Below, piece after piece: positions 1 through 64,000 of a stretch of DNA of 64,000 nucleotides. Positions within the stretch are counted from its first letter, which is position 1. The number at the start of each line of letters is the position of its first letter. The notes beneath the pieces were generated by a model, which was not told the DNA's origin, did not search any database, and saw only the letters and a list, made by a program, of their open reading frames with translations. Origin of the DNA: Planctomycetaceae bacterium (lineage in GTDB: Bacteria > Planctomycetota > Planctomycetia > Pirellulales > Pirellulaceae). The stretch covers positions 1-64,000 of the forward strand of contig PBSM01000059.1 of the NCBI GenBank assembly GCA_002726245.1, given 5' to 3'. A program made the position numbers and the translations under genes.

Positions 1-115
1 AATTCGGGTGAATTTGTATAAACTTTGAAAGCGTAGAAAGCGTAAAACTTCAATGTGAACGCACCCTTGGTCAAATTCCGTTTGGTGCTAGTATCGCAAG
101 TCGCTCGATTTCGTA

Positions 116-136
116 GGTCGGAGTTGCACTCCGACC
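116..136. repeat. Short perfect hairpin upstream of kdsA
   Basis: A 9-bp perfect inverted repeat (GGTCGGAGT / ACTCCGACC) encloses a 3-nt loop about 65 bases before kdsA. It resembles, in miniature, the palindromes found in other gaps of the window. It could be a terminator for a gene to the left or part of the kdsA leader. I see nothing else convincing in positions 1-199. Confidence 0.6.
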
Positions 137-199
137 AGCCAAAGAAGACGGAGTACATCACCGTCCTACCGCCGAAACCAAATGTATTGAAGTACCAGC

Positions 200-1048
200 A
201 TGTCCCAACCACTTCCGATGACGAAAAACCCAGTACAAGTCGGCCCTCATCGATGTGGAATTGATCAGCCCCTGTTGATCATCGCTGGCCCGTGTGTACT
301 CGAGACCGAGGAGTCGGCCCTTCACATTGCTGAACACTTGGTGAACGTGACAGCCGGCCTGCCCGTGCAACTTGTGTTCAAGGCATCGTTTGATAAAGCG
401 AATCGGACGAGTATCGATTCGTATCGTGGGCCAGGACTGGACGCGGGGTTGGAGATCCTGCGGAAAGTCCATGACGCGATAGGCTTGTCCGTGACGACGG
501 ACATCCATCTACCGGACCAGGCCGCGCCGGCTGGCGAAGTCTGTGATTTGCTGCAGATTCCTGCATTTCTAGCTCGGCAAACCGATCTTTTGGTTGCCGC
601 CGCCCGTACTGGAAAGGCAGTCAATGTGAAGAAAGGCCAGTTCCTGGCGCCGTGGGATATGAAGCACGTCGTGGCCAAGCTGGTTGACTCGGGCTGCGAC
701 AACGTCTTGCTCTGTGAACGCGGGACGTTTTTCGGTTACGGACGTTTGGTCAACGACATGCGTGCGATTCCGCAGTTGAAAGCTCTCGGCGCACCAACCA
801 TCTTTGATGCAACGCACAGCGTCCAAGAGCCAGGCGGATTGGGTGCGACGACCGGTGGGAACCGGGAGATGGTCGAACCGCTCGCCCGTGCAGCCGTCGC
901 CGTTGGCATCGATGGCCTATTCTTTGAAACACACCCCAACCCAGATCAATCCCCCAGCGACGGACCAAACATGATACCGCTCGACGAATTCGCGGTCCTG
1001 CTACAGCGTTTGCTGAAGATCCGCGAGACCGTGGAGACACTCTCTTGA
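200..1048 (+). CDS. kdsA: 3-deoxy-D-manno-octulosonate 8-phosphate synthase
   Basis: Condenses phosphoenolpyruvate with arabinose 5-phosphate to KDO-8-phosphate, the committed step to the inner-core sugar of lipopolysaccharide; cytosolic. The 282 residues match the usual family length and form one DAHP-synthase-type TIM barrel. IAGPC near residue 32, [14 protein letters not shown] and SDGPNM are visible. The Cys in GPC, together with the later His, Glu and Asp, is the ligand set of the metal-dependent class (Aquifex type) rather than the metal-free E. coli type, where Asn replaces Cys; this class call is from family knowledge. The ATG at 200 has only a weak GAAG-like ribosome site. The stop overlaps the next gene's start. 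Its presence supports a diderm cell with KDO-containing LPS. Confidence 0.95.
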
Positions 1049-2796
1049 CGCACAACTTTGACAATACCTGTTCGCGTTTCACCTTGATTGGCTCGACGCT
1101 CGCCTGCCTCTTGCTTGCCGGTTGCCAACCGGAGCCGCGGCCCCGGCCGCGCACACAAACCAAAGACGAACCCGCTCAGGAACATCTTCTGAAAGGGATC
1201 GACTACCTCAACCGCTTGGACGAGCTTGAGTACAGTATCGCTTTAGGTCAGGCCAAGTATTCGTTTGATCGCTGGCTTGGGGAACACGAACCGGATCCGC
1301 AGTGGCAACCCGACCCAATGACGAAGCGTGGATCGCGCGATGTCCGAGAGAGCGGCATCCTGAACGATCTCGGCGACTGGGCGCTTACGTTTGGCGACAT
1401 GCAAGCCGTCCAGGAGGCAGTCTGGTTGCGAGATATCTCGCGCTGGGTATCGCAGAAGCAACCAAACACGAGGTTGCAGGCATGGCTCGACGAACCTGCC
1501 GATCGATTGTCCGAACTCGAAGTGGAAGAACTGTTGATCGCGGAGCGATTGTTCGACTGGACGATCCGAAACATCCAGCTCGACCGAACGCTTGCCTACC
1601 CCGAGCAGACCGTTGCGCCGGGAACGGGCGATGCCTCCACAGCCCAGAGACGGGTCCCGCCGCCTCAACAAGGAATTCCTGGGCCAGGCTACCAATTCCC
1701 ACCTCGCGAAACATTGCTGTATGGGCACGGAGACATCCTGCAACGATCGAGAGTCTTCATCGAGCTTGGTCGCCAGCAGGGGCTCGACATCGTTTTCTTG
1801 GCGTTTCCGGGTCGAGCCGTTCCACCGCGTCCCAAACCGTGGCTGACGGCTGCGGCGATTGGTAACGAGTTGTTTCTCTTCGATTGCGAGTTGGGTTTGC
1901 CGATCCCTGGGCCCGATGGAATCGGCATCGCGACGCTGACACAGGTGCTCACTGATCCGGAAGTGCTGGACATCCTCGATTCATCCGAACGGGATTACGG
2001 CCCGACGCCCGAGGAGTTGAAAGAGATCCTGGCGCTGATCGATGCCGCACCCAGTACGCTCTCACAGCGAATGAAGCTAGTGGAGGAGAACTTGGCGGCC
2101 GAGCAACGCACCATTCTAACAGTGGCTCCCTCGGCGATCGCGGATCGCGTGAAGAAGATGGAAGGCATTTCGGATGCAGTGCTCTGGTCTGTCCCTTTCG
2201 AGACGCTTTGGTTTCAGGCGGAGTTGCCAAAGCTTGTCGCAGCCAGCCCCGAAAACACCTGGCAATACCAGCAGGCGTTTGGGGTCTTCCAAGGACATGG
2301 GGCTCTCGTCCAAGCCCGTCACTTGCACTTTCGCGGCTCTTTTGAAGAGCGAGGAGACTTGCCCGGAGCCAAGACCTTGTACATGAGATGCCGGCTCCCC
2401 AACACGGCCCTGAACGAATTGGAAAGCTCGCCGGAAGTTCAGAAGCGTTTGGGGATGAGACAGGGCGAGCGAGAAGGCGACTTCATGTGGAAGGACCGCC
2501 TGGCGAGAACGAAGTTCTTCCAAACCCAAGCTAAGCAGCATGCTTCCTACTGGTTGGGCCTGGTGCAGTTTGACGATGGGAACCTGGAAGCAGCAGCGGC
2601 CTGGTTCAAGGATCGCACGCTCGAGTTGTCGCCGAATGGACCATGGACAGCCGGCGCGCGCTACAACCTTGCCCGAACCTACGAAGCACTTGGCGACTAC
2701 CAGCAAGCTCGCGAACTCTATCTCGAAGACGATTCGCCGCAACAGCACGGCAATCTGATCCGCGCGAAACTGCTCACCCGCGAAACCGCGGATTGA
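1045..2796 (+). CDS. TPR-containing lipoprotein, function unknown
   Basis: 583 residues if the TTG at 1045 is used; it overlaps the kdsA stop as TTGA, which suggests translational coupling. The N-terminus is a lipoprotein signal with lipobox LLLAGC, so the mature protein should be a lipid-anchored envelope protein. A Pro/Arg-rich linker follows. The middle part has a stretch ([18 protein letters not shown]) reminiscent of the transglutaminase-like region of other planctomycete lipoproteins, but I cannot point to a complete Cys-His-Asp triad. The last 100 or so residues look like TPR helices ([40 protein letters not shown]), suggesting a protein-interaction role. Pairing with kdsA hints at envelope biogenesis, which is inference only. 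Confidence 0.8.
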
Positions 2797-2967
2797 GCTG
2801 AGAAGCTTCCTCGATTCTAGGTCGAGTGTGGTTTTCATCCGCGATCTTATCGCGGCGTGGTTTAGCGGCATGGTAGAGCAGAAACGTGACCGTACATCAG
2901 CACCATCGTAGGCGCGTGGGTTAGTCTGCAGGGTTTGTGTTTCGCAAACCAGAAGAGGAGCCTGACG

Positions 2968-3315
2968 ATGGGCCGAAGTGCATGTGCTGTTCGACGTTCG
3001 CTCTGGCAGAAGCGATTGGGGCGGTTCTCATGCTCGCCAATGACGGTGGCTGAGTTTTGTCGCCGCGAAGAAGTTTCCGTGGCTTCCTTCTATCAGTGGC
3101 GGCGAAAACTGGCCGAGACAACAACCGTTGAGGAGACAGCGGTCAGGCAGTCGGCGGGTCCGACGTTGATGCCGGTGCAAGTCGCGGCGGCCGCCAACCT
3201 GCAGGTCGTCTTTCCCAACGGCACGCGTCTCACGCTGCCCGCGGATGATTACGAACTCGTCAAGCTGTCCATCGCATCCATCGCGGCGGCTCACACGACG
3301 ACAGGAGAGGCGTGA
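2968..3315 (+). CDS. tnpA: IS66 accessory protein TnpA (orfA)
   Basis: 115 residues. The motif FCRREEVSVASFYQWRRKL is the helix-turn-helix typical of IS66 OrfA, and the C-terminal part (LQVVFPNGTRLTLP) is also typical. OrfA is an accessory DNA-binding protein of the IS66 transposition system. The ATG at 2968 is preferred over an in-frame start 33 bases upstream because it starts at the family N-terminus and follows a GAGGAG ribosome site. The stop overlaps the tnpB start as TGATG, the coupling usual in IS66. The reading frame is intact, but without tnpC it can hardly be active. Confidence 0.8.
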   Translation: MGRSACAVRRSLWQKRLGRFSCSPMTVAEFCRREEVSVASFYQWRRKLAETTTVEETAVRQSAGPTLMPVQVAAAANLQVVFPNGTRLTLPADDYELVKLSIASIAAAHTTTGEA

Positions 3316-3475
3316 TGCTGGGATTGCCAAATGGTGCGAAGATCTATTTCTGCCGTCAGCCGGTCGATTTCCGCAAAGGCTTCGATGGACTCTGCAGAGG
3401 ATCGTGGAATCGGTGTTTGCAATGAACGTCCTGGACGGCCACTTGTTCTTGTTTGTCAATCGGTTTGGTTGCTAA
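3315..3475 (+). pseudogene. tnpB: IS66 TnpB (orfB) fragment, frameshifted and truncated
   Basis: Starts as canonical TnpB: MLGLPNGAKIYFCRQPVDF followed by RKGFDGL. The frame then breaks near 3390 and runs into a stop at 3421-3423. The rest of the domain (ESVFAMNVLDGHLFLFVNR) continues in another frame up to about 3465. The usual TnpB continues with a DRLKLLYWD-type segment, which is missing, so the 3' half has been lost. This is a clear pseudogene. Confidence 0.8.
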
Positions 3476-3488
3476 CTTCATTAATTCA

Positions 3489-3566
3489 CCTGGTAATTAC
3501 CAGGATAAGCCCCATATTCTGGGTTTTATCTGGGTCGGAACCAAGTTTTACCCGTCTTATCCTGGT
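3489..3566. repeat. Nested palindromes right of the IS66 relic
   Basis: A perfect 16-bp palindrome (CCTGGTAATTACCAGG, 3489-3504) overlaps the left arm of an 11-bp inverted repeat (ACCAGGATAAG at 3499-3509 and its complement at 3556-3566). The region is more AT-rich than its surroundings. It could be an operator-like site, a recombination site or a terminator; there is no adjacent gene that it obviously controls. Confidence 0.5.
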
Positions 3567-4137
3567 TTTCCAAAATCCTACCAACGCTTGAATAGTACCG
3601 CAATCAAGGGGTAGTTACCGGCAGGCCGGCCCATTGTCGTGATCGTTGACACGCATGAGCAGTTAATGCTCGGTCGTATCAAAGGGTCGGGTGTAATGTG
3701 ACGGTTGGCAAATGACGCAGCACGGGACGAAATTAGGTGTGCTCTTCGGTTTGCGATGGCCTGCTCATGACGGGCAATGACTTCAGTGCGTCGCGAACTC
3801 GGCGATTGGCGGTCTTGTTCTGGAGATTGATGCAGGGGAGGCGGGACAAAGAATTCGGGCGAGAAGGTGCCGCACTCCAGAGTGCGAACTTCGTACCGTG
3901 GAGCGCGCTTGCTAGTCATGCAAACGCAGATGTTGATTTTCGCTGCGGCACCTTCGGAGCGTCTGTATCGAACCGCTACATTCGACGTTGCGGCAGAATC
4001 GCACAGTTAGCGGTGGAATATCAATGGCGAATAAAGTGCAATCTACAAAGCGTTACACAGAAGTAACTTGCGTCTTGCGCGAGATGTTGGCGGCGCGACT
4101 GGCGCGCAGCGTGCTCACCCCCTTCCAACACTGGCCC

Positions 4138-4228
4138 GTGGGGTCTCTGACGCGAGTCGGCGGGATGGTTGCCTTGCCCCTGGCCATCCAGTTAGCCAAT
4201 GTGTTTTTGGCACGTCAGAGACCCCCAC
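4138..4228. repeat. Inverted repeat with about 60-bp spacer
   Basis: Arms GTGGGGTCTCTGACG (4138-4152) and CGTCAGAGACCCCCAC (4213-4228) are complementary apart from one extra base. The size and layout would suit the termini of a very small non-autonomous element or a long hairpin. No gene lies inside. Confidence 0.55.
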
Positions 4229-4364
4229 TTTTTTATCGTAGTCAGTCGGGCGTTCGCCGGCCAGCTTTTTTGACCGCGACCTTCTCACTTTGCGAACCAA
4301 TACCCGCTTGCAGGAAGTCCCCTTGTTTGCGTAAGATCTGCGGTTCGCCACGCTACGTTGGCTA

Positions 4365-4393
4365 TTGACGATTCGTGCGCCATTTTTTACCGT
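4365..4393 (+). promoter_or_regulatory. Candidate sigma70-like promoter for the tRNA-Thr unit
   Basis: TTGACG (4365-4370), a 17-base spacer, then TACCGT (4388-4393), about 35 bases before the tRNA. The -35 box matches the consensus at five of six positions, the -10 box at only three. It would serve the tRNA and possibly the downstream TPR/alpha-CTD and tgt genes. Planctomycete promoters are poorly defined, so this is tentative. Confidence 0.3.
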
Positions 4394-4427
4394 AAGTCAC
4401 TTGCCCTACGGAACATCCCCGCCCAAT

Positions 4428-4501
4428 GCCAGCGTAGCTTCAATCGGCAGAGCACCGCATTCGTAATGCGGGGGTTGTGGGTTCGACTCCCACCGCTGGC
4501 T
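4428..4501 (+). tRNA. tRNA-Thr (anticodon CGU)
   Basis: Folds as a full cloverleaf: acceptor stem GCCAGCG/CGCTGGC, a D arm GCTT/GAGC, anticodon stem CCGCA/TGCGG with loop TTCGTAA (anticodon CGT), and a T arm GTGGG/CCCAC with loop TTCGACT. The discriminator is T at 4501 and CCA is not encoded. It reads ACG threonine codons. The next gene starts 47 bases downstream, so co-transcription followed by tRNA processing is likely. Confidence 0.93.
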
Positions 4502-4548
4502 CTTTGGATTTTGCTATCCTCAAAAGGGACCTCTGGAGAAACTGGAGC

Positions 4549-5877
4549 ATGTCACAAGTCGACCCTGAATTCGAACTGCGCGAAATCGTTCTCTCGAATA
4601 GCTCGTTCGGCCCCAACGAGGTCGGCCGGTTGGCTTCGACAATTTCCAAGGACTATTCGCAGTTTCAAGTGCTCCGTGATGCCGTCGGCGAGCTGGAAAG
4701 CCGCGAAGACCGATCACCCGCGACTGCGGTTCGACTTGGCGTATGTTATAATTTGCTGGGGCGATTCAGAACAGCGGCCGAGACGCTAGCCGCTGCCGAT
4801 GGTGGAGCCGTCGCCCAGTTTCATCTAGGCAAGTGCCACTTCGCCCTGGAGAACTACGGTCAGGCGCTGCAGGCTTACGCTTCCGCCAAAGTAGCTGGCT
4901 ATAATGGGGACGATTGTGCGTTAGCGATATCGGAAGCCCTACGCTACAAGGGTGACCGCGAAGGCGCGATGAAGGCCTTGGACGATCTGTTCGGTCCGAT
5001 CGAGCAGACGGCCGAGTACTTGTATCAACGTGGAGCAACCGTCGCATCGGTCGGTGGCAATCCTGCGGAAGTTGTCGCCTTGTACGAGCGGGCAGTCGAA
5101 TCTGGTGTAAAACATCCCGGTGCTTTGTTTGGTTTGGCACTTGAGAATGATCGTCGAGGCAACGACATGGTCGCGCTCGATCTGTATCAACGCGCTGCGG
5201 GTTGTTTTCCCTCTCATTTGGGTGCTTTGCTGAACCTCGGTCTGATGTACGAAGACCAGCAGCGTTACGAGCGGGCTCAGATGTGCTACCAGCGGATCCT
5301 GGACGTCTTTCCCGCACATGATCGGGCTCGCCTGTTCTTCAGGGACACCGTCGCCTCGCGCGACATGTTCTATGACGAAGAGGCTCAGAAACGCCAGGAC
5401 CGGTTGGCTCAGGTGTTGAACATCCCGGTAACCGATTTCGAGTTGTCGGTTCGCAGCCGCAATTGTCTACAGAAGATGGGCATCCGGACACTTGGCGACT
5501 TAACGAGAACTTCGGAGCAGGATCTGCTCACGAGCAAGAACTTTGGCGAGACGTCGCTGGTTGAGATCCGCGACATGCTGAACTCGAGAGGCCTTGAGCT
5601 CGGTCAGTTCGCTCACGAACGGGCGGAGCCGGAACCCGCCATGGACACATCGAACTTGTCGCCTGACGAAGCGGCGTTGCTCGACCGTCCGATCGCTGAT
5701 CTGAACCTCTCCGTTCGTGCTCGCAAGTGCATGGTACGTTTAGGGCTGAGTTCGATCAACGAACTCATGCGGAAGACCGGTGACGATTTACTGGAGTGCA
5801 AGAACTTCGGTGTGACCAGCCTCAACGAGGTGCGTGACAAGCTCACCCAAATCGGTTTGAAGCTTCGTGGCGACTAG
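4549..5877 (+). CDS. TPR protein with two RNA polymerase alpha-CTD-like domains
   Basis: 442 residues from the ATG at 4549 (CTGGAG just upstream). A longer in-frame start would lie inside the tRNA and is rejected. The N-terminal part (about residues 30-260) is a series of TPR-like helix pairs. Two copies of the alpha C-terminal domain follow: about residues 294-352 ([36 protein letters not shown]) and 380-438 ([36 protein letters not shown]). By alignment from memory, the E. coli UP-element residues R265, N268, C269, G296 and S299 have counterparts in copy 1. Copy 2 keeps R265, G296 and S299. K291 and K298 are absent in both. The polymerase assembly domain is absent, so this is not RpoA. A role in transcription is inferred only from the domains. 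It overlaps tgt by 11 bases. Confidence 0.85.
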
Positions 5878-7003
5878 CCCTCGCGTTCATTTCGACTTCA
5901 CGCTCCACCACGTCGATCGCGGCTGCGACGCTCGCCGATCGACATTTACAACGCCACATGGGCCGGTGGAATTACCAGCCTTCATGCCTGTTGGCACGTT
6001 GGGCACGGTCAAAGGCCTGCTCATCCAGAACGTCCGAGCCACCGGGGCTCAGATGGTGCTGGGCAACACCTATCACCTAGCGCTTCGTCCCGGCGAAGAT
6101 GTCGTCGCGGACCTCGGTGGCTTGCACAAGTTCATGGGCTGGGAAGGCCCGATTCTCACGGATAGTGGTGGCTTTCAACTTTTCAGCCTCGCCCAACGCA
6201 CCCAGGTGAAGGAACATGCGGCCGTCTTTCGTTCGCACATCGACGGCACGCAATTCGAGCTTTCCCCGGAACGCTCCATCGACATCCAAGAGACACTTGG
6301 CAGCGACGTGGCGATGGCGCTCGACCACGTGATCGGTCTGCCCGCAACGGAAACCGAAGTGCGTGAGGCTTGCGACCGCACGATTCGTTGGGCGCAACGC
6401 TGCCTTGACGCGAGAAAGCGCCCCGAGCAAGCCCAATTCGCGATTGTGCAAGGCGGTTTGGATGCCGATCTGCGAGTCGAGTGCGCGAGACAACTCGTCG
6501 AGTCTGATTTCGAGGGATACGCGATCGGCGGCTTGAGTGTCGGCGAAGGCGAAGCCGATATGCATCGGATCATCGAGGCGACCTGCCCTGCCCTGCCCCA
6601 CGACAAGCCTCGCTACTTGATGGGTGTTGGGACGCCCAAGGATTTGGTCGAAGCGATCTCTCGCGGTGTCGATATGTTCGATTGCGTGATCCCGACTCGC
6701 AACGGCCGCAACGCCTTGGCGTATACAGATTCTGGCCCTTTGAGGATGCGAAATCTCAACCATCAACGCGATCGCCAGCCGCTCGATCAGGACTGTCCTT
6801 GCCCGGCCTGCCAGCATAGCCGAGGTTACATCCGCCACTTGTTTCTCGCTGGCGAAATGCTCGGGCCGATTCTGCTAACGGCTCATAACATCACGTACTA
6901 CCAGCGGCTCGTCCGAGAAGCGAGGGAAGCGATCGAAGCTGACAGCTTCGTCGAATTTCGCGATCGAAGAATTCGCGGTTGGACCGGCGAGAATCGCTCG
7001 TGA
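5867..7003 (+). CDS. tgt: Queuine tRNA-ribosyltransferase
   Basis: Exchanges guanine-34 for the queuine precursor preQ1 in GUN-anticodon tRNAs; cytosolic. It has 378 residues, the usual length. Seen: TDSGGFQ near residue 98 (catalytic Asp), the substrate pocket segments AIVQGGLD and [20 protein letters not shown] with the nucleophilic Asp near 271, and a C-terminal zinc site [16 protein letters not shown]. The start is GTG, overlapping the preceding TPR/alpha-CTD gene by 11 bases, which implies translational coupling. It precedes yajC and secDF, the same tgt-yajC-secD order known from many bacteria. Confidence 0.96.
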
Positions 7004-7222
7004 GCCGGTCCATTGTCCGGTGGACGGCCAGCCGACCAAACAGGTGGGTTTCAGGCGTCTGAGGCGGCCTTGCCCGTTGTGGCGCAAGGCCTTATGATGA
7101 CCGGCTAACTTTGGCTTGAATCGGCTCGACTGTATGTGAGATCGAGCCGTTTTCTGTTTCTGGCTGTTCGGTTTGTGATCGGATCGCAAGCCGGCGGTGA
7201 CAATCCTCTGCGTGATAGCGCC

Positions 7223-7600
7223 ATGTGGCCGATCGAGGACATCTTGCCTTCGTTGATGCTGTTCGCCCAAGAGCAGCAGCCGGCAAACTCTCCGTTTGGT
7301 GGCCTCGATAGATTGCTTCCGCCGATGATCATAATCGGGCTGCTCTTCTACTTCCTCATCGCTCGTCCAGAGCGGAAGCGGAAGGCCGAGATGAATGACA
7401 TGCTCGGCAACTTGAAAAAGAACGATCGAGTCGTCACGGTCGGTGGGTTGTATGGAGTCGTTGTGAACGTCAGCAAAGACGCGGAAGATGTCACGCTGCG
7501 CGTCGATGACAGCAACAACACTCGGCTGCGTGTGCTACGCAGCGCCATCTCGCGAGTGATTGTCGATAGCGACAACTCGGGCTCGAAGGACTCACCTTAA
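7223..7600 (+). CDS. yajC: Preprotein translocase subunit YajC
   Basis: Small single-span inner-membrane partner of SecDF. 125 residues if the ATG at 7223 is the start. A GTG start further upstream (7136) adds a stretch without family resemblance, and an ATG at 7256 is also possible; none has a strong ribosome site. The membrane segment PPMIIIGLLFYFLIARPERKR, followed by a cytosolic domain with DRVVTVGGLYGVV, is the YajC signature. It lies 43 bases upstream of secDF. Confidence 0.9.
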   Translation: MWPIEDILPSLMLFAQEQQPANSPFGGLDRLLPPMIIIGLLFYFLIARPERKRKAEMNDMLGNLKKNDRVVTVGGLYGVVVNVSKDAEDVTLRVDDSNNTRLRVLRSAISRVIVDSDNSGSKDSP

Positions 7601-7643
7601 CATCATATCACTCTGACAGGATCAGTGATTAGGAACCTCAGTC

Positions 7644-10600
7644 ATGCTAAGTGACTTTGCTTTTCTCGCGCAAGCCGTCAATGCGGCACAAGCCGGTGAT
7701 TCAACATGGCTGAAGGCCCTTTACATCCTGGGCGTGTTCATCGGCTGCTTCATCCTACCGTTCTTTGTCGGCAAGTGGATTGCGCGTTCGATTCGAATGA
7801 ACGACCACGGCTGGAAGATCGGACTCGTTCTGTGCACGGTACTCGTCTCGGCTCTGATCGTCTACGGCACGTGGGATAGTTCGAAAGGCAAGTTCGACAT
7901 CAAGCTTGGTGTCGATCTCAAGGGCGGCGTGATCTTGATCTATGAGGTCGATCAAACCGCGATGGAAGCCGCCGCCGATGACGGGCCTGACGGCCCGACC
8001 GCCGGAGTGAACATGGGGGCGTTGGTCGAAGCTCTGGCGCGCCGTATCAACCCCAGCGGCACGAAGGAAATCGTCATCCGCCCCTACGGTGCCCAGCAAG
8101 TCGAAATCATCATTCCTGAGGTCGATCAGCGCGAAGTCGATCAGATCAAGAAGCAGATCAGCACGGCCGGTGTGCTGCAGTTCCGCATCGTGGGCAATAC
8201 ACGCGATCACAGCTCAATCATCGAAGCGGCTCGGGCGATGGCAGAAGATCCGGCTAAGAAGCGGGGCCGAATCATTCGCAGCATCGAGGGCGACCCGGTC
8301 GGTCTTTGGGCTGAAGTCGGTCGCGAACAGAAAGATGGTATCGTTGGCCCCTTCCAAGTTTTCGTCGCGGGAGACACCATCCGCAATGCGGCTACCGGTG
8401 AGATTCTCGATTTGTCTGCCGCGAACTTTTCTAGCAAAGACAACGACGACTTGCGACGCGAGTTCACGCGTTACGTCGAAGGTCTCGGCATCAACAAGAT
8501 CGATGTCTTGATGGGAACGGACGATTCATACAACGTGACCGGCAGCCATCTTGGTGCTGTCAGCCGCGGCAACGACGAGTCACTCCGCCCGTGCATCTTC
8601 TTCAATCTGAAAGCCGATAGCGGCGGCGTCCAGCGATTCGCGAACTTAACTACGGAATACGGTCCCGAAGGAGGCTTCAATCGCCAACTGGGGATCGTGC
8701 TCGATAACACACTCCTATCAGCCCCGAATATCCAAGAACCAATTACCGGCGGGCGTGGCCGAATCACCGGCCAATTCACCAAGGAAGAGGTCGCCTTTCT
8801 GGTGAACATCTTGGAGGCCGGTAGTTTGCCGGTCATCCTCAACCCCAATCCGATCAGCGAGAGTCAGATCAATCCGCTGCTCGGGGCCGAGACTATTCAG
8901 CAGGGCAAAGTTGCCATCTCGTTGTCGCTTGTCTTGGTGCTCGTGTTCATTGCGATCTACTATCGCTTCTCAGGCGTGGTTGCTTGTACCGCATTGGTAC
9001 TGAACCTGCTGTTCATTCTGGCGTTGATGATCTTGATTAAAGCTGCCTTCACGCTTCCCGGGCTGGCTGGGTTGGTGTTGACGGTCGGTATGTCCGTCGA
9101 TGCGAACGTGCTGATCTTTGAACGCATCCGCGAGGAATTATCGCGTGGCGCGGCGCTCCGAATGGCGATTCGAAACGGTTTCGCACGAGCGACGACAACG
9201 ATCGTCGATGCCAACGTCACGACGTTGATCACGGCGATCGTGTTGTATGGAATCGGAACCGATCAGATTCGTGGATTCGCCGTCACGCTGATCCTTGGCA
9301 TCTTGATGAGTATGTTTACGGCGATCTTCTGTTCGCGTATCGCGTTCGACATCGCTGAACGGACCAAGTGGCTCACGCGATTGAACATGATGCAGATCCT
9401 GACTGCCACACAGATCGACTTCATTGGCAAGCGTCGATTAGCTGGAGTCTTTTCGCTTTTGCTGATCGGTGTCGGAATCGCCGCGATCGCCGGCCGACAA
9501 GCTGACATGTTCGACATCGACTTCCGAGGCGGCGCGTCCGTGCAGATGCGGCTGGAGTCTCCGCTGCCGACGGAAGAAGTCCGTAGCCGACTCGAGCAGC
9601 AACTTGCTAATTCGGGCATCGACTTCATGGTCACGGCGTTGAAAGACTCCGGCAGCGCGGCCGACACGAATTTCAAAGTCGATGCGTTGGTCGAAGAAGT
9701 TAAACAGCTTGAAGACGCGATTCGGCAGGCGTTTATGGGCTCCGGCGGACAGAGCCAGTTAGCAACATATTCGTTGAAGTTCGGCGAATTGCACGAAGTG
9801 GCTTTGGTAACTCCATCAACTAGCGAAGCGGACGAGTCTGCTCCGGAAGAACCGAAGCAAAGCGCCAGCGAGGCCAAGTCTGAAGAATCGGCCGCTGCAC
9901 CGAGCGGTGAAGAACAGAGTTCTGCGAGTGAATTGCCGAATGATCAGTTAGCTTTCGCAAATGATGCCCAAAACCTGTTACTCGCGCAGGCTGATACCGA
10001 GGCCACGACGCCACCGGCTACGACGGAACGTGCTGCCGAAGTTCCACCAGCCGAAGTTACCAGCGAAGCAGATCTCGATGACATCAGCGACGAGTCAAGT
10101 GGTGAGTCCGTTCCGTCTTCGATGCAGACCGAAGTCGATTTGGACTTCAAGCACGCGATTAATGAGCCGGCTTTGCGAGGTGAAATTGAGCTCGCAGCAG
10201 AAGAGCTCGACATTCCGGTATCTTATTTCGAGCTGGTCAATCCGAACTGGGACGGAGCCGGGAGCAACGCGTTTACTTCGTGGTCACTGAAAATGTCCGC
10301 CGATGCCGGCCAAACTCGGGCCCTGTTGGAACACGTGGAAAAGAAGTTCGCCAATTCGCCGGTTTGGGCGGCCTCGAGTAAGATCGGCAGCCAAGTTGCA
10401 GGACGCATGAAGCAAAAAGCGGCTGCCGCATTCATCGCCTGCCTCTTCGGAATCGTCGTCTATATCTGGATCCGCTTCCAGCGAGTGATCTTCGGTCTCG
10501 CGGCTGTCGTGGCACTCGTTCATGACGTCCTGGTCACGCTGGGAGCGATCGCGGTGAGTGCCTGGTTTGCCAACTCGCTCGGCTTCTTGCTTATCGAAGA

Positions 10601-10961
10601 GTTTAAGATCAGTCTGCCGATCGTCGCGGCTCTGTTGACGATCGTTGGTTACTCGCTGAACGATACGATCGTGGTCTTTGACCGCATTCGAGAAGTGCGG
10701 GGCAAGAGTTCCGATTTGACGGGAGACATGATCAATCGCAGCATCAATCAAACGCTCAGTCGTACGATGCTAACGTCAATCACCACCTTAGTCGTGGTGG
10801 TGATTCTTTACGCCATGGGCGGCTCGGGGATTCATGGCTTTGCGTTTTCCCTGGTCGTGGGAGTGGCAATCGGAACCTACAGCTCGATCTTCGTCGCTTC
10901 TCCGGCCTTGCTTTGGATGACCGGAGCGAACAAGCCAGCCAAGGCTTCCGCGGCTGCATAG
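7644..10961 (+). CDS. secDF: Fused protein-export membrane protein SecD-SecF
   Basis: Proton-driven accessory of the Sec translocon that pulls exported proteins across the membrane. 1105 residues, SecD followed by SecF in one chain. The SecD half has a DLKGG motif near residue 90, a P1-type periplasmic domain, and a six-helix block from about 420 with SVDANVLIFERIREEL near 484. The SecF half starts near 585, with FDIDFRGGASVQM near 623 and YSLNDTIVVFDRIREV near 1003. An extra N-terminal helix lies before the first SecD helix. An acidic Ala/Glu/Ser-rich insert (about residues 720-830) interrupts the SecF periplasmic domain and makes the protein much longer than typical SecDF fusions (roughly 750-850 residues). 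Confidence 0.95.
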   Translation: MLSDFAFLAQAVNAAQAGDSTWLKALYILGVFIGCFILPFFVGKWIARSIRMNDHGWKIGLVLCTVLVSALIVYGTWDSSKGKFDIKLGVDLKGGVILIYEVDQTAMEAAADDGPDGPTAGVNMGALVEALARRINPSGTKEIVIRPYGAQQVEIIIPEVDQREVDQIKKQISTAGVLQFRIVGNTRDHSSIIEAARAMAEDPAKKRGRIIRSIEGDPVGLWAEVGREQKDGIVGPFQVFVAGDTIRNAATGEILDLSAANFSSKDNDDLRREFTRYVEGLGINKIDVLMGTDDSYNVTGSHLGAVSRGNDESLRPCIFFNLKADSGGVQRFANLTTEYGPEGGFNRQLGIVLDNTLLSAPNIQEPITGGRGRITGQFTKEEVAFLVNILEAGSLPVILNPNPISESQINPLLGAETIQQGKVAISLSLVLVLVFIAIYYRFSGVVACTALVLNLLFILALMILIKAAFTLPGLAGLVLTVGMSVDANVLIFERIREELSRGAALRMAIRNGFARATTTIVDANVTTLITAIVLYGIGTDQIRGFAVTLILGILMSMFTAIFCSRIAFDIAERTKWLTRLNMMQILTATQIDFIGKRRLAGVFSLLLIGVGIAAIAGRQADMFDIDFRGGASVQMRLESPLPTEEVRSRLEQQLANSGIDFMVTALKDSGSAADTNFKVDALVEEVKQLEDAIRQAFMGSGGQSQLATYSLKFGELHEVALVTPSTSEADESAPEEPKQSASEAKSEESAAAPSGEEQSSASELPNDQLAFANDAQNLLLAQADTEATTPPATTERAAEVPPAEVTSEADLDDISDESSGESVPSSMQTEVDLDFKHAINEPALRGEIELAAEELDIPVSYFELVNPNWDGAGSNAFTSWSLKMSADAGQTRALLEHVEKKFANSPVWAASSKIGSQVAGRMKQKAAAAFIACLFGIVVYIWIRFQRVIFGLAAVVALVHDVLVTLGAIAVSAWFANSLGFLLIEEFKISLPIVAALLTIVGYSLNDTIVVFDRIREVRGKSSDLTGDMINRSINQTLSRTMLTSITTLVVVVILYAMGGSGIHGFAFSLVVGVAIGTYSSIFVASPALLWMTGANKPAKASAAA

Positions 10962-11095
10962 CCGTCAAATTCGCTCCATTCAACGCTGTTTATTTCCGAA
11001 TGCACCCCGCCGGGCACGTTGCAAATCTAGTCTGCGCGTGTAAGACCGCGATACTTATAGGTGGTGGGCAGCCCAAGTATCACGAGGATCGTCAG

Positions 11096-11701
11096 ATGGC
11101 ACGCTGGGTAAGGCACAGCGCCGGAATCGGAGTCATTGCTGCTGGCTTCTGCGCGGCTTCGCAGTTTCGTATCGACCCGCCAAGCGACAAGGTGACGACC
11201 GGCAAGCGAGAGAAGCAGTCCACGGAACTTACTTTGACGGACATCACACTTCAACTCGCTCCTAGCCCAATGGCTCAACCGGCTTGGCAAGAGCCAGCAG
11301 AAGTTACCAATCAGAATAAAGACGTTGTCGGGAGATCCAGCCTCTCCGGCCTACGGCCGCCGCCGGAACTAGCGACCGACTACCAATCGCTCGAAGATAG
11401 CGTGTCTGCTCCCACGCGGACATTCAACGAAGTGCCGGTCGAGAACGGGAGAACAAAGCCGCTGACCCATACGATCCGCGACGGCGACTCTTTGGAAGAT
11501 ATCGCGAATCGCTATTTGGGCGTCGCCGATCGGTGGCAGGAGTTGCTTGACGCCAACGCAGATGTGCTGACCTCACGCGATCTGTTGCCCGTCAATACGG
11601 TGATTAAGATCCCAAAACGACAACCCGATGGCTATCACGCCCCCAGCGATGCACCGGAACAGAGGGGCAACGACGACTTAGTGCCTGTTCGCAATCGGTA
11701 A
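11096..11701 (+). CDS. LysM-domain envelope protein
   Basis: 201 residues. The ATG at 11096 is chosen because GAGGA lies 7 bases upstream; an earlier in-frame start would overlap the end of secDF. The N-terminus is hydrophobic (GIGVIAAGFCAASQF), probably a signal or anchor segment. A low-complexity middle is followed by one LysM domain at about residues 125-175 (HTIRDGDSLEDIANRYLG, ending NTVIKIPKR). LysM binds N-acetylglucosamine-containing polymers such as peptidoglycan. No catalytic domain is present, so a structural or targeting role is likely. Confidence 0.8.
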   Translation: MARWVRHSAGIGVIAAGFCAASQFRIDPPSDKVTTGKREKQSTELTLTDITLQLAPSPMAQPAWQEPAEVTNQNKDVVGRSSLSGLRPPPELATDYQSLEDSVSAPTRTFNEVPVENGRTKPLTHTIRDGDSLEDIANRYLGVADRWQELLDANADVLTSRDLLPVNTVIKIPKRQPDGYHAPSDAPEQRGNDDLVPVRNR

Positions 11702-11788
11702 GACTTCCAAGTCAGCGCGGCTATACTCCAACCGGCTTGCGATTAAACGAAATGCTCAGATTCTCACCGGCCACGGGATAGTTGACAT

Positions 11789-12799
11789 TCAGTTGTCGCC
11801 AAGCGGGCTCTTGCGCTCCGCCCAGGCAGGGTAGTCTTCCGTCTTACGTACCAAACGGAAGTCGATGAAACGTGCGATGATCGTGTTGACGCTCAAACCA
11901 CGAGCTCGCAGCAGTTGTGTGCCCTGAAGACTCGTCCGCGACTCGATTTTGAAGAGGTCTTGCTTCTTCAGACGCTCTTCCGCATTCCCCGTCGGTTCCT
12001 CATGGAATCTCTCGACTCGGCTGTAGACAGATTTGGTGTCTTGAATCGCTTTCCGATCTTGAGCGCCGACGATCAGCATGAGTGAGAGGCCACCACGGAT
12101 GACACGATGCTTAAGGGCATTCGAAAGTGTAAATCCTTTGTGAGATTGCTGCGGTGAAAGCAAAACCAATGCCTTCACATCTTTTCCTTGCTTGAAGGCT
12201 GGAAGCTGAGGACGAGTCCAATCCATAGCCGCCCAGTTAACTGCAGCGATCGCTCCGACATCGGCCCCGACAACACACAACAGTTCGATATTCAGTTCGC
12301 CGGCGTTGTTCTTGGCGAGCAAGAACTTCTTAGCGGCTTCAACGTCAAGCACAAAGCCCATCAAATCTTCCTTACGCATCCGATCGAGTTTGATTTCCTT
12401 CTCTTCGCCGTTTGCCAACTCGATGGTAGTGCTTCGGCCGTGCCCTCTTAGGTCGGGCACGATGACGGCATGCCCCAGACGCTGAAGGCCACTCGCCAGA
12501 ATGTCGTATTCGCCGCGACTCCCTTCCCAGCCATGTAGCATGATGATGGGAACGACTTCCTTCCCCGGCTTCTTCTTGACTTTCTTCTTGTCTTTATCGC
12601 CGGAAGTCTCGATAAAGCCGCCGGCGTAGTAGGTGCAGTGGATCGGCACGCCATCCTTCGTCCGAAGGGTAACGTTTTCGGGGTCTGGCACTTTCAGCTC
12701 TTCTTCCACCGGCTGTGCGAGCAGTTGACAAGTCGGCAGGAAGCAGAGAGCGAGAGCAGCGAAGAATCGGAACGGGAGCTGAACCATCGGTACGTCCAC
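11789..12799 (-). CDS. Secreted alpha/beta-hydrolase-fold protein with atypical nucleophile elbow
   Basis: 336 residues; a second ATG four codons in would also serve. An N-terminal signal peptide (FRFFAALALCFLPTCQLLAQ) predicts export. The alpha/beta hydrolase fold is indicated by the oxyanion segment IIMLHGWEGSRGEYD, VIVPDLRGHGRS, and a late LIVGAQD strand. The nucleophile elbow reads VVGADVGAIAA, with Asp where Ser is usual (GxSxG). Asp nucleophiles do occur in epoxide hydrolases and haloalkane dehalogenases. I do not see a convincing catalytic His in the C-terminal part, so the protein may be a non-catalytic fold member. A Lys-rich insert (KDKKKVKKK) lies before the core. It is convergent with the LysM gene. 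Confidence 0.75.
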   Translation of the reverse strand: MDVPMVQLPFRFFAALALCFLPTCQLLAQPVEEELKVPDPENVTLRTKDGVPIHCTYYAGGFIETSGDKDKKKVKKKPGKEVVPIIMLHGWEGSRGEYDILASGLQRLGHAVIVPDLRGHGRSTTIELANGEEKEIKLDRMRKEDLMGFVLDVEAAKKFLLAKNNAGELNIELLCVVGADVGAIAAVNWAAMDWTRPQLPAFKQGKDVKALVLLSPQQSHKGFTLSNALKHRVIRGGLSLMLIVGAQDRKAIQDTKSVYSRVERFHEEPTGNAEERLKKQDLFKIESRTSLQGTQLLRARGLSVNTIIARFIDFRLVRKTEDYPAWAERKSPLGDN

Positions 12800-13239
12800 G
12801 GAATAGAGATTCTGACGGGATATCTACAACGGGTGGTTTCGGCCACGAACGGCCCGAACCTAAGTTATCCTAGATCGGACGTGCTCCATCGTCAACGAAG
12901 GTAATCGTGCCACAACACCCGTCCCCCGACAGACGGCCATGGCCGTAAACCGCTTTGTCAGCACCCATTACGGCAACTCGCCATGAGTGTCAGCAAGAGT
13001 TTTGCGGTGGCTTAGGGCGAGTTCGACGCGCATCTCTGCCGATGAATAGAGTACAATTCGCAGTTGCGTTCGTTAAATCAGTTGGACTGCCAGCGAGGAT
13101 ACTCTTTCCGCGGGCCACGGATCGAATCCTCGGCTTCAAGTCATCGTGTCGTCTTTTGCAGTGAAGATGTCGTGTTGGCGAAGGCTGGCATCCAAGGAAC
13201 GAATGCAGGGGTTGGTTCACAAGGAACGGGAGACTAGCA
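12800..13239. other. Divergent intergenic region
   Basis: 440 bases between the hydrolase (-) and the VWA gene (+); promoters for both should lie here. A TACAAT hexamer at 13052-13057 could be a -10 box, but no well-spaced -35 accompanies it. I see no RNA gene, palindrome or credible small reading frame. Confidence 0.4.
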
Positions 13240-15234
13240 GTGAGTGTTGCACGTGATTGGCAGCCGGCGAGCGAAACAGACTCTCTCTTTGATCGTGACA
13301 CACTAGGCTTTGTTCTCAGCTTGGTGTTCCATATTGGCGTGATTGTGGCGTTGGGCATGGTGCCGTTTTTCGGCAACCGACGAGAAGTCCGCGAGGCTCT
13401 AACGCTGCTCCCCACAGCCGAAGAGAAGTTGGAGGAACACGAAGTCAAACTGCCGGAAGATTTCTTTGCCAACGATCGGCCGCTTCCCGAAGTGGGAGCC
13501 AACAGTTCGGCCGATGCAGAGATGGCTTTATCAGCGGCGGAAGTCTTGTCCGACATTTCCGATGTGCCGAGCCCCGTCGAGATTCGAGCGATCGATGTTG
13601 CTCCAGTCGAGATCAATAACGAAATCAAAGTCGCGACCGGTTTGCGGATCGAAAACCTTCCGGTGCGCGGAGCTGCCGGCGAAGGAACGACAGGTGCCGT
13701 AGGCGCGATCGACCGGATCACCCAGGACATCTTGTTGTCTCTGGAAGAGCGCAAGACGTTGGTGGTCTGGTTCTTCGATCAATCCGGCAGCTTGAATCGT
13801 CAACGCCAGACGATCAACGACCGCTTCGACCGCATTTATCACGAGTTGGGAGTGATCGAAGCCGCCGGGAATCCGGCCTTCAAGCGGCACGATGACAAAC
13901 CACTGCTGACATCGATCATCGCTTTCGGTGACCAGATGAAGTTCATGATCGAGAAGCCAACCGATCAGTTGGCGGAGATCAAGAAGGCGGTCTCGTCGAT
14001 CGAGCAAGATAGTACCGGCAACGAACGGGTCTTTTCAGCGGTCTATACCGCAGCCCAGAAGTACCGAAAGTATCGAACGCAAGCCCCTCGACGCAACGTC
14101 ATGTTCGTTGTCTTCAGCGATGAAGTTGGAGACGATCAGGCCGGGCTCGACAAGACGGTCAGCATTTGCCATCAGCTTGAGATACCCGTTTACGTTGTCG
14201 GGATACCCGCTCCCTTCGGACGCGATGAGACAGTAGTAAAGTGGGTCGATCCCGACCCCAACTATGATCAAACGCCTGGCTGGGGACGCGTCAGCCAAGG
14301 CCCCGAATCGCTCTTCGTAGAGCGAGTCAAATTGAGATTCATCGGAGGCGATGGGCCGGACCCGATAGATTCAGGCTTCGGGCCATTCGCGTTGACTCGC
14401 CTCTGCTATGAAACTGGAGGGATCTACTTCGCGGTTCATCCCAACCGCAATGTCAATCGGTCGGTCGGCCGGCGCGAGACTTCGGCGTTCTCGGCGCATC
14501 TCAAACATTTCTTCGATCCCGAGACGATGCGAAAGTACCGCCCCGACTATCTACCGGCAAAGGAGTATCTGCGACGTGCAAACGCAATCAAGACGCGTGC
14601 TGCATTGCTGAAGGCAGCCCAACTATCCTGGCTCAGCCAACTCGAACAGCCCAGGCTGCGATTCGTGAAGCAAAGTGAAGCCGCATTGGCGATCGAATTA
14701 GCTGAGGCTCAGAAGGGTGCCGCCAAGCTTGAGCCGCAACTCAACGGGCTCTACGAGACGCTTGCTCTAGGCGAGGGAGACCGGGGCGAAGAAACATCGC
14801 CTCGCTGGCAAGCGGGCTACGATCTGGCAATGGGCCGAGTCTTGGCGGCGAAGGTGCGAGCCGAGGGATATAACGCCATGCTGGCTGTGGCCAAACGAGG
14901 CCTAAAGTTCAAGACGGCTAAGAACAATACCTGGGTCTTGCGATCCTCGAAAGAGATCACGACCGGCAGCCAGCATGTCAAAGCCGGTAAGAAGGCGGAC
15001 GAGTATCTACGGCGCGTGGTTGACGAACACGAAGGTACGCCTTGGGCATTACTGGCTGCGAAGGAATTGGAAACGCCGATTGGTTGGCAATGGACGGAGC
15101 AGTTCACCGACCTCTCCCCACCTCCGCGTCGGGCTGCTGCACCGGCTAACAACAATACGCCGCGGCCTGCTCAGAACGAGAAGAAGCGAATGCTGAAGAA
15201 ACCGCCACCAAAACGGCCAGTCCCCAAGCTTTGA
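13240..15234 (+). CDS. Membrane-anchored VWA-domain protein
   Basis: 664 residues from a GTG start (AAGGAACGGGAG upstream). One membrane helix lies at about residues 24-45 (LGFVLSLVFHIGVIVALGM), whose placement recalls TonB-type anchors, so most of the protein should be periplasmic. A von Willebrand factor A domain starts near residue 168 with VVWFFDQSGSL, providing the metal-binding DxSxS motif. A central insertion contains Pro/Gly-rich strands. The C-terminal part is a charged, probably helical region ending in a Pro/Lys-rich tail. VWA domains bind proteins through a metal ion; the partner is unknown. It is convergent with the next gene across a strong hairpin. Confidence 0.85.
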   Translation: MSVARDWQPASETDSLFDRDTLGFVLSLVFHIGVIVALGMVPFFGNRREVREALTLLPTAEEKLEEHEVKLPEDFFANDRPLPEVGANSSADAEMALSAAEVLSDISDVPSPVEIRAIDVAPVEINNEIKVATGLRIENLPVRGAAGEGTTGAVGAIDRITQDILLSLEERKTLVVWFFDQSGSLNRQRQTINDRFDRIYHELGVIEAAGNPAFKRHDDKPLLTSIIAFGDQMKFMIEKPTDQLAEIKKAVSSIEQDSTGNERVFSAVYTAAQKYRKYRTQAPRRNVMFVVFSDEVGDDQAGLDKTVSICHQLEIPVYVVGIPAPFGRDETVVKWVDPDPNYDQTPGWGRVSQGPESLFVERVKLRFIGGDGPDPIDSGFGPFALTRLCYETGGIYFAVHPNRNVNRSVGRRETSAFSAHLKHFFDPETMRKYRPDYLPAKEYLRRANAIKTRAALLKAAQLSWLSQLEQPRLRFVKQSEAALAIELAEAQKGAAKLEPQLNGLYETLALGEGDRGEETSPRWQAGYDLAMGRVLAAKVRAEGYNAMLAVAKRGLKFKTAKNNTWVLRSSKEITTGSQHVKAGKKADEYLRRVVDEHEGTPWALLAAKELETPIGWQWTEQFTDLSPPPRRAAAPANNNTPRPAQNEKKRMLKKPPPKRPVPKL

Positions 15235-15290
15235 TGGCAGGACAAACGTGTTGACTGTTGCACGTCTCTCCCAGGCCGTGATTTCTTTTG

Positions 15291-15378
15291 GTAGGCCGGA
15301 ACAAGTCCGCGCAGCTCCGGCAGGTGATTGCGCAAGAACGCGGTGCTGCCGGAGCTGCGCGGACTTGTTCCGGCCTAC
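15291..15378. repeat. Perfect 32-bp-stem palindrome between convergent genes
   Basis: Arms 15291-15322 and 15347-15378 are exact reverse complements; the loop is 24 bases. The arm begins GTAGGCCGGAACAAGTCC. It lies between the ends of the VWA gene (+) and the lipoprotein gene (-), where it could stop transcription from both sides. A 32-bp perfect stem is far longer than a rho-independent terminator needs, and no T-run follows either arm. Confidence 0.85.
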
Positions 15379-15399
15379 ATCCTGAAAAACAACCCCGGC

Positions 15400-16053
15400 T
15401 TACGTTCCGATGAAGGCAGGATCTGCACCGAAGTCGTCCAGCAGATCGTATTCGTGGAAGTACTTCGTGATATTTCGCGCTAAGACCTGCAAGAAAGTAC
15501 GTCGGAACGTCGCTTCGCTGATATCGCCTACAGGATAAGGTCCTGTGAGTGGGAAACGGACTTCGGGCAGAGTCTTGCGGAACACTTCCCTTCCCTGGTC
15601 TGTCATGTCATACACGGTGACGGTCACATGTGCGCGACCGCGATACATTGACGAACCTTTGTAGAGCCCAAAGCCAGCCAGATCGATGGCGATAACTCGC
15701 TCTGCTTTTACTCCGCGACCGATCTCGCGATAGTCGATCTCGTCCCAGCCTTCGCGGTCGATCCAGTCTGCGATTTGATCGGGCCGGACAAGGTCGATCT
15801 CTTCGACGTTCCGTCGCAGAATCCCAGAGACTTCGCGGGCCAGCACTTGCCCCGTCCCGTAGGAGGAATTCTCCGAGACGCAAACAACCGCAACGCGGCG
15901 TTCGGAGAGATCGTCATACTCGGCAGGCACCATCTGGCCTTGCCCGAAGTAAAGCATCTGCGACCAGAATCCGGCACAGCCCGGGACCGTCATGAGAATC
16001 CAAGCCGAGCCCAGTACCAACGCGGCCTTCCTTGCCGACATTCTGACGTCCAT
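15400..16053 (-). CDS. Conserved lipoprotein, function unknown
   Basis: 217 residues. The ATG at 16053 is supported by GGAG five bases upstream. The N-terminus (ALVLGSAWILMTVPGC) is a lipoprotein signal with Cys-26 as the modified residue. The mature part has alternating strands and helices (RRVAVVCVSENS, AERVIAIDLAGFGLYKG, HVTVTVYDMTDQGREVF), which suggests a periplasmic alpha/beta fold of the kind that computes nothing enzymatic. I recognise no catalytic motif. It reads away from the DUF2752 gene with a 24-base gap and may be in one unit with it. Confidence 0.75.
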   Translation of the reverse strand: MDVRMSARKAALVLGSAWILMTVPGCAGFWSQMLYFGQGQMVPAEYDDLSERRVAVVCVSENSSYGTGQVLAREVSGILRRNVEEIDLVRPDQIADWIDREGWDEIDYREIGRGVKAERVIAIDLAGFGLYKGSSMYRGRAHVTVTVYDMTDQGREVFRKTLPEVRFPLTGPYPVGDISEATFRRTFLQVLARNITKYFHEYDLLDDFGADPAFIGT

Positions 16054-16077
16054 GTCATCTCCAGATTTCAGTCGTCT

Positions 16078-16485
16078 TCAACTGAAGAGCAAACGAAACA
16101 CCCAATCGACAACGATCACGACTATCAACACTAGACAACCGATCGCCAACGTCCACTCACCAACTGGCTTCCACAGCCAACGGCCGCGAAGGCCCGATAC
16201 CAACAACCACGGTCCGAATAAGATCGCCAAAAGCCCCAACGACGTGCCACCAACATTGGCTTTCAATGCAGCCACGGGTTGGCCGTGGGTTAGGTGAGAC
16301 CACGAAGTCGTCATACCACACGCGGGACATCGAAGGCCGAAAACGAGTTGAAATGTACATGGTGCCAAGCCAAGTTGCTGATGAGTTCCCAAGCCGCGCG
16401 GATCAGGCTCCAACATCGATGCCGTTAGCAGCAGCCCCATCAAAGCCACTCCGCCGACAACGGAAAGAACTCGATTCCGCACCAT
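16078..16485 (-). CDS. DUF2752 family membrane protein
   Basis: 135 residues from the ATG at 16485; a TTG at 16569 would add 28 residues without family resemblance. The DUF2752 hallmark is present: APCTFQLVFGLRCPACGMTT, with the CPxCG motif, between membrane helices. Predicted spans are near residues 6-25, 75-97 and 108-130. The family's function is unknown. The conserved cysteines could bind metal or form a disulfide; that is inference. Confidence 0.85.
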   Translation of the reverse strand: MVRNRVLSVVGGVALMGLLLTASMLEPDPRGLGTHQQLGLAPCTFQLVFGLRCPACGMTTSWSHLTHGQPVAALKANVGGTSLGLLAILFGPWLLVSGLRGRWLWKPVGEWTLAIGCLVLIVVIVVDWVFRLLFS

Positions 16486-16608
16486 GAGGCGCGGAGAACC
16501 CAAGTCTTGTGCTGTCACCCGAACCTGCAAAAGGGCTGGGAGGATACCTAGTAGAAGACGTTGCCACAAGGCAGATTCGGCCTTATGGCCCCGTCACAAG
16601 GCGCCATT

Positions 16609-17448
16609 TTAGCGGGTCGATGCCTCGACTGTGTTGGAGCTTCCCGAATTTGCTAGATCGACGGCCTCGTCCTCGTCCACCATGAGTCGCTGAACCGATG
16701 TGCTTTTCCCGGTTTTCGGATCGACGTCAAAGATCGTCCCCGACATCCGAACGTCGCCGGTGGCCACCTGGAACGGCGTGGGCCGAAAGGTGACCGTGGT
16801 CTCCGTAACACGCTCGGTCTTTCGGCCGAGGATGCTCTCGTAGGGCCCCGTCATACCGACGTCGCATTGAAATGCCGTTCCGCCGGGAAATATCTGCTCG
16901 TCGGCGGTCGGCACATGGGTGTGAGTCCCCAACGCGGCAGAAACGCGACCGTCAACATAACGGCCGATGAGTTGTTTATCGCTCGTTGCTTCGGCGTGGA
17001 TGTCGAGGAAGATGACTTTGATGTCGTTAGGAATCTTCGAAAGCACTCGATCGATTGCCTTGAAAGGACAATCGACCGGTCGCATGTAGACGCGGCCCAG
17101 CACACAGAAGAAAGCGACGCGGACACCGTTCGCCGCTTCAACGATACTCCACGGTTTACCAGGACTCTCGTCGGGGAAGTTCGCCGGCTTGACGACATTC
17201 GTTTCTTGTTCGAGGACGCGATAGATTTCGGAGCGTCGATAGATATGATCGCCTAACGTGATGCAATCGACGCCGGCATCGATCAACTCGCGATGAATCT
17301 TGGGGTTGATCCCCGAGCCATCGGCGGCGTTCTCGGCGTTCGCGATAACCAAGTCGAGCGATTCACGTTGCCGCAACTCTCGCATCGCGTGAGTCACCAT
17401 CTTGCGACCTGGCTTGCCGACGATATCTCCGATAAAGAGGATTCGCAC
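16609..17448 (-). CDS. ymdB: YmdB/TIGR00282-type metallophosphoesterase
   Basis: 279 residues from a GTG start. Contains the calcineurin-like metal ligands in family order: GDIVGKPGR at the N-terminus, NAENAADGSG, DHIYRR, DIHAEATSDK, and GTHTHVPTADEQI. B. subtilis YmdB is a 2',3'-cyclic-nucleotide phosphodiesterase that affects biofilm and sporulation. Its gene lies beside rny there too, so the synteny with RNase Y here is informative and suggests RNA turnover. A short C-terminal tail is unique. It is cytosolic. Confidence 0.9.
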   Translation of the reverse strand: MRILFIGDIVGKPGRKMVTHAMRELRQRESLDLVIANAENAADGSGINPKIHRELIDAGVDCITLGDHIYRRSEIYRVLEQETNVVKPANFPDESPGKPWSIVEAANGVRVAFFCVLGRVYMRPVDCPFKAIDRVLSKIPNDIKVIFLDIHAEATSDKQLIGRYVDGRVSAALGTHTHVPTADEQIFPGGTAFQCDVGMTGPYESILGRKTERVTETTVTFRPTPFQVATGDVRMSGTIFDVDPKTGKSTSVQRLMVDEDEAVDLANSGSSNTVEASTR

Positions 17449-17500
17449 TCGTGGTGCTTTCTAGGCTCTAGGCCGTTAGGACCGGCACGGTTCACCGAGC

Positions 17501-19051
17501 TTACCGCGCCGTTTCAACGAATCTCGACTCTCTGACGACGGTGACCTTGATCTCGCCGGGATAAGTCAGTTGCTCCTCGAACGCCTTCGCAATGTCACGA
17601 CAGATCTTGGCAGCCTTGCCGTCGTCCGTGTCTCTGGACCCAACTAACACTCGTAGCTCGCGGCCAGCTTGAATCGCGAAAGCTTGCTCAACTCCGGGGA
17701 ACTCACTTGCGATCGTTTCCAATTCTTCCATCCGCTTGATGTAGCGTTCGAGCGACTCGCGGCGAGCCCCTGGCCGCGAGGCACTACAAGCATCGGCGGT
17801 CGCAACCAACATCGTAAATGGCTTGTCGGTCGTAATGTCGTCGTGATGTCCGAGAGCTGCATGGACCACTTCCGCGCCTTCACCGTGGCGTTTCAGCAAA
17901 TCGGCACCGATCTTCGGATGACCGCCCTCCAACTCGTGGTCGGCTGCCTTGCCAATATCGTGCAACAACCCTGCGCGTCGAGCCATATCTCCACCGAGGC
18001 CAACCATCTCAGCAAGCATCCCGGTGATAAACGCGACTTCGACGCTGTGCCGCAACACGTTTTGGCTGTAACTCGTCCGGAAATGTAATCGCCCCAGCAT
18101 ATTCAAAACCCGCTCGTGCAGGCCATTAATGTTCACTTCGTGAGCGGCTTCTTCGCCCTTTTTCTGTATGAACTTGTCGATCTCCTTCGAAGTTCCCTCG
18201 ACCACTTCTTCGATGCGAGACGGGTGGATTCGGCCGTCGGAAATCAGTTGATTCAAGGCTTGCCGAGCAACCTCGCGGCGAACAGGATCGAAGCCGCTGA
18301 CGATGACGACGCCTGGCGTATCGTCGATGATCACGTCAACGCCAGTCGCCTTCTCGAAGGCACGGATGTTCCGTCCCTCGCGGCCGATGATGCGGCCTTT
18401 CATCTCGTCGTTGGGAATATCGACTGTGCTGGTCGTCGATTCCGCGGTGTGGGCCGATGCGTAACGCTGCAACGACGTAAGCAAGATCTCACGGGCCTTG
18501 TCGTCGCAAACCTCCCGCAAGTGCCGCTCGTGTCGGAGAATAACAGTCCCAATCTCTTTCGACAGCTCTTCGTCTAGCATGCTAAGCAAACGTTTTTCTG
18601 CCTCTTCGCGAGACAAACCGCTTGTCTCATGCAGGCTTTGACGTTGCATATCGAGCAGCTTCGTCAGTTCCTCATTACGACGATTGGTGTCCTCCAGTCG
18701 CTCCGTGAGCCGTCGCTGCGTGCCCTCGACGATCTTCTCTTGCTTTCGCAGATCGTCAGTTTGTTGCTCGACGGTTTCTTGCCGCTTGTCCAATAACCGC
18801 TCGCGCTCACGCAGTTCGTCACGCGTTTTATTGAGTTCCTTCTCGGTTTCGGCTTTCTCGCGGAGGGAGTGTTCCTTGAGTTCAAGTTCCGCCTCGCGAG
18901 TCTTCGTCTTGGCTTGCTGTTCGGCTTGCTCGATGATCCGTTTGGCTTCGAGTGAGGCACCTCGCTTGGTATACCAATCGAGAGCCTTTAGGGACGCAAT
19001 TCCCCCGACGAAGGATGCAACACCTGCAATGATGGTTTCTGTACCAGGCAC
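17501..19051 (-). CDS. rny: Ribonuclease Y
   Basis: Membrane-anchored endoribonuclease that starts mRNA decay. 516 residues from the GTG at 19051, which has AAGG seven bases upstream; a TTG seven codons earlier is less likely. A short hydrophobic N-terminus ([18 protein letters not shown]) is followed by a long Glu/Arg-rich coiled coil (about 30-185). A KH domain contains [15 protein letters not shown], and an HD domain contains HSVEVAF and [12 protein letters not shown]. Length and order match the family. The N-terminal helix contains several small residues and is weaker than usual as an anchor. Confidence 0.95.
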
Positions 19052-19146
19052 TGACGCACCTTTCCTTGGCAATTTGTCAGCGCATCCAATGCACGAGGGC
19101 GAATGCCCCGTTTCCGTGCCGGCAAGTGATCACGCGGAGAGAAGAA

Positions 19147-19443
19147 CTAGCTTCGCAGATTTCGACGCAACAACAGTGTTTTGGCCCTTGGCAAACAGGT
19201 GCGGAAGCACCATCGCGGTGAGGCCGACTCGTCACCACTTGGCGAGTTGTCTACGAACGATTCCTGGAGCACGTGTCGAAGATTCGGCCAACTCATCCCA
19301 AACCGGAGCTGCAAATCCTCCACAGGGAGTCGATGAACGCTTGAAGCGCGCCCGTTGGCACGAACCGTGACGGGTTCGAGCCGCTCCGTTGGGAAGCAGT
19401 CCGGTCCAAAGAGCATACGCAGGATCACGAAAAGCAAATGCAT
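19147..19443 (-). CDS. Possible small protein upstream of rny
   Basis: 98 residues starting MHLLFVILRMLFGPDCF. The evidence is a good ribosome site (GGCAGGAAGAATT before the ATG), an uninterrupted frame, and its position 75 bases ahead of rny. There is no recognisable family, and the composition (Arg- and Ser-rich, few acidic residues) is not reassuring, so it may be a chance frame. The remaining divergent spacer to tilS (19444-19692) shows nothing I can name. Confidence 0.3.
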   Translation of the reverse strand: MHLLFVILRMLFGPDCFPTERLEPVTVRANGRASSVHRLPVEDLQLRFGMSWPNLRHVLQESFVDNSPSGDESASPRWCFRTCLPRAKTLLLRRNLRS

Positions 19444-19692
19444 AATTCTTCCTGCCAGATGAGTCGGTTGCGAGGCCTTAGTTCCAAACTCGTGGGATCT
19501 TGTTCTAAACCGGCACAGTACTCGTGTTTTGACGCACTGTATCTGTTTTTGTACTGAACATACCCGCCACGGCGGACTTTCGTCATGCCGCGACTAGACA
19601 GTATGTTAACAAAGTGCTTACAAACTGCAACTATCTCCGTCGATCCCGCCCACACACGCTAACTCTCGGTAACTAAACCGGTTGGGCAAACT

Positions 19693-20682
19693 ATGTCACA
19701 TTCAGTCGATCAGCAGATCTGCGACGGATGGCCCCCAGAAGCGTGGCAAGACGTTGTCGTCGTTGCCGCGGTTTCCGGGGGAGCCGACAGCGTGGCGATG
19801 CTGCGAGCCTTGGCTGGGCTCTCGGCCGACTCGCGTAGAAACTTGGTGGTCGCACACTTTGACCACGGGTTGCGGGAGCGCTCCGTCGAAGATTCGCAGT
19901 TCGTCGCGGAACTAGCTCAAAGTCTACAACTTCGCTGTGAGATCGGGCATGCCGATACGGATCTGCATGAAGCGTCCGCTGGGAGCATGGAGGAGGCCGC
20001 TCGTAATGCACGCTATGAGTTCCTCACAAAGGTCGCGCGTCGTTGCGGTGCCCGATACGTCACAACGGCACACACCGCTGACGACCAAATCGAAACGATC
20101 CTCCATCGCATACTTCGGGGAACCGGAATCGCCGGCCTCGCTGGCATTCCGCTGACCCGCGAGTTAGCACCTGACACAACGCTTGTTCGTCCATTGCTTA
20201 CTTGCCGCAGACGTGACATTCTCCGTTACCTGCAAGCACTCGGGCAGAGCTACATCGACGACGAAACGAATCGCGATATCGAATTCGTACGAAATCGCAT
20301 CCGAAACGAATTACTTCCTCAGCTTGCGGAACAATACAACTCGCGCGTCGATGACGCCATCCTGCGACTTGGTTCGTTGGCCACAGAAACAAACAGTTAT
20401 CTCGACTCGCTGGCCGACGGCTTGATCGAGACGCACGTTTCGCTACGGGAAGACTTTGTAGAACTCAACTGCTACGAACTTAGCCTGCTACCGACACTAA
20501 TGATCCGAACGGTCTTGATGCGGATCTGGCGACGAATGGGCTGGCCAGAGCAAGACATGAGCTATCAGAAATGGGACGAACTGGCAGAACTGACGCTGCG
20601 CCGCTCCGTCGCAAACCTGTGCCTACCTGGCGGTGTGATCGCAACACGCGCTGGCGCGTCACTTCGACTTAGCCGAGATTAG
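19693..20682 (+). CDS. tilS: tRNA(Ile)-lysidine synthetase
   Basis: Adds lysine to C34 of the CAU-anticodon tRNA-Ile so that it reads AUA. Cytosolic and essential. 329 residues. The ATP-pyrophosphatase P-loop SGGADS lies at residues 28-33, followed by HFDHGLRE, EEAARNARYEFL and TAHTADDQIETILHRILRG, all typical of the N-terminal domain. YIDDETN and FVRNRIRNELLP mark the end of the catalytic core. The chain is shorter than the roughly 430 residues of E. coli TilS because the second C-terminal domain is minimal, as in many bacteria. It ends 13 bases from the convergent MFS gene. Confidence 0.93.
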   Translation: MSHSVDQQICDGWPPEAWQDVVVVAAVSGGADSVAMLRALAGLSADSRRNLVVAHFDHGLRERSVEDSQFVAELAQSLQLRCEIGHADTDLHEASAGSMEEAARNARYEFLTKVARRCGARYVTTAHTADDQIETILHRILRGTGIAGLAGIPLTRELAPDTTLVRPLLTCRRRDILRYLQALGQSYIDDETNRDIEFVRNRIRNELLPQLAEQYNSRVDDAILRLGSLATETNSYLDSLADGLIETHVSLREDFVELNCYELSLLPTLMIRTVLMRIWRRMGWPEQDMSYQKWDELAELTLRRSVANLCLPGGVIATRAGASLRLSRD

Positions 20683-20695
20683 CGCTATTCGGCTT

Positions 20696-22252
20696 TCACT
20701 CATCCGGCATCTGTTCATCGTCTTCCGGCTTCTTTTCGCCTTCGGTCAGCTCGATCTGTGTATAGCCGCCCTTCATCCGGAAATAGATGACCAGAATGAG
20801 GTAGCCGACGAACATCCCGGCTGGGACCGCGGCCGTCCACTTTAAGGCCATCCGCCCACCATGGATTCGAGCTTCCTCAACGGGGCCCTTATCGCCCCCT
20901 TGATGTTCGCTTGCCGTGCTGTCCCACCACTGGTTCAGATCGGAGAGCACGGCTGGCACAGCCTCGTTCTGCTGTTCGAGCTTCGCGATATCCTTCTTCA
21001 ATGTGGCGGCCGGACCGCCGCCATCGAGGATGACGCCAACCTTCTGCCCATCCAAACCGCGCACCTGCGGAGCCGCGGGGAAAAACCAGAGCCCGGCAGC
21101 GTCAGCCGCTGCGTATCGTTCATAGGTCTCAACGTTTTGAGTCTGTAACTGCTCGGCCGCATTATAGTCTTGCTTGTAACCGATCGCGGGACCGGCGATC
21201 AGCCCAGCCGAGAGAGCCCCCGCTCCACCAATCGCACCCATCGTGATCGCCCCGCCGCGCGGGAATCGTTCGCCAACGATTCCCAGCATGGTCGGCCACA
21301 AAAACGTCTTGCCAAGGCCGTAGACCGTGACAGCCACCCAGGCCAGGGCCACGCTCTGAACGGAGCTGAGAAACAACAATCCGAGCGCGCCCAACACTGT
21401 GCTCCCACATAGCAGACCAAGTGGATTGATCTTCTCGACGATGGGGCCGGCAAAGAATCGCAACACAAACATCAACGCCGACGTATAGATAAAGAGCAAG
21501 AATCCCTGCTGCGTCATCGACTCGGTGATGTTTACGATCCAACTATCAGTTCCGAGTTCGACGTAGCCAACACACGCGTGAAGCAGCAACAGAAATAGAA
21601 GCACCGGCGAGGCAAACTCCATCAACATCTCGCCCGTACTGATGCCAGCCTTCTGCACATCCGAGGCGGGAAACTTCTCTCTAGCGACGATGAAGCCGTA
21701 CCACAGTGTCGGTAACAAATACAAACCCAACGGTACTTCCCACGGGATTCCTTCTTTCCCGACGAGGACATAGCCCAGCAAACCACCAAGGATCAGACCA
21801 CCGGGCCAACCCGCGTGCAAGATATTCAAATAATGCGTTTTCTTCTCGGGATATATATTCGCGATGAGCGGATTGATCGCAGTCTCACACAATCCATTGG
21901 CAACCGCGAAGATGAACACACCAGCAAATAGGAACCAGTAGGCGGCGTCCTTGCCTCCAGCGTCGTAAGCCGGCGTCGCGCACACCGTCACGACGACGGA
22001 TACAACATGCAAAATGAAAGCCGTGAAGAGAATCGCTTTGTAGCCCAATCGGTCGGTCACCAAGCTGGCCAACAGAATGACGACGCCGAAGCCAGTGAGT
22101 CCGCCACCAGTGATTGTGCCGAGGTCAACCTGGGTAAACCCGAACTTCTCCCCCCAGTCCAAGAGAAGCCCGCCTCGGACAGCAAAGCCCATTCCGGCAG
22201 CGATCAGGGTCAAGAAGCAGGCCCACATCAGTTTGGATCGATTGAATTCCAT
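20696..22252 (-). CDS. Major facilitator superfamily transporter
   Basis: 518 residues from the ATG at 22252, which has GGAG seven bases upstream. Upstream in-frame codons are rejected. Many hydrophobic helices are evident (LMWACFLTLIAAGMGFAVRG, GVVILLASLVTDRLGYKAI, FLFAGVFIFAVANGLCETAINPLIA). SLVTDRLGYK is the cytoplasmic loop 2-3 MFS motif. The sequence recalls sugar/fucose-type symporters, but the substrate cannot be read. A soluble insertion of about 120 residues precedes the last helix (from about TQNVETYERYAAADA to GGRMALKW). The tail is acidic. Confidence 0.85.
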   Translation of the reverse strand: MEFNRSKLMWACFLTLIAAGMGFAVRGGLLLDWGEKFGFTQVDLGTITGGGLTGFGVVILLASLVTDRLGYKAILFTAFILHVVSVVVTVCATPAYDAGGKDAAYWFLFAGVFIFAVANGLCETAINPLIANIYPEKKTHYLNILHAGWPGGLILGGLLGYVLVGKEGIPWEVPLGLYLLPTLWYGFIVAREKFPASDVQKAGISTGEMLMEFASPVLLFLLLLHACVGYVELGTDSWIVNITESMTQQGFLLFIYTSALMFVLRFFAGPIVEKINPLGLLCGSTVLGALGLLFLSSVQSVALAWVAVTVYGLGKTFLWPTMLGIVGERFPRGGAITMGAIGGAGALSAGLIAGPAIGYKQDYNAAEQLQTQNVETYERYAAADAAGLWFFPAAPQVRGLDGQKVGVILDGGGPAATLKKDIAKLEQQNEAVPAVLSDLNQWWDSTASEHQGGDKGPVEEARIHGGRMALKWTAAVPAGMFVGYLILVIYFRMKGGYTQIELTEGEKKPEDDEQMPDE

Positions 22253-22592
22253 GAATGGCTCCGTGGTTAAACCGTCATCGCGAGTTAAAGTGGGCAACGA
22301 CGATGAAGAGGTGGGTTATCGCTGGCAAAAGGAAGTCAACGAGTATACAAGCTCATCTCTGGAAGTAAATACTTGTGAGCCATCGCTTTGGGGCGAATCC
22401 TCGGGACATTGGCTGAGGGATTCGCCACGCCTCGCGGCACTCCCGAAGCGACTCTAGCACGCCGCCACTAATTGTGTGCCGTGAAACGACTTAGCGAGTC
22501 TAGCATTCGTCGCAGCCAACCGATTTCTATTGCTACTTCCAGGAATCGTAACTACCATTCCTGCCCCTCATTGTGCGCGCGGCGAGGACTGG
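22253..22592. other. Divergent intergenic region with a hairpin
   Basis: 340 bases between the divergent MFS and glycosyltransferase genes. It contains an 11-bp inverted repeat with one bulge (GGCGAATCCTC at 22392-22402, GAGGGATTCGCC at 22415-22426). I see no reading frame that looks real and no clear promoter. Confidence 0.45.
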
Positions 22593-23888
22593 ATGAGTGA
22601 GCGTTGCCCCAACTATCGAAGATGGCTGTTACTTGTACTCGTCGTTGCGTTCGCGTTGCGATTGGGAGCGGCGTTCTGGTGGGAATCGCGGATCGCGCCG
22701 GGAACCCAATTCGCTTGGGGAGACAGCTACAGCTATTGGATTCTAGGGGAGAAGATCGCCCGTGGTGAGCCTTATGAATACGGACCAGGACCGGCCCGAG
22801 TTTTCCGCACGCCGGGTTATCCGTTCGTTTTGTCGTCGCTCCTTATGTTCTCTGACGAACCACCAGTTCTCTGGGCTCGTGTATTGGGCTGCCTCTTCGG
22901 AGCGGCAACTGTGGGAGGGGTCATTTGGTTGACAAGATGCTTGTTCTCAGAACGCGGCTCGCTGATCGCCGGCCTGCTGGCAGCCTTGTATCCAGGGGCG
23001 ATCGGCATGAGTGTCTTTGTGCTCAGCGAGGCGCCTTTTTGTCCACTGATGTTGGGGCAGCTTGTTGCTTGGATCGCTGCATATCAAACTTCCAACGCTC
23101 GGCAAACCACCGCCTATGCTTTGCTCGCTGGTGTGCTCGCCGGACTTGCCACACTAGTTCGCCCGAGTTGGTTGCTGTTCACTCCATTTGCGTGTGGAGT
23201 CGGAATCACTTTCGCGGGCCAGCGGCGGCGCCAACTTCTCGTCGGCATCGCGATGGCCGCCGGGATCATCGTGTCGATGCTGCCGTGGTGGGTTCGGAAC
23301 TATGGAATCACCGGCAAGCTGACACTAACGACGACGCAGTTCGGGGCCAGCCTCTACGATGGACTCAACCCGAACGCTACGGGCGAGAGCGATATGCAGT
23401 TCGTTGCACGTTTCGTCGAGGAACAGCGACAAGCAGATGCCGCATCGGGCAACACACCGCTCGGAACGTTCGAAGAGCGCCTCGACGACCGGATGCGCGA
23501 CGCATCTGTCGCATGGATGCAACAACATCCGGGACGAGCCTTGCAGCTTGCCGCGATCAAAGTCGCACGCATGTGGAGCCCGTGGCCGAACGCAGCGCAA
23601 TTCCAGAGCTGGCGATTCAGAGTGCTAATTCTAGGCGGCTATCTACCTTTGATCGTGCTGGCCGTTTGGGGAGCGATTCGCTTTTGTCGGCAGGACTGGA
23701 GTTTTTCGCTTTGCGTTATGCCAGCCATCTACTTCACATGCTTGCACGCCGTGTTTATCGGTTCAATCCGCTACCGCCAACCGCCGATGTTGGCGTTGAT
23801 CGTACTAGCGTCTGGAATCATCGACGGGTGGTGGCGCAATCGCCTCGCAGCCGAACGAACGAGTAAAGACCTGGACGCGGCAGCCTGA
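22593..23888 (+). CDS. GT-C fold glycosyltransferase (PMT/ArnT-like)
   Basis: 431 residues from the ATG at 22593 (GCGAGGACTGG upstream); an earlier in-frame codon adds 21 polar residues and is rejected. It has about ten membrane helices. The first periplasmic loop has WGDSYSYW and RTPGYPF, the acidic and RxPGYP-like motifs of the dolichyl-phosphate-mannose-type (PMT_2/GT39/GT83) family. Such enzymes move a sugar from a polyprenyl-phosphate donor on the outer face of the inner membrane. Acceptor and sugar are unknown. The AsmA-like gene follows after 15 bases, so a shared envelope role is plausible. Confidence 0.85.
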   Translation: MSERCPNYRRWLLLVLVVAFALRLGAAFWWESRIAPGTQFAWGDSYSYWILGEKIARGEPYEYGPGPARVFRTPGYPFVLSSLLMFSDEPPVLWARVLGCLFGAATVGGVIWLTRCLFSERGSLIAGLLAALYPGAIGMSVFVLSEAPFCPLMLGQLVAWIAAYQTSNARQTTAYALLAGVLAGLATLVRPSWLLFTPFACGVGITFAGQRRRQLLVGIAMAAGIIVSMLPWWVRNYGITGKLTLTTTQFGASLYDGLNPNATGESDMQFVARFVEEQRQADAASGNTPLGTFEERLDDRMRDASVAWMQQHPGRALQLAAIKVARMWSPWPNAAQFQSWRFRVLILGGYLPLIVLAVWGAIRFCRQDWSFSLCVMPAIYFTCLHAVFIGSIRYRQPPMLALIVLASGIIDGWWRNRLAAERTSKDLDAAA

Positions 23889-23903
23889 GCCATCGCGTCA
23901 AGA

Positions 23904-26900
23904 ATGACGGACAAGGGAATGGAAGCCCGAAGCGACGAAAATCGAAAACGACGAGGCCTCATCGGTCACTGCGGTGATTTTCTGCGCTGGCTGCTGTTGC
24001 TGGCTCTCGTGACGGCCGCCGTCTGCTCGTTCGGATTGTATTTCATTCACAGTCGCCTCGATGAAGAGATTCGGCTGTATGTTCAGAACAAATTCCAATC
24101 GCACTACACCGGCTTGATCGTGCGAGTTCGCTCCGCGCATCGCGTCGAAGGGCGTGGCATCGAGATTCGCGGGATTCTGCTTTCTGAACCGACGAACGAC
24201 GGCCGGGCGTTACCACTCGTTTACGTCGAAGAACTGTTCGCCGAATGCCCCACGGAACTGGCCGATCTGGTCGCGGGCCACACCCAGTCAACGAGGATCA
24301 TTGTCCGCGGGGCAAAACTCCAAGTGATCCGCTTGCCTGGAGACAGGTGGAACGCAGCGCAACTCTTTCCACCGCCGAAATTCGGCGACACTCCACCGCC
24401 CATCACGATCGAGGACAGCACCATCGACATTCTCGATCTCACGGGAACGTCCAAACGGTTGCTGACGCTTCACGAAGTCGGCTTTCAAATCACTCCCCTC
24501 TCCGTTGCGTCCGTCTCGAAAGCTCTTGGCACCGCACCGGTGTATCGGATTGACGGCATCTTTGGTGGCGACCACGTCCGGCATGTCCGAGTACGAGGCA
24601 ACATTACTCCGGCAGAAGGCGTTTTCGATCTCGCTGGCAATGTGCAAGGCCTCGAGGTAAGTCCCGATACGATCGATGCGCTACCCGAGGACTTCGCCCA
24701 ACTCGCGGCACCGTTACGTTCTGCGACCGGTCTAGCCGGCTTCACGTTCGCGTGCGACAGGGAGAACGCAACTTCCGTACCTCACTACGCCTTGGTCGGA
24801 GACTTTAAGGGGCGCATCGAAGATCCTCGTTTGCCACAGCCGTTGATGAACGTCAAGCTGCCGTTCCAGTTGAGCGACAATCACATTCTCATTCAGCACG
24901 CATCGGCACGAGCCGGCCCAACAAAGCTGCAATTCGCCGCGCAGGGCAGGAAGCTGGCACCGGGTTCACCTTATTCACTGAAGCTCAAAGCAGAGCATGT
25001 CGTGTTGGACGAACAACTCGCGGCCAGCTTGTCAACGAAGTGGCGAGGCGTGTGGGACAAGTTTGCACCGCGTGGTGTGCTCGACGCCGATCTGACCCTG
25101 CAGTTTGATGGAGAACGATTCCACTCCTCGATTGTCGCGGATCTGCTAGATACGTCGTTCGCGTACTACAAACTACCGTATCGCGCCCATAACGCACGCG
25201 GCCAGATTCGCTACCAAGATGACTTGCTCGAAATAGATCAGCTACTGGCATCCGCGAATGGAGTGCCTGTGCTCATCGACGGCAAACTTTATCAGCCCGG
25301 GCCGCAGGCGACCGGCTGGGTAGAGGTGCGACTCGATCAACCGCTGCCAATTGATGATCAGTTGATTCAAGCTTTGCCGCCATCGACGCGCCGAGTTGTG
25401 AATGCGCTAAACCCGCAGCACGGAAAGTTTACCGGAAGTTACCGGCTCGAACGCCCCAACTTGCAAACGCCACAGCGACGGGTGTTCGAGATCAAGCTCA
25501 GCGAGTGCTCGATGGAATACGAACGCTTTCCCTATCCGCTGTACGGAATTAGCGGGACCCTCCGGATGGACAACGACGTCTGGACGTTCAGCGATCTCGA
25601 AGGCCATAACGATAACGCGGTTGTGATGTGCCAAGGTGGCTGGCGAAAGCTTGACGAATCGAACTCACTGCTGGGTCTTTCGTTCGATGCCTTCGAGGTT
25701 CCGCTCGAAGACGAACTCCGCGATGCTCTGCCGCCCGGCGCGCAACGATTCTGGCGCAGTTTACGCCCGCGCGGGAGTCTCGATCATCTCGATATTGACG
25801 TCCGCTATCAGTCGATGGCGAAGGATTTGTCTGTCACGATCAATGGTCTAAAGCGACGCTCCAAAGAACGGCTTGCCGAACGCGTCACGATCAAACCTAC
25901 CTGGCTCCCGTATCAGCTCGACGATGTTGTCGGAATCGTCCGTTACGACAACGGCGTTGCTGAGTTGGAGAACGTACAAGGGCACCATGGGAACACGTCG
26001 GTCCAACTAAGCGGTCGCTTCGATCCTTTGCCGGACGACAAATGGCAGCTTCGTGTACGGGACCTCCACATCGATCGACTGCGAACGGATCACGAACTTG
26101 TGCCCGCGTTGCCCGAGCCACTCGCCCGAGCCGTCACGCGGTTGAACTTGAGTGGGCCGCTGCACGTTAGCGGCAGCCTTGCCATGCAGGGCAACATGGG
26201 GGTCGAACGTCCGACAGCCGCGAATTGGGATCTTGATTTCGACGTGGAAGATGGGATGCTCGATTTCGGTGTGAAGCTGGATCATCTTCGAGGCAGCATG
26301 AAATTGGCTGGCTCGATCGGGTCGCGCGGCCACTACAGTCGTGGCCAGTTAGAGATCGACTCGCTCGTCTACCAAGGCTTGCAGTTAACGAACGTCACCG
26401 GCCCACTCAGCATCGACGACGAGCACCTCGCGCTGGGCGAAGCGATTCGCCGACAGCAAGGCGAACTTGTGAGTCGCCCACTCAAAGCCAACCTGCTCGG
26501 TGGTGTGTTGGTGGGCAGCGGCCAGATCTCTCTGGGCAAAGAATCCTCCTTCGAGTTAGACGGTGAACTATTCGATGCGGACCTCACGACGGTTTCCAAA
26601 GAATTCGCGCCTGGGAAGGCGAACGCTTCCGGGCGCGCCTTCGCGCAAGTTCGCTTAACCGGCACTGGCACTGGCACACACAACCTGCGCGGCCACGGTG
26701 CCGTTCAGCTTCGTGATGCGGATATCTATCAACTGCCTGTGATGGTCCGCTTGCTCAAGATCGTTCGCGTAAAGCGGCCTGACGAAACGGCTTTCACGAC
26801 GAGCGACATGGCCTTTACGATCGAAGGTGACAGGCTGTACTTCAAGCAGATTGATTTCAGCGGCGACGCGATAAACCTGAGAGGCCGCGGCGAGATGACT

Positions 26901-27188
26901 TTCGATCGTGCCATCGACGTTGTTTTCCAGACATCCGTTCTGGTACGCGACGGCCCGGTTGACCGGTTGTTGCGGCCCGTGTTGCGAGATGCGGCTGGAC
27001 TGTTCGAAGTTCAAGTGACTGGAACTCTCGACGAGCCGCAAGTCACGCGAGGAGTGAACCAAGCGATCCAACAAGTCTTCCCCGAAACAGAGCGTCGCGT
27101 GTTCCCTGATGCAGCCGGCCGCCGTGAGAACATCTCTCGCCTGCCGCAACTTCGGAGCATGATCAATCGAAGTGAACGACGCCAATGA
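23904..27188 (+). CDS. Large AsmA/TamB-like envelope protein
   Basis: 1094 residues. A single membrane anchor lies near residues 28-50 (LRWLLLLALVTAAVCSFGLY). The rest is a long array of beta-strand repeats with the usual AsmA wording (VYVEELFAECPTELADLV, LTNVTGPLSIDDEHLALG, MTFDRAIDVVFQTSVL, LFEVQVTGTLDEPQV). AsmA-family proteins form a groove spanning the periplasm and are linked to lipid transport and outer-membrane assembly. This is family knowledge; no specific cargo is evident. It runs in series with the GT-C enzyme and overlaps or abuts the small gene downstream. Confidence 0.8.
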   Translation: MTDKGMEARSDENRKRRGLIGHCGDFLRWLLLLALVTAAVCSFGLYFIHSRLDEEIRLYVQNKFQSHYTGLIVRVRSAHRVEGRGIEIRGILLSEPTNDGRALPLVYVEELFAECPTELADLVAGHTQSTRIIVRGAKLQVIRLPGDRWNAAQLFPPPKFGDTPPPITIEDSTIDILDLTGTSKRLLTLHEVGFQITPLSVASVSKALGTAPVYRIDGIFGGDHVRHVRVRGNITPAEGVFDLAGNVQGLEVSPDTIDALPEDFAQLAAPLRSATGLAGFTFACDRENATSVPHYALVGDFKGRIEDPRLPQPLMNVKLPFQLSDNHILIQHASARAGPTKLQFAAQGRKLAPGSPYSLKLKAEHVVLDEQLAASLSTKWRGVWDKFAPRGVLDADLTLQFDGERFHSSIVADLLDTSFAYYKLPYRAHNARGQIRYQDDLLEIDQLLASANGVPVLIDGKLYQPGPQATGWVEVRLDQPLPIDDQLIQALPPSTRRVVNALNPQHGKFTGSYRLERPNLQTPQRRVFEIKLSECSMEYERFPYPLYGISGTLRMDNDVWTFSDLEGHNDNAVVMCQGGWRKLDESNSLLGLSFDAFEVPLEDELRDALPPGAQRFWRSLRPRGSLDHLDIDVRYQSMAKDLSVTINGLKRRSKERLAERVTIKPTWLPYQLDDVVGIVRYDNGVAELENVQGHHGNTSVQLSGRFDPLPDDKWQLRVRDLHIDRLRTDHELVPALPEPLARAVTRLNLSGPLHVSGSLAMQGNMGVERPTAANWDLDFDVEDGMLDFGVKLDHLRGSMKLAGSIGSRGHYSRGQLEIDSLVYQGLQLTNVTGPLSIDDEHLALGEAIRRQQGELVSRPLKANLLGGVLVGSGQISLGKESSFELDGELFDADLTTVSKEFAPGKANASGRAFAQVRLTGTGTGTHNLRGHGAVQLRDADIYQLPVMVRLLKIVRVKRPDETAFTTSDMAFTIEGDRLYFKQIDFSGDAINLRGRGEMTFDRAIDVVFQTSVLVRDGPVDRLLRPVLRDAAGLFEVQVTGTLDEPQVTRGVNQAIQQVFPETERRVFPDAAGRRENISRLPQLRSMINRSERRQ

Positions 27189-27201
27189 TGGAGATAATGA
27201 C

Positions 27202-27531
27202 ATGAGTATGGGCCCGTTAGGAATGGCTGGCAGCATCGCAGGCGGACTACCTCAAGCGCACAACGCAGCGACGGAACGGACTGCGCAGCAGGCCAGCGAT
27301 CAGGCACGGCAGGCGACTTCCGAAAAGAAAGCCGAATCCGCTGGCGGTGTTGGCGAGACCGAGCAGGATGAGCAAGCTTCAGATCGCGATGCCGACGGTC
27401 GATGTCTCTGGGAAGGTGCCGGAGATGAAAAGCACCCTGCCGACGGCGATGGTTCATTACCGAAGCAAGACAACCGGCAAAGCAAAGATCCAACCGGAAC
27501 AGGCGGCGGAAACCTGGACCTTAGCGGCTAA
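27202..27531 (+). CDS. Small polar protein, unknown
   Basis: 109 residues from the ATG at 27202, with GGAG eight bases upstream; an earlier ATG at 27172 would overlap the AsmA-like gene by 17 bases. The N-terminus is Gly/Met-rich (MSMGPLGMAGSIAGG). The rest is Asp/Glu/Gly/Gln-rich and probably disordered, ending GGGNLDLSG. No family is recognised. The close linkage to the AsmA-like gene suggests the same transcript. Confidence 0.55.
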   Translation: MSMGPLGMAGSIAGGLPQAHNAATERTAQQASDQARQATSEKKAESAGGVGETEQDEQASDRDADGRCLWEGAGDEKHPADGDGSLPKQDNRQSKDPTGTGGGNLDLSG

Positions 27532-27540
27532 GGGCGATCT

Positions 27541-27613
27541 GTTGGAGTTCCGCCTTTAGGCGGTTTGGCCTGCTCCCGCAAGGCGACATGCCGGCTAAAG
27601 TCGGGACTCCAAC
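27541..27613. repeat. Palindrome, GTTGGAGT family copy 1
   Basis: Arms 27541-27563 and 27591-27613 pair at 20 of 23 positions, starting GTTGGAGT. Each arm is also partly self-complementary (CCGCCTTTAGGCGG). The same family occurs at 46148-46223. It lies 10 bases after the stop of the small polar gene. Confidence 0.75.
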
Positions 27614-27699
27614 GCCGCGGGCCCCACGCTGTGCGCGAACCATCAACTGAATACAATTGACTGTCTTAAAGAGAATCATCGCTCGGCGAGACTACTGTT

Positions 27700-28539
27700 A
27701 TGCGGTTTACAAAGATGCACGGTGCAGGCAACGACTATGTGTATGTCGATTGCTTCGCGGATCCTCTACCGGGCGACCCCGCCGAACTCGCGCGACAAAT
27801 GTCGCACCGCCATTTCGGGGTCGGCGGCGACGGTCTGATTCTCATTCGCCCTACCGAAAAGGCAGACGCGCGGATGCAGATGTTCAACGCCGACGGCTCG
27901 GAAGCTGAGATGTGCGGTAACGGACTTCGTTGTGTCGCGAAGTACGTCTATGATCACGGCATCTGCTCGAAGGACTCGATGCAGATCGAAACCGGCGCCG
28001 GAATCCTAGCGATCGATATCGAAGCCACTAGCGGCACGGCGCAACGAGTTCGCGTTGACATGGGTGAACCTGTTCTCGATCCCGCCACGATACCTACCCG
28101 GTTGGCTGGCAATCCGGTTGTGAACGCCGAACTGATTATCGACGGCCAAACCTTTCAAGCAACGAGCGTTTCGATGGGCAATCCACACTGTATTATCTTC
28201 GTCGAAGAGGCAACTGACGACTTGGTGCTTGGTGATGGCCCGAAGATCGAAGCACACGAGATGTTTCCTGCCAAGGTCAACGTCGAGTTTGTCGAGGTGA
28301 TTTCTCCAACCGAAGTCCGCCAGCGGACGTGGGAACGCGGCTCTGGAGAGACCTGGGCTTGCGGAACGGGCGCGAGTGCGGTCTGCGTGGCCGGTGTCTT
28401 GTCCGGACGGACGGAACGCAGGATCTTGAATCATCTGCTCGGCGGTGATTTGGAATTGGAATGGAACAATGCGGATAATCATGTCTTCATGACGGGCTCC
28501 GCATCGGAAGTGTTCACCGGTGAATGGCCGCTTCACTAG
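27700..28539 (+). CDS. dapF: Diaminopimelate epimerase
   Basis: Interconverts LL- and meso-diaminopimelate for lysine and peptidoglycan synthesis, using two cysteines as acid and base; cytosolic. 279 residues, the normal length. Both active-site Cys motifs are present: MCGNGLRC (Cys-72) and ACGTGAS (near residue 221). The N-terminal [22 protein letters not shown] and SMGNPHCI are also diagnostic. The ATG at 27700 starts exactly at the family N-terminus. It is followed 27 bases later by the DUF374 gene. Confidence 0.96.
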
Positions 28540-28566
28540 ACGTTGAATCATTGGCAGGGATGCCGT

Positions 28567-29295
28567 ATGCGAATCAAAAGCAAATTCATCAACAGAGCGG
28601 GTGGGTTACTGATCGCATCCACGACACGCCTCTGGATGAGAACGCTCGACCATCAAATCGCGTTTTACGACCCGACCGCCGATCCTATCCATCCCGACTT
28701 TCGCGGCCCAGTGATCTTTCTTTTCTGGCACGAATACATCCCAGTACCGTTCTACCTGCGAGGCCATTCCAATATCGCCATGCTGCTGAGCCAGCACCAA
28801 GACGCGGAATGGCTTTCACACGCCGCTCGTCTGATGGGTTTCGAAACCATTCGCGGCTCGACGAATCGCGGCGGTGTGGCAGCTTTGCGACAGTTGCTGC
28901 GCACGAGTCATTCGATGAACCTCGCCATCACGCCAGACGGTCCGCGTGGCCCGCGACGACGGTTGGCTCCCGGACCGATCTACCTTTCTGCACGTCTTGG
29001 CATTCCGTTGATTGTCTTCGGCGTGGGTTGTGACAGGCCCTGGCGAATGGCAACTTGGGATCGTTTCGCGTTACCCAGGCCCTATTCACGAGCACGCATC
29101 ATCGTCAGCCCGAAAGTTCAGATCCCAAGCGGCTTGGATCGAGAAGGCGTCGAGGGATATCGCCAGCACGTGGAAGCCTTGCTCAACGACCTCACCGAGC
29201 AAGCCGAGACCTGGGCCGAATCCGGCACTCGTCTTCAGCAACAAACGCCGATCCGGCGCGAAGGTATTCCGATCGTCCAACGCCGCGCTGCATAG
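28567..29295 (+). CDS. DUF374 / lysophospholipid acyltransferase-like protein
   Basis: 242 residues from the ATG at 28567, with AGGGA eight bases upstream; a TTG eight codons earlier is possible. FLFWHEYIPVPF is the DUF374 version of the catalytic histidine region, followed by GFETIRGSTNRGG and ITPDGPRGPRRRLAPG, typical of this family. Related enzymes (LpxL, WaaM) acylate lipid A, and some planctomycete and Chlamydia-type members are believed to do the same. No membrane helix beyond the N-terminus is needed. The gene lies after dapF and is convergent with the NPCBM gene. Confidence 0.85.
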   Translation: MRIKSKFINRAGGLLIASTTRLWMRTLDHQIAFYDPTADPIHPDFRGPVIFLFWHEYIPVPFYLRGHSNIAMLLSQHQDAEWLSHAARLMGFETIRGSTNRGGVAALRQLLRTSHSMNLAITPDGPRGPRRRLAPGPIYLSARLGIPLIVFGVGCDRPWRMATWDRFALPRPYSRARIIVSPKVQIPSGLDREGVEGYRQHVEALLNDLTEQAETWAESGTRLQQQTPIRREGIPIVQRRAA

Positions 29296-29390
29296 CAAGC
29301 AGTGTTATTCGATGCATGGTTGAAGTTCCTTTGTGTGTTAGCAGCCACATGTACTCTGTCGGCGGTGATGGCTCGAGTGAGAAGCGGTCG

Positions 29391-30653
29391 TCAGTCGGAC
29401 GCCGAGACTAACCTCGCATGCAACCAGTTCGCGTGGTCAAGTGTATCGCCGAGGTCGGCGGTTTCGACGGCGAGAGCAACGCGAGTTGCGTTGGTAACGT
29501 CAATCGAGATCGGTATGGCAGCGTTGCTGCCGCGTACAATCGGGCTGGTGTAAGCGAGATTCCACTTGCGCGCTGTTGCCTCCGGCCGCTCAACAAAGAT
29601 GCGAAAGACAACGCTGCCGTCGCGACCGGCCTGATCATCGAGTGCAAGTTCTGCTTCGAGCCTCGAGTACCAACGATCGAGGTTATAAACGAGGCGAGCT
29701 CTGGCATGCACGCCGAGTCCTTTCGAGGCAATGTATCCGCCGGAACGCAAGCGTCCGCCAAGCACATTTTTGTCCACTCCTAAAGGCCAGCTTACGGTCA
29801 GAAAGGGAAAGTGCTTGTAATCAGCCGGGCGCAGGTCGGACAGATACGTTACTTCCGCCTGCTGCGACTCGATGCAACTCACCCGCTGCCACATTCGTCT
29901 TGCGTTTGCTCGCAGTCGCACACCGCAAGCTAGTTCGATCGCGACCATCTCTCCATCGCGACGAATCATCGAAACGGCAAGCAGCGAGCCATCAGTGAAT
30001 CCGAGCGAACATGCCACCGGCGCGAGACGTGTGCTTTGCGATTCGAGGGCGAGCATCTGTACTTGGCTTACATCGAAGGACGTCGCCATGCCAGTCGGCG
30101 GGATGAAGTCAACCAACTCGATACCGAAAGCGGCGACATCGTCATCCTCGTCACTTCCCTTGGTAAGCTGGCCGCTGATCTCATCTCCATTGCGAAGAAA
30201 CAAACGGGCCTCGGCTGCAGGTGCCGTCCGGATGCGGTCCCACTGGCGATCACGCTCCAGTGGATTTCCCGAACACGCAAAGATCACACCGCGGCATGAT
30301 GTTGACTTGAAAGAGACTTCGCCCCAAAGCTTCGCATCGATAACAAGTGAATCGGATGCCAGCCTCAACACCTTGGCTGGCAACACACTTCCGTCCGACA
30401 AAAGAATCTGTGTGCCGTCCGACTTGTCGGAGTAATTGCCCCAGCGAACTAATTGACGAAGTGGTAGCTGACGCTCTGCCGCGCCGGTCGAGAAGGCGAC
30501 CTGCCAGTCCTCAGAAACTCCAACCAGTTGCCCTGAGAATCGCTCACCCAAAACGGGAACCGCGTCAGACAAACCGTCAGCCGCCGCTGGGGGTGCCGTG
30601 ATGATCACGGCAAGCAGCGCCAAGCCAACCCAAACTCGCAACTTCTGGCTCAT
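29391..30653 (-). CDS. Secreted NPCBM-domain protein
   Basis: 420 residues. A signal peptide is seen (VWVGLALLAVIITAPPAAA), so the protein is exported. The N-terminal half has strand-rich segments that repeat a theme (ILLSDGSVLPAKVLRL, LFLRNGDEISGQLTKG, GFTDGSLLAVSMI). The C-terminal part (about 275-415) is an NPCBM/NEW2 carbohydrate-binding-like domain: GGRLRSGGYIASKGLGVHA, then YSRLEAELALDD and VVFRIFVE. It starts 6 bases after the stop of the cyclase-like gene, so it is the last gene of that operon. Substrate unknown. Confidence 0.85.
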   Translation of the reverse strand: MSQKLRVWVGLALLAVIITAPPAAADGLSDAVPVLGERFSGQLVGVSEDWQVAFSTGAAERQLPLRQLVRWGNYSDKSDGTQILLSDGSVLPAKVLRLASDSLVIDAKLWGEVSFKSTSCRGVIFACSGNPLERDRQWDRIRTAPAAEARLFLRNGDEISGQLTKGSDEDDDVAAFGIELVDFIPPTGMATSFDVSQVQMLALESQSTRLAPVACSLGFTDGSLLAVSMIRRDGEMVAIELACGVRLRANARRMWQRVSCIESQQAEVTYLSDLRPADYKHFPFLTVSWPLGVDKNVLGGRLRSGGYIASKGLGVHARARLVYNLDRWYSRLEAELALDDQAGRDGSVVFRIFVERPEATARKWNLAYTSPIVRGSNAAIPISIDVTNATRVALAVETADLGDTLDHANWLHARLVSASD

Positions 30654-30659
30654 CGTTCC

Positions 30660-31709
30660 TCAGCGCTCAAATATCGGAAGATAACTCTCCGGCATCTGCA
30701 GGATGAGACATGCCATTGCCGTGCCGTAATCGCTGCTGATCGCATCGACCCACGCGCCGTCCCGCCGTTGCTGAGCGAGCAGAGTGTCCCGGATTGCGGG
30801 ATACCATGCGTCCCAGTTACGTCCGCCCGCATGCCACATTGCCTGAACGGCGTAGTAGTGGCCGTAGAAGTAATAGCTTCGCTCACCACGATTGTTTGCC
30901 CCCGGCGGGAACTGCATCAAGTAGTTCAAGCCGTCCGCCAATTCCTGTCCTTCGTAGATGCCGGCGCTGTAAAGAGCCACGACTGCGGCGGCGGATCTTG
31001 GAAACGCACTTTCGCCAACAGTAGCGACAACATATCGAAAGCCACCGTCTTCATTCTGGCATCGCTTCACGTAGGCGACAGCTCGCTCAATCGTATCCGC
31101 CGGCACATAGACGCCCGCATTGTGCGCCGCCCGCAACGCCATGACTTGGCAGACCGTAACGGACAGATCGTCTTCGCCTCGCTGCGCCTTATATCTCCAC
31201 CCGCCCTGATCGTTCTGCGTGTTCACGATCAACTGTACAGCCTTGACGAGTTTCTCACGCAGTTGTTGCTCGCTCGTGTTGCCATACACTTCGGCCAGGA
31301 ACAGGGTCGCGAACCCGTGCTCATACATCGGGCCACGGGTCTGCATTTGTCCCGCGTGAATGAAGCCGCTTTCCTGGCAGTTTGCCAACACGTAGCCGAT
31401 GCAGCGATCGAGATTATCGCCGTACTTTCCACGGCCGGGCAGATACCCCGATGACAGAAAGGCCATTCCTGCCAACCCGCAGACTGCGAGATTGTTCTGG
31501 TACACGCCACTTCCGAAGGCTCCGTCTTCCGCCTGTCTCGAAGCGAGATACGCCAGTCCTGCATCGATTGCATTGCGAGTTTTGGGAGTGAAGTAGTTGC
31601 TCGCGGGAGCCTTTCGTTTCGGTGAAGTTGGCTGCCCTTGCAAGTTCCGTGGGACGAAACCGAACGCTGCCGCTCCGAGCATTTGCTGCAAGCATGTCCG
31701 CCGAGACAC
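30660..31709 (-). CDS. Terpene-cyclase/prenyltransferase-like secreted protein
   Basis: 349 residues from a GTG at 31709. This start makes the N-terminus a twin-arginine signal (VSRRTCLQQMLGAAAFG). A much longer in-frame extension upstream is translated from the intergenic repeat and is rejected. The rest is an alpha-alpha barrel with QW-like repeats (EDGAFGSG, NDQGGWRYK, NEDGGFRYV, RRDGAWVDA) as in squalene cyclases and prenyltransferase beta subunits. No DxDD or zinc motif is seen, so catalysis is doubtful; planctomycetes have many such proteins. An ATG inside the signal peptide is an alternative. Confidence 0.75.
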   Translation of the reverse strand: MSRRTCLQQMLGAAAFGFVPRNLQGQPTSPKRKAPASNYFTPKTRNAIDAGLAYLASRQAEDGAFGSGVYQNNLAVCGLAGMAFLSSGYLPGRGKYGDNLDRCIGYVLANCQESGFIHAGQMQTRGPMYEHGFATLFLAEVYGNTSEQQLREKLVKAVQLIVNTQNDQGGWRYKAQRGEDDLSVTVCQVMALRAAHNAGVYVPADTIERAVAYVKRCQNEDGGFRYVVATVGESAFPRSAAAVVALYSAGIYEGQELADGLNYLMQFPPGANNRGERSYYFYGHYYAVQAMWHAGGRNWDAWYPAIRDTLLAQQRRDGAWVDAISSDYGTAMACLILQMPESYLPIFER

Positions 31710-31710
31710 A

Positions 31711-32160
31711 CAGTCCCGTAGGGACGACAGGTGATAGCCTGGGGCGCGAGCCCCAGGAACCGTTACGCTCCCCAAGCCCAAAGCTCCGAAGGCCCTCCGG
31801 GGCTTACCGCCCTGACTTAGCTGATCCTGGAACTGACGCCCTTGTTGTTTTGCATAAGTCTGCCGGCCGGATTCGCCCCGAAGGGGCTGCGACATGTCAG
31901 GCCAGGGCAGAGCGCAGCGCCGCCCTGGATTGGAAGGCGATGAACGCGAGAGCCCTGAAAGGGCAAAACAAATGGGGCGGCGTCCAACTAGCATGTTGTT
32001 TCGCCCTTTCAGGGCTTGCGAACATGGTGTTCGTCTACCCAGGGTGGCGCTGCGCTCTGCCCTGGCCTGGCGTGTTCCTGACCCTTCGGGCCGACTTGTG
32101 TACAACAACAAGGGCTTACGTCCCAGGCTATTACATGCCGCCGCTCGGCGGCTATCGGCG
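31711..32160. repeat. Composite intergenic element, copy 1
   Basis: Fills the whole gap between two operon genes. Reading +, the modules are: a GTCCCGTAGGGAC-type end, hairpin CCTGGGGCGCGAGCCCCAGG, a degenerate CTCCGGGG-type module, a 278-bp near-palindromic core (31838-32115), and GCCGCCGCTCGGCGGC. The outer modules are in the opposite orientation to copies 2 and 3, while the core has the same orientation as in copy 2. It begins 2 bases upstream of the GTG of the cyclase-like gene and ends about 14 bases from the DUF4175 stop. Confidence 0.85.
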
Positions 32161-32173
32161 ACGCGCAACACTT

Positions 32174-35100
32174 TCATCGCTCACTCCACAACGGTTTTTG
32201 CTCAGCGAGACGCTTGTAGTATTCCCGAATGATTTGCTCGTACTCAGGCAAGAACTCTTCGTGCAAAGTACTTCTGATCCCATGTCGGACACGTTCCGGC
32301 AGCGTCCCCCAGACGGCTTCGATCGGATCGACGTCGCGCGGCGAACCAGTAGCGGAGTCGGTCGCCGAGCCTGGCTTGTCGTTCCCTTCCTGCGAAGGCC
32401 GCGGCGTCGAAGTCGCTCGCGATGCCTGCTGTTGCGACTGCTGAGCCGCTTGCTCGGCAAGACTCTTCAACTCACGAAGAATGTCTTGCTGGATTTGTTG
32501 TGCGGGCTGCAAAGTTTCATCGTCGCGAATCCGCCGCGCGACATTGCCCATGCGTTCAGAGATCATCGACAGAGGATCGCGTTCACTTGGTTGGCCGAGA
32601 TCCTCACCGGCGGGGGGATCAGACGGAGCGTCAAGACCTTCGAGAAGCCGGGAATCGAAATCATTCGAGGTTGTATCCGACCCTTCGGCAGCCTCGACCG
32701 CCTGCTCCAGAGCTTGATCGAGCGAGCCGGCGTCTTCCGGCGTGGAAGCACTCTCGGCATTCGACGACTCAACCAGTTTGGCGACGACTTCCGACAATTC
32801 CTTCTGGTCCGTTGCCAGCCGCCCGCGACCTAGCCGAACGACTTCCTCTTGCCGTTGCGAGCCCCGTAATTCCTCTTCGAGTCTGTTCGTCCACTCATGG
32901 ATCTCGGTTTGCAGTCCGAGTACGATTCGCAACTCGGCTTCGTTGTATCGCGAGTTGTTGTCATTTCCTTGGCCGTTGGGCTCGCCAGCGTTCGAGCTGG
33001 GATTCGCCGGCGAGCCGGCAGCAGCCTTTAAGCTCACCAGCAGAACCTGTAGCCGTTGCGACGCATCATCCTGTAAAGCTGCAACCTGTTCGGATGCTGC
33101 ATCCGAGCGCAACTGTTCCGCAGCCTCTCTCATACTTCGTGCCGCCCATGTGAGAGCCAGCCCGAAAGCCCTCGGCGGCTGGAACTCCTCTCGCGCGGAA
33201 ACGGTTGCGTCGGCGAGCGCGTCTTGCTCCGAAACCACTTGTCTTCGACTTGCTTCCGCCACTGGATCCGCGAGCAATCTGTCGTGCAACGCGATCTGTG
33301 TCTTAAGCAATTCGGTCACCGTTCGCATGAGTCGAGCCGTCATTCGGTTCAAACCGCGTTCGCGGAGTTCGCGCAACTCGTCAGCCACAAGCCGACCAGC
33401 TTCGGCAAAGCGTCGCTCGGCATCCTCGGCCGCGCGGCTAGCGTCCTCCGTCTCTCCACCCGCGGCACGCTCAGCCGCGCGCTGGGCGCTATCGCCGCCA
33501 CGCTCTACCGAAGCCGCGGCATCTTTCGCTCCGATCGACTTCAAAGCATTCGCCACGTCGCCTGCCTGCTCCGCTAGATCGGACTGCTGTCTCGCCGCGT
33601 CACGCTGCTCGGCTTGCCGTTGTGCTGGATCGGAGATCTCGCTCAGTTCCGCAAGCCGTTGTCGCAGATTGCGTTGTGACGCGGTGAGTTCGTCCAGTTC
33701 TTCACTGACCTCTGCCAAGCGACGTGTACGCGCGGGGCGGTCTTCCGAACGGCCAGAGAGGATGTCTACGATCGCTTGCAATCCGGCTTCCGCTTGGCTG
33801 ATCGCGCGACGGGCCGTCCCTAACCGGTTCCGCGCGATTGTCATTTTCGCTTGCTGCATGTGGTCCGCCACCGTCGCCTCTCCCGCAACTCGCGTTGCCG
33901 CCAGCAAAGTCTCCATCTGGACCGAGGCGGTTGCGTCAAGTTGCTGCGTGAACTGAGCCACGTTCGCGAACAGACGCTCGAACTGACGCAGCAGCGCGCC
34001 CTGCTGTGTTGACAAGCGAATCAAATCACTTCGCTCGGACGACGACAGTTCGTCCAAACGCTTGCCCAGCGTTGTCAATTCGTCCGCATCTCGCCTCAAG
34101 TCTTGCTGCGACCGGAGCAACACAGCCAAGTCGCGAGCGAACCGACGATAGTCGTCCCACGTCGATAAGCGATTGACCATCTCTTGCAATGACTCGACGA
34201 CTTGTTCTTGTGTCTGCCCTGCGTGGGCAAGTAAGCCAACAACGTCCGTGGGGCGGAAGTTCGCCGATTCCACAGCTTTGCCTGAACGGACTAGGTCACT
34301 GCGGATCGACGGAAGCAAATCTCGATTGATCGCTCCGAGGCGAACCGTGAAATCGGCAAGTCGCATCGTCGCTTCCGACTCGTCTACGCGATTGCTCTCG
34401 ATGGAAGCAACGAACCTGGCGACCAACATCGCCGCACCATCGTCCTCGTCACTGAGCAGGCGTTGGACTTGTCGCTGTTGCAATTCAGAGCCTCGGAGCG
34501 ACGCAATGTCTCCGTCCGACGCAACCGCGACTTCCGTCAGTTGAGTCTGCAGCGAGGTCGTTTGCGTCTGAATGGCAGCTTGAATCCGCAGAGCCTCGGT
34601 CAGTTGATGCTTCAAGCGTTTCTGACGCTCTTGCAGGACCAGAGCAAACTCGTCGGCTGTGACAATCCGCAAGCTGCGTGCCGGGGTCGTCTGCTGCTGG
34701 CCGGCGTAATCAGTTGCAATCGCCGAGATCTCCACGACGTCATTCGGTTGCAGATTGAGCGAGCTGAGTTCCCACGCGAAGGAGAGTTCTCGCTCGTCGT
34801 GCTGCCCAAGCGACTCCTTGGCGGGCGGCAGGTCAGGACCTTCGTAGAGCGTCATCTGATCGTCGCCGACATCGAGCATGACACGTTGCAAGGCGAGATC
34901 ATCCGCTACGATCATCCGCACGGCGATCACCGCATTGGCGGTCACGATCTCTTCGGTACTCGGACTAAGCACCGTCAGCTCCGGCGGAGCATCGGGCACG
35001 ACTCGCCAGTTTGCTCGCGTCTCATACCCGCCCGTCACTCCATCCGGCTCGACAAGCTTGAGCCAGTACTGCCCGGAACCAATCTGTTCAACGGAATAGC

Positions 35101-36184
35101 CGGGAACGGAGAAACGACGCTCATCACCGGCAAGCTGAGCCTCGACGTTGATTGGCTGCTCCATACCTTCCACCACAAGTTCCGCGGACGCTGCGCGGCG
35201 ATCCGCGCGGCCCGTCACTTCGATGATTGTCCCTTGTAATACCTCGACCTTACCGCCCAACACTTCCGTCATCGACAAGCCGGAATGCGCAGGCGGCTGC
35301 AAGCGGATGCGAAGCTCTTCGGCCGTCGCGGGCTCAACGACTTCGAGCGAAATCCAAGCCATCGTGTCGTCGTCGCCACCGACGGCACGATACTGGAACG
35401 ACCGCGTCATATTCTTCCGGTGATGAGTCTTCGAACTCCTCGAACGAGCCATCCGATAGTTCTCGATTTGCTCTTCGGAATCGCCTTCAAACCAGTATTG
35501 AACGATCACCGTCGATGGCAGATGGCGATTGGCATCCCGCACCGACACCGAGAAGTCTTGCCCAGCCGCCAGCCGCGTCGGTGCGTCTTCGAAATAGAGT
35601 TGATTCCAGCGCGGCCACGCTTCAGCGCTCCAAGGCATCGCTAACCGCCGCAGAGCTAACTCCGACGAGTCATGTTCGATGGCGAACAAGGCTGCCGCCA
35701 GAAGGACGACGGGCACGGCGATCATCACGGCCCGTCGAGTTGTGCGAAAGTTCAAACAAGCCGCGAGATCGATCCCCTCGGCAAGCTCCTCTGCCTCGGC
35801 GACGACTGCCTGCCGTAGGCTCAGAGATCCCAGTTGCGCGCCGCCGCTGGAAGCTGCGAGAAACTGAATAGAAGAAGACAGCCGATCACGGAATTGTGGA
35901 AAGCTTCGCTCGACACGTTGTGCGACGGAAACATCGTCCATGTTGTAGTCAAATAGCGGCCGGAGATATCTCCAGCATGCCCAACCACAGACCGCAAGCC
36001 AAGCAACCGACGAGAGAGTGCGAACGCCTAGCTCACGATATCGCAGGAAGTAGTCCGCTGATCCCAAGCTGATCGTTGCAGCGAGAAGCACGACAACGAA
36101 CCAACAAACACCGTGCAGCAGGACTAAGCCGCGTGCATGCCGCGCGACGTGCCGGATTCTGTTGTGTAATGGATGCGACGACAT
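32174..36184 (-). CDS. DUF4175-like giant membrane protein
   Basis: 1336 residues. Two membrane helices at the N-terminus (LVLLHGVCWFVVVLLAATIS and LSSVAWLAVCGWACW) are followed by beta-rich extracytoplasmic domains. From about residue 550 to the end lie long Ala/Glu/Gln/Arg-rich helices, including coiled-coil stretches (LRQRLAELSEISDPAQRQAE, AAERAAGGETEDASRAAEDA). The C-terminal end carries Glu/Ser/Asp-rich linkers. DUF4175-type proteins belong to planctomycete and proteobacterial MoxR/VWA clusters; function unknown. Its size suggests a scaffold. The gene lies between the VWA/GATase-like gene and the cyclase-like gene. Confidence 0.8.
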   Translation of the reverse strand: MSSHPLHNRIRHVARHARGLVLLHGVCWFVVVLLAATISLGSADYFLRYRELGVRTLSSVAWLAVCGWACWRYLRPLFDYNMDDVSVAQRVERSFPQFRDRLSSSIQFLAASSGGAQLGSLSLRQAVVAEAEELAEGIDLAACLNFRTTRRAVMIAVPVVLLAAALFAIEHDSSELALRRLAMPWSAEAWPRWNQLYFEDAPTRLAAGQDFSVSVRDANRHLPSTVIVQYWFEGDSEEQIENYRMARSRSSKTHHRKNMTRSFQYRAVGGDDDTMAWISLEVVEPATAEELRIRLQPPAHSGLSMTEVLGGKVEVLQGTIIEVTGRADRRAASAELVVEGMEQPINVEAQLAGDERRFSVPGYSVEQIGSGQYWLKLVEPDGVTGGYETRANWRVVPDAPPELTVLSPSTEEIVTANAVIAVRMIVADDLALQRVMLDVGDDQMTLYEGPDLPPAKESLGQHDERELSFAWELSSLNLQPNDVVEISAIATDYAGQQQTTPARSLRIVTADEFALVLQERQKRLKHQLTEALRIQAAIQTQTTSLQTQLTEVAVASDGDIASLRGSELQQRQVQRLLSDEDDGAAMLVARFVASIESNRVDESEATMRLADFTVRLGAINRDLLPSIRSDLVRSGKAVESANFRPTDVVGLLAHAGQTQEQVVESLQEMVNRLSTWDDYRRFARDLAVLLRSQQDLRRDADELTTLGKRLDELSSSERSDLIRLSTQQGALLRQFERLFANVAQFTQQLDATASVQMETLLAATRVAGEATVADHMQQAKMTIARNRLGTARRAISQAEAGLQAIVDILSGRSEDRPARTRRLAEVSEELDELTASQRNLRQRLAELSEISDPAQRQAEQRDAARQQSDLAEQAGDVANALKSIGAKDAAASVERGGDSAQRAAERAAGGETEDASRAAEDAERRFAEAGRLVADELRELRERGLNRMTARLMRTVTELLKTQIALHDRLLADPVAEASRRQVVSEQDALADATVSAREEFQPPRAFGLALTWAARSMREAAEQLRSDAASEQVAALQDDASQRLQVLLVSLKAAAGSPANPSSNAGEPNGQGNDNNSRYNEAELRIVLGLQTEIHEWTNRLEEELRGSQRQEEVVRLGRGRLATDQKELSEVVAKLVESSNAESASTPEDAGSLDQALEQAVEAAEGSDTTSNDFDSRLLEGLDAPSDPPAGEDLGQPSERDPLSMISERMGNVARRIRDDETLQPAQQIQQDILRELKSLAEQAAQQSQQQASRATSTPRPSQEGNDKPGSATDSATGSPRDVDPIEAVWGTLPERVRHGIRSTLHEEFLPEYEQIIREYYKRLAEQKPLWSER

Positions 36185-36208
36185 GAGGTACTACATTCGG
36201 TCGGATTG

Positions 36209-36285
36209 TCGTTTAACCGCAAGCCGGAGGCGTGCGCTTCGGCACGCTGCCAGGAAGCGCACGCCTCCGGCTTGCGGTTAAACGA
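36209..36285. repeat. Palindrome, GTTTAACC family copy 1
   Basis: Arms 36209-36239 and 36255-36285 are perfectly complementary over 31 bp; the loop is 15 bases. The arm reads GTTTAACCGCAAGCCGGAGG onward. A second copy of the same family is at 59869-59941. It sits in the short gap between two genes of the minus-strand operon, so transcription must pass through it if the operon is continuous. Confidence 0.85.
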
Positions 36286-36298
36286 AGTGATTGCACAA

Positions 36299-38677
36299 TT
36301 ATAACAGTCCGGCTCGTTTTCTAAGTGTCCATTCCGCTGCTAACAAACTCACAAAGATCACGGCGACCCAAGGTGAGTTCCAGATTGGTGTCGGCGGCAA
36401 CGACTCGATACGCACCTCTTTCCCGCGAGGCAAACGGTTTGGCAGACGACTGGCTGTATCAAACGTATAGAAGCGGCCTCGCGTTGTTCGAGCCGCGGCC
36501 TTCAACTCGGTGGCGTTCATTCGCAAGACAGCTAGTTCACTGTTGGACGAATCGACCGTGAATTGAAGAGGTGCCGAACCGTCCTCGATCGTTGGAGCAG
36601 CCAGCCATGCTTGGTAACTGCCAGCTTCAAGGCCACTCAACCGCGTCTCGAACTCGCCTCGTGCCGACTCTCTCTGCTCCAAGGTGACCGACGTTCGTTT
36701 GCCCTTCTCGTCTTCCACCGCGACGATCACGCCTTCTCCCAACGGTGGAGCGAGTCGATCGTCTCTGAAGCGGACTCGGATGTGGACAGCTTCGCCTTCG
36801 AGGTACTGCGGCGAATCCGTTTCGATCTCGATCGGTGCCTGATCCGCGTTCAGCTTCGCGTGGCTGAGGTATCGAATCGCCTGAGCCCAGTAACGTGCAT
36901 AGAGCTTGTCCGCTTCACGTCCTCGCGACCACAAGTACGTCTCGTCCGTCGCATGAAACAGCACCTTGCCGGCTCCTGCGAATTGCATCGTAATCACCGG
37001 CACCGGAGTGCCATCGAGCAGTTTTCGTGTGGGATGCTGAGCAAGGACGATCGCCGCTGGCTTGAGGTCTGGGGTTTCGAGAAACCAGCGCAACGGTGGA
37101 AGCTGGCTCCAGATACCAGTCGATTGTGTGGCGTCGTCGCCGAGTTGGACGAAGCTAACTTCCTTGCCCAATGCCGTCAGTTGGACTACATCGCCGTCGG
37201 ATCGCAGAGATTCCGAAAGAGGTTGCCGGCTTGTCGCCGCATCAAAGGGAAACAAGTTCGCCAGAGGTGTGTCGCGATAGGCCTGCGGCATGTACATCGG
37301 CCCGGCAACGAAGATCACTCCGCCACCACGTTCGGTGACGAAGTCCGAGATATGCTGCAGCGAAGTGTTTGTGAAGAAGCTGGGATCCGCGTCGCCAATG
37401 ATCAGCACGTCGTAGCTGAACAATTCCTCTCGCCGCACGGGAAACAGGTTCGTTCCGCCCGCATCTTGCGCCGATGGTTGGACGTCCGCTTCCTGTAATA
37501 CCGTGGTGAGTTCGACGCCCCTCCCCTGCCCTGCCTTGTGCTGAACGGATCGCGACAACAAGCTCTTGAGGAACCGATACTCGTAGCTGGGTCGTGATTG
37601 CACGAACAGCACACGTACGGTCGCGTTTCGCACGACGACTTTGCGGGTCAGTCGGTTGTTGTCGATGTTGGCTTCCTCTTCAAGCGGCACGACTTCGATG
37701 GTGTGCTCAAACTCGCCTTCGGCTTCGGGGCGATAAGCCAAACGAACGGGTAACGCTTGCTCCGACGCGGGCAGCGCGATGTCTTGCTCGTCCAGAACGC
37801 GGCTATCGCTCGTCAGACGGACGCTCACCGTCCGCGGCACAAAACCCTGATTGTGCAACTGCAAGTCAAAAGTTAGCAGGTCGCCGACAAAGACGTCATC
37901 CTCCGACAGAAGGCCGTTGATCCAAATGTCTTTAGGAGGCAACTCGCTGCCGAGGCCTACGATGTGCAATGGGATCGACCTGGCCCGCGCGTATTCCGCA
38001 GCTTCTGAGATGGCTGGCCCAGTCGTATTCACTCCGTCCGTCAGCAGGACGACGGCCGCCGTTGACAAGCCACGTTGTGACTTCAGAATCTCAAGCAACC
38101 CTTCACCTATCCGGCTCGCTTCGTCGTCTGGTTCGATCGATGTGACGCCAGAAGCATGATCGTCCATGCGACGGATGGCGGTGCCAATGCGGAACAGTTT
38201 CACTTGATAAGCGGCCTCCAGTCGTGCGAGCCAACCCTGTTCCTCATCACCCAGGATTGCCTTTGCCAGAGCCAACCTCGTCGTTCCGACCGCGGAGTCA
38301 CCCACGCGACGTTGGATCGCCGACCGCATCCGGTTACTCTGATACGTATCTTCAAAGCCCATGCTCTGCGATCCGTCAACGACGATTACCAACTCCGGCA
38401 GCTCGGTTCGGTGTTGATGCTGGACCCAGCCATATAGCATGAACAACGCCACGGCGAACATTGCTAAACGAAGTGCGGTCATCGCGGCTCGCATCGGTTT
38501 GCGACCGCGACGTTCGTAGTGATATATCGCCAGAACGACGGCCACGACAAAGGCAACGGCGAGCAGAGTAATCCACGTAGGCAACGGCCACGCGTGCTCG
38601 AACGTCGTCTCCAGGCCTTCGCCATCGACAGCGTAGGAATCACCGAACCAGTTGTGTAGGAGTGACGAGATTCGCAT
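36299..38677 (-). CDS. VWA/GATase-like membrane protein of the MoxR cluster
   Basis: 792 residues from the ATG at 38677. An upstream in-frame extension reads into the adjacent palindrome and is rejected. N-terminal helices (TWITLLAVAFVVAVVLAIYH, AALRLAMFAVALFMLYGWV) anchor the protein. A VWA-type domain has VIVVDGSQSMGF (DxSxS metal site). A glutamine-amidotransferase-like fold without an obvious catalytic Cys follows (VLIIGDADPSFFTN, VTERGGGVIFVAGPMYM). The last residues form another membrane helix (PWVAVIFVSLLAAEWTLRKR). This layout matches BatA-like proteins in MoxR/DUF58 operons. Role unknown; probably surface assembly or protein quality control. Confidence 0.8.
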   Translation of the reverse strand: MRISSLLHNWFGDSYAVDGEGLETTFEHAWPLPTWITLLAVAFVVAVVLAIYHYERRGRKPMRAAMTALRLAMFAVALFMLYGWVQHQHRTELPELVIVVDGSQSMGFEDTYQSNRMRSAIQRRVGDSAVGTTRLALAKAILGDEEQGWLARLEAAYQVKLFRIGTAIRRMDDHASGVTSIEPDDEASRIGEGLLEILKSQRGLSTAAVVLLTDGVNTTGPAISEAAEYARARSIPLHIVGLGSELPPKDIWINGLLSEDDVFVGDLLTFDLQLHNQGFVPRTVSVRLTSDSRVLDEQDIALPASEQALPVRLAYRPEAEGEFEHTIEVVPLEEEANIDNNRLTRKVVVRNATVRVLFVQSRPSYEYRFLKSLLSRSVQHKAGQGRGVELTTVLQEADVQPSAQDAGGTNLFPVRREELFSYDVLIIGDADPSFFTNTSLQHISDFVTERGGGVIFVAGPMYMPQAYRDTPLANLFPFDAATSRQPLSESLRSDGDVVQLTALGKEVSFVQLGDDATQSTGIWSQLPPLRWFLETPDLKPAAIVLAQHPTRKLLDGTPVPVITMQFAGAGKVLFHATDETYLWSRGREADKLYARYWAQAIRYLSHAKLNADQAPIEIETDSPQYLEGEAVHIRVRFRDDRLAPPLGEGVIVAVEDEKGKRTSVTLEQRESARGEFETRLSGLEAGSYQAWLAAPTIEDGSAPLQFTVDSSNSELAVLRMNATELKAAARTTRGRFYTFDTASRLPNRLPRGKEVRIESLPPTPIWNSPWVAVIFVSLLAAEWTLRKRAGLL

Positions 38678-38705
38678 TATATTAAGTATCCGTGGCTTCC
38701 TCAAA

Positions 38706-38827
38706 GTAGCCATCACGCTCCGCGTGATGAAAGCGGACGTAAAATCGACTTCACCCTATCAAAGCCGTTTGTTGCATTGAACGTTGTTCGCCGCGCCGCG
38801 TTTCATCACGCGGAGCGTGATGGCTAC
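38706..38827. repeat. Perfect 27-bp inverted repeat with self-complementary arms
   Basis: Arms 38706-38732 and 38801-38827 are exact complements; the spacer is 68 bases. Each arm itself folds (CATCACGCTCCGCGTGATG), so the DNA or RNA can form either one long stem or two short hairpins. The right arm's last bases encode the stop codon of the BatA-like gene (38824-38826). Confidence 0.85.
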
Positions 38828-40968
38828 ATTGCCTTCGCCCTCCCGAAGCTCCAGGCCAAGACGGTTTCAATGACTAGCAACACGATCATGCAAGTTAGCA
38901 TCGAGCGAAACAAAGACACCGGATTCTCGGAAGCTTCTCGAACCACAACGGACTCATCGCTCGCGAACTCGGCAAGTAATTCGCGATCGATGGCTACTAG
39001 GTCGCTCTCCTTCGTATCGAGATTCGCGGCAAACCGTTCACTACGATTCGTCGTTGCCTGCGCGGCTCGATAGACGCCGCTTTGAGTTGTCTCGGCGAGA
39101 CTCCAGCCAGTTTGGTTGATTTCGTCCGGCCGAATCTCGATGCCATCGGGACACTGCAGCGAGAAGTCATCTTCCGCCTCGTCAGCGAGAAAGCGAGATG
39201 CGAGTCCTTCGCCGACAATAATGTTGCGACGGTCCTGCATCCCCTTGGTCGCAAAATGCACAAGTTCGTGGACCAGCGGCGGGAAGCTCGGCCAAGCAGG
39301 CAGGGCGTTCCACGGTGTTGTGCCTTCGTCGGACGTGTTGACCGATTCCGGCGATAACGCCGTTGAGACAACAACGACTCGGCCGCGCCCAAACGTCGAA
39401 GCAACAATCGCCGGTTCATTGTTGCCGAATCGAAGTGCGACCTCCGCTTCCTCGGCTAATTTGTCGAACTGCCAATAGCTCCACACTGGGACCGTCAACA
39501 AACCTGCTCGCTGGTGGCCGCGGAACGGCTTGACAAGCGGATGCTCATATCCGTCAGCAACAAAGTAACGCGGCTCGCCAGTCGTAACGCTTTTGAGCAT
39601 AAGCGGGAGTAGCGGCCTGTCGTCAGCCGCACTCAACTGGTCGTTGTACGAGTTTGCATTGACAATATCTCCCAACGCGACAACAAGTCCACCACCTGAT
39701 GCGACATAGTCTCGCAACACCGTTGCTTCCGTCGGCCCAAGTCGCGCGACGTTACACATGAAAACACAGTCGTACGCGTGAAGATCCTTTTCGAGCAACG
39801 CGTATTCGGAAACGACTTGCACTTGTCGCGGCATCGCGGTTTCGTCCGAAGGATTCAGGGCCAACGCGACATAAGCGGCCGCGTTAAGCTTGCCTTCGAT
39901 ACATAGAACGCGAATTGTTTCGCGCACGGGCACGATCAGCCAACGTGAATCATCGACGCTCAACCCGTCGGAGGACAGCCGGGCCACCATCTCTCGATCG
40001 CCAGGCACGTCAATCTGCTGGTTGAACGAAACGCCTGCACGAGCACTCGCGGCGACATTGACGTGCTTCTCACCAACCTTCCGTTCATCGACGAATAACT
40101 CGATGCGTTTCTGGTTCTCGTTCGCCGCGCCAGCATTCTCGATCTCAACGTGGATCGCGAACGCTTCGCCGCCGACGACCGCGCGGCCGTCCGTTTCGAT
40201 ACGAGTCACCGCGAGATTGTTCGCTTTAACGCTGCCGGTGTGCAGGAACTCTAACGTGGCAAGGTTGTTCAAGTCATTCAGTTGTTGGCGGCACTCCGGA
40301 GTTGTGGCTGCCTGCCAAGTCGTACGACCGAGGTCGGTTAAGAACTCGACGCGTCGGTCCAAAAAGCGAGATTGTGATTCCGCGACCGCGTTCAACAAGT
40401 TCGCGACTTCGTGCAACGTCGGTGACAAGTCCGCGCCCGCGTGAGACAGCTCCAACTTGTCGATCTCATCGACTATGGCAGCATGATTGGCGGATGGCTG
40501 CGCAACGACCACGCTTGGCGGTTCGGATAGCGTCACCAGTGCAAATGCATCACCTGGCTTGGCACGGCGCACACTGTCCGTAGCGAGTTGCGTCGCATGC
40601 TCGAAACGGCTCCGTCCCTTTTCCTGAAAGCCCATGGAGTAGGAAGTGTCGATCACAAGCACGGTAAAGCGAGGAGGTTCGTCCGTCGTCGTGGTGCCGA
40701 TCGGCCAGCCAGATAGCATCGGCTCGGCTAACGCGATTGCCAGCAGCACTAAGACGAGCACGCGGATGGCGAGTAAGAGCATCTGCTCGACGGTAAGCCG
40801 GCGTTGATGTTTGCGGATCGCGGCGAGAAGGAACTGCGTTGCCGCCCACGCTTCGTCTTGATATCGCCTGCGGCTCCAGAGATGAATCGCAACCGGAATC
40901 GCAACCGCAGCCAGCCACGGCAACATCCACGGGCTTGCGAACGACCAAACAGCCAACAGTATCATCAC
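38824..40968 (-). CDS. BatA-like protein with VWA domain
   Basis: 714 residues. The N-terminal BatA motif is clear: SPWMLPWLAAVAIPVAIHLW with two helices, then a VWA domain with TVLVIDTSYSMGFQEKG (DxSxS). A linker of beta strands and a GATase-like domain follow (YDCVFMCNVARLGP, VASGGGLVVALGDI). A final helix (FRSMLTCMIVLLVIETVLAW) completes the protein. BatA-type proteins occur downstream of MoxR/DUF58; the complex they form is not known. The stop lies in the right arm of a palindrome. Confidence 0.85.
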   Translation of the reverse strand: MMILLAVWSFASPWMLPWLAAVAIPVAIHLWSRRRYQDEAWAATQFLLAAIRKHQRRLTVEQMLLLAIRVLVLVLLAIALAEPMLSGWPIGTTTTDEPPRFTVLVIDTSYSMGFQEKGRSRFEHATQLATDSVRRAKPGDAFALVTLSEPPSVVVAQPSANHAAIVDEIDKLELSHAGADLSPTLHEVANLLNAVAESQSRFLDRRVEFLTDLGRTTWQAATTPECRQQLNDLNNLATLEFLHTGSVKANNLAVTRIETDGRAVVGGEAFAIHVEIENAGAANENQKRIELFVDERKVGEKHVNVAASARAGVSFNQQIDVPGDREMVARLSSDGLSVDDSRWLIVPVRETIRVLCIEGKLNAAAYVALALNPSDETAMPRQVQVVSEYALLEKDLHAYDCVFMCNVARLGPTEATVLRDYVASGGGLVVALGDIVNANSYNDQLSAADDRPLLPLMLKSVTTGEPRYFVADGYEHPLVKPFRGHQRAGLLTVPVWSYWQFDKLAEEAEVALRFGNNEPAIVASTFGRGRVVVVSTALSPESVNTSDEGTTPWNALPAWPSFPPLVHELVHFATKGMQDRRNIIVGEGLASRFLADEAEDDFSLQCPDGIEIRPDEINQTGWSLAETTQSGVYRAAQATTNRSERFAANLDTKESDLVAIDRELLAEFASDESVVVREASENPVSLFRSMLTCMIVLLVIETVLAWSFGRAKAM

Positions 40969-41104
40969 TCACCTCGCTTGCGACGCATCGGCCGAACAAT
41001 TGCCGTCGCATACACCACGACCGGGCACTCGCTAGTCGGTTGGTCCAGATCGACCGCGGAGTGTTCGACGACAGTAAGTGATTGGAGACTGCTAACGCGT
41101 TGGT

Positions 41105-41584
41105 CTTCAGCCGCGTAGCGGCGGCAGCTAATCGCCTGGGGCGTAAGCCCTCGTTGTTTTACACAAGTCGGCCGGCCGGATTCGCCCCGAATGGGCCGCG
41201 ACATATCAGCCCAGGGCAGAGCGCAGCGCCGCCCAGGGGTGGAAGGCGATGAACGCGAGAGCCCTGAAAGGGAGAAACAAATGGAGCAGCGTCCAGCGAG
41301 CATGTTGTTTCGCCCTTTCAGGGCTTGCGAACACGGTGTTCGTCTACCCAGGGCGGCGCTGCGCTCTGCCCTGGGCTGGTGTGTTTCTGACCCTTCGGGC
41401 CGACTTGTGTACAACAACAAGGGCGTAAGCCCCAGGTGCGTTGTCGGAACAAAACCAAAGCCCCAGAGGGGCGACACCGAAGAAGCCCAACGTGACAGTG
41501 TCGCCCCTACGGGGCTTAGTGCGTATGGCTGCGACGATTCCTGGGGCTTACGCCCCAGGCTATTACATGTCGTCCGTACCGGAC
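41105..41584. repeat. Composite intergenic element, copy 2 (filled)
   Basis: Fills most of the 680-base gap between the BatA-like and DUF58 genes. Order: a GCGGCGGCAG end, hairpin GGGGCGTAAGCCC interrupted by a 278-bp palindromic core (41147-41424), GCCCCAGAGGGGCGAC with its partner GCCCCTACGGGGC, hairpin CCTGGGGCTTACGCCCCAGG (41540-41559) and GTCCGTACCGGAC. A 12-bp direct repeat GGGCGTAAGCCC flanks the core at 41139-41150 and 41421-41432. The rest of the gap (40969-41104, 41585-41648) shows nothing I recognise. Frames running through it are not genes. Confidence 0.85.
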
Positions 41585-41648
41585 TGGAGAGGTTGTCGAG
41601 GACTATGACTCGTCGATGGCCATCCGATAGGCTACTCATTCCGCAACA

Positions 41649-42572
41649 TCACCTCGACTGCCTGGTCATGGAGGTTCGACTCGTCAGGAACGCGGCCAGA
41701 GCGACATCGAGTGGCTGCTCGGTGGTGAGCAATCGATAGTCGATCTCGTTGTCTAAGCAACCGCGTTTGATTTGCGCGAGGAAGCGATCGACTTCGGCTC
41801 GATAGCCCGAACGGATGGAATGAGGGTCGGCCGCAATGTCGGCGGCTCCCTCCATGCCTCGAAAACGCGTTGGCACATCGAATGGTAGTTGCAGTTCGGC
41901 CGGATCGAGGAGTTGCAAGACGGCGACATCGTGTTGGCGATGTCGAAGGTGCCGCAAGCCGGACAGGACGCTCCCTGGCTCGTCGAAGAGATCGCTGATA
42001 ATCAAGACGATGCCGCGTTTCGTCATCTTCTGTGACAGCTCTCGGAACACATTACCGACCGAGGTCTTGTCGCGCGGCGATGCGTTCTCCATGACCGACA
42101 GCAAACTGGCGAGATGGGATGCGTTGCTGCTCGGCGAGACGGTGTCGCGAACTTCCCAATGAAACGTCGCGAGCCCAACGGCATCCTGGCGTTGAAGCAC
42201 GAGCCAAGCCAGCGATGCAGCGATGCATTGCGCGTATTCCAGCTTCGACATCGCGGAATTCGGGCCGCGATAGGACATGCTCTCGCTGACATCCAGCAGG
42301 AGATAGCAAATCAGATTTGTTTCGTCTTCGTACTGCTTCAAGTAGTACTTGTCGGTCCGCCCGAAGACCTTCCAATCGAGATAACGCAAGTCGTCGCCAG
42401 GCGCATACTCGCGGTGCTCGGAGAACTCGACGGAGAACCCGCGATACGGACTGCGATGAGCGCCGGAAATAAAACCTTCGACGATGCGACGAGCCCGCAG
42501 TTGCAATCCTTTGAGCTTAGCCAGCGTCTGCGGATCTAAAGACTTGGGGGAGTTGTCCACGCCCGTCTTCAT
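41649..42572 (-). CDS. DUF58 domain protein
   Basis: 307 residues. The DUF58 hallmark lies at residues 45-75 (FSEHREYAPGDDLRYLDWKV), followed by LLLDVSESMSYRGPNSAMSKL, a VWA-like DxSxS motif, and KRGIVLIISDLFDEPGSVLSG. No membrane helix is seen, so it is probably cytosolic, unlike the other VWA proteins here. DUF58 proteins act with MoxR AAA ATPases. It starts inside the 3' end of moxR (56-base overlap), which points to coupled translation. Confidence 0.9.
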   Translation of the reverse strand: MKTGVDNSPKSLDPQTLAKLKGLQLRARRIVEGFISGAHRSPYRGFSVEFSEHREYAPGDDLRYLDWKVFGRTDKYYLKQYEDETNLICYLLLDVSESMSYRGPNSAMSKLEYAQCIAASLAWLVLQRQDAVGLATFHWEVRDTVSPSSNASHLASLLSVMENASPRDKTSVGNVFRELSQKMTKRGIVLIISDLFDEPGSVLSGLRHLRHRQHDVAVLQLLDPAELQLPFDVPTRFRGMEGAADIAADPHSIRSGYRAEVDRFLAQIKRGCLDNEIDYRLLTTEQPLDVALAAFLTSRTSMTRQSR

Positions 42573-43611
42573 CCTTCACTGTAGGGACCGTATCCAGTAT
42601 TCGACGCACGATGTCGTCGGCCGTGATGCCTTCAGCGTCCGCATTGAAAGTCGTCTTGATCCGATGACGCAGTACAGGCAACGCGACAGCTCGAACATCT
42701 TCTTGGCTGACACAATAGCGACCGTGCAGCGCCGCGCGAGCCTTCGCGCCGAGCACGAGGTACTGACTGGCACGCGGACCCGCACCCCACATGACATACT
42801 CGCGAATGAATTCCGGGCTCTCGTCGGCTCCCGCGCGGGAAAGTCTTGCCAATCGAAGCGCGTATCGAGCAACATGATCGGCGACGGGAACTCTTCGTAC
42901 GATTCGCGTCAGCTCGAAGATGGCGTCGGCATCTAAGGTCGCCTGCACGGACACCTCGACATCATCGGTGGTCCGTCGAACGATCTCCAGCTCTTCATTC
43001 TCGTCAGGGTAATCGACTTGAACACTGAACATGAAGCGATCTAACTGCGCTTCGGGAAGCGGATACGTTCCCTCTTGTTCAATCGGGTTCTGCGTCGCCA
43101 AGACGAAGAACGGCTCGGCGAGTGTGTGTTTCTTACCGCCGGCCGTGACTTGGTGTTCTTGCATCGCTTCCAAGAGCGCGGCCTGAGTCTTCGGCGGTGT
43201 GCGGTTAATCTCATCGGCCAGCACAACATTCGCGAAGACCGGGCCTGGCAGGAAACGGTACCCGCGTTCGCCGGACGTGCGGTCTTCTTGAATGACTTCC
43301 GTCCCCGTGATGTCCGACGGCATCAAGTCAGGCGTGAATTGAATGCGATTAAAAGACAAGGAGAGCGATTCGGCTAACGTACGAATCATCAGTGTCTTCG
43401 CCAACCCAGGCACACCTACTAGCAAACAATGCCCGCGAGCGAACATTGACACGAGCAATTCCTCGAGGACTTGCTCTTGTCCCACAATCACTTTCGATAC
43501 TTCCGCCGCGATCTGCTCGAAAGCCTGATTCAGGTGCCGGATGGATTCAATGTCACCATCAGTTGTCTTGGCGGCCGTGTCAGCGGATTTCGTCGGTGTT
43601 TCTTTGTCCAT
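42517..43611 (-). CDS. MoxR-type AAA+ ATPase
   Basis: 364 residues from the ATG at 43611; a TTG 12 codons upstream is also in frame. AAA+ motifs: Walker A GVPGLAKT, Walker B VVLADEINRTPPKTQAALLE, sensor 1 LATQNPIEQEGTYPLPEAQL, and arginine-finger region LDRFMF. MoxR ATPases serve as chaperones for the VWA proteins of the same operon (family knowledge). The start overlaps the end of the PQQ-repeat gene, and the 3' end overlaps DUF58, so the three are very likely one transcript. Confidence 0.93.
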   Translation of the reverse strand: MDKETPTKSADTAAKTTDGDIESIRHLNQAFEQIAAEVSKVIVGQEQVLEELLVSMFARGHCLLVGVPGLAKTLMIRTLAESLSLSFNRIQFTPDLMPSDITGTEVIQEDRTSGERGYRFLPGPVFANVVLADEINRTPPKTQAALLEAMQEHQVTAGGKKHTLAEPFFVLATQNPIEQEGTYPLPEAQLDRFMFSVQVDYPDENEELEIVRRTTDDVEVSVQATLDADAIFELTRIVRRVPVADHVARYALRLARLSRAGADESPEFIREYVMWGAGPRASQYLVLGAKARAALHGRYCVSQEDVRAVALPVLRHRIKTTFNADAEGITADDIVRRILDTVPTVKDEDGRGQLPQVFRSADAG

Positions 43612-45895
43612 ATCGGTCGAATACGAAGAGTTTATCGGCGGCTGCAATAACTAAGACGTTCCTGGCGACAACGAGGTTTCCCCCGGTCGCGCCGCGTGGC
43701 GTTAGTTTTATCTCGCGAACGAAGTGTGGCTCGACGCCAAGCTCTGTTCTAACCGTTCGTTGCCCAAAGACAAATATCGAGTTTCGCGTCGGCCAGTATA
43801 CATTGTCGCCAACCAAGACGCCGCGTCCATGACCACGCGGAGATGGCCGAGCGTGGCCAGGCGTCGTTCGGCGGGGAGGTGGAAACTGACCAACGATTCG
43901 CCCGGTATAGACATCTAGCCAATACAAGTAGTCACCGCTGACGATCAAATTGTTTCCGCCCACACCGAGGAGGTGAATTGCATCGGCGGCTTGCTCCGGC
44001 AACGAAGTCCAAATGACATGCCCGGTGTTGGCATCCAGTGCGAAAAGACGGTTGCAGTCGCAAGGGGCTGCGATCACGAGCCCGCGATAAGCGAGGCAAG
44101 GTGTCAGATCGCGAAACACATGTTGATCATTGCGATCGGGGTTTTCGTTCTCTGGCGAAATGCGAGGATACTCGCAAAGCCAACGCACCCGTCCGTCGCT
44201 TGCGCGTAATGCAGCAATCACTCCAAGATGTGTGTTACAGAAGATCGTATCTTCACTCCAGGTTAACAGCGTCTGCGCGGGATAAGGCTGACGCCCCTCA
44301 CCAAGTGTTCGCCCAGAGCAAATCTCCTGGCTCCACAGAAGATCTCCGTACAACTCGTCGAAGCAGGCCACGTGGATCTCGGAATGGACGGTGTCCTGCC
44401 GGCGAAGCGTCACGAACAAACGGTGATTCGCCACGAGGGGCACACCGTCAAAAGCCCATTCCGGCCCCCAACGTTCTCGATCGAGTGTCCGGTCAAGGCT
44501 GAGTTTGCCTTGCGAAACTAAGTCAAGGCCAACGATGCGAGATTCTCGATTGTCCGCGAAGTCCGCGCTGAGCCTTGCGAACACGCGTGAGTCAGTTGCT
44601 GACAAACTGAATCGACGCACAGACTGGTTCCTCTGCTCCGATTCTTCGGCGGAGACATTCGCATCGGTGTGACCGAAAAGCAACGTACCGTTATGCAAGT
44701 CGTACGACGCGATCGCTCCTTGTTCGTTGCCGGTTTGTACAATCAATTGCTTGCCAACGACGATCGGATGGTAACTCAGTAAGGCATCGATCGGCTCTGC
44801 AACTCGCTGGCCTTCGCCACTGAAGTGTTCGCCGTCGGCAGAACGGCGCGGTAACATCGCCTTCCAACGCGGTGATTCGCCAAGAGTCGGCTCGTCCGTT
44901 TCATCCGTGTAACGGTCGGCGATCCGCTGCCGCGTTGGCCCGCCTCCTAGCGTCAGCCAGTCCGTATCCGAAGGCGTCTCCGGCCACGAGTCACTCGCCG
45001 CAAGCAGTTCCTCCAAAGTCTCAACATACTTGCCGTCGCGGCCAGCTAGTCGCCCACGAGCATTCGCGTCGAGTCGGCGCAGCAGCTCCAACTCCATACG
45101 CGCTCTAACTGTATTCCCCTCGATAATCGAAACAAGCACAAGTCGCGCGATGACTAGCGACGCTTCGTATTGAGAATCTGGATAGACCAACCAACTGGGC
45201 AAGCCAGCAGGGTTCTTCAGTCTCGGAAACGCGGCCTGCCATTGCTCCTCCTTCTGCAGCTTGCGGCTCACTAGCCAGATCGGCCAGCCGTTCCATCGAT
45301 CGTCTTCACCGACCAGCGACGAGAAGCGAGCCGCTCGATGAATCGCTTCATAGTTCCGGCGCGCAGCGGTCCAATTCCCCCGCTCGACTTCCAAGTCTCC
45401 CAATCGCAGCAGTACATCGTCGGTTGTGCTTGCAACAAAGAATCGCTCCGCGATGCCGGTGAGCGCCGCCGCGTCCAACTTTGCTTCGGCTTCGCGTTTC
45501 GCGCGCTGTACTCCGGCATCGACGGTCCGCCGATAATAAACAAGCGATTCCGGTGCCGTTTTGGCCAAGCGAGCAAGCTGCATCTGGCAATATTCGGCCA
45601 ACGGCACGTAGCGTTGAAACCCGTCGGCTCGCCGCGGGCCGACACGCATCATGCTGTCATCGTGCTCCTCCATCACTCCACGAAGAATCTCCGCGGCATC
45701 TTGCCACTGTTCTGCTTCGAGAAGTGCATCCGCGCGCTGTAGATGCGCGAGAACGGAGCCTGAAGCAATCGCTAACGCAACATTTGATGGTTGACGGGCG
45801 TCGGTTGCCGATTGGGCTTGGCAACGAAGGGCGACTGAATCGACAAGTAGAGCCGCCAGACCAAGGAGACTTATGCGTCGCATCAAGTCCAGCAT
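43580..45895 (-). CDS. Secreted PQQ-repeat beta-propeller protein with TPR-like region
   Basis: 771 residues from the ATG at 45895 (AAGGA six bases upstream). A signal peptide is followed by a helical, TPR-like segment (about 50-190, e.g. RLGDLEVERGNWTAARRNYE). The C-terminal half has PQQ-type propeller blades (GAIASYDLHNGTLLFG, VIAALRASDGRVRWLCEYP, LFALDANTGHVIWTSLP, YLYWLDVYTGRIVGQF). It lacks dehydrogenase motifs, so PQQ binding is not implied; a BamB-like scaffold is a better guess. The gene starts the MoxR operon. Confidence 0.85.
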   Translation of the reverse strand: MLDLMRRISLLGLAALLVDSVALRCQAQSATDARQPSNVALAIASGSVLAHLQRADALLEAEQWQDAAEILRGVMEEHDDSMMRVGPRRADGFQRYVPLAEYCQMQLARLAKTAPESLVYYRRTVDAGVQRAKREAEAKLDAAALTGIAERFFVASTTDDVLLRLGDLEVERGNWTAARRNYEAIHRAARFSSLVGEDDRWNGWPIWLVSRKLQKEEQWQAAFPRLKNPAGLPSWLVYPDSQYEASLVIARLVLVSIIEGNTVRARMELELLRRLDANARGRLAGRDGKYVETLEELLAASDSWPETPSDTDWLTLGGGPTRQRIADRYTDETDEPTLGESPRWKAMLPRRSADGEHFSGEGQRVAEPIDALLSYHPIVVGKQLIVQTGNEQGAIASYDLHNGTLLFGHTDANVSAEESEQRNQSVRRFSLSATDSRVFARLSADFADNRESRIVGLDLVSQGKLSLDRTLDRERWGPEWAFDGVPLVANHRLFVTLRRQDTVHSEIHVACFDELYGDLLWSQEICSGRTLGEGRQPYPAQTLLTWSEDTIFCNTHLGVIAALRASDGRVRWLCEYPRISPENENPDRNDQHVFRDLTPCLAYRGLVIAAPCDCNRLFALDANTGHVIWTSLPEQAADAIHLLGVGGNNLIVSGDYLYWLDVYTGRIVGQFPPPRRTTPGHARPSPRGHGRGVLVGDNVYWPTRNSIFVFGQRTVRTELGVEPHFVREIKLTPRGATGGNLVVARNVLVIAAADKLFVFDRYGQRNTDEIR

Positions 45896-45938
45896 GCGTC
45901 ATCCTTCATCAGTCAGGCCGAAGCTGTTGATCGCTGTT

Positions 45939-46121
45939 TTAATTCGTGGCATAGCCTTCGACGATCCGCCCGACATAGAATGCCGAGAATCCAAAGACCA
46001 ACATGAACACCATGTCGCTGATGCCAAACGCACGCCCCAAGCCGCCGGTGACCTCCATGAACATCGAGAGTGGTAGGAGGACCAAGCCTCCGAGCTGCAA
46101 TAACCTGCCGAAAGCTTTCAT
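45939..46121 (-). CDS. Small two-helix membrane protein
   Basis: 60 residues. Two hydrophobic helices (LLQLGGLVLLPLSMFMEVTG and FGISDMVFMLVFGFSAFYVG) and a short polar tail. GGGAG lies upstream at a long spacing. It is at the end of the respiratory gene array, so a small oxidase- or assembly-linked protein is plausible, but no function is known to me. It also could be the first gene of the next unit. Confidence 0.65.
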   Translation of the reverse strand: MKAFGRLLQLGGLVLLPLSMFMEVTGGLGRAFGISDMVFMLVFGFSAFYVGRIVEGYATN

Positions 46122-46147
46122 GGGCTGAACGAACTCCCTCAGGAATC

Positions 46148-46223
46148 GTTGGAGTACCGGCTTTAGCCGGTACCCTCGATAGAGAACGACACGTCACAAG
46201 CCGCCTCAAGGCGGGACTCCAAC
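46148..46223. repeat. Palindrome, GTTGGAGT family copy 2
   Basis: Arms 46148-46170 and 46201-46223 pair at most positions, with GTTGGAGT/ACTCCAAC ends and CTTTAG-like centres. The arms match copy 1 (27541-27613) in the pattern GTTGGAGTnCCGnCTTTAGn. It lies between two small minus-strand genes. Confidence 0.7.
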
Positions 46224-46227
46224 AACT

Positions 46228-46527
46228 CTAAGCGTGTGTAACTAATTCGGCCGCTGGCGTCTCAGACGCTTCGGCGTCGGATTGCTCACGCTGAAGCCGA
46301 GCGCGTCGTACTTCGTAATAGAAGTACGCGCTGATCCCGCCGAGGATCAGAAACGGCATCGACATCATGAACACGATGCTCCAGAAGTAGCCTTGCACCA
46401 TCGCGGCTGTCGAAGGATCGCCGGCAAGGCCATCCTTGCAAGTTGGGCAGCCAAACGCCAATGCCGGAACAAGGGCTGTCACGAACAGCCAAACAGCTAG
46501 TGTTTTTAGTTTTGTTAGAACACTCAT
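46228..46527 (-). CDS. Small exported membrane protein with CPTC motif
   Basis: 99 residues. An N-terminal signal or helix (LAVWLFVTALVPALAFG) is directly followed by CPTCKDGLAG, a CxxC pair that would face the periplasm. A membrane helix (SIVFMMSMPFLILGGISAYF) and a charged tail follow. CxxC next to SCO1 and DUF420 genes suggests a copper or redox role in oxidase maturation, which is inference from context. It stands in the same orientation as the oxidase array. Confidence 0.75.
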   Translation of the reverse strand: MSVLTKLKTLAVWLFVTALVPALAFGCPTCKDGLAGDPSTAAMVQGYFWSIVFMMSMPFLILGGISAYFYYEVRRARLQREQSDAEASETPAAELVTHA

Positions 46528-46564
46528 TTGCTCATCTCACGAGCTCAAGTATACCGGCTGCGAG

Positions 46565-47005
46565 TTAGCTGCCAAAGAGCTGATAGAGCATCAGATACAC
46601 GACAACACCGGTGATCGAAACGTACAGCCAAATCGGGAACGTCCATTTTGCCAGTGATCGGTGGCGTCGTCGGTTGTCGCGAAGTCCATAGTAGATCGTT
46701 GCGACCGCGAGAAAAGGGACCGTGGCGGCGAGGACAATGTGCGAGACAAGAATCGTGAAGTAAGTCCAACGAAGCACGAGGTTAGGATTGGGAAACGGCT
46801 TGCCGTGTTCGCCGGTCGTCCAGCGCAGTAGTCCGTGATAGCCGAGATAACAGACCAGGAACACGACCGATACGCAAAAACAAGCCAACATCGTCCACTT
46901 GTGTGCTCGTTCGCGGCGGCGCTTGATCAAGACATATCCCACAACTAGCAGGATCGCCGCCAGAGCGTTCAGCGAAGCGTTGATGTGTGGAAGTGCTTCG
47001 AGCAT
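46565..47005 (-). CDS. DUF420 (CtaM-like) membrane protein
   Basis: 146 residues, four membrane helices, with conserved His residues at helix ends (LPHINASLNALAAILLVVGY, KWTMLACFCVSVVFLVCYLG, VSHIVLAATVPFLAVATIYY, LAKWTFPIWLYVSITGVVVY). DUF420 members (CtaM in Staphylococcus, YozB in Bacillus) are needed for maturation of the aa3/caa3 oxidase. Position between SCO1 and the CPTC protein fits. Starts at the ATG at 47005. Confidence 0.88.
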   Translation of the reverse strand: MLEALPHINASLNALAAILLVVGYVLIKRRRERAHKWTMLACFCVSVVFLVCYLGYHGLLRWTTGEHGKPFPNPNLVLRWTYFTILVSHIVLAATVPFLAVATIYYGLRDNRRRHRSLAKWTFPIWLYVSITGVVVYLMLYQLFGS

Positions 47006-47027
47006 TTATGTATGCAGACGTGGAACT

Positions 47028-47101
47028 ACGAAAGGCACGAAAAAACACGAAAGGGGAAAGGAAAGTCGGTTCTACTCGTCGTCTTCTATCGTGCCTTTCG
47101 T
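47028..47101. repeat. ACGAAAGGCACGA inverted repeat at the SCO1 3' end
   Basis: ACGAAAGGCACGA (47028-47040) and its complement (47089-47101) flank a 48-base spacer with further ACACGAAAGG text. The right arm lies inside the SCO1 reading frame and encodes part of its C-terminal tail (KETKGTI). It is a simple, low-complexity palindrome. Confidence 0.65.
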
Positions 47102-47770
47102 CTCTTTCGTGGTTGGCTCTTCGCTGGAATCGGCAGCAGGCGGTTCTGTCTCGGCGAGCGTCTGCTCAAGTAATTCCCTCAGCGCTTTCATCTCGTCGGG
47201 ATTCTGCCAGGTGAAGCGCCCGCGTATCTCGCCCCATTTATCGACCACGATAAGATGCGGCGTGTGTGCCATCGGAGTTGGAGGCAGCCCGATCTCATAG
47301 ATCTCTGCGGCAACCTTTCGAATGTACTCGAAGTCGCCGGTCAAGAAGGACCAACGTTCCCGATCAGCGTTGAAGCCATTTGCGTACTCTTGAAGCTTCA
47401 ACGGAGTGTCTTGGTGGGGATCACAGGTGATGCTGACAAAGCGAACACCGCGGGGGCCGAACTCCTTATCAACCTGAGCAACTTCAGCAGTCTGCCGCGG
47501 ACACTCAACTCGGCACATGCTGAAAAAGAAGTTGGCGACGTGTACCCTGCCCGCGAGTTCTTTCGAATGAAACTCGCGGCCACTTCGTTCGGTGAGCGTG
47601 TACTCTGTCAGGATTCCAGGCTTCTCCTGGTAGGACTCGTCAACGATGGTCTCGACCTTCCTGGTCTCAAACGCCGGCTTCCGAAAGCTCTTCGCCAGCG
47701 GCGGAGCGACCAACAAGATACCTCCGGCGAGCAAGACGACCGCCAATCCGAATAGTGCTGTTCGGCTCAC
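47072..47770 (-). CDS. SCO1/SenC copper chaperone for the oxidase
   Basis: 232 residues. The GTG at 47770 is chosen because it overlaps the permease stop as GTGA, and GGAG lies seven bases upstream. A long upstream extension in the same frame would overlap the permease. One N-terminal anchor (ALFGLAVVLLAGGILLVAPP) and a thioredoxin-like periplasmic domain with CRVEC (CxxxC copper ligands, Cys-86 and Cys-90) and the conserved His in MAHTPHLIVVD. SCO proteins load the CuA site of oxidase subunit II. The acidic, Thr-rich tail is partly encoded by a repeat arm. Confidence 0.93.
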   Translation of the reverse strand: MSRTALFGLAVVLLAGGILLVAPPLAKSFRKPAFETRKVETIVDESYQEKPGILTEYTLTERSGREFHSKELAGRVHVANFFFSMCRVECPRQTAEVAQVDKEFGPRGVRFVSITCDPHQDTPLKLQEYANGFNADRERWSFLTGDFEYIRKVAAEIYEIGLPPTPMAHTPHLIVVDKWGEIRGRFTWQNPDEMKALRELLEQTLAETEPPAADSSEEPTTKETKGTIEDDE

Positions 47771-48612
47771 AACATATCTCCTGTAACGCGTTTTCCCGCG
47801 ATCCAACAAGCAAGTGCAAACATGAGACCGGCGAAACAGCCTGTCACAATCCAGCAGGTCGCCAACTGTGGCGTCCAAATACCGATCAAAGCGGCATCGT
47901 CATACATCAGACGCCGGACGCCGGCAACACAATACGTCACTGGATTTATACGCATACACCAGTGTAACGCAAGCTGGCTCCAGCCAATTGTGCCGGCGGC
48001 TGGCGGAACCGGGAAAAACGCACCCGATAGCAACCACATCGGCATCAGCAAGAGATTCATGATAGCGTGGAAACCTTGTGTTGACTCCATCCGCCATGCC
48101 AATACGAAGCCTAGCGATGTGAGGGCTAATGCCGACACGAACAGCAACGTGACCAGTCCGATTAGCGAAGCGATGCTTAGATCGACCTCGAAGAGCAAGG
48201 CGAGGGCGAGGAAGACCACGCCTTGCACTAAGGCGATCAGCGAGCCTCCCAACACTTTTCCCAACACCATAGCACTGCGCGGAATGGGAGCCACCAGCAC
48301 CGATTGCAAAAAGCCTTCCCGCCGATCCTCAATGATCGAGATTGTGGCGAAGATCGCTGTGAACAGAAGAATCAGCACAAGCGTTCCCGGAAAGTAGTAC
48401 TCCAGAAATGATTGCCCTTCGCTTGCGTCGCTGGAAAGACGGAAAGACCGAGCCAACCCGGTGCCGAACAACAGCCAGAAGAGGATCGGTTGCCCCAGCG
48501 CTCCGATCACGCGATTGCGTTGTCGAAAGAACCGCACGATTTCTCGCCAGCACAGTGTCCGTGCGGCTAGCCAAGTCGAAGTTCGAGGTTGTGGCAAAGC
48601 GGTCTCGTTCAT
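47767..48612 (-). CDS. ABC-2 type permease
   Basis: 281 residues with six membrane helices (IGALGQPILFWLLFGTG, PGTLVLILLFTAIFATISII, ALVQGVVFLALALLFEVDLS, LTSLGFVLAWRMES, LLLMPMWLLSGAFFPVPPA, CWIVTGCFAGLMFALACWI). EDRREGFLQSVLVAPIPRS is the coupling segment typical of ABC-2 exporters. It overlaps the ATPase gene by ATGA and the SCO1 start by GTGA, so the three are translationally coupled. Placement among oxidase maturation genes resembles NosFY/CcmAB-like systems, and a role in copper or haem delivery is an inference. Confidence 0.9.
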   Translation of the reverse strand: MNETALPQPRTSTWLAARTLCWREIVRFFRQRNRVIGALGQPILFWLLFGTGLARSFRLSSDASEGQSFLEYYFPGTLVLILLFTAIFATISIIEDRREGFLQSVLVAPIPRSAMVLGKVLGGSLIALVQGVVFLALALLFEVDLSIASLIGLVTLLFVSALALTSLGFVLAWRMESTQGFHAIMNLLLMPMWLLSGAFFPVPPAAGTIGWSQLALHWCMRINPVTYCVAGVRRLMYDDAALIGIWTPQLATCWIVTGCFAGLMFALACWIAGKRVTGDML

Positions 48613-49550
48613 GCCGCTTCTTCACGATCTTGCCAGAACCGATGTCCGGTCTTTTGTATGAAGACATCTTCTAGTGTGGGCTTGGCCAGCGTGATTGCTT
48701 GAATTCGGTCGCCGAACTCTTGCAGTAACCGAGCGAGCGCATCGGGACCGTCCTCACACTCCAAACGCACGCGACCATCGACAACGCTTGCTTCCGGGGC
48801 AAGCTGTGTCTTTATCTCCCGCACAAGCCGCTCGGGATCATCCACGGCGATCGTGATCGTGCTGCCACCGATCGAGTCGCGCAAGTTGTCAGGCGTGTCG
48901 AACGCGACCAAGTTTCCTTGATCCAGAATCGCGATTCGGTCAGCGCGCTCGGCTTCGTCCAACAAGTGAGTCGTTAGCACGATCGTGACGCCGGCGGCGC
49001 GCAATTGATTCAAGTATTGCCAGAGATCGGCGCGTGCACCCGGATCGAGCCCTGTCGAAGGTTCGTCCAACAACAACAACCGCGGCTGATGAATCATCCC
49101 CTTGGCTAGTTCAACGCGACGTCGCAACCCGCCCGACAATGTCTCGGTCAACTCGTTCGCTCGATCCGCAATCCCCAATTGGTCGAGAAGTCCGGTTTCT
49201 CGTCGCCGCAAGTCAGCACCTGTGACACCATACAAGGCTGCTTGGTGCCGAATGTTCTCAGAAACCGTCAGCTTCTTGTCCAGGCTTGGGGCTTGGAAGA
49301 CGACACCGATCCTTCGACGTATGTCGGTCTGTTGTCGTGACAGATCCAAACCGAAGATGGTTCCGTTTCCCTGCTGGATCGGGATCAGCGTCGATAGCAG
49401 GCGAAAGAGAGTTGTTTTGCCTCCGCCGTTCGGACCAAGAAAGGCAAAGACCTCGCCAACTCGGATGTCTAGGTCGAGTGACTTGAGTGCCTGTCGCTCG
49501 CCGTATGAATGCGAGAGTCCCGTGATGCTGATAGCTGTCCGGATGGTCAT
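48609..49550 (-). CDS. ABC transporter ATP-binding protein
   Basis: 313 residues. Walker A GPNGGGKTT, Q-loop region GVVFQAPSLDKKL, signature LSGGLRRRVELAKG, Walker B LLLLDEPSTGLDPG, H-loop LTTHLLDEAER. The C-terminal 80 residues are a family extension. It is the partner of the permease that follows it with ATGA overlap. Upstream is a palindrome separating it from oxidase subunit IV, so it may begin a sub-unit of the array. The substrate is unknown. Confidence 0.92.
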   Translation of the reverse strand: MTIRTAISITGLSHSYGERQALKSLDLDIRVGEVFAFLGPNGGGKTTLFRLLSTLIPIQQGNGTIFGLDLSRQQTDIRRRIGVVFQAPSLDKKLTVSENIRHQAALYGVTGADLRRRETGLLDQLGIADRANELTETLSGGLRRRVELAKGMIHQPRLLLLDEPSTGLDPGARADLWQYLNQLRAAGVTIVLTTHLLDEAERADRIAILDQGNLVAFDTPDNLRDSIGGSTITIAVDDPERLVREIKTQLAPEASVVDGRVRLECEDGPDALARLLQEFGDRIQAITLAKPTLEDVFIQKTGHRFWQDREEAA

Positions 49551-49551
49551 G

Positions 49552-49609
49552 TTCTGTAGGTCCGCATCTCGGAGACTGTGAGCTTTTTGGGAGACGCGGA
49601 CCTACAGAA
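49552..49609. repeat. Palindrome between ABC ATPase and oxidase subunit IV genes
   Basis: Arms 49552-49570 and 49591-49609 are complementary over 19 bases with one mismatch (TTCTGTAGGTCCGCATCTC). The loop is 20 bases and contains GAGCTTTTTGGG. It begins one base past the ATPase start codon and ends 9 bases before the end of the subunit IV gene, so it occupies the whole gap. Confidence 0.75.
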
Positions 49610-49617
49610 TCCTCAGC

Positions 49618-50091
49618 CTACTGGTAGCCGTCACTGCCGCTTTCTTCGTGACCGTGTGGATCTACGCCGCCTTGCTCGGTCTGGTATGCCGCTTCGAGCG
49701 GAGAGTAAGACTTCGGCTCCCGTGCACCCGCGGCTTTGGCCGTGTGCAACTGACGCTCTTCGGAGTACCGACGACCACGAAGCCCGATATCGGGAACAAG
49801 CATGAGCACGAGGAAGAAGCTCATGATACTGGCGGGAATGGTCAACACGTACTTCCAATTGGCTTCCCAAATCAAGTGCATGAAAAAGAGCATGACGAGC
49901 ATGGCTTTCATGCAAGACACGGCGATCATTACCGTTCTGCCGACTTGAGGCACGCTTTGCATGAGCGTTTCGGACGCTCCGACAACGAAGGAGATGGCGG
50001 TCAGCACGCCCAAGGCCGCCCCCACCGTCAAGTACTTGCCCAGGCCGCCATGCCCGTGATCGTCGCCGTGGCTATCGTGTTCGTGAGCCAT
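49618..50091 (-). CDS. ctaF: Cytochrome c oxidase subunit IV (caa3 type)
   Basis: 157 residues. Three helices (YLTVGAALGVLTAISFVVG, VGRTVMIAVSCMKAMLVMLF, ANWKYVLTIPASIMSFFLVL) form the CyoD/COX4_pro fold. The N-terminus is His-rich (MAHEHDSHGDDHGHGG), as is the C-terminal end (VDPHGHEES), which may bind metal. A longer than usual tail is Glu/Gly-rich. It follows subunit III in the operon, as usual, with a palindrome between them. Confidence 0.88.
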   Translation of the reverse strand: MAHEHDSHGDDHGHGGLGKYLTVGAALGVLTAISFVVGASETLMQSVPQVGRTVMIAVSCMKAMLVMLFFMHLIWEANWKYVLTIPASIMSFFLVLMLVPDIGLRGRRYSEERQLHTAKAAGAREPKSYSPLEAAYQTEQGGVDPHGHEESGSDGYQ

Positions 50092-50105
50092 TCATCAACT
50101 CCTAT

Positions 50106-50156
50106 GTCGTTGTTCGCTCCGCGAACAAGACGTTGGTTCGCGGAGCGAACCACGAC
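50106..50156. repeat. Palindrome between subunit III and IV genes
   Basis: Arms 50106-50128 and 50133-50156 are complementary with few mismatches. Each arm is also self-complementary (GTTCGCTCCGCGAAC), the same design as in the palindrome at 38706-38827: a TCC or GGA loop between GC-rich half-stems. It fills most of the intergenic gap. Confidence 0.75.
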
Positions 50157-50159
50157 TAT

Positions 50160-51668
50160 CTAGAACAAATACAAAAGCGGGAACAGGAAGATCCATACCA
50201 AATCGACAAAGTGCCAGTACAGCCCGGTGTTCTCGATCATGTTCGCTCGGGTCGCGTTTAGTTCGAGCGGTACAATGCAGGCAAATACGATCAAGCCGAC
50301 GATCACGTGGAGCGCGTGAAAGCCGGTCAACAAAAAATATGTGCTGGCCCACATGTTTCCGCTAGGTATCTTCATCGGCAGACGCAGCCAATGATGGTCG
50401 TAATTTAAGCCAAGCCACGCACCTTCGTGCCCAGCCGTAGCATTGTTCATAAACGTCTGTTCGTCTTGGTGGTAATTGGCCGCAAACAGTTTCTCCAGCC
50501 AGGTTGCCCGCTCGTCCAGCACTGCCAATCGCTCGTCGATCGAGAGCAACGCAGCGACCGCCTGCTGCTCCTCGGGAGACAGCGTAGCCAGGGTATCTGC
50601 CCTTTCCTTGGCCTCATCGGCAAGTGTCTTCTTGTGAGCCGCGCGCTCGTCGAACAGGCGAGCTGCTTGCTCCGTGTCGGCAAGCGCAAGCTTGACGCTG
50701 CTCTCGTCGATCTTCCGCTGTGTCGCCGGCATCTCAGTGTCCAAGACAGAGACCCGCTTTAGTCCGGCTGAACCTGCGTTGTAGATCGCCCGGGCGCGAG
50801 CATCCAATTCGGCTTGTTCCTGGGCTCGATCCGTTTCCTCCCACCGCTGGAACTCGCTCACGTGATGCGCGTCGTGATGCAGCGGATAAATCTGGTAAGC
50901 CAGGACTTCCATGGCGGCTTGCCGCTTGGCTGGATCGTCGGTGGTGGCGGCGGTCCGCTCTGTCCAACTGGCAAAGCTGGTGAGCAGTGGATTGACAACA
51001 TCATTCAATCGCCGGTCGATTTGATCGTGTGACGCCTGCAGCCGTTGGATTGTTTCGTCTAGTTCGACAAGCTTCGCCCGGTTCTCATCAGTCAACGCAT
51101 CGGCTGACTCAACGGCGTCGTAAATGGCAAGTTTCTCGGCAACAGCGGCGGTGAAATCAGCGTCTTTCTCGTTGTAATAGCTTTGCAATGCCGCCAATCG
51201 CAGCCGTACCGCCGACACATAGTAAACATCCGCCTTTTCGTAAATCTGGCTGTGTGGCTTTTGGGGATAAATGCCGTGCGAGAACTTCGAGTAATACTCC
51301 CCCGTCTTGATGACAAGAAACACTGCCCCGAAGAAAAATGTCGCCAAGAACCAGATCTTCGCCGCCTTGGCTTTGTTGTTGCGAGCTGCTTCAAGGGCCA
51401 ACACGATGGTCAAACTAGAAACGATGAGCACGAACGTGTTCATACCGCCGACCCATTCGATCAAGTGCACATCATGCGGAACCGGCCACGAGCCCGCCGG
51501 GGCACCGAACCGCAGCACGATGTACGTCCCAATCAGTCCCGCGAAGAACATGATCTCGGTCGATAAAAACAACCAGAGAATCACCTTGCCGTTGTTGATC
51601 GGCAAAGCCGGTTGATACTCGAGATGAATCTGGCCGTGGTCGTCGTGATGGCCGCTAGTGTCCGCCAT
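50160..51668 (-). CDS. ctaE: Cytochrome c oxidase subunit III with large insertion
   Basis: 502 residues, versus about 200 for the family. Helix 1 ([20 protein letters not shown]), helix 2 ([20 protein letters not shown]) and helix 3 ([20 protein letters not shown]) are followed by a charged, helical, probably coiled-coil insertion at about residues 127-408 ([34 protein letters not shown]). Helices 4 and 5 come after it ([40 protein letters not shown]). The insertion's base composition is like its neighbours and the frame is clean, so it looks native. Its side of the membrane is not obvious. Confidence 0.88.
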
Positions 51669-51698
51669 GATTGCGAATAGTCCTTCGTGTCAATCGAC

Positions 51699-52613
51699 TC
51701 AAATCCAAAGACATAACAACACGAGCATTAGCAACGTCGGCAGATAGACCAGGGAAGCCTTCAGCAGACGTCTCGCCGCTGCGTCATTCATCCGAACACA
51801 AAACGCGATCGCAAAGGCGAGTTGAGCGACACCTAATACAAACGCGATGCTGATGTATACGAAACCACCCAGACCTGGCATATGGGCACCAAGCAGCAAG
51901 CTGATCGGCAGCAACGCCAACGCACTAGCGACGGCTTGGATTCCAGCGCGGCGGCCTGTCGGATCGACCACTGGCAGCATCTTCATACCGGCGTCGCCGT
52001 ACTGCTTGCGATAGATCCAGGCAATCGCCATGAAATGCGGGAACTGCCAAAGAAAGACGATGGTGAACAAGGCAAACGCGCGAACGAAACTACCTCGCAT
52101 GTCTTCAGCGGCGGACCAACCGATGAGGATCGGCATCGCTCCCGCTACTGCTCCGACGGCCGTGTTTAACGGCGTCTTCATTTTCAGCGGCGTGTAGACC
52201 CAAACGTACAAAACCCAAGTCAACAAGCCCCACAATGCCACCTGTAGATTCACCAGAACCGCAAGGTAGACCGTGCCGACAAGGAACGTCGTGACTGCGA
52301 AGACAACAGCCTCGGACAGCCGCAAGCGGCCGGAAGGAAGCGGTCGATCCGCGGTGCGATCCATCTGCAAGTCAAGTCTTCGTTCAAGGCACTGATTCAG
52401 CGCACTCGCACTTGACGCGACAAGTAGCGTGCCGATCAAGATGTGGAGCAGAACGGTCGGATCCGGTTGCCCCCAACGCGCACAGGTATAGGCCGCCGCG
52501 ACGGTCACCAGAACGAGGACGCCGATTCTCGGCTTTGTGAGTTCCACGTAATCGACCACTCTCGTGAGCCAATTCGTCCGAGGCCGATCGATGGTCAGCG
52601 TCGTGGTGCTCAT
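51699..52613 (-). CDS. ctaB: Protoheme IX farnesyltransferase (haem O synthase)
   Basis: 304 residues; UbiA-fold prenyltransferase that attaches a farnesyl group to haem B. Conserved first Asp-rich motif NQCLERRLDLQMDRTADRPL, and later helices with YTPLKMKTPLNTAVGAVAGA. About nine membrane helices. The start overlaps the ctaA stop as ATGA. Its product feeds CtaA, encoded directly upstream. Confidence 0.95.
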   Translation of the reverse strand: MSTTTLTIDRPRTNWLTRVVDYVELTKPRIGVLVLVTVAAAYTCARWGQPDPTVLLHILIGTLLVASSASALNQCLERRLDLQMDRTADRPLPSGRLRLSEAVVFAVTTFLVGTVYLAVLVNLQVALWGLLTWVLYVWVYTPLKMKTPLNTAVGAVAGAMPILIGWSAAEDMRGSFVRAFALFTIVFLWQFPHFMAIAWIYRKQYGDAGMKMLPVVDPTGRRAGIQAVASALALLPISLLLGAHMPGLGGFVYISIAFVLGVAQLAFAIAFCVRMNDAAARRLLKASLVYLPTLLMLVLLCLWI

Positions 52614-53632
52614 GTCGCCAACCCTATCATCAGGGCACCGGAGCCGAGCGCGGTCGTTTCAGTTCGAAACAAACGAGCGGCGCGGGTGTAAAGCATCACG
52701 GCAAAGGCCAGGATCAGCGAGCCTACTGCCACGTGTGCTGTCACAGTTAGCGATTGTGAAAGGCTGCTAGCGTTGATCGTGTGTCCGGCCGCGAAGTCCG
52801 ACTCCGTGAGAAACGCGGGCCAACCATACTTCACAACCCAAGTCTGAACACCGAGCGAGATTTGGATGCAAATCAAGCCACCAAGTGCGTAGCCCGGTAG
52901 GCGCAATGCAGGTGCGGAACCGTATATTCGCAATATCGATCTATAGACTTGGGCTATATGCACGGTAACGATGATCGCCATCAAGAGGTGAAAGAACACA
53001 AGAATGCGGAACGTTCCGGGGGATGCCGTCACCGGAATGTGACGCACTTGCGCGCCCAGCACTAACTGAACATAGATAAGAATGAGTGTTGTCAGCGAAA
53101 GGCGTTTAAGCTTACCTGCCATTTCCGGAGTCGTTTGCGGTTTGGTTATGCCTGCTCGCCAGAGATTTGAGGTCATCACCGCCAGCGCGACGCCAAAGCC
53201 GAAAAACGCGGGGCCAACGCAGCCGTGAATCATCGCCAATTGCCGCTGATCCATCAACACGCGGGCACCACCAAGACCACCTTGCAACAAAACCAAACCT
53301 AACACCGCCAGTGACGCACCGCGCATCCAACGGCGAGAATCGTGACGCCAAACCGACCAGACAAAGCCGATCGTGATCAATCCGACCAGTGCACCGAGTA
53401 GGCGGTGACCGTGTTCGATAAACAAATCCCAAGGGCCAAACAGCCAAGTCTGCCAGGGGTACAAAAACAAGTTATACCCGTACGTACTGGGCCAGTCGGG
53501 CACGGCCATTCCGGCATCGTACGTCGTCACCAAACCACCAACCCAAATCAACGGGAAGGTGGCGCACACCAACGACACCGCGAAGCGATGCGGCCAAGGA
53601 GATAACTCGTTCTTGGAAAGTTTGTCAGACAC
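52610..53632 (-). CDS. ctaA: Haem A synthase
   Basis: 340 residues, eight membrane helices. Conserved His residues at helix ends for haem binding (EHGHRLLGALVGLITIG, MIHGCVGPAFFGFG, FFHLLMAIIVTVHIAQV, VTAHVAVGSLILAF). Oxidises the methyl group of haem O to give haem A. It lies 9 bases after ctaD and overlaps ctaB by 4 bases; the three are co-transcribed. Confidence 0.95.
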   Translation of the reverse strand: MSDKLSKNELSPWPHRFAVSLVCATFPLIWVGGLVTTYDAGMAVPDWPSTYGYNLFLYPWQTWLFGPWDLFIEHGHRLLGALVGLITIGFVWSVWRHDSRRWMRGASLAVLGLVLLQGGLGGARVLMDQRQLAMIHGCVGPAFFGFGVALAVMTSNLWRAGITKPQTTPEMAGKLKRLSLTTLILIYVQLVLGAQVRHIPVTASPGTFRILVFFHLLMAIIVTVHIAQVYRSILRIYGSAPALRLPGYALGGLICIQISLGVQTWVVKYGWPAFLTESDFAAGHTINASSLSQSLTVTAHVAVGSLILAFAVMLYTRAARLFRTETTALGSGALMIGLAT

Positions 53633-53641
53633 AGTTGATGC

Positions 53642-55447
53642 TTAGTGATGGTCGCCGGTATCGCCAGACTCTTCTCGGCCCTTCGGTGGTGGTTGCGTTT
53701 GCGGGTAGAAATCCTCATCGACTTCCGGCGAGCTGTATTCATACGGACCGCGGTAGACAATCGGTTGAAAATCAAAGTTGCCGTGTCCAGGCGGACTAGG
53801 CGCAGTCCACTCGAGGCCGTTTGCTCGCCAGGGGTTCCGGCCGACGCGAGGCCCCCAGAACATGCTGTAGAAGAAATTGAATGCAAAGAGGATCTGCGTG
53901 GCCACCATGCCGATCGCACAGATCGACATGAACTGATTCAACGGCAGCAAATGAGCGAACGTCTCGTAGTCGTACGGATCAGCTAGACGCCGAGGGAAAC
54001 CCACTGCCCCGACCAGATGCATCGGATAGAACGTGCCGTTCAGGAAAATGAAAGTCAGCAGGAAGTGGACCTTACCAAGCGGCTCGTTCATCATGCGGCC
54101 AAACATCTTCGGGAACCAGAAGTAGATAGCGCCCATAACCACGAGCGTCGTGCCGCCAAACAGAACATAGTGAAAGTGCGCCACGATGAAGTACGTATCG
54201 TGAATAAAAATGTCTGTGGGCGTGGCTGCCATGAAGATGCCCGACAAACCGCCAATGATAAACATCGACAGGAATCCCAGACAGAACAACATGGGAGTCG
54301 TGAAGTAAAGCTTGCCTCCCCAAATCGTTCCCAGCCAGTTGAACACTTTGATGGCACTAGGCAACGCGATCATCATCGTCGCCACCATGAACGTCATGCC
54401 AAGGATGGGATTCATCCCCGATACAAACATGTGGTGTCCCCACACGATGAACCCTAGGCCCGCAATTCCGGAGATTGAATACACCATCGGCTTGTAGCCA
54501 AAAATCGGCTTCCGCGCGAAGCAAGCGATGATCTCTGACGCCATTCCCATGGCGGGAAGAAGCATGATGTACACCGCCGGGTGCGAATAGAACCAAAACA
54601 GGTGCTGCCACAGCAACGGTTGCCCGCCTCCGCTGGCAGCAAGGGAGTTATTCGCGGCAAGGGCTTCGGGCACGAAGAAACCTGTTCCGATCAACCGGTC
54701 CAACACTTGCATGAAGCCAGCAGCGGTCAACACCGGCAAGGCAAAAGCTTGCAGGATAGCCGTGATAAACATCGCCCAAATCGTCAGCGGCAAGCGAAAC
54801 ATGGTCATGCCAGGAGCTCGCATCTGGATGATCGTGGTCATGTAGTTGACCGATCCCAGCATTGACGAAATGCCAACACACGTCACGCCAAACAACCAAA
54901 GTGTCTGCGGTAAACCGCTCGCCGGCGCGGCTTCAGTGATGACTGACAACGGCGGATAGGAGGTCCAACCGCCGCCAGCTCCGTATGGCACCGAGAGGAA
55001 ACTCGCGCCGATCAAGAGGAAGGCCGGCCACATGAACCAATAACTGAGCATGTTCAGCGTCGGAAACGCCATGTCCTCAGCGCCGATCATCAGCGGGATG
55101 AGGAAGTTGCCGAAGGCGCCCCCCAGGAACGGGATGATCACGAAGAAAATCATCACTGTCGCGTGCATCGTGAAGAGCGTCGTGTAGAACTCGGGAGAAA
55201 TCTGCCCTCCTTCCGCGGAGAACAGCATCGGCCCAATGACAGGCATCCCTTGCCACGGCCACGCGAGTTGCCAACGTATGCCTAATGCCAGCAAGCCGCC
55301 GACCACGAACCACAGCAGTGCAGAGAACAGGAACTGCACTGCGATGATCTTGTGGTCTCTTGAGAAAACGTATGTCGAAATGAAGCGCCAAGCGGAGCCG
55401 CCTTCTGCGTGGTCATGGGAATGCGCGTCAACTGTCGTACTACTCAT
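53642..55447 (-). CDS. ctaD: Cytochrome c oxidase subunit I, A2 class
   Basis: 601 residues from the third of three consecutive ATGs (55447), six bases after CAGGAG in the end of ctaC. Twelve or so helices. Haem and CuB ligands: FTMHATVMIFFVIIPFLGG, FWFYSHPAVYIMLLPAMGM, VWGHHMFVSGM, and VAHFHYVLFGG. The YSHP motif in place of GHPE marks the A2 class (Rhodothermus and Thermus caa3 type), where Tyr/Ser replace the K-side Glu. Aerobic terminal oxidase, proton pump. The first ten residues are His-rich (DAHSHDHAEG). The tail is Pro/Glu-rich. Confidence 0.96.
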   Translation of the reverse strand: MSSTTVDAHSHDHAEGGSAWRFISTYVFSRDHKIIAVQFLFSALLWFVVGGLLALGIRWQLAWPWQGMPVIGPMLFSAEGGQISPEFYTTLFTMHATVMIFFVIIPFLGGAFGNFLIPLMIGAEDMAFPTLNMLSYWFMWPAFLLIGASFLSVPYGAGGGWTSYPPLSVITEAAPASGLPQTLWLFGVTCVGISSMLGSVNYMTTIIQMRAPGMTMFRLPLTIWAMFITAILQAFALPVLTAAGFMQVLDRLIGTGFFVPEALAANNSLAASGGGQPLLWQHLFWFYSHPAVYIMLLPAMGMASEIIACFARKPIFGYKPMVYSISGIAGLGFIVWGHHMFVSGMNPILGMTFMVATMMIALPSAIKVFNWLGTIWGGKLYFTTPMLFCLGFLSMFIIGGLSGIFMAATPTDIFIHDTYFIVAHFHYVLFGGTTLVVMGAIYFWFPKMFGRMMNEPLGKVHFLLTFIFLNGTFYPMHLVGAVGFPRRLADPYDYETFAHLLPLNQFMSICAIGMVATQILFAFNFFYSMFWGPRVGRNPWRANGLEWTAPSPPGHGNFDFQPIVYRGPYEYSSPEVDEDFYPQTQPPPKGREESGDTGDHH

Positions 55448-56285
55448 CATCATCTCCTGAGCTGGGAGTGAACTCTGTCCGCTCCTGCTCCGACATCTGC
55501 TCTGCAAACCACTTGTCGAAGTCCTCTTGAGACTCGACTGTCAAGCGACCTCGCATCTTGTAATGGCCCCAACCACACAATTCGGCGCAGACAATGTCGA
55601 ACGCACCAACCTCGTTGGCTTGGAACCAAACGAACTGCTTCATTCCAGGTACAGCGTCTTGTTTGACCCGCAGGTTAGGGAGGAAAAAACTGTGCAGAAC
55701 GTCTTGGCTCTTAAGCGTGATCACGACTTCTTGGTTGACGGGAATGTGCAAGTCGTTCACGGCGTGTAGGTCGTCGGGAGTACCAATCTGTCCATCCGCG
55801 CCGGCGTAGCGAAGCCGCCACTCAAACTGACGACCGGTTACCTCGACGAGTGGACGCTTGGGAACCTCGCTCCGGCCAATCATTTCTGTCGGCCGCTTCA
55901 TCTTCGCGTCTACCCAGGCGTTCATCTGATAGATCGCGATAAAGAGCAGCGCCGCCGCCGGCAGAATCGACCACACGATCTCCAGTGTATGACTGCCGTG
56001 TGTGAATTTGACTGGCTCGGCGTTCTTTTCCGCATCGAACTTCCACATGAAGAGAAATAAAGCGATGCTGGTCCCTATGAAGATGACTCCCGTCAAATAC
56101 AGAATAAACATGAAGAGGTTATCAATGACCCCACCGTTTTCGCTGACATCATCGGGTAGCCACTGATCCGCCGGAAACGCCAGCGTGCCGCCGTTCAGCG
56201 GCCAGATGTTCCCGATCGCGCAGACAAACGTCAGCACGCCAAGAATCGGCACCGTCAAGAACAATAAACTCCAAAAGCGTCCCAC
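55440..56285 (-). CDS. ctaC: Cytochrome c oxidase subunit II
   Basis: 281 residues from a GTG at 56285 with GGGAG upstream. Three N-terminal helices and a C-terminal cupredoxin domain. CuA ligands: VLHSFFLPNLRVKQDAVPGM and CAELCGWGHYKMRGRL (CxExCxxxHxxM). No haem c domain is attached, so electrons probably come from the separate dihaem cytochrome encoded just upstream. Overlaps ctaD by eight bases. The C-terminus is acidic. Confidence 0.95.
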   Translation of the reverse strand: MGRFWSLLFLTVPILGVLTFVCAIGNIWPLNGGTLAFPADQWLPDDVSENGGVIDNLFMFILYLTGVIFIGTSIALFLFMWKFDAEKNAEPVKFTHGSHTLEIVWSILPAAALLFIAIYQMNAWVDAKMKRPTEMIGRSEVPKRPLVEVTGRQFEWRLRYAGADGQIGTPDDLHAVNDLHIPVNQEVVITLKSQDVLHSFFLPNLRVKQDAVPGMKQFVWFQANEVGAFDIVCAELCGWGHYKMRGRLTVESQEDFDKWFAEQMSEQERTEFTPSSGDDDE

Positions 56286-56301
56286 GCTTACTTCTCCCGG
56301 C

Positions 56302-57594
56302 TTATTGACGTTCTCGTTGATAAGCTGCTTCGACGGCCACGGGCTGACTGATCGATTCGTAAGGCAAGCTACGGACGTAATAAACTAACGCCCAAATGTC
56401 ATCGTGCGTAACGCCGATTTTCTCTTCGCCTTCCTGCTTCAACACCTCGCTAAGTGCGGGCATCGGCGTGCCGTCGATTCCATTAAAGATCCGCCAGTAG
56501 ATATCGACCGGTTTACGTCCGCCGCGGTAATGTCCCATACGCAGATTCCGCGGACGAACATTACGCGGAGGAAACACGAAACGACCCAACGCAAGATACT
56601 CGTCTAACGCTCCAGGCACCGTCGGTTCCAACTCCTTTGCCCAATCATCGTAATCCGTCGTCTGGCCATCGCCGATCGCCGAATCACCGTGACACTTCAC
56701 ACAGGCCGCCACTTTGCCATAAAACAAGTCGCGTCCGTGCTTGAGTAACTCGACTTCCCGTTCGTGGCTCAGTTCAGCACCGTTGGCCAACCAGGATGGC
56801 GGAGCAACTGCCGTTGCTTCCGCTTCGGCACCAAGCCACTTCTGGACAATTGCACCAACGTATTCCCGAAGCTCCGCGGCGCGATCCGACCGATTGCCGC
56901 TGGTGAGATCAAAAAGACGCTCCTCCTCGATGTTCGCCTCCTCGTCGGCCGGCTCTAGCTCAAACAACGCGTACTGCACGAGCGAGCGTTCCGACTCGCC
57001 TCGAATGCTGAGATAGCGGACATAATGAATCAGCGCGTCAATCTCGTTATCTGGAAGTGCGCGGAAGGAAGGCATCGCCGTGTCTGGGATGCCTTCAATC
57101 AGGATGCGTTTCAAGTCTTCATGTGTCGGCTTGGATTGCCGTGGAGTTGACTTGAACTTGAACGTGCCACGTCGATAGTCTCGCGGATATGGATTCAAGA
57201 AGAGGGCTGTCGGGCCACCACCATCCCCGGTCACGCCGTGGCAATGAGCACAATGTTCACGATACAGGCCGCGAGCCCTACCGCGTTCATCTCTACCTAC
57301 CGGACCAGCCGCAAAATGGAGCTTGGTGGCGTCCATCACGCTAGCGACATCGATATCGCCGAGCGCTGGCACGATCGGCCTGTCCGGCGTTCCGAACAGT
57401 CCCGAAAGCACCTCATCCAAATCAGCCTTTCGCTCGGCCGAGAACGTCTCCTTCGTCAGACGTTCCTGGTTCTTTACGTAAGCTTCGTTTCGGTTGAATG
57501 TCGCCTCGTTACGGCTGCAGCCAGCCATCGGCCCAGCGAGCGCGACGACAGCGACTGCTGACACGAACCAGTGACGTATCACGGAAAGTTTCAT
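56302..57594 (-). CDS. Dihaem cytochrome c lipoprotein
   Basis: 430 residues from the ATG at 57594; an ATG eight codons upstream is also in frame. The signal ends in LAGPMAGC, a lipobox, so the protein is lipid-anchored. Two CxxCH haem sites: CAHCH (with HCHGVTGDGGG) and CVKCH. A conserved Met for haem ligation appears in GIPDTAMPSFRALP and GTPMPALSE. Likely the direct electron donor to ctaC, replacing the cytochrome domain of caa3 oxidases. It is followed 16 bases later by ctaC. Confidence 0.88.
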   Translation of the reverse strand: MKLSVIRHWFVSAVAVVALAGPMAGCSRNEATFNRNEAYVKNQERLTKETFSAERKADLDEVLSGLFGTPDRPIVPALGDIDVASVMDATKLHFAAGPVGRDERGRARGLYREHCAHCHGVTGDGGGPTALFLNPYPRDYRRGTFKFKSTPRQSKPTHEDLKRILIEGIPDTAMPSFRALPDNEIDALIHYVRYLSIRGESERSLVQYALFELEPADEEANIEEERLFDLTSGNRSDRAAELREYVGAIVQKWLGAEAEATAVAPPSWLANGAELSHEREVELLKHGRDLFYGKVAACVKCHGDSAIGDGQTTDYDDWAKELEPTVPGALDEYLALGRFVFPPRNVRPRNLRMGHYRGGRKPVDIYWRIFNGIDGTPMPALSEVLKQEGEEKIGVTHDDIWALVYYVRSLPYESISQPVAVEAAYQRERQ

Positions 57595-57635
57595 TGCTTT
57601 GCGAGTGGGTAATTCCATTGCCTTGAGGGCGACTG

Positions 57636-58550
57636 TTAGTTGAACACTGCAGCATCCATCACAACGTTCAGTGTCAGAGTATCCCCGTCTTCCGACTTAT
57701 GTTTGAACGCGCCACGCTTCCATTTGGTAGGACTTCCGTTGACCGACACTTCGTCCCTGATAAAGGACGGCTTCTCGTGCCAGACTCGGAATTCAAGCTC
57801 AACGCCTGCCGGAACGTTTTCGATTGTGAACGATCCGTCCTCGGCAGTGACTGCGAAGTAGGGATTCTCACACACCATCATCGAAGCGATCATCCAGGGA
57901 TGAATGCTACACGAGACGGGAAAAGGCCCGCGCGTTGAGGCTCCGCCCGGGAGGTAAGCGATCCCAGGGCTATTTGCCGGCACAGTGAAGTTCTCGGATT
58001 TCGCGCCGAAGGTCGAATCCAACTTCGTGTTATGACCAACCGAATCGCTGTTCTTCACCATCATCGTTTGCGGAGCCCACATCACGCCGACGCGACTGAG
58101 AAACACACAGTTCTTCTGATCGAACGTCACCTCAGCGGTGCGCACTTTCTCGTACGACTCATGGATCCACGCCGGGTTGTCGTTCGGGACCTTGCTCGAC
58201 ACGTAGATCAACACGTTCTGAATCCCGTTTCCCGGCCCGATCACAACCACTCTATTCTCAGTCCCGCCAGCGCGGCAGACCGCCGTGTCTTTGTCGATGG
58301 TGAGCGTTGGATTCGCGGGTGCCGTTCCTGACAAAGTGAACTTGCCGGTGACAGTCGCCCAACCAGTCGGCTCGGCAAGAGCCACCTCGGCGGCTCCACT
58401 CGACGCAACGCCCGCTTCCAAGACCTTACGAACTGTATCAATCGTGTCAGCATCGACCGATAAACGCTCAGCGGTCTGTCGCGGACACCCGCAGAGCATT
58501 AACGCCAAGCCACATAACGCGCTCACGCAGCAAGTTCGTTTTGATGTCAT
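57636..58550 (-). CDS. Amicyanin-like cupredoxin lipoprotein
   Basis: 304 residues. Lipoprotein signal (LALMLCGC). The core has an amicyanin-type copper site: His in SDSVGHNTK and CSIHPWM (CxxHxxM). A carboxypeptidase-regulatory-like beta sandwich occupies the C-terminus (AVTAEDGSFTIENVPAGVEL). Compared with the other two copper proteins it has an N-terminal helix and fewer shared motifs. Type-1 copper, probably an electron carrier in the periplasm. Confidence 0.85.
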   Translation of the reverse strand: MTSKRTCCVSALCGLALMLCGCPRQTAERLSVDADTIDTVRKVLEAGVASSGAAEVALAEPTGWATVTGKFTLSGTAPANPTLTIDKDTAVCRAGGTENRVVVIGPGNGIQNVLIYVSSKVPNDNPAWIHESYEKVRTAEVTFDQKNCVFLSRVGVMWAPQTMMVKNSDSVGHNTKLDSTFGAKSENFTVPANSPGIAYLPGGASTRGPFPVSCSIHPWMIASMMVCENPYFAVTAEDGSFTIENVPAGVELEFRVWHEKPSFIRDEVSVNGSPTKWKRGAFKHKSEDGDTLTLNVVMDAAVFN

Positions 58551-58601
58551 AATTGTTCACCAAGCGTTCGTAGGACAGGTCGCAACCTCGTTACCCACAT
58601 C

Positions 58602-58800
58602 TTCAGCCACGGAGCGGCGGCAGATAATAGCCTGGGGCGTAAGCCCCAGGTAGGTGAGGAACTACAGCCGAAGCCCCGAAGGGGCGACATAGATGATTGT
58701 GGGCTGCGGGCCATAGCGCCCCTCCGGGGCTTTGGTTGTGGTTCTGACACACGTTCCTGGGGCTCACGCCCCAGGCTACTGTGTGTTGTCCCTACGGGAC
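58602..58800. repeat. Composite intergenic element, copy 3 (empty)
   Basis: Modules as in copy 2 but without the 278-bp core: GCGGCGGCAG end, hairpin CCTGGGGCGTAAGCCCCAGG (58631-58650), GCCCCGAAGGGGC and GCGCCCCTCCGGGGC, hairpin CCTGGGGCTCACGCCCCAGG (58756-58775), and CCCTACGGGAC. Lies between the two separate cupredoxin genes. The flanks 58551-58601 and 58801-58858 show nothing recognisable. Confidence 0.85.
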
Positions 58801-58858
58801 TCAAAAAAAGTGCGGGTAACGACACGAGTTGTAACCTGTCCTACGACGTTCACGCCGT

Positions 58859-59626
58859 TTAATCCTTTAGTTTGAACTTGATCTCGCCCAAGTCATTCTT
58901 ACCGGGTTTGATTTCCAGCTCGGGTCGTCCGCGTTTCCAACTCGTTGGCTTCCCGTTAAGTTTGATGTCAGCAACGTATCCGACGGCCTCCTGATAGAAC
59001 TGAAAGGTCCACTTGCTAGCCGGAATGTTCTTGATGATGAGTTCTCCGTCCTTGTTGCTCACTGCCGCATACGGGTTGTCCCGTACGAGAATCCATCCCT
59101 TCATCCACGGATGAATGTTACAAGCAACAGGAGCCGCTCGCGATTCTTGCTCGGTCAGCGTCTTGGCGATTTGCGCGCCAGCAGGAATCAAGACATTGTC
59201 AGACGCATTGCTGAAACAGGTATAGTTGGTGTTGTGGCCGACACTATCGGAATTCTTCAAGATCAAGGTCTGTGAAGTTCTCAAGATCGCAACTCGCGGC
59301 TCGAAGCGGCACTTCACGTTGTCAAGAATCACTTCGTCTTTCGCAGACTTCGCGTAATCCGGATGGATCGGTGGTGTCGAATCGCGGTTGTACAGATAGA
59401 CGATGACATTCGCGATTCCACCGTTCTGCGGATTGACGATCAACTCTTCATCGACTAGCCCAAAATCGCCACAGAACGCCGCGTCTTTATTCACGTTGAT
59501 CGGCTTCGGCTTCGGTGCCGCTCCGTCATACGTGAAGCGCACTTTGAGATCTCCCCACTCCGCGGCGGGTAACGACGTTGTAAGACCGGCCAACAACACT
59601 AACGTGATTACAGATCGTCTCTTCAT
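58859..59626 (-). CDS. Amicyanin-like cupredoxin, secreted
   Basis: 255 residues from the ATG at 59626, with GGAG ten bases upstream; an upstream extension of 53 codons is not credible. Signal peptide (VITLVLLAGLTTSLPAA) without lipobox. Copper site: SDSVGHNTNY and CNIHPWM. It is a close paralogue of the C-terminal domain of the next gene (shared GYVADIKLNGK, NGGIANVIVYL, CRFEPRVAIL). Confidence 0.88.
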   Translation of the reverse strand: MKRRSVITLVLLAGLTTSLPAAEWGDLKVRFTYDGAAPKPKPINVNKDAAFCGDFGLVDEELIVNPQNGGIANVIVYLYNRDSTPPIHPDYAKSAKDEVILDNVKCRFEPRVAILRTSQTLILKNSDSVGHNTNYTCFSNASDNVLIPAGAQIAKTLTEQESRAAPVACNIHPWMKGWILVRDNPYAAVSNKDGELIIKNIPASKWTFQFYQEAVGYVADIKLNGKPTSWKRGRPELEIKPGKNDLGEIKFKLKD

Positions 59627-59946
59627 GTTGTTACATCTCCTCGTTCGGCTCTGCGGGCTCCGCCGAGAACCGAGAATTGGGGCAGGCGGGGTTCGCCTGC
59701 AATGGATCGCCCGCTTCCAGGGGCGGCTTCGGGTGTGAGGCCGCGTCGTCTGCTTTACCACGATGCGACCGACAAGGTAGGACACATCAGTATAAGTAAG
59801 CAGCGGCTACGTTGCATGGTCTCACAACCCAAATGCAATCCTGTACTCTCGCAACTCCTGTCGTTCTCGTTTAACCACAAGCCGGAGGCGTGTGCTTCGG
59901 CAGCGCTGGAAGAAGCGCACGCCTCCGGCTTGCGGTTAAACAGTTG
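59627..59946. other. Intergenic gap with palindrome
   Basis: 320 bases between the cupredoxin gene and the multihaem gene. It contains a short hairpin (GCAGGCG at 59682-59688 with CGCCTGC at 59694-59700) and the larger palindrome annotated at 59869-59941. No gene is seen. Confidence 0.5.
59869..59941. repeat. Palindrome, GTTTAACC family copy 2
   Basis: Arms 59869-59897 and 59913-59941 pair over 29 bases with two mismatches; loop 15 bases. The arm sequence matches copy 1 (36209-36285), and the loops are also related (CGGCACGCTGCCAGG and CGGCAGCGCTGGAAG). It is six bases from the stop of the multihaem gene. Confidence 0.85.
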
Positions 59947-62900
59947 TTACTCTTGTTTCGGGGCAAACTTAACGATACCAATGTCTGTTGTCTTTCCGTC
60001 TTCGATCGGGAAGGCAACTCGCCCTCGATTCCATTTAGTGCGTTTACCATTCAGATCGATGTCAGCGACATAACCTTCGGCCTCCTGCCAGAATTGAAAG
60101 GTCCAATTCCCAACCGGAATGTTCTTGATCTCGACCATTCCATCGCCGTCACTGGCCGCGGCATAAGGATGATCCTTCACCAGCAACCAGGATTTCATCC
60201 ACGTGTGAATGTTGCAGGTAGTCCCGGCGGCGCGTAATTCGGATTCAGGTAACTGTTGGGGAACTTCTCCACCCGCCGGAATCAAGATGTTCTGCCCCGG
60301 ATTGACGGTGGTCGTATAGTTTGTATTGTGGCCAACGCTGTCGCTGTTCTTGAGAATCAGCGTCTGTGGCGTCCACAGAATGGCGACGTGCGGTTCGAAG
60401 CGGCATCCGTTATTGTCAAGCACGACTCGATCACGCGCTTTCGACAGATACGACTCGTGAATCGGGATTTGCTCGACGTTACTTCGCCGCTTGTCGAGAT
60501 ACACGATCACGTTCGCGATACCACCGTTCTCGCGATTCACGACGACCGACTCGTTGACGAGTTTGAAGTTTCCGCAAAACTGAGCGTCCTTGTCCGGTGT
60601 GACTGGTGACGGGGATGGAGGATCGCCGTCATAGACGAATCGAACCTTAAGGTGCCCCCAACCTTCGGCCTCGGGAAGGTTCTTTAGTAAGTCAGGCAAG
60701 TCTGTCTTCGCCGACACTTTGGCTGGCGGGGTTGGTGCAGGTGTGGGCTTCGGAGCTGGCGTCGGCGTGCGTCGCACGGGAGAAGGCACGACGGCGGAAG
60801 CTGGAACTTCGTCGCTCGGCGCGCTGACCATCGGCGCGATCGGGCTGCGCTGTTTGGCGTATGCATCGAAATTCAGCAGCAAATCGACCAACGCATCGAC
60901 GGTTTCCGTGGTCGTGCCGTGATAGAGGACTGGCTGGTTCGGAACAGGTTGGAATACGGTCGCTGTCGCATCATACGGTACGTTGACCGGCATACTTGTG
61001 TAGGGCAGCAACGATTTCGGGTTGGCGACCCACGTCCGCATGAACTCTGGACGCATGCGACTGCTGACTTCAGCCAAGTTCGGTGCCTTAGCGCGATCCG
61101 CGCCTTTCGGATTAAAGTCGCCGACGATGTGGCACTTCACACACGTGGTCGTAACGATGTTCATGGCGTCGCCAAAGCGACTGCTTTCCACACCTGCCGA
61201 AGCGAGCCTCTGTTGATAATCGGCTTCAGCCCCGGCAAGATAACCTTTCTGCTGGCGCTCACTCGACTCGTACGGGTACTGAGCGTTGTCGATTGCCGCG
61301 AAGTAGTTCACCAGCTTTGTCGCTTCCGCCGGCGACATATTGAATCGCGGCATGCGGAGAACTACCGCCGGGCGAATCGGATACGGATTCAAGAGGAAAT
61401 CATGCAGCCAATTGGTTTGCACTTTTTGGCCTTCTCCGATCAAAGGCGGCGGGAGCCAGCCCCAGGCTTCCGTGCCTTTTGCGGCAGGAAGTACAACCTT
61501 CTCTCGCTGTACCACATGTTGCAGCAAGTACTTCGCTAAGAATCCGCCGCGACTGGATCTCCGCTGTTTCACTTGCGACGACTTGACGGCCAGCGGCAGT
61601 ACGCCAACTTCGAAGACGTTGCCTCCGATGGCTACCGGTGACCACAGATCAAACGGGTATTCGAGGTTATCCGTGTCGTAGTTCTCGTCGTCTTCCAGCG
61701 GATCACCAAAGTCGTCATTCGCTTTCGGCACACCTGACTCTTCGAGCGTCGGCATGCCCTTCACGATCGTATGCAGCAAGCCGCTTACATCACTGTTCAT
61801 CGACTCCGACAAAACATCCGGCGGGAAGTGTGTCTTCACGAAGGGGTAGACCGAGGTGGCTGGCTGCTTGCGAAGTGCGTCGGGAGCATGTGCCAGACTC
61901 CACGATTCGGCCTCCAGCATATGGCAGCCGCCGCAGTTGTATTTATCAAGCACTTGCCGACCAGCGATAATCGCTGCTGATCGCTCATCAGGCTGGTAAA
62001 TGTACTTGGCAGACGGCGGATCCGCGACCAGCCCGAGCACAAAGGTGATCACCGCTTCGCGCTCAGCGGCACTGAACGGGAACTGTGGCATGCGAAGCCG
62101 TTCGTTGTACTTTTTGTTCTCTGTCTTGTGGTAGTCGTAGCTACGCGGCTCGCGAAGTTTTTGATAGATGAAGCCGGCTCGATGCCCACCATCGAGCGAA
62201 TGGCGATAGAAGTGGTGCATTTCCTCGGTTTCGCCATCGTCGTCGTCGTCGTGCTCGTCCTGAGCGTGTTCGGCCTCATCGAGATAATGCGCGATGTGTT
62301 CGAATGCGAGCTTACTGGGATCCTTCCGTCCCCAATCGGCTAACGCCGTTCCAATCGGCTTCGCATCCTCGAAGCCGGGAATGTCGTGACAGCCGTAGCA
62401 ACCGTACTTCGAAATCGCTTTGCGCCCAAGGTAAAGCAATTTGGCATCGACCGTAAGCGAGCCGTCAGCAACAGCGTTCTCTGTGTCTGTCAACAGTTCG
62501 ACTTCCGCCCCCTTCAACTCATCGCGCAACGCCGCCGGAATACCTTCCTCGCCGTAACGCATAGCCGCGGCCTCGGCGAAGGCATCTTTGAGGTTCTCAA
62601 GCACTAGTTCGTCGAGCGATTCGAGATTCGCTTCCTGGGGGCTTGGCGTCCACTCTTTCGTGCTGGTGAGCAGGAAGCTGACGATATCGGCCGCTGGATC
62701 AATGCGATACTGCACTCGATCCTCTTCCGTGACGGGGCCGGTAAACAGTGTCGCCGGCGGCGCGATCGGATCGAGGAACGACTCGGGCATCACAGTTCGC
62801 GCGTGATATCGACTGGGTGCCTTGATCCAACTGTACAGCCACTTCTGGCCATTCTCGTGCTTCAGCTTGTCGCCAATCGCAGAGAGATCCGGGCCTTGAA

Positions 62901-64000
62901 CGATCTCATCCTCACCGCGATATCGGACCGTGCCGGGAAACGCATCATGCGCGTGGCAAGCCAAACATCCTCGCTCTTGCAGCAAGCCCTTTCCGCGTTC
63001 AGTTGCCCCAAGAGCAACGTCGGCTGGCGGTTCGTTCAGATCGGTCGGTGGCTCAAGATACTCAAATGCTTGAGAACGACTCTGGAGATACGTCGTGATG
63101 CCAAGCACTTCCAGCGGCTCGTAGTCCTCGACAACGTCACCATGGCCCTTGCCAGGCAGGTGATTCCACATGCCGAAGGACCGCGGCATCCGAGTGTTCG
63201 GGCGGAACCGCTTCGGATTCTCGATCCAATCCGACATGAACTTGGAGTCGAGCTTATGAGCCGCGTATCGCAGGCTGGGACCGGGCTTGCGGATCACGCC
63301 GGCGTTTTCGACGTCCTTGAACAGAGGGACCAGATTCGCATGCGTGCGCTTTGACAGAGCCGGCTGTTCGGATTCACCGTCCGCGGTCAACGCCTCGTAA
63401 ATACGATGCCGCACTGCGTCGCGCTCGGGATGCTCGGCCAACTCGCTGGTCCAGGCTTGCACGTCTGCCGACAAGCTACCGAAGCCGGGATCGGCCTGCA
63501 GTTGCAACGCGGCGGCGAAGAAGTTCGGCTCGAGCCGCATATCCGGCCCGATCCGCTCGCCCCGGTCGTAGCCGGTGATTTCATGACAGCCGTAGCAGCC
63601 GTACTTGCGAATCAGGTTATAACCACGCACAACGGTTGGGGCGGGTGGTTCCGGGAACTTCTCACTCGGCTCCAGCTCGGTCACCGCGTGATGACACTTC
63701 AAGCACGCCGACTCGGCGAACCGCGCCGGATACATCGGCATGGCCCAGTGATGGTTGTCAAACCAACCATGCGATTTCGCCCACTCTTGCCGCTCGCGCT
63801 CGGTGTTCGGCGTGTGCGACGCCCACTTGAAATCTGTCGCACTCCCCTGTCCTTCGTGGCAGATGGTGCACGCGAAGTCAGACATCTTGTGTGGGCTGAG
63901 CGAACCGACGAACAGATCAAGTCGCGGGTGAGACGTATAAGGGCCAGGCAATCCACGCCGGATCGTCAACGTCAGCGGCTGCTTGGCTTCCGCTGCATCA
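59947..64000 (-). CDS. Multihaem cytochrome c fused to amicyanin-like domain (5' partial)
   Basis: The frame is open to the right edge of the window, so the N-terminus is missing. About 1350 residues are visible. Seven CxxCH haem motifs: CTICH, CLKCH, CYGCH, CLACH, CYGCH, CGGCH, CVKCH. A Pro/Thr/Ala-rich linker (PTPAPKPTPAPTPP) leads to a C-terminal cupredoxin domain of about 245 residues with NSDSVGHNTNY and CNIHTWM, the same fold as the neighbouring gene. Periplasmic or membrane-linked electron carrier, likely bridging a quinol-oxidising complex to the oxidase. The missing part may hold membrane helices. Confidence 0.88.
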   Translation of the reverse strand, partial: DAAEAKQPLTLTIRRGLPGPYTSHPRLDLFVGSLSPHKMSDFACTICHEGQGSATDFKWASHTPNTERERQEWAKSHGWFDNHHWAMPMYPARFAESACLKCHHAVTELEPSEKFPEPPAPTVVRGYNLIRKYGCYGCHEITGYDRGERIGPDMRLEPNFFAAALQLQADPGFGSLSADVQAWTSELAEHPERDAVRHRIYEALTADGESEQPALSKRTHANLVPLFKDVENAGVIRKPGPSLRYAAHKLDSKFMSDWIENPKRFRPNTRMPRSFGMWNHLPGKGHGDVVEDYEPLEVLGITTYLQSRSQAFEYLEPPTDLNEPPADVALGATERGKGLLQERGCLACHAHDAFPGTVRYRGEDEIVQGPDLSAIGDKLKHENGQKWLYSWIKAPSRYHARTVMPESFLDPIAPPATLFTGPVTEEDRVQYRIDPAADIVSFLLTSTKEWTPSPQEANLESLDELVLENLKDAFAEAAAMRYGEEGIPAALRDELKGAEVELLTDTENAVADGSLTVDAKLLYLGRKAISKYGCYGCHDIPGFEDAKPIGTALADWGRKDPSKLAFEHIAHYLDEAEHAQDEHDDDDDGETEEMHHFYRHSLDGGHRAGFIYQKLREPRSYDYHKTENKKYNERLRMPQFPFSAAEREAVITFVLGLVADPPSAKYIYQPDERSAAIIAGRQVLDKYNCGGCHMLEAESWSLAHAPDALRKQPATSVYPFVKTHFPPDVLSESMNSDVSGLLHTIVKGMPTLEESGVPKANDDFGDPLEDDENYDTDNLEYPFDLWSPVAIGGNVFEVGVLPLAVKSSQVKQRRSSRGGFLAKYLLQHVVQREKVVLPAAKGTEAWGWLPPPLIGEGQKVQTNWLHDFLLNPYPIRPAVVLRMPRFNMSPAEATKLVNYFAAIDNAQYPYESSERQQKGYLAGAEADYQQRLASAGVESSRFGDAMNIVTTTCVKCHIVGDFNPKGADRAKAPNLAEVSSRMRPEFMRTWVANPKSLLPYTSMPVNVPYDATATVFQPVPNQPVLYHGTTTETVDALVDLLLNFDAYAKQRSPIAPMVSAPSDEVPASAVVPSPVRRTPTPAPKPTPAPTPPAKVSAKTDLPDLLKNLPEAEGWGHLKVRFVYDGDPPSPSPVTPDKDAQFCGNFKLVNESVVVNRENGGIANVIVYLDKRRSNVEQIPIHESYLSKARDRVVLDNNGCRFEPHVAILWTPQTLILKNSDSVGHNTNYTTTVNPGQNILIPAGGEVPQQLPESELRAAGTTCNIHTWMKSWLLVKDHPYAAASDGDGMVEIKNIPVGNWTFQFWQEAEGYVADIDLNGKRTKWNRGRVAFPIEDGKTTDIGIVKFAPKQE

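Follow-up and report, generated by a model that had tools for sequence, protein, structure and literature searches.

The enzymes of the IS200/IS605 family act on single-stranded DNA, in which they read the hairpins at the element ends together with a short guide and cut and join one strand (PMC6006769, PMC8266576). The REPIN and BIME units of Pseudomonas fluorescens and E. coli consist of inverted palindromic ends around a spacer (PMC3116915, PMC6006769), and compensatory changes have already been reported in REPIN arms (PMC3116915). The PATEs of Haloquadratum walsbyi are gene-less derivatives of IS200/IS605-type elements with near-terminal palindromes, some of which arise by deletion of the core and some of which are themselves targets of other small repeats (PMC3119063). 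Among the Y1 transposases, TnpA subclass 1.2 is defined by the motifs DH[IV]H, WQ and Y---Q--HH in a protein of ~148 aa, has mostly been described from Cyanobacteria and Bacteroidetes and without REP sequences or typical terminal structures, and the REPtron-like loci of class 3 carry atypical high-copy hairpins around Y1 genes in Planctomycetes and Acidobacteria (PMC6006769).

Here, we analyzed a window of 64,000 nt, by which we mean the whole stretch of DNA under study, and the genome to which it belongs. The repeated core in this window is very probably a non-autonomous, REPIN-like mobile DNA element of an IS200-like Y1 transposase. It resembles the REPINs and BIMEs in that palindromic ends are inverted around a spacer, in that the unit is gene-less and present in many intergenic copies, in that its ends are common to a Y1 transposase gene in the same genome, and in that its arms carry compensatory changes. 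It differs from them in size (~220 nt) and in having three hairpins per end rather than one, in its foot, which is CAG (observed as ATCAG, ACCAG or TAG) instead of GT[AG]G, and in its partner, which is IS200-like whereas the partner of REPINs is a RAYT of class 2. The element thus appears to work like a REPIN, yet has neither the GT[AG]G foot nor the RAYT partner by which REPINs are defined. Strict REPIN/RAYT membership was rejected since the foot and the protein motifs do not fit.

The window contains two 278-nt copies in the same orientation, which align without gaps over 300 nt at 90% identity. The long fold-back in these copies is real, with predicted energies of -206.9 kcal/mol in copy 1 and -218.5 kcal/mol in copy 2, corresponding to z = -15 and z = -20, respectively, relative to dinucleotide shuffles. 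The initial annotation stated that the core occurs twice, which holds for the window but not for the genome, where we found 11 near-full copies. It also treated the core as one unit, which mixes a 224-nt canonical element with outer arms that are present in some copies only. The 224-nt centre contains, in order, hairpin A, the foot CAG, hairpins B and C, a spacer and the mirrored hairpins C', B' and A'; comparison with the copies of relatives limited the common region to this centre. The features are as follows.

31838-32115, plus strand: copy 1 as first annotated, canonical element plus outer arms
31838-31871, plus strand: left outer arm, TTGTTGTTTTGCATAAGTC..., missing from the transposase locus on contig C262 and from the copies of relatives
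31872-32095, plus strand: canonical non-autonomous element of copy 1 (A-B-C-spacer-C'-B'-A'), with the limits common to relatives without outer arms
31875-31887, plus strand: hairpin A, GCCCCGAAGGGGC, from alignment with the arms that flank the transposase
31888-31900, plus strand: linker and foot, TGCGACATGTCAG, usual form CAACATATCAG
31896, plus strand: site of the second compensatory change, paired with 32071; G-C in copy 1 and A-T in all ten others
31901-31929, plus strand: hairpin B, usual form CCCAGGGC...GCCCTGGG; 31901 is the changed base first annotated
31952-31964, plus strand: hairpin C, GCCCTGAAAGGGC, followed by GAAACA
31965-32002, plus strand: spacer, the place of the transposase gene in the autonomous relative on contig C262
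32003-32015, plus strand: hairpin C'
32038-32066, plus strand: hairpin B'; 32066 is the partner of 31901
32080-32092, plus strand: hairpin A'
32096-32115, plus strand: right outer arm, ...TGTACAACAACAAGGGC
41147-41424, plus strand: copy 2 as first annotated
41181-41404, plus strand: canonical element of copy 2

The genome searched is 7.6 Mb in size, consists of 356 contigs and is 89% complete. All copies for which the flanks could be judged are intergenic, and their orientation relative to the flanking genes is mixed, with both directions seen. Copy 1 is flanked by a gene for a protein with a toroid domain like that of squalene-hopene cyclases and by a gene for a 1336-aa protein without a Pfam match. 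Copy 2 is located between the DUF58 gene and the BatA/vWA gene of a MoxR-DUF58-BatA block (window 38827-43647); all of these genes are on the minus strand. Two further copies, G000:C213:44394-44680 and C244:25187-25476, have flanks that are alike far past the element, indicating that a larger segment was duplicated.

Seven matches to Y1_Tnp were identified in this genome. One of these, on contig C262, is a gene for a 150-aa Y1 (HUH) transposase that is located between inverted copies of the same ends and exactly in the place of the spacer, with the surrounding arms in the order A-B-C / C'-B'-A'. An identical arrangement was seen in the genomes G016 and G023. We then searched 84,980 genomes by protein alignment only, a procedure that is blind to the DNA ends, and obtained 18 loci with 56-81% identity from Planctomycetota, Verrucomicrobiota, Hydrogenedentota and Sumerlaeota. 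Core-like arms were present on both sides of the gene at 17 of these loci and on one side at the remaining locus, L125. Three of the 18 are the G016 and G023 loci that had already been seen, and 15 are therefore independent of the discovery set. As a control, we examined 28 Y1 loci from other lineages in these genomes and detected no arms within 500 nt of any of them, as compared to 4 of 4 loci of the clade. In a phylogenetic tree, the arm-bearing transposases formed one side of a branch with support values of 88/81, the branch that also includes the sister sequence L153 had values of 100/98, and this clade spans phyla. L153 itself (60% identity) has no inverted repeats around the gene, which counts against our explanation.

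The C262 protein matched PF01797 (Y1_Tnp) with an E-value of 5.5e-22, and its HUH motif DHVH and tyrosine motif YIENQ align with those of the solved IS200-type transposases 2fyx and 2xm3. It scored 53.8 bits against the NCBIfam IS200 equivalog NF033573, just under the cut-off of 55, and 28.3 bits against the model for REP-associated tyrosine transposases, NF047646, far under the cut-off of 80. Both scores count against our explanation, and the second is the reason for the term REPIN-like rather than REPIN in the strict sense. With EDHVH, WQ and YIENQEEHH in 150 aa, the protein resembles subclass 1.2 in its length (~150 aa), in the motifs DHVH, WQ and YxxxQxxHH and in its low copy number (PMC6006769). 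Unlike in that subclass, the ends in the C262 clade are strongly structured and dispersed, and the clade occurs in PVC-type and neighbouring phyla, so that structured dispersed ends are now assigned to a type of transposase previously described without them. Membership of class 3 was rejected because its foot (CnGA) and its protein features (NHVH, YV[VI]xEQ, a length of 178) do not fit the C262 ends and protein. The genome G042 contains six Y1_Tnp copies with equal scores (C1, for example at 2675460-2675816), as is typical of an active IS200, whereas the transposase of the core is single-copy.

That the core shares its ends with the autonomous C262 element is expected of a gene-less derivative of the MITE or PATE kind. 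The PATEs differ in being archaeal and in having single near-terminal palindromes, and long arm-to-arm symmetry is not among the features reported in the available part of their description (PMC3119063). In gene-less copies from Verrucomicrobiota, the spacer resembles the leader of the transposase gene, including GGGAG (0 of 1000 shuffles), which suggests that these copies are internal deletions of the transposase element, as reported for some PATEs (PMC3119063). The likeness is weak in the genome studied here, with p-values of 0.006-0.28 depending on the copy and the strand. Genome G009 contains many orphan copies and, at one copy, a truncated relic of a C262-type transposase.

On the mechanism that we propose, the element consists of two inverted three-hairpin ends (A, foot CAG, B, C) joined via a short spacer, and its autonomous partner would be the C262 gene, encoding a Y1 enzyme (HUH, one tyrosine), between the same two ends. 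The hairpins would fold when the region becomes single-stranded, for example during replication, and the transposase would recognize the local hairpins and the foot, and then cut and join single-stranded DNA. The transposase gene, or gene-less copies in trans, could thereby be excised and reinserted. We infer the hairpin recognition, the single-stranded route and the movement of gene-less copies by a C262-type transposase from what is published on this enzyme family (PMC6006769, PMC8266576). The double changes in copy 1 would stem from pairing between the arms, either through selection acting on the complete hairpin or because one arm was copied from the other. A subset of the copies in this genome bears additional outer arms and is nested within a hairpin of Acido-Lenti-1, a second element that follows the design of the first.

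The compensatory change first annotated is present as claimed, the pair 31901:32066 being G-C in copy 1 and the equivalent pair 41210:41375 being C-G in copy 2. Another such change had been overlooked 5 nt away, where the pair 31896:32071 is G-C in copy 1 and A-T in copy 2. The ten remaining copies in the genome uniformly carry C-G and A-T at the equivalent positions. These are the ancestral pairs, and the two changes therefore originated in copy 1, to which they are private. Over 100 pairs, copy 1 differs from the consensus by five changes in the left arm and five in the right, two of which coincide and complement each other, with a chance probability of ~0.002 for copy 1 and ~0.02 across 11 copies. 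None of the ~80 arm changes in the eight other close copies was compensated, and the arms otherwise drift freely. At 31901, the change disrupts the local pair at the base of hairpin B but preserves the pair between the arms. Taken together with the neighbouring change, this suggests that the arms pair with, or are copied from, each other, and the double change in copy 1 is compatible with templating of one arm by the other or with a DNA hairpin of full length. A single, simple gene-conversion tract covering both changes is unlikely since the T-G pair at 31897:32070, which lies between them, was not homogenized.

The intergenic positions of the copies would also suit a DNA structure kept by the host, for instance for binding of gyrase, IHF or nucleoid proteins as proposed for enterobacterial BIMEs, with the link to the transposase as a mere trace of origin, and host roles have been assigned to REP elements elsewhere (PMC3733652). 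We consider this the least probable of the alternatives, given that there are only ~11 full copies in 7.6 Mb, that the copies drift freely outside the hairpins and that the distribution among genomes is patchy (copies in 6 of 60 relatives, the nearest ones compared belonging to other genera).

We also examined covariation in the hairpins and in the long fold. For the local hairpins, arms were taken one per locus (two for L127), copy 1 was added, and the alignment was made independently of structure; pairs in the local hairpins and in the fold-back were assessed by direct counting. In hairpins A, B and C, 97.7% of the cells were paired and six pairs were changed on both sides. The covariation score was 0.133, as compared to 0.063 in shuffled alignments (0 of 500) and to at most 0.036 when the partners were slid. 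The local hairpins thus covary strongly across genomes, and hence it is the folded form of the DNA ends that is conserved. The long arm-to-arm fold covaried marginally, with six double-change pairs among the 11 copies of this genome versus 2.7 in shuffles (11 of 500), and five such pairs remained when the partner was slid by -3. Covariation is thus strong in the local hairpins and marginal in the long fold to which the initial annotation had pointed; given also the probabilities for copy 1 and the uncompensated changes in the other copies, the signal first noticed is real but weak.

Alternatively, the core could encode a structured regulatory or small RNA, or a terminator or processing element, in which the compensatory change would be the result of selection on the RNA. 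Such selection would tolerate G-U on the strand of the RNA only. Single changes that weaken a pair gave G-U in 23 cases and A-C in 17 (p = 0.43), and since G-U was not favoured over A-C, nothing points to an RNA. The predicted fold is very stable and the sequence next to the core is matched by an sRNA model of Rfam, Acido-Lenti-1, both of which would suit an RNA, but the core itself had no match in the Rfam scan, the orientation relative to the flanking genes is mixed, these hairpins are found on both sides of a transposase gene in four phyla and the Acido-Lenti-1 matches flank Y1 genes as well. An RNA was accordingly rejected as the main explanation, and we regard it as highly improbable. The initial proposal that selection or gene conversion acts on a folded form thus holds in broad terms, and of the two forms proposed, RNA or DNA, the DNA form fits better. 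Since the three-hairpin ends match those around the HUH transposase of the same genome, the paired changes are probably a consequence of DNA hairpins that serve in transposition, and not of a new RNA.

Acido-Lenti-1 (RF01687; PMC2864571) has four matches in the window and 148 in the genome, many of which form inverted pairs ~150 nt apart. Like the core, these pairs consist of a hairpin A, a TAG foot, a hairpin B with the sequence CCTGGGGC...GCCCCAGG, a hairpin C and a spacer, followed by the mirror image, and the Rfam family corresponds to the hairpin B, foot and hairpin A end of a second A-B-C element that hosts the core. It differs from the core in its sequence family and in its foot, and in being filed as an sRNA. 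The following features were annotated.

31712-31757, minus strand: match to Acido-Lenti-1 (RF01687), forming an end of the second REPIN-like element, which hosts copy 1
32108-32153, plus strand: interrupted Acido-Lenti-1 end to the right of copy 1, 31.4 bits, under the gathering score
41104-41150, minus strand: left part of the Acido-Lenti-1 hairpin interrupted by copy 2
41540-41585, plus strand: Acido-Lenti-1 end that closes the host element of copy 2
58605-58650, minus strand, and 58756-58801, plus strand: inverted pair of Acido-Lenti-1 with a third hairpin inside

Most of the composite copies of the core are nested in hairpin B of an Acido-Lenti-1 element. Matches to Acido-Lenti-1 were found beside Y1 genes at nine loci (L044, L050, L082, L087/L158, L157, L159, L163, L165 and L166), and RF01687 is probably the end of a transposase-linked element, and hence transposon DNA, rather than an sRNA gene.

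The outer arms (TTGTTGTTTTACACAAGTC) add 20-34 nt per side around about nine copies, some of which have lost one side. They are absent from copy c294 of this genome, from the copies of relatives and from all transposase loci. When searched alone in this genome, they yielded one solo arm (L132), which also adjoins an Acido-Lenti-1 hairpin, and no mover of the arms. Where a copy has retained both sides, ~12 nt of the form GGGC-loop-GCCC are duplicated in its flanks, and the loops match or nearly match within a copy and differ between copies (GTAA/GTAA, TAAC/CAAC, GTCA/GTCA), as expected from separate insertions. A Y1 transposase makes no target duplication. The outer arms and the adjoining 12-nt duplications are thus not explained by such an enzyme and count against our preferred explanation.

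An ordinary MITE of the DDE type would account for these features, with the outer arms, which are imperfect inverted repeats, as terminal inverted repeats, the 12-nt flanks as target duplications, and the inner hairpins as captured sequence. However, a DDE transposase with such ends was not found, c294, the copies of relatives and the transposase loci all lack the arms, and this scenario describes at most the outer shell of nine composite copies. As an explanation of the core, we hold it to be about as improbable as an RNA. At one end of copy c292, the outer arm is present in tandem, ~70 nt apart (G000:C292:14963-15055).

Beyond the C262 clade, other Y1 loci carry their own A-foot-B-C sets, which supports the putative existence of a class with a fixed three-hairpin grammar. 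We consider it reasonably likely that the IS200-class transposases resembling subclass 1.2 in Planctomycetota and neighbouring phyla have a REPIN-like class of elements with the grammar A-NAG-B-C-spacer-mirror and one set of hairpins per lineage, that Acido-Lenti-1 represents one of these sets instead of an RNA gene, and that the families insert into each other's hairpins. What appeared to be a new structured RNA or cruciform becomes, on the preferred reading as a mobile element, a testable pair of transposase and substrate in four phyla. It also suggests a re-examination of RF01687, a curated RNA family, as transposon DNA, such that annotation pipelines could stop calling sRNAs there, and it is a warning for covariation-based RNA discovery that the hairpins of mobile DNA covary too. 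Elsewhere in the window, a 71-nt direct repeat (72%) at 62346-62416 and 63543-63613 was observed inside a long reading frame on the minus strand.

Follow-up and report, generated by a model that had tools for sequence, protein, structure and literature searches.

A probable MITE with Tn5-like ends opens the tip of a REP-type hairpin in a Planctomycetaceae bacterium

A 272-bp palindromic unit (the core) that interrupts a repeated hairpin in the genome of a Planctomycetaceae bacterium is, in all probability, a non-autonomous, MITE-like transposon that carries ends of the IS50/Tn5 group and was moved in trans into the tip of a REP-type hairpin. The window, meaning the whole stretch of DNA that was analysed, comprises 64,000 nucleotides (positions 1-64000 of contig C59) of a host genome of 7.6 Mb that is assembled in 356 contigs and is 89% complete. 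Three copies of the outer repeat lie in this window, of which the first two (copies 1 and 2) contain the core, leaving only copy 3 empty. Their features are as follows.

Copy 1
31831-31840, plus strand: decayed target duplication, left, AACTGACGCC
31841-32112, no strand: element of 272 bp, about 91% identical to copy 2
32113-32122, plus strand: decayed target duplication, right, GGCTTACGTC, 6 of 10 positions matching the left

Copy 2 (41104-41559)
41104-41134, plus strand: left part of the outer REP-type repeat (GCCGCGTAGCGGCGGCAGCTAATCG), common to copy 3 (58600 onward)
41135-41139, plus strand: opened outer hairpin, left arm beyond the duplication, CCTGG
41140-41149, plus strand: target-site duplication, left copy, GGCGTAAGCC, 10 bp
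41150-41421, no strand: inserted non-autonomous element (MITE-like core), 272 bp
41150-41169, plus strand: left terminal inverted repeat, CTCGTTGTTTTACACAAGTC, 20 bp
41182-41238, plus strand: interior REP-type hairpins, left arm (GCCCCGAATGGGCC; CCCAGGGC..GCCGCCCAGGG)
41260-41327, no strand: interior central hairpin (AGCCCTGAAAGGG ... CGCCCTTTCAGGGCT)
41347-41403, minus strand: interior REP-type hairpins, right arm
41402-41421, minus strand: right terminal inverted repeat (CTTGTTGTTGTACACAAGTC on the minus strand)
41422-41431, plus strand: target-site duplication, right copy, GGCGTAAGCC
41432-41436, plus strand: opened outer hairpin, right arm, CCAGG
41540-41559, no strand: second hairpin of the outer repeat, intact (CCTGGGGCTTACGCCCCAGG)

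Copy 3
58600-58780, no strand: outer repeat in the empty state, with the hairpins at 58631-58650 and 58756-58775 both intact

The core of copy 2 contains neither a gene nor a transposase, and it begins with C (CTCGTT..) and finishes with G (..AACAAG). A first-pass annotation had described a 12-bp direct repeat, GGGCGTAAGCCC, on both sides of the core, and this sequence is found exactly at 41139-41150 and 41421-41432. Its reading as a target duplication holds, but the length must be revised to the 10 bp of GGCGTAAGCC, because the terminal C and G of the element happen to match the hairpin bases that flank the duplication and thereby add one chance base per side. Joining 41135-41149 to 41432-41436, which removes the core and one duplicate, yields CCTGGGGCGTAAGCCCCAGG, the very sequence that stands uninterrupted at 58631-58650 in copy 3. 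Thus, as the annotation had proposed, copy 2 is the copy 3 hairpin opened by the core. The terminal repeats of the aligned and oriented core copies read CT(C/T)GTTGTTNTACACAAGTC. We rejected a delimitation that assigns GCCC/GGGC to the terminal repeats and leaves a 4-bp GTAA duplication, as the elements of genomes G147 and G098 and the core copy L007 all start with CTCGTT and lack GCCC.

Both the hairpin and the core are dispersed in the host genome. The exact 12-mer GGGCGTAAGCCC occurs 60 times in the 7.6 Mb, and the 20-bp hairpin CCTGGGGCNNNNGCCCCAGG is found in 89 places when up to 2 mismatches are allowed; the reversed controls give 0 in each case, so this repeat pattern is not due to chance. 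About ten hairpins of the outer type are filled. The genome holds approximately 11 copies of the core, consisting of the two in the window and about nine elsewhere, most with 77-93% identity. The base at the junction is identical in nearly all of them. Copy 2 is the only complete copy in this genome with a perfect duplication (10/10); the match is 9/10 in L002 and 8/10 in both L004 and L010, and the duplications of the others are decayed. Loop sequences agree within a copy and vary between copies (GTAA/GTAA in copy 2 and L002, TGAC/TGAC in L010).

Empty sites were sought with copy 2 as the query, using its left part up to base 51 and its right part from base 322. At 16 other loci, copy 3 among them, the two parts match adjacent stretches that overlap by exactly 12 bases, as predicted for an empty site. 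The proposal that copy 2 arose by insertion is thus borne out by 16 related empty sites with exact junctions in the same genome and by 89 core-free hairpins. It also accords with core copy L007, which is situated away from the standard hairpin, with CCTCTTGTC on one side and CCTCGTGTC on the other, and has an imperfect duplication of its own (8/9). The filled and empty sites together represent a true footprint of transposition, of a type that is known in broad terms.

Several other arrangements were seen among these repeats. L007 (C292:14963-15307) appears to be internally duplicated, as a further fragment of the terminal repeat is present about 72 bp upstream. L006 (C213) and L009 (C244) carry a near-identical left flank, GGAGCCGCAACCAAAACAACGCC, which is another dispersed repeat and suggests that a larger compound unit moved or recombined. 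At C38:19205-19426 (L117), a hairpin (CCGGGGGCGTGAGCC followed by CTTGTTGTCTTACACAAGTC) is opened by a lone left end, and the contig stops before any right end appears. Within the window, a separate dispersed hairpin family is represented by two copies of a palindromic repeat with arms of 30-32 nt (GTTTAACCGCAAGCCGGAGGCGTGCGCTTC; 36206-36285 and 59864-59941). A perfect inverted repeat at 15291-15378 (33-nt arms, 22-nt spacer) is possibly a terminator or another palindromic repeat, and the 31-nt arms of a further inverted repeat at 38702-38831 are 97% complementary and 68 nt apart.

Copy 2 is flanked by two minus-strand genes, a DUF58 gene at 41649-42572 and a BatA/VWA gene at 38824-40968. The spacer separating these genes is 680 bp here, about 36 bp or less in nine relatives (with one overlap) and 128-803 bp in four. 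The entire cluster of REPs plus core is extra material in an often tight gene pair, because the spacer is mostly 36 bp or less in the more distant relatives. These spacers are uninformative on the core alone.

The ends of the core recur on longer elements that encode a transposase. A search of 241 genomes of the family for terminal repeats recovered pairs about 1.55 kb apart, and elements of about 1.55-1.57 kb with the ends of the core are present in G147 (13 elements), G141 (one) and G015 (one), with a related one in G167, all of these genomes belonging to other genera. Copy 2 matches the ends of these elements at 17-18 of 19 positions on the left and 16-17 of 19 on the right; beyond the 20-bp ends, the core and the autonomous elements have nothing obvious in common. 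The two terminal inverted repeats of an autonomous element match each other at 17-19 of 19 positions, and the duplications span 9-11 bp, most commonly 10 bp. Each of the 13 elements in G147 measures 1559 bp counted from CTC to GAG, an equality of length which suggests that they may have been active recently.

The transposases of the autonomous elements that were read comprise about 440-480 residues. Two of them were scanned and match the Tn5 DNA-binding domain (PF14706, 1e-15), the Tn5 dimerisation domain (PF02281, 1e-12) and a DDE domain (PF01609, 4e-7), and the NCBIfam model NF033590 (3.5e-98) places them in the IS4 family. One transposase compared with the PDB aligns with Tn5 transposase (1mus, E 9e-29), with conservation of the catalytic D, D and E and of the Y-R-E-K spacing of Tn5. 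Judged by these domains and by their ends and duplications, the autonomous elements are assigned to the IS50/Tn5 group of the IS4 family. The ends resemble the outside end of Tn5, agreeing with it at 14 of 19 positions. An IS231-like origin of the core (the targets of IS231 have the form GGGN5CCC) was dropped when the transposase proved to be Tn5-like.

Transposases of this type (E <= 1e-60) occur in 30 of 240 genomes of the family. At the same threshold, no intact matching transposase was found in the host assembly, which is fragmented and 89% complete. Only two matches to the Tn5-type DNA-binding domain are present there, on C190 and C4, both in apparently broken genes and with no recognisable ends nearby. 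It is possible either that the partner transposase has been lost or that it is absent from the fragmented assembly. Multicopy IS elements are often missing from such assemblies, and a MITE usually, but not strictly necessarily, shares its genome with the cognate transposase.

The autonomous elements also resemble the core in their choice of target. Most elements in G147 reside in GCCGGT[GGC N4 GCC]ACCGGC, for example in CCGGT[GGCTGACGCC]ACCGG with a 10-bp duplication. Of the more distantly related elements in G137, five of six reside in CCTGG[GGC N4 GCC]CCAGG, for example in CCTGG[GGCTCGCGCC]CCAGG, which is the hairpin type of the window itself (CCTGGGGC..GCCCCAGG). Several elements in G027 are found in CATG[GGC N4 GCC]CATG, and an independent 492-bp element of G098 with the same kind of ends lies in CCCC[GCGTTTACGC]GGGG and, like the core, is made up of hairpins in its interior. 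Across 42 insertions with clean duplications, some of which are in related repeat copies and so do not represent 42 independent choices, the arms of the reconstructed targets pair at 44.5% of positions, compared with 25.8% for random nearby positions (s.d. 1.7, maximum 31.9% in 2000 draws). The preference for palindromes is uneven, as evident by the fact that it is clear in G147, G137, G027, G214 and G020 and, with this centring, absent for the elements of G006 and G071, which mostly have 11-bp duplications and different ends. The automated end-finder mis-set the ends at a few loci (e.g. L156, L216, L234, L236-L238), and the pairing statistics draw solely on loci whose duplications are clean. 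At two loci, the duplications are inverted rather than direct: GGCGTAAGCC and GGCTTACGCC at L146 (G015:C145:30700-32693) and GGCGTCAGCC and GGCTGACGCC at L159 (G147:C1:9778100-9780400), each 10/10 when inverted. Perhaps these reflect quasi-palindrome correction or recombination between copies.

The first-pass suggestion of a non-autonomous unit therefore gains support from elements of about 1.55 kb in other genera that bear both matching ends and a transposase, and that likewise target hairpin tips with duplications of 9-10 bp. Because its ends and its hairpin targeting match those of Tn5/IS50-type insertion sequences, the core is best read as a MITE-type element mobilised in trans. The core is short and transposase-free, shares its ends with an autonomous element, and exists as dispersed copies with target-site duplications; its insertions fall at a constant point within a repeated extragenic palindrome.

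In the mechanism that we propose, an IS50-group transposase supplied in trans would bind both ends of the core and excise it. The core would then be inserted at the tip of a REP-type hairpin that abounds in the genome, where GGC(N4)GCC forms a symmetric target, and 10 bp would be duplicated. The transposase would presumably recognise this palindrome in its double-stranded form and not as an extruded cruciform. We infer this mobilisation in trans in the present lineage, as well as the direction of events and the acquisition of the interior, whose REP-rich sequence may derive from a RAYT/REPIN unit.

The interior of the core has affinities of its own. It is composed of the hairpins GCCCCGAAGGGGC, CCCAGGGC..GCCCTGGG and AGCCCTGAAAGGGC, arranged in inverted order about a centre, and on contig C262 of the host a RAYT-like Y1_Tnp gene (PF01797, 5e-22) is enclosed by these inner hairpins, which keep the order that they have in the core; the gene is located between hairpins matching the central hairpin of the core (41260-41327). 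This gene is likely, but not proven, to encode a RAYT, because the dedicated REP-transposase model (NF047646, REP_Tyr_transpos) gives a score of 28 bits and has a cut-off of 80. A second Y1_Tnp gene, on C131, is preceded at a distance of about 75 bp by the outer hairpin. An interior-like unit that lacks the ends of the core is present on C321 of the host genome, and sequences related to the interior occur widely across the family. The overall structure is therefore nested, with REP-type hairpins within a Tn5-like-ended element that itself lies within another REP-type hairpin.

Could a REP-associated tyrosine transposase have moved the whole core as a REPIN, with the duplication being incidental? 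The interior hairpins that flank the Y1_Tnp gene on C262, the unit on C321 and the family-wide occurrence of related interior sequence all speak for such a history. However, target duplications are not known for tyrosine (HUH) transposases of the RAYT kind, and the core is associated with 10-bp duplications and has DDE-type ends that match Tn5-like insertion sequences. Even if the interior has a separate history, a unit bounded in this way acts like a DDE element, and we regard movement of the entire core by a RAYT as very unlikely. We consider it just as improbable that, in the modular exchange also raised by the first-pass annotation, homologous recombination has shuffled REP hairpins as modules, such that the direct repeats are simply two hairpin tips that bracket another block of hairpins. 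The interior and the outer repeat do both consist of REP-type hairpins, and the long left flanks common to L006 and L009, which are not the standard hairpin, indicate that recombination occurs among these repeats. Modular exchange does not account, however, for transposase-specific 20-bp ends that recur on insertion sequences of about 1.55 kb in other genera, for a junction base that is constant in nearly all copies, for 16 empty sites that overlap by exactly 12 bases, or for loops that match within a copy even as they differ between copies.

Replication slippage, which the first-pass annotation had offered as another source of the repeats, or template switching in the quasi-palindrome is the least credible account of the two GGCGTAAGCC units and strikes us as extremely improbable. 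Each repeat is indeed a small hairpin, the 302-nt unit at 41135-41436 has a very strong predicted fold as single-stranded DNA (z = -16.75), and the inverted duplications at L146 and L159 could reflect template switching in long palindromes. However, slippage cannot yield transposase-specific 20-bp ends, nor can it introduce a dispersed 272-bp repeat with conserved ends, and it leaves unexplained both the constant junction at many loci and for intact insertion sequences and the presence of core family members with the same ends at unrelated loci. A different idea, which we offer tentatively and think rather unlikely, is that the core is a hybrid on which two unrelated enzymes can act: the whole would be moved via its ends by a Tn5-like DDE transposase and the interior via its REP hairpins by a RAYT-type tyrosine transposase, so that REPs and REP-targeting insertion sequences would amplify each other.

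Our preferred reading, a MITE mobilised by a Tn5-like transposase, has partial counterparts among known systems. The outer and interior hairpins resemble REPs and REPINs in being short multicopy palindromes, with a Y1_Tnp gene adjoining each type (C131 and C262), but the core differs from these in its DDE-type ends and target duplication, neither of which is known for REPINs. The IS50/Tn5 group is approached in the transposase architecture of the autonomous relatives, in ends of about 19 bp and in a duplication near 9 bp; the elements described here differ in a duplication that is mostly 10 bp and in strongly favouring palindromic REP hairpins that are rich in GC. Insertions of Tn5, by contrast, are described as randomly distributed at large scale, with certain 9-bp sites being preferred (PMC2229646). 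A close precedent is ISRm22 of the IS4 family, all nine copies of which in Sinorhizobium meliloti are in REP palindromes, and whose insertion in REPs has been related to the palindromy of Tn5 targets (Tobes and Pareja, 2006; PMC1525189). The core shares with ISRm22 an IS4-family type of insertion into REPs, with the transposases likened by family only; ISRm22 is autonomous and alphaproteobacterial, whereas the core is a transposase-free unit of 272 bp with an interior of REP-type hairpins. Insertion at a fixed position in a REP/PU palindrome is also documented for IS1397, ISKpn1, IS621, ISPsy8 and ISPpu9/10 of the IS3 and IS110 families (PMC1525189); the transposases of these elements are unrelated to those considered here, and the repeat of ISPsy8 is 3 bp. 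Bacterial MITEs such as NEMIS, Bcr1, Nezha and ERIC (PMC3733652) are likewise short and non-coding, with terminal inverted repeats and many dispersed copies, but the core differs from them by targeting a specific REP hairpin and by carrying REP-type hairpins inside. GTAG-tagged REPs (PMC3733652) and REPINs (PMC3116915) have been described, and REPs in Planctomycetes are already known (PMC3733652). Among the works searched, none was found to describe a MITE that combines IS50-type ends, insertion into REP hairpins and REPs in its interior. Targeting of REPs by the IS4 family is already known from ISRm22, and what is new is the MITE, its interior and the clade of insertion sequences.

These observations point to a way in which an ordinary DDE transposon can transport REP-type palindromes and increase their number, beside the RAYT route that is usually proposed. 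If the hybrid reading is true, REPs would supply the targets and the MITE would spread the REPs. A Tn5-like clade with strong palindrome targeting is also a natural counterpart to Tn5, whose own target choice is weak, and the contrast could reveal the transposase residues that set target specificity. For this group of bacteria, nested hairpin clusters may be explained as successive insertions.
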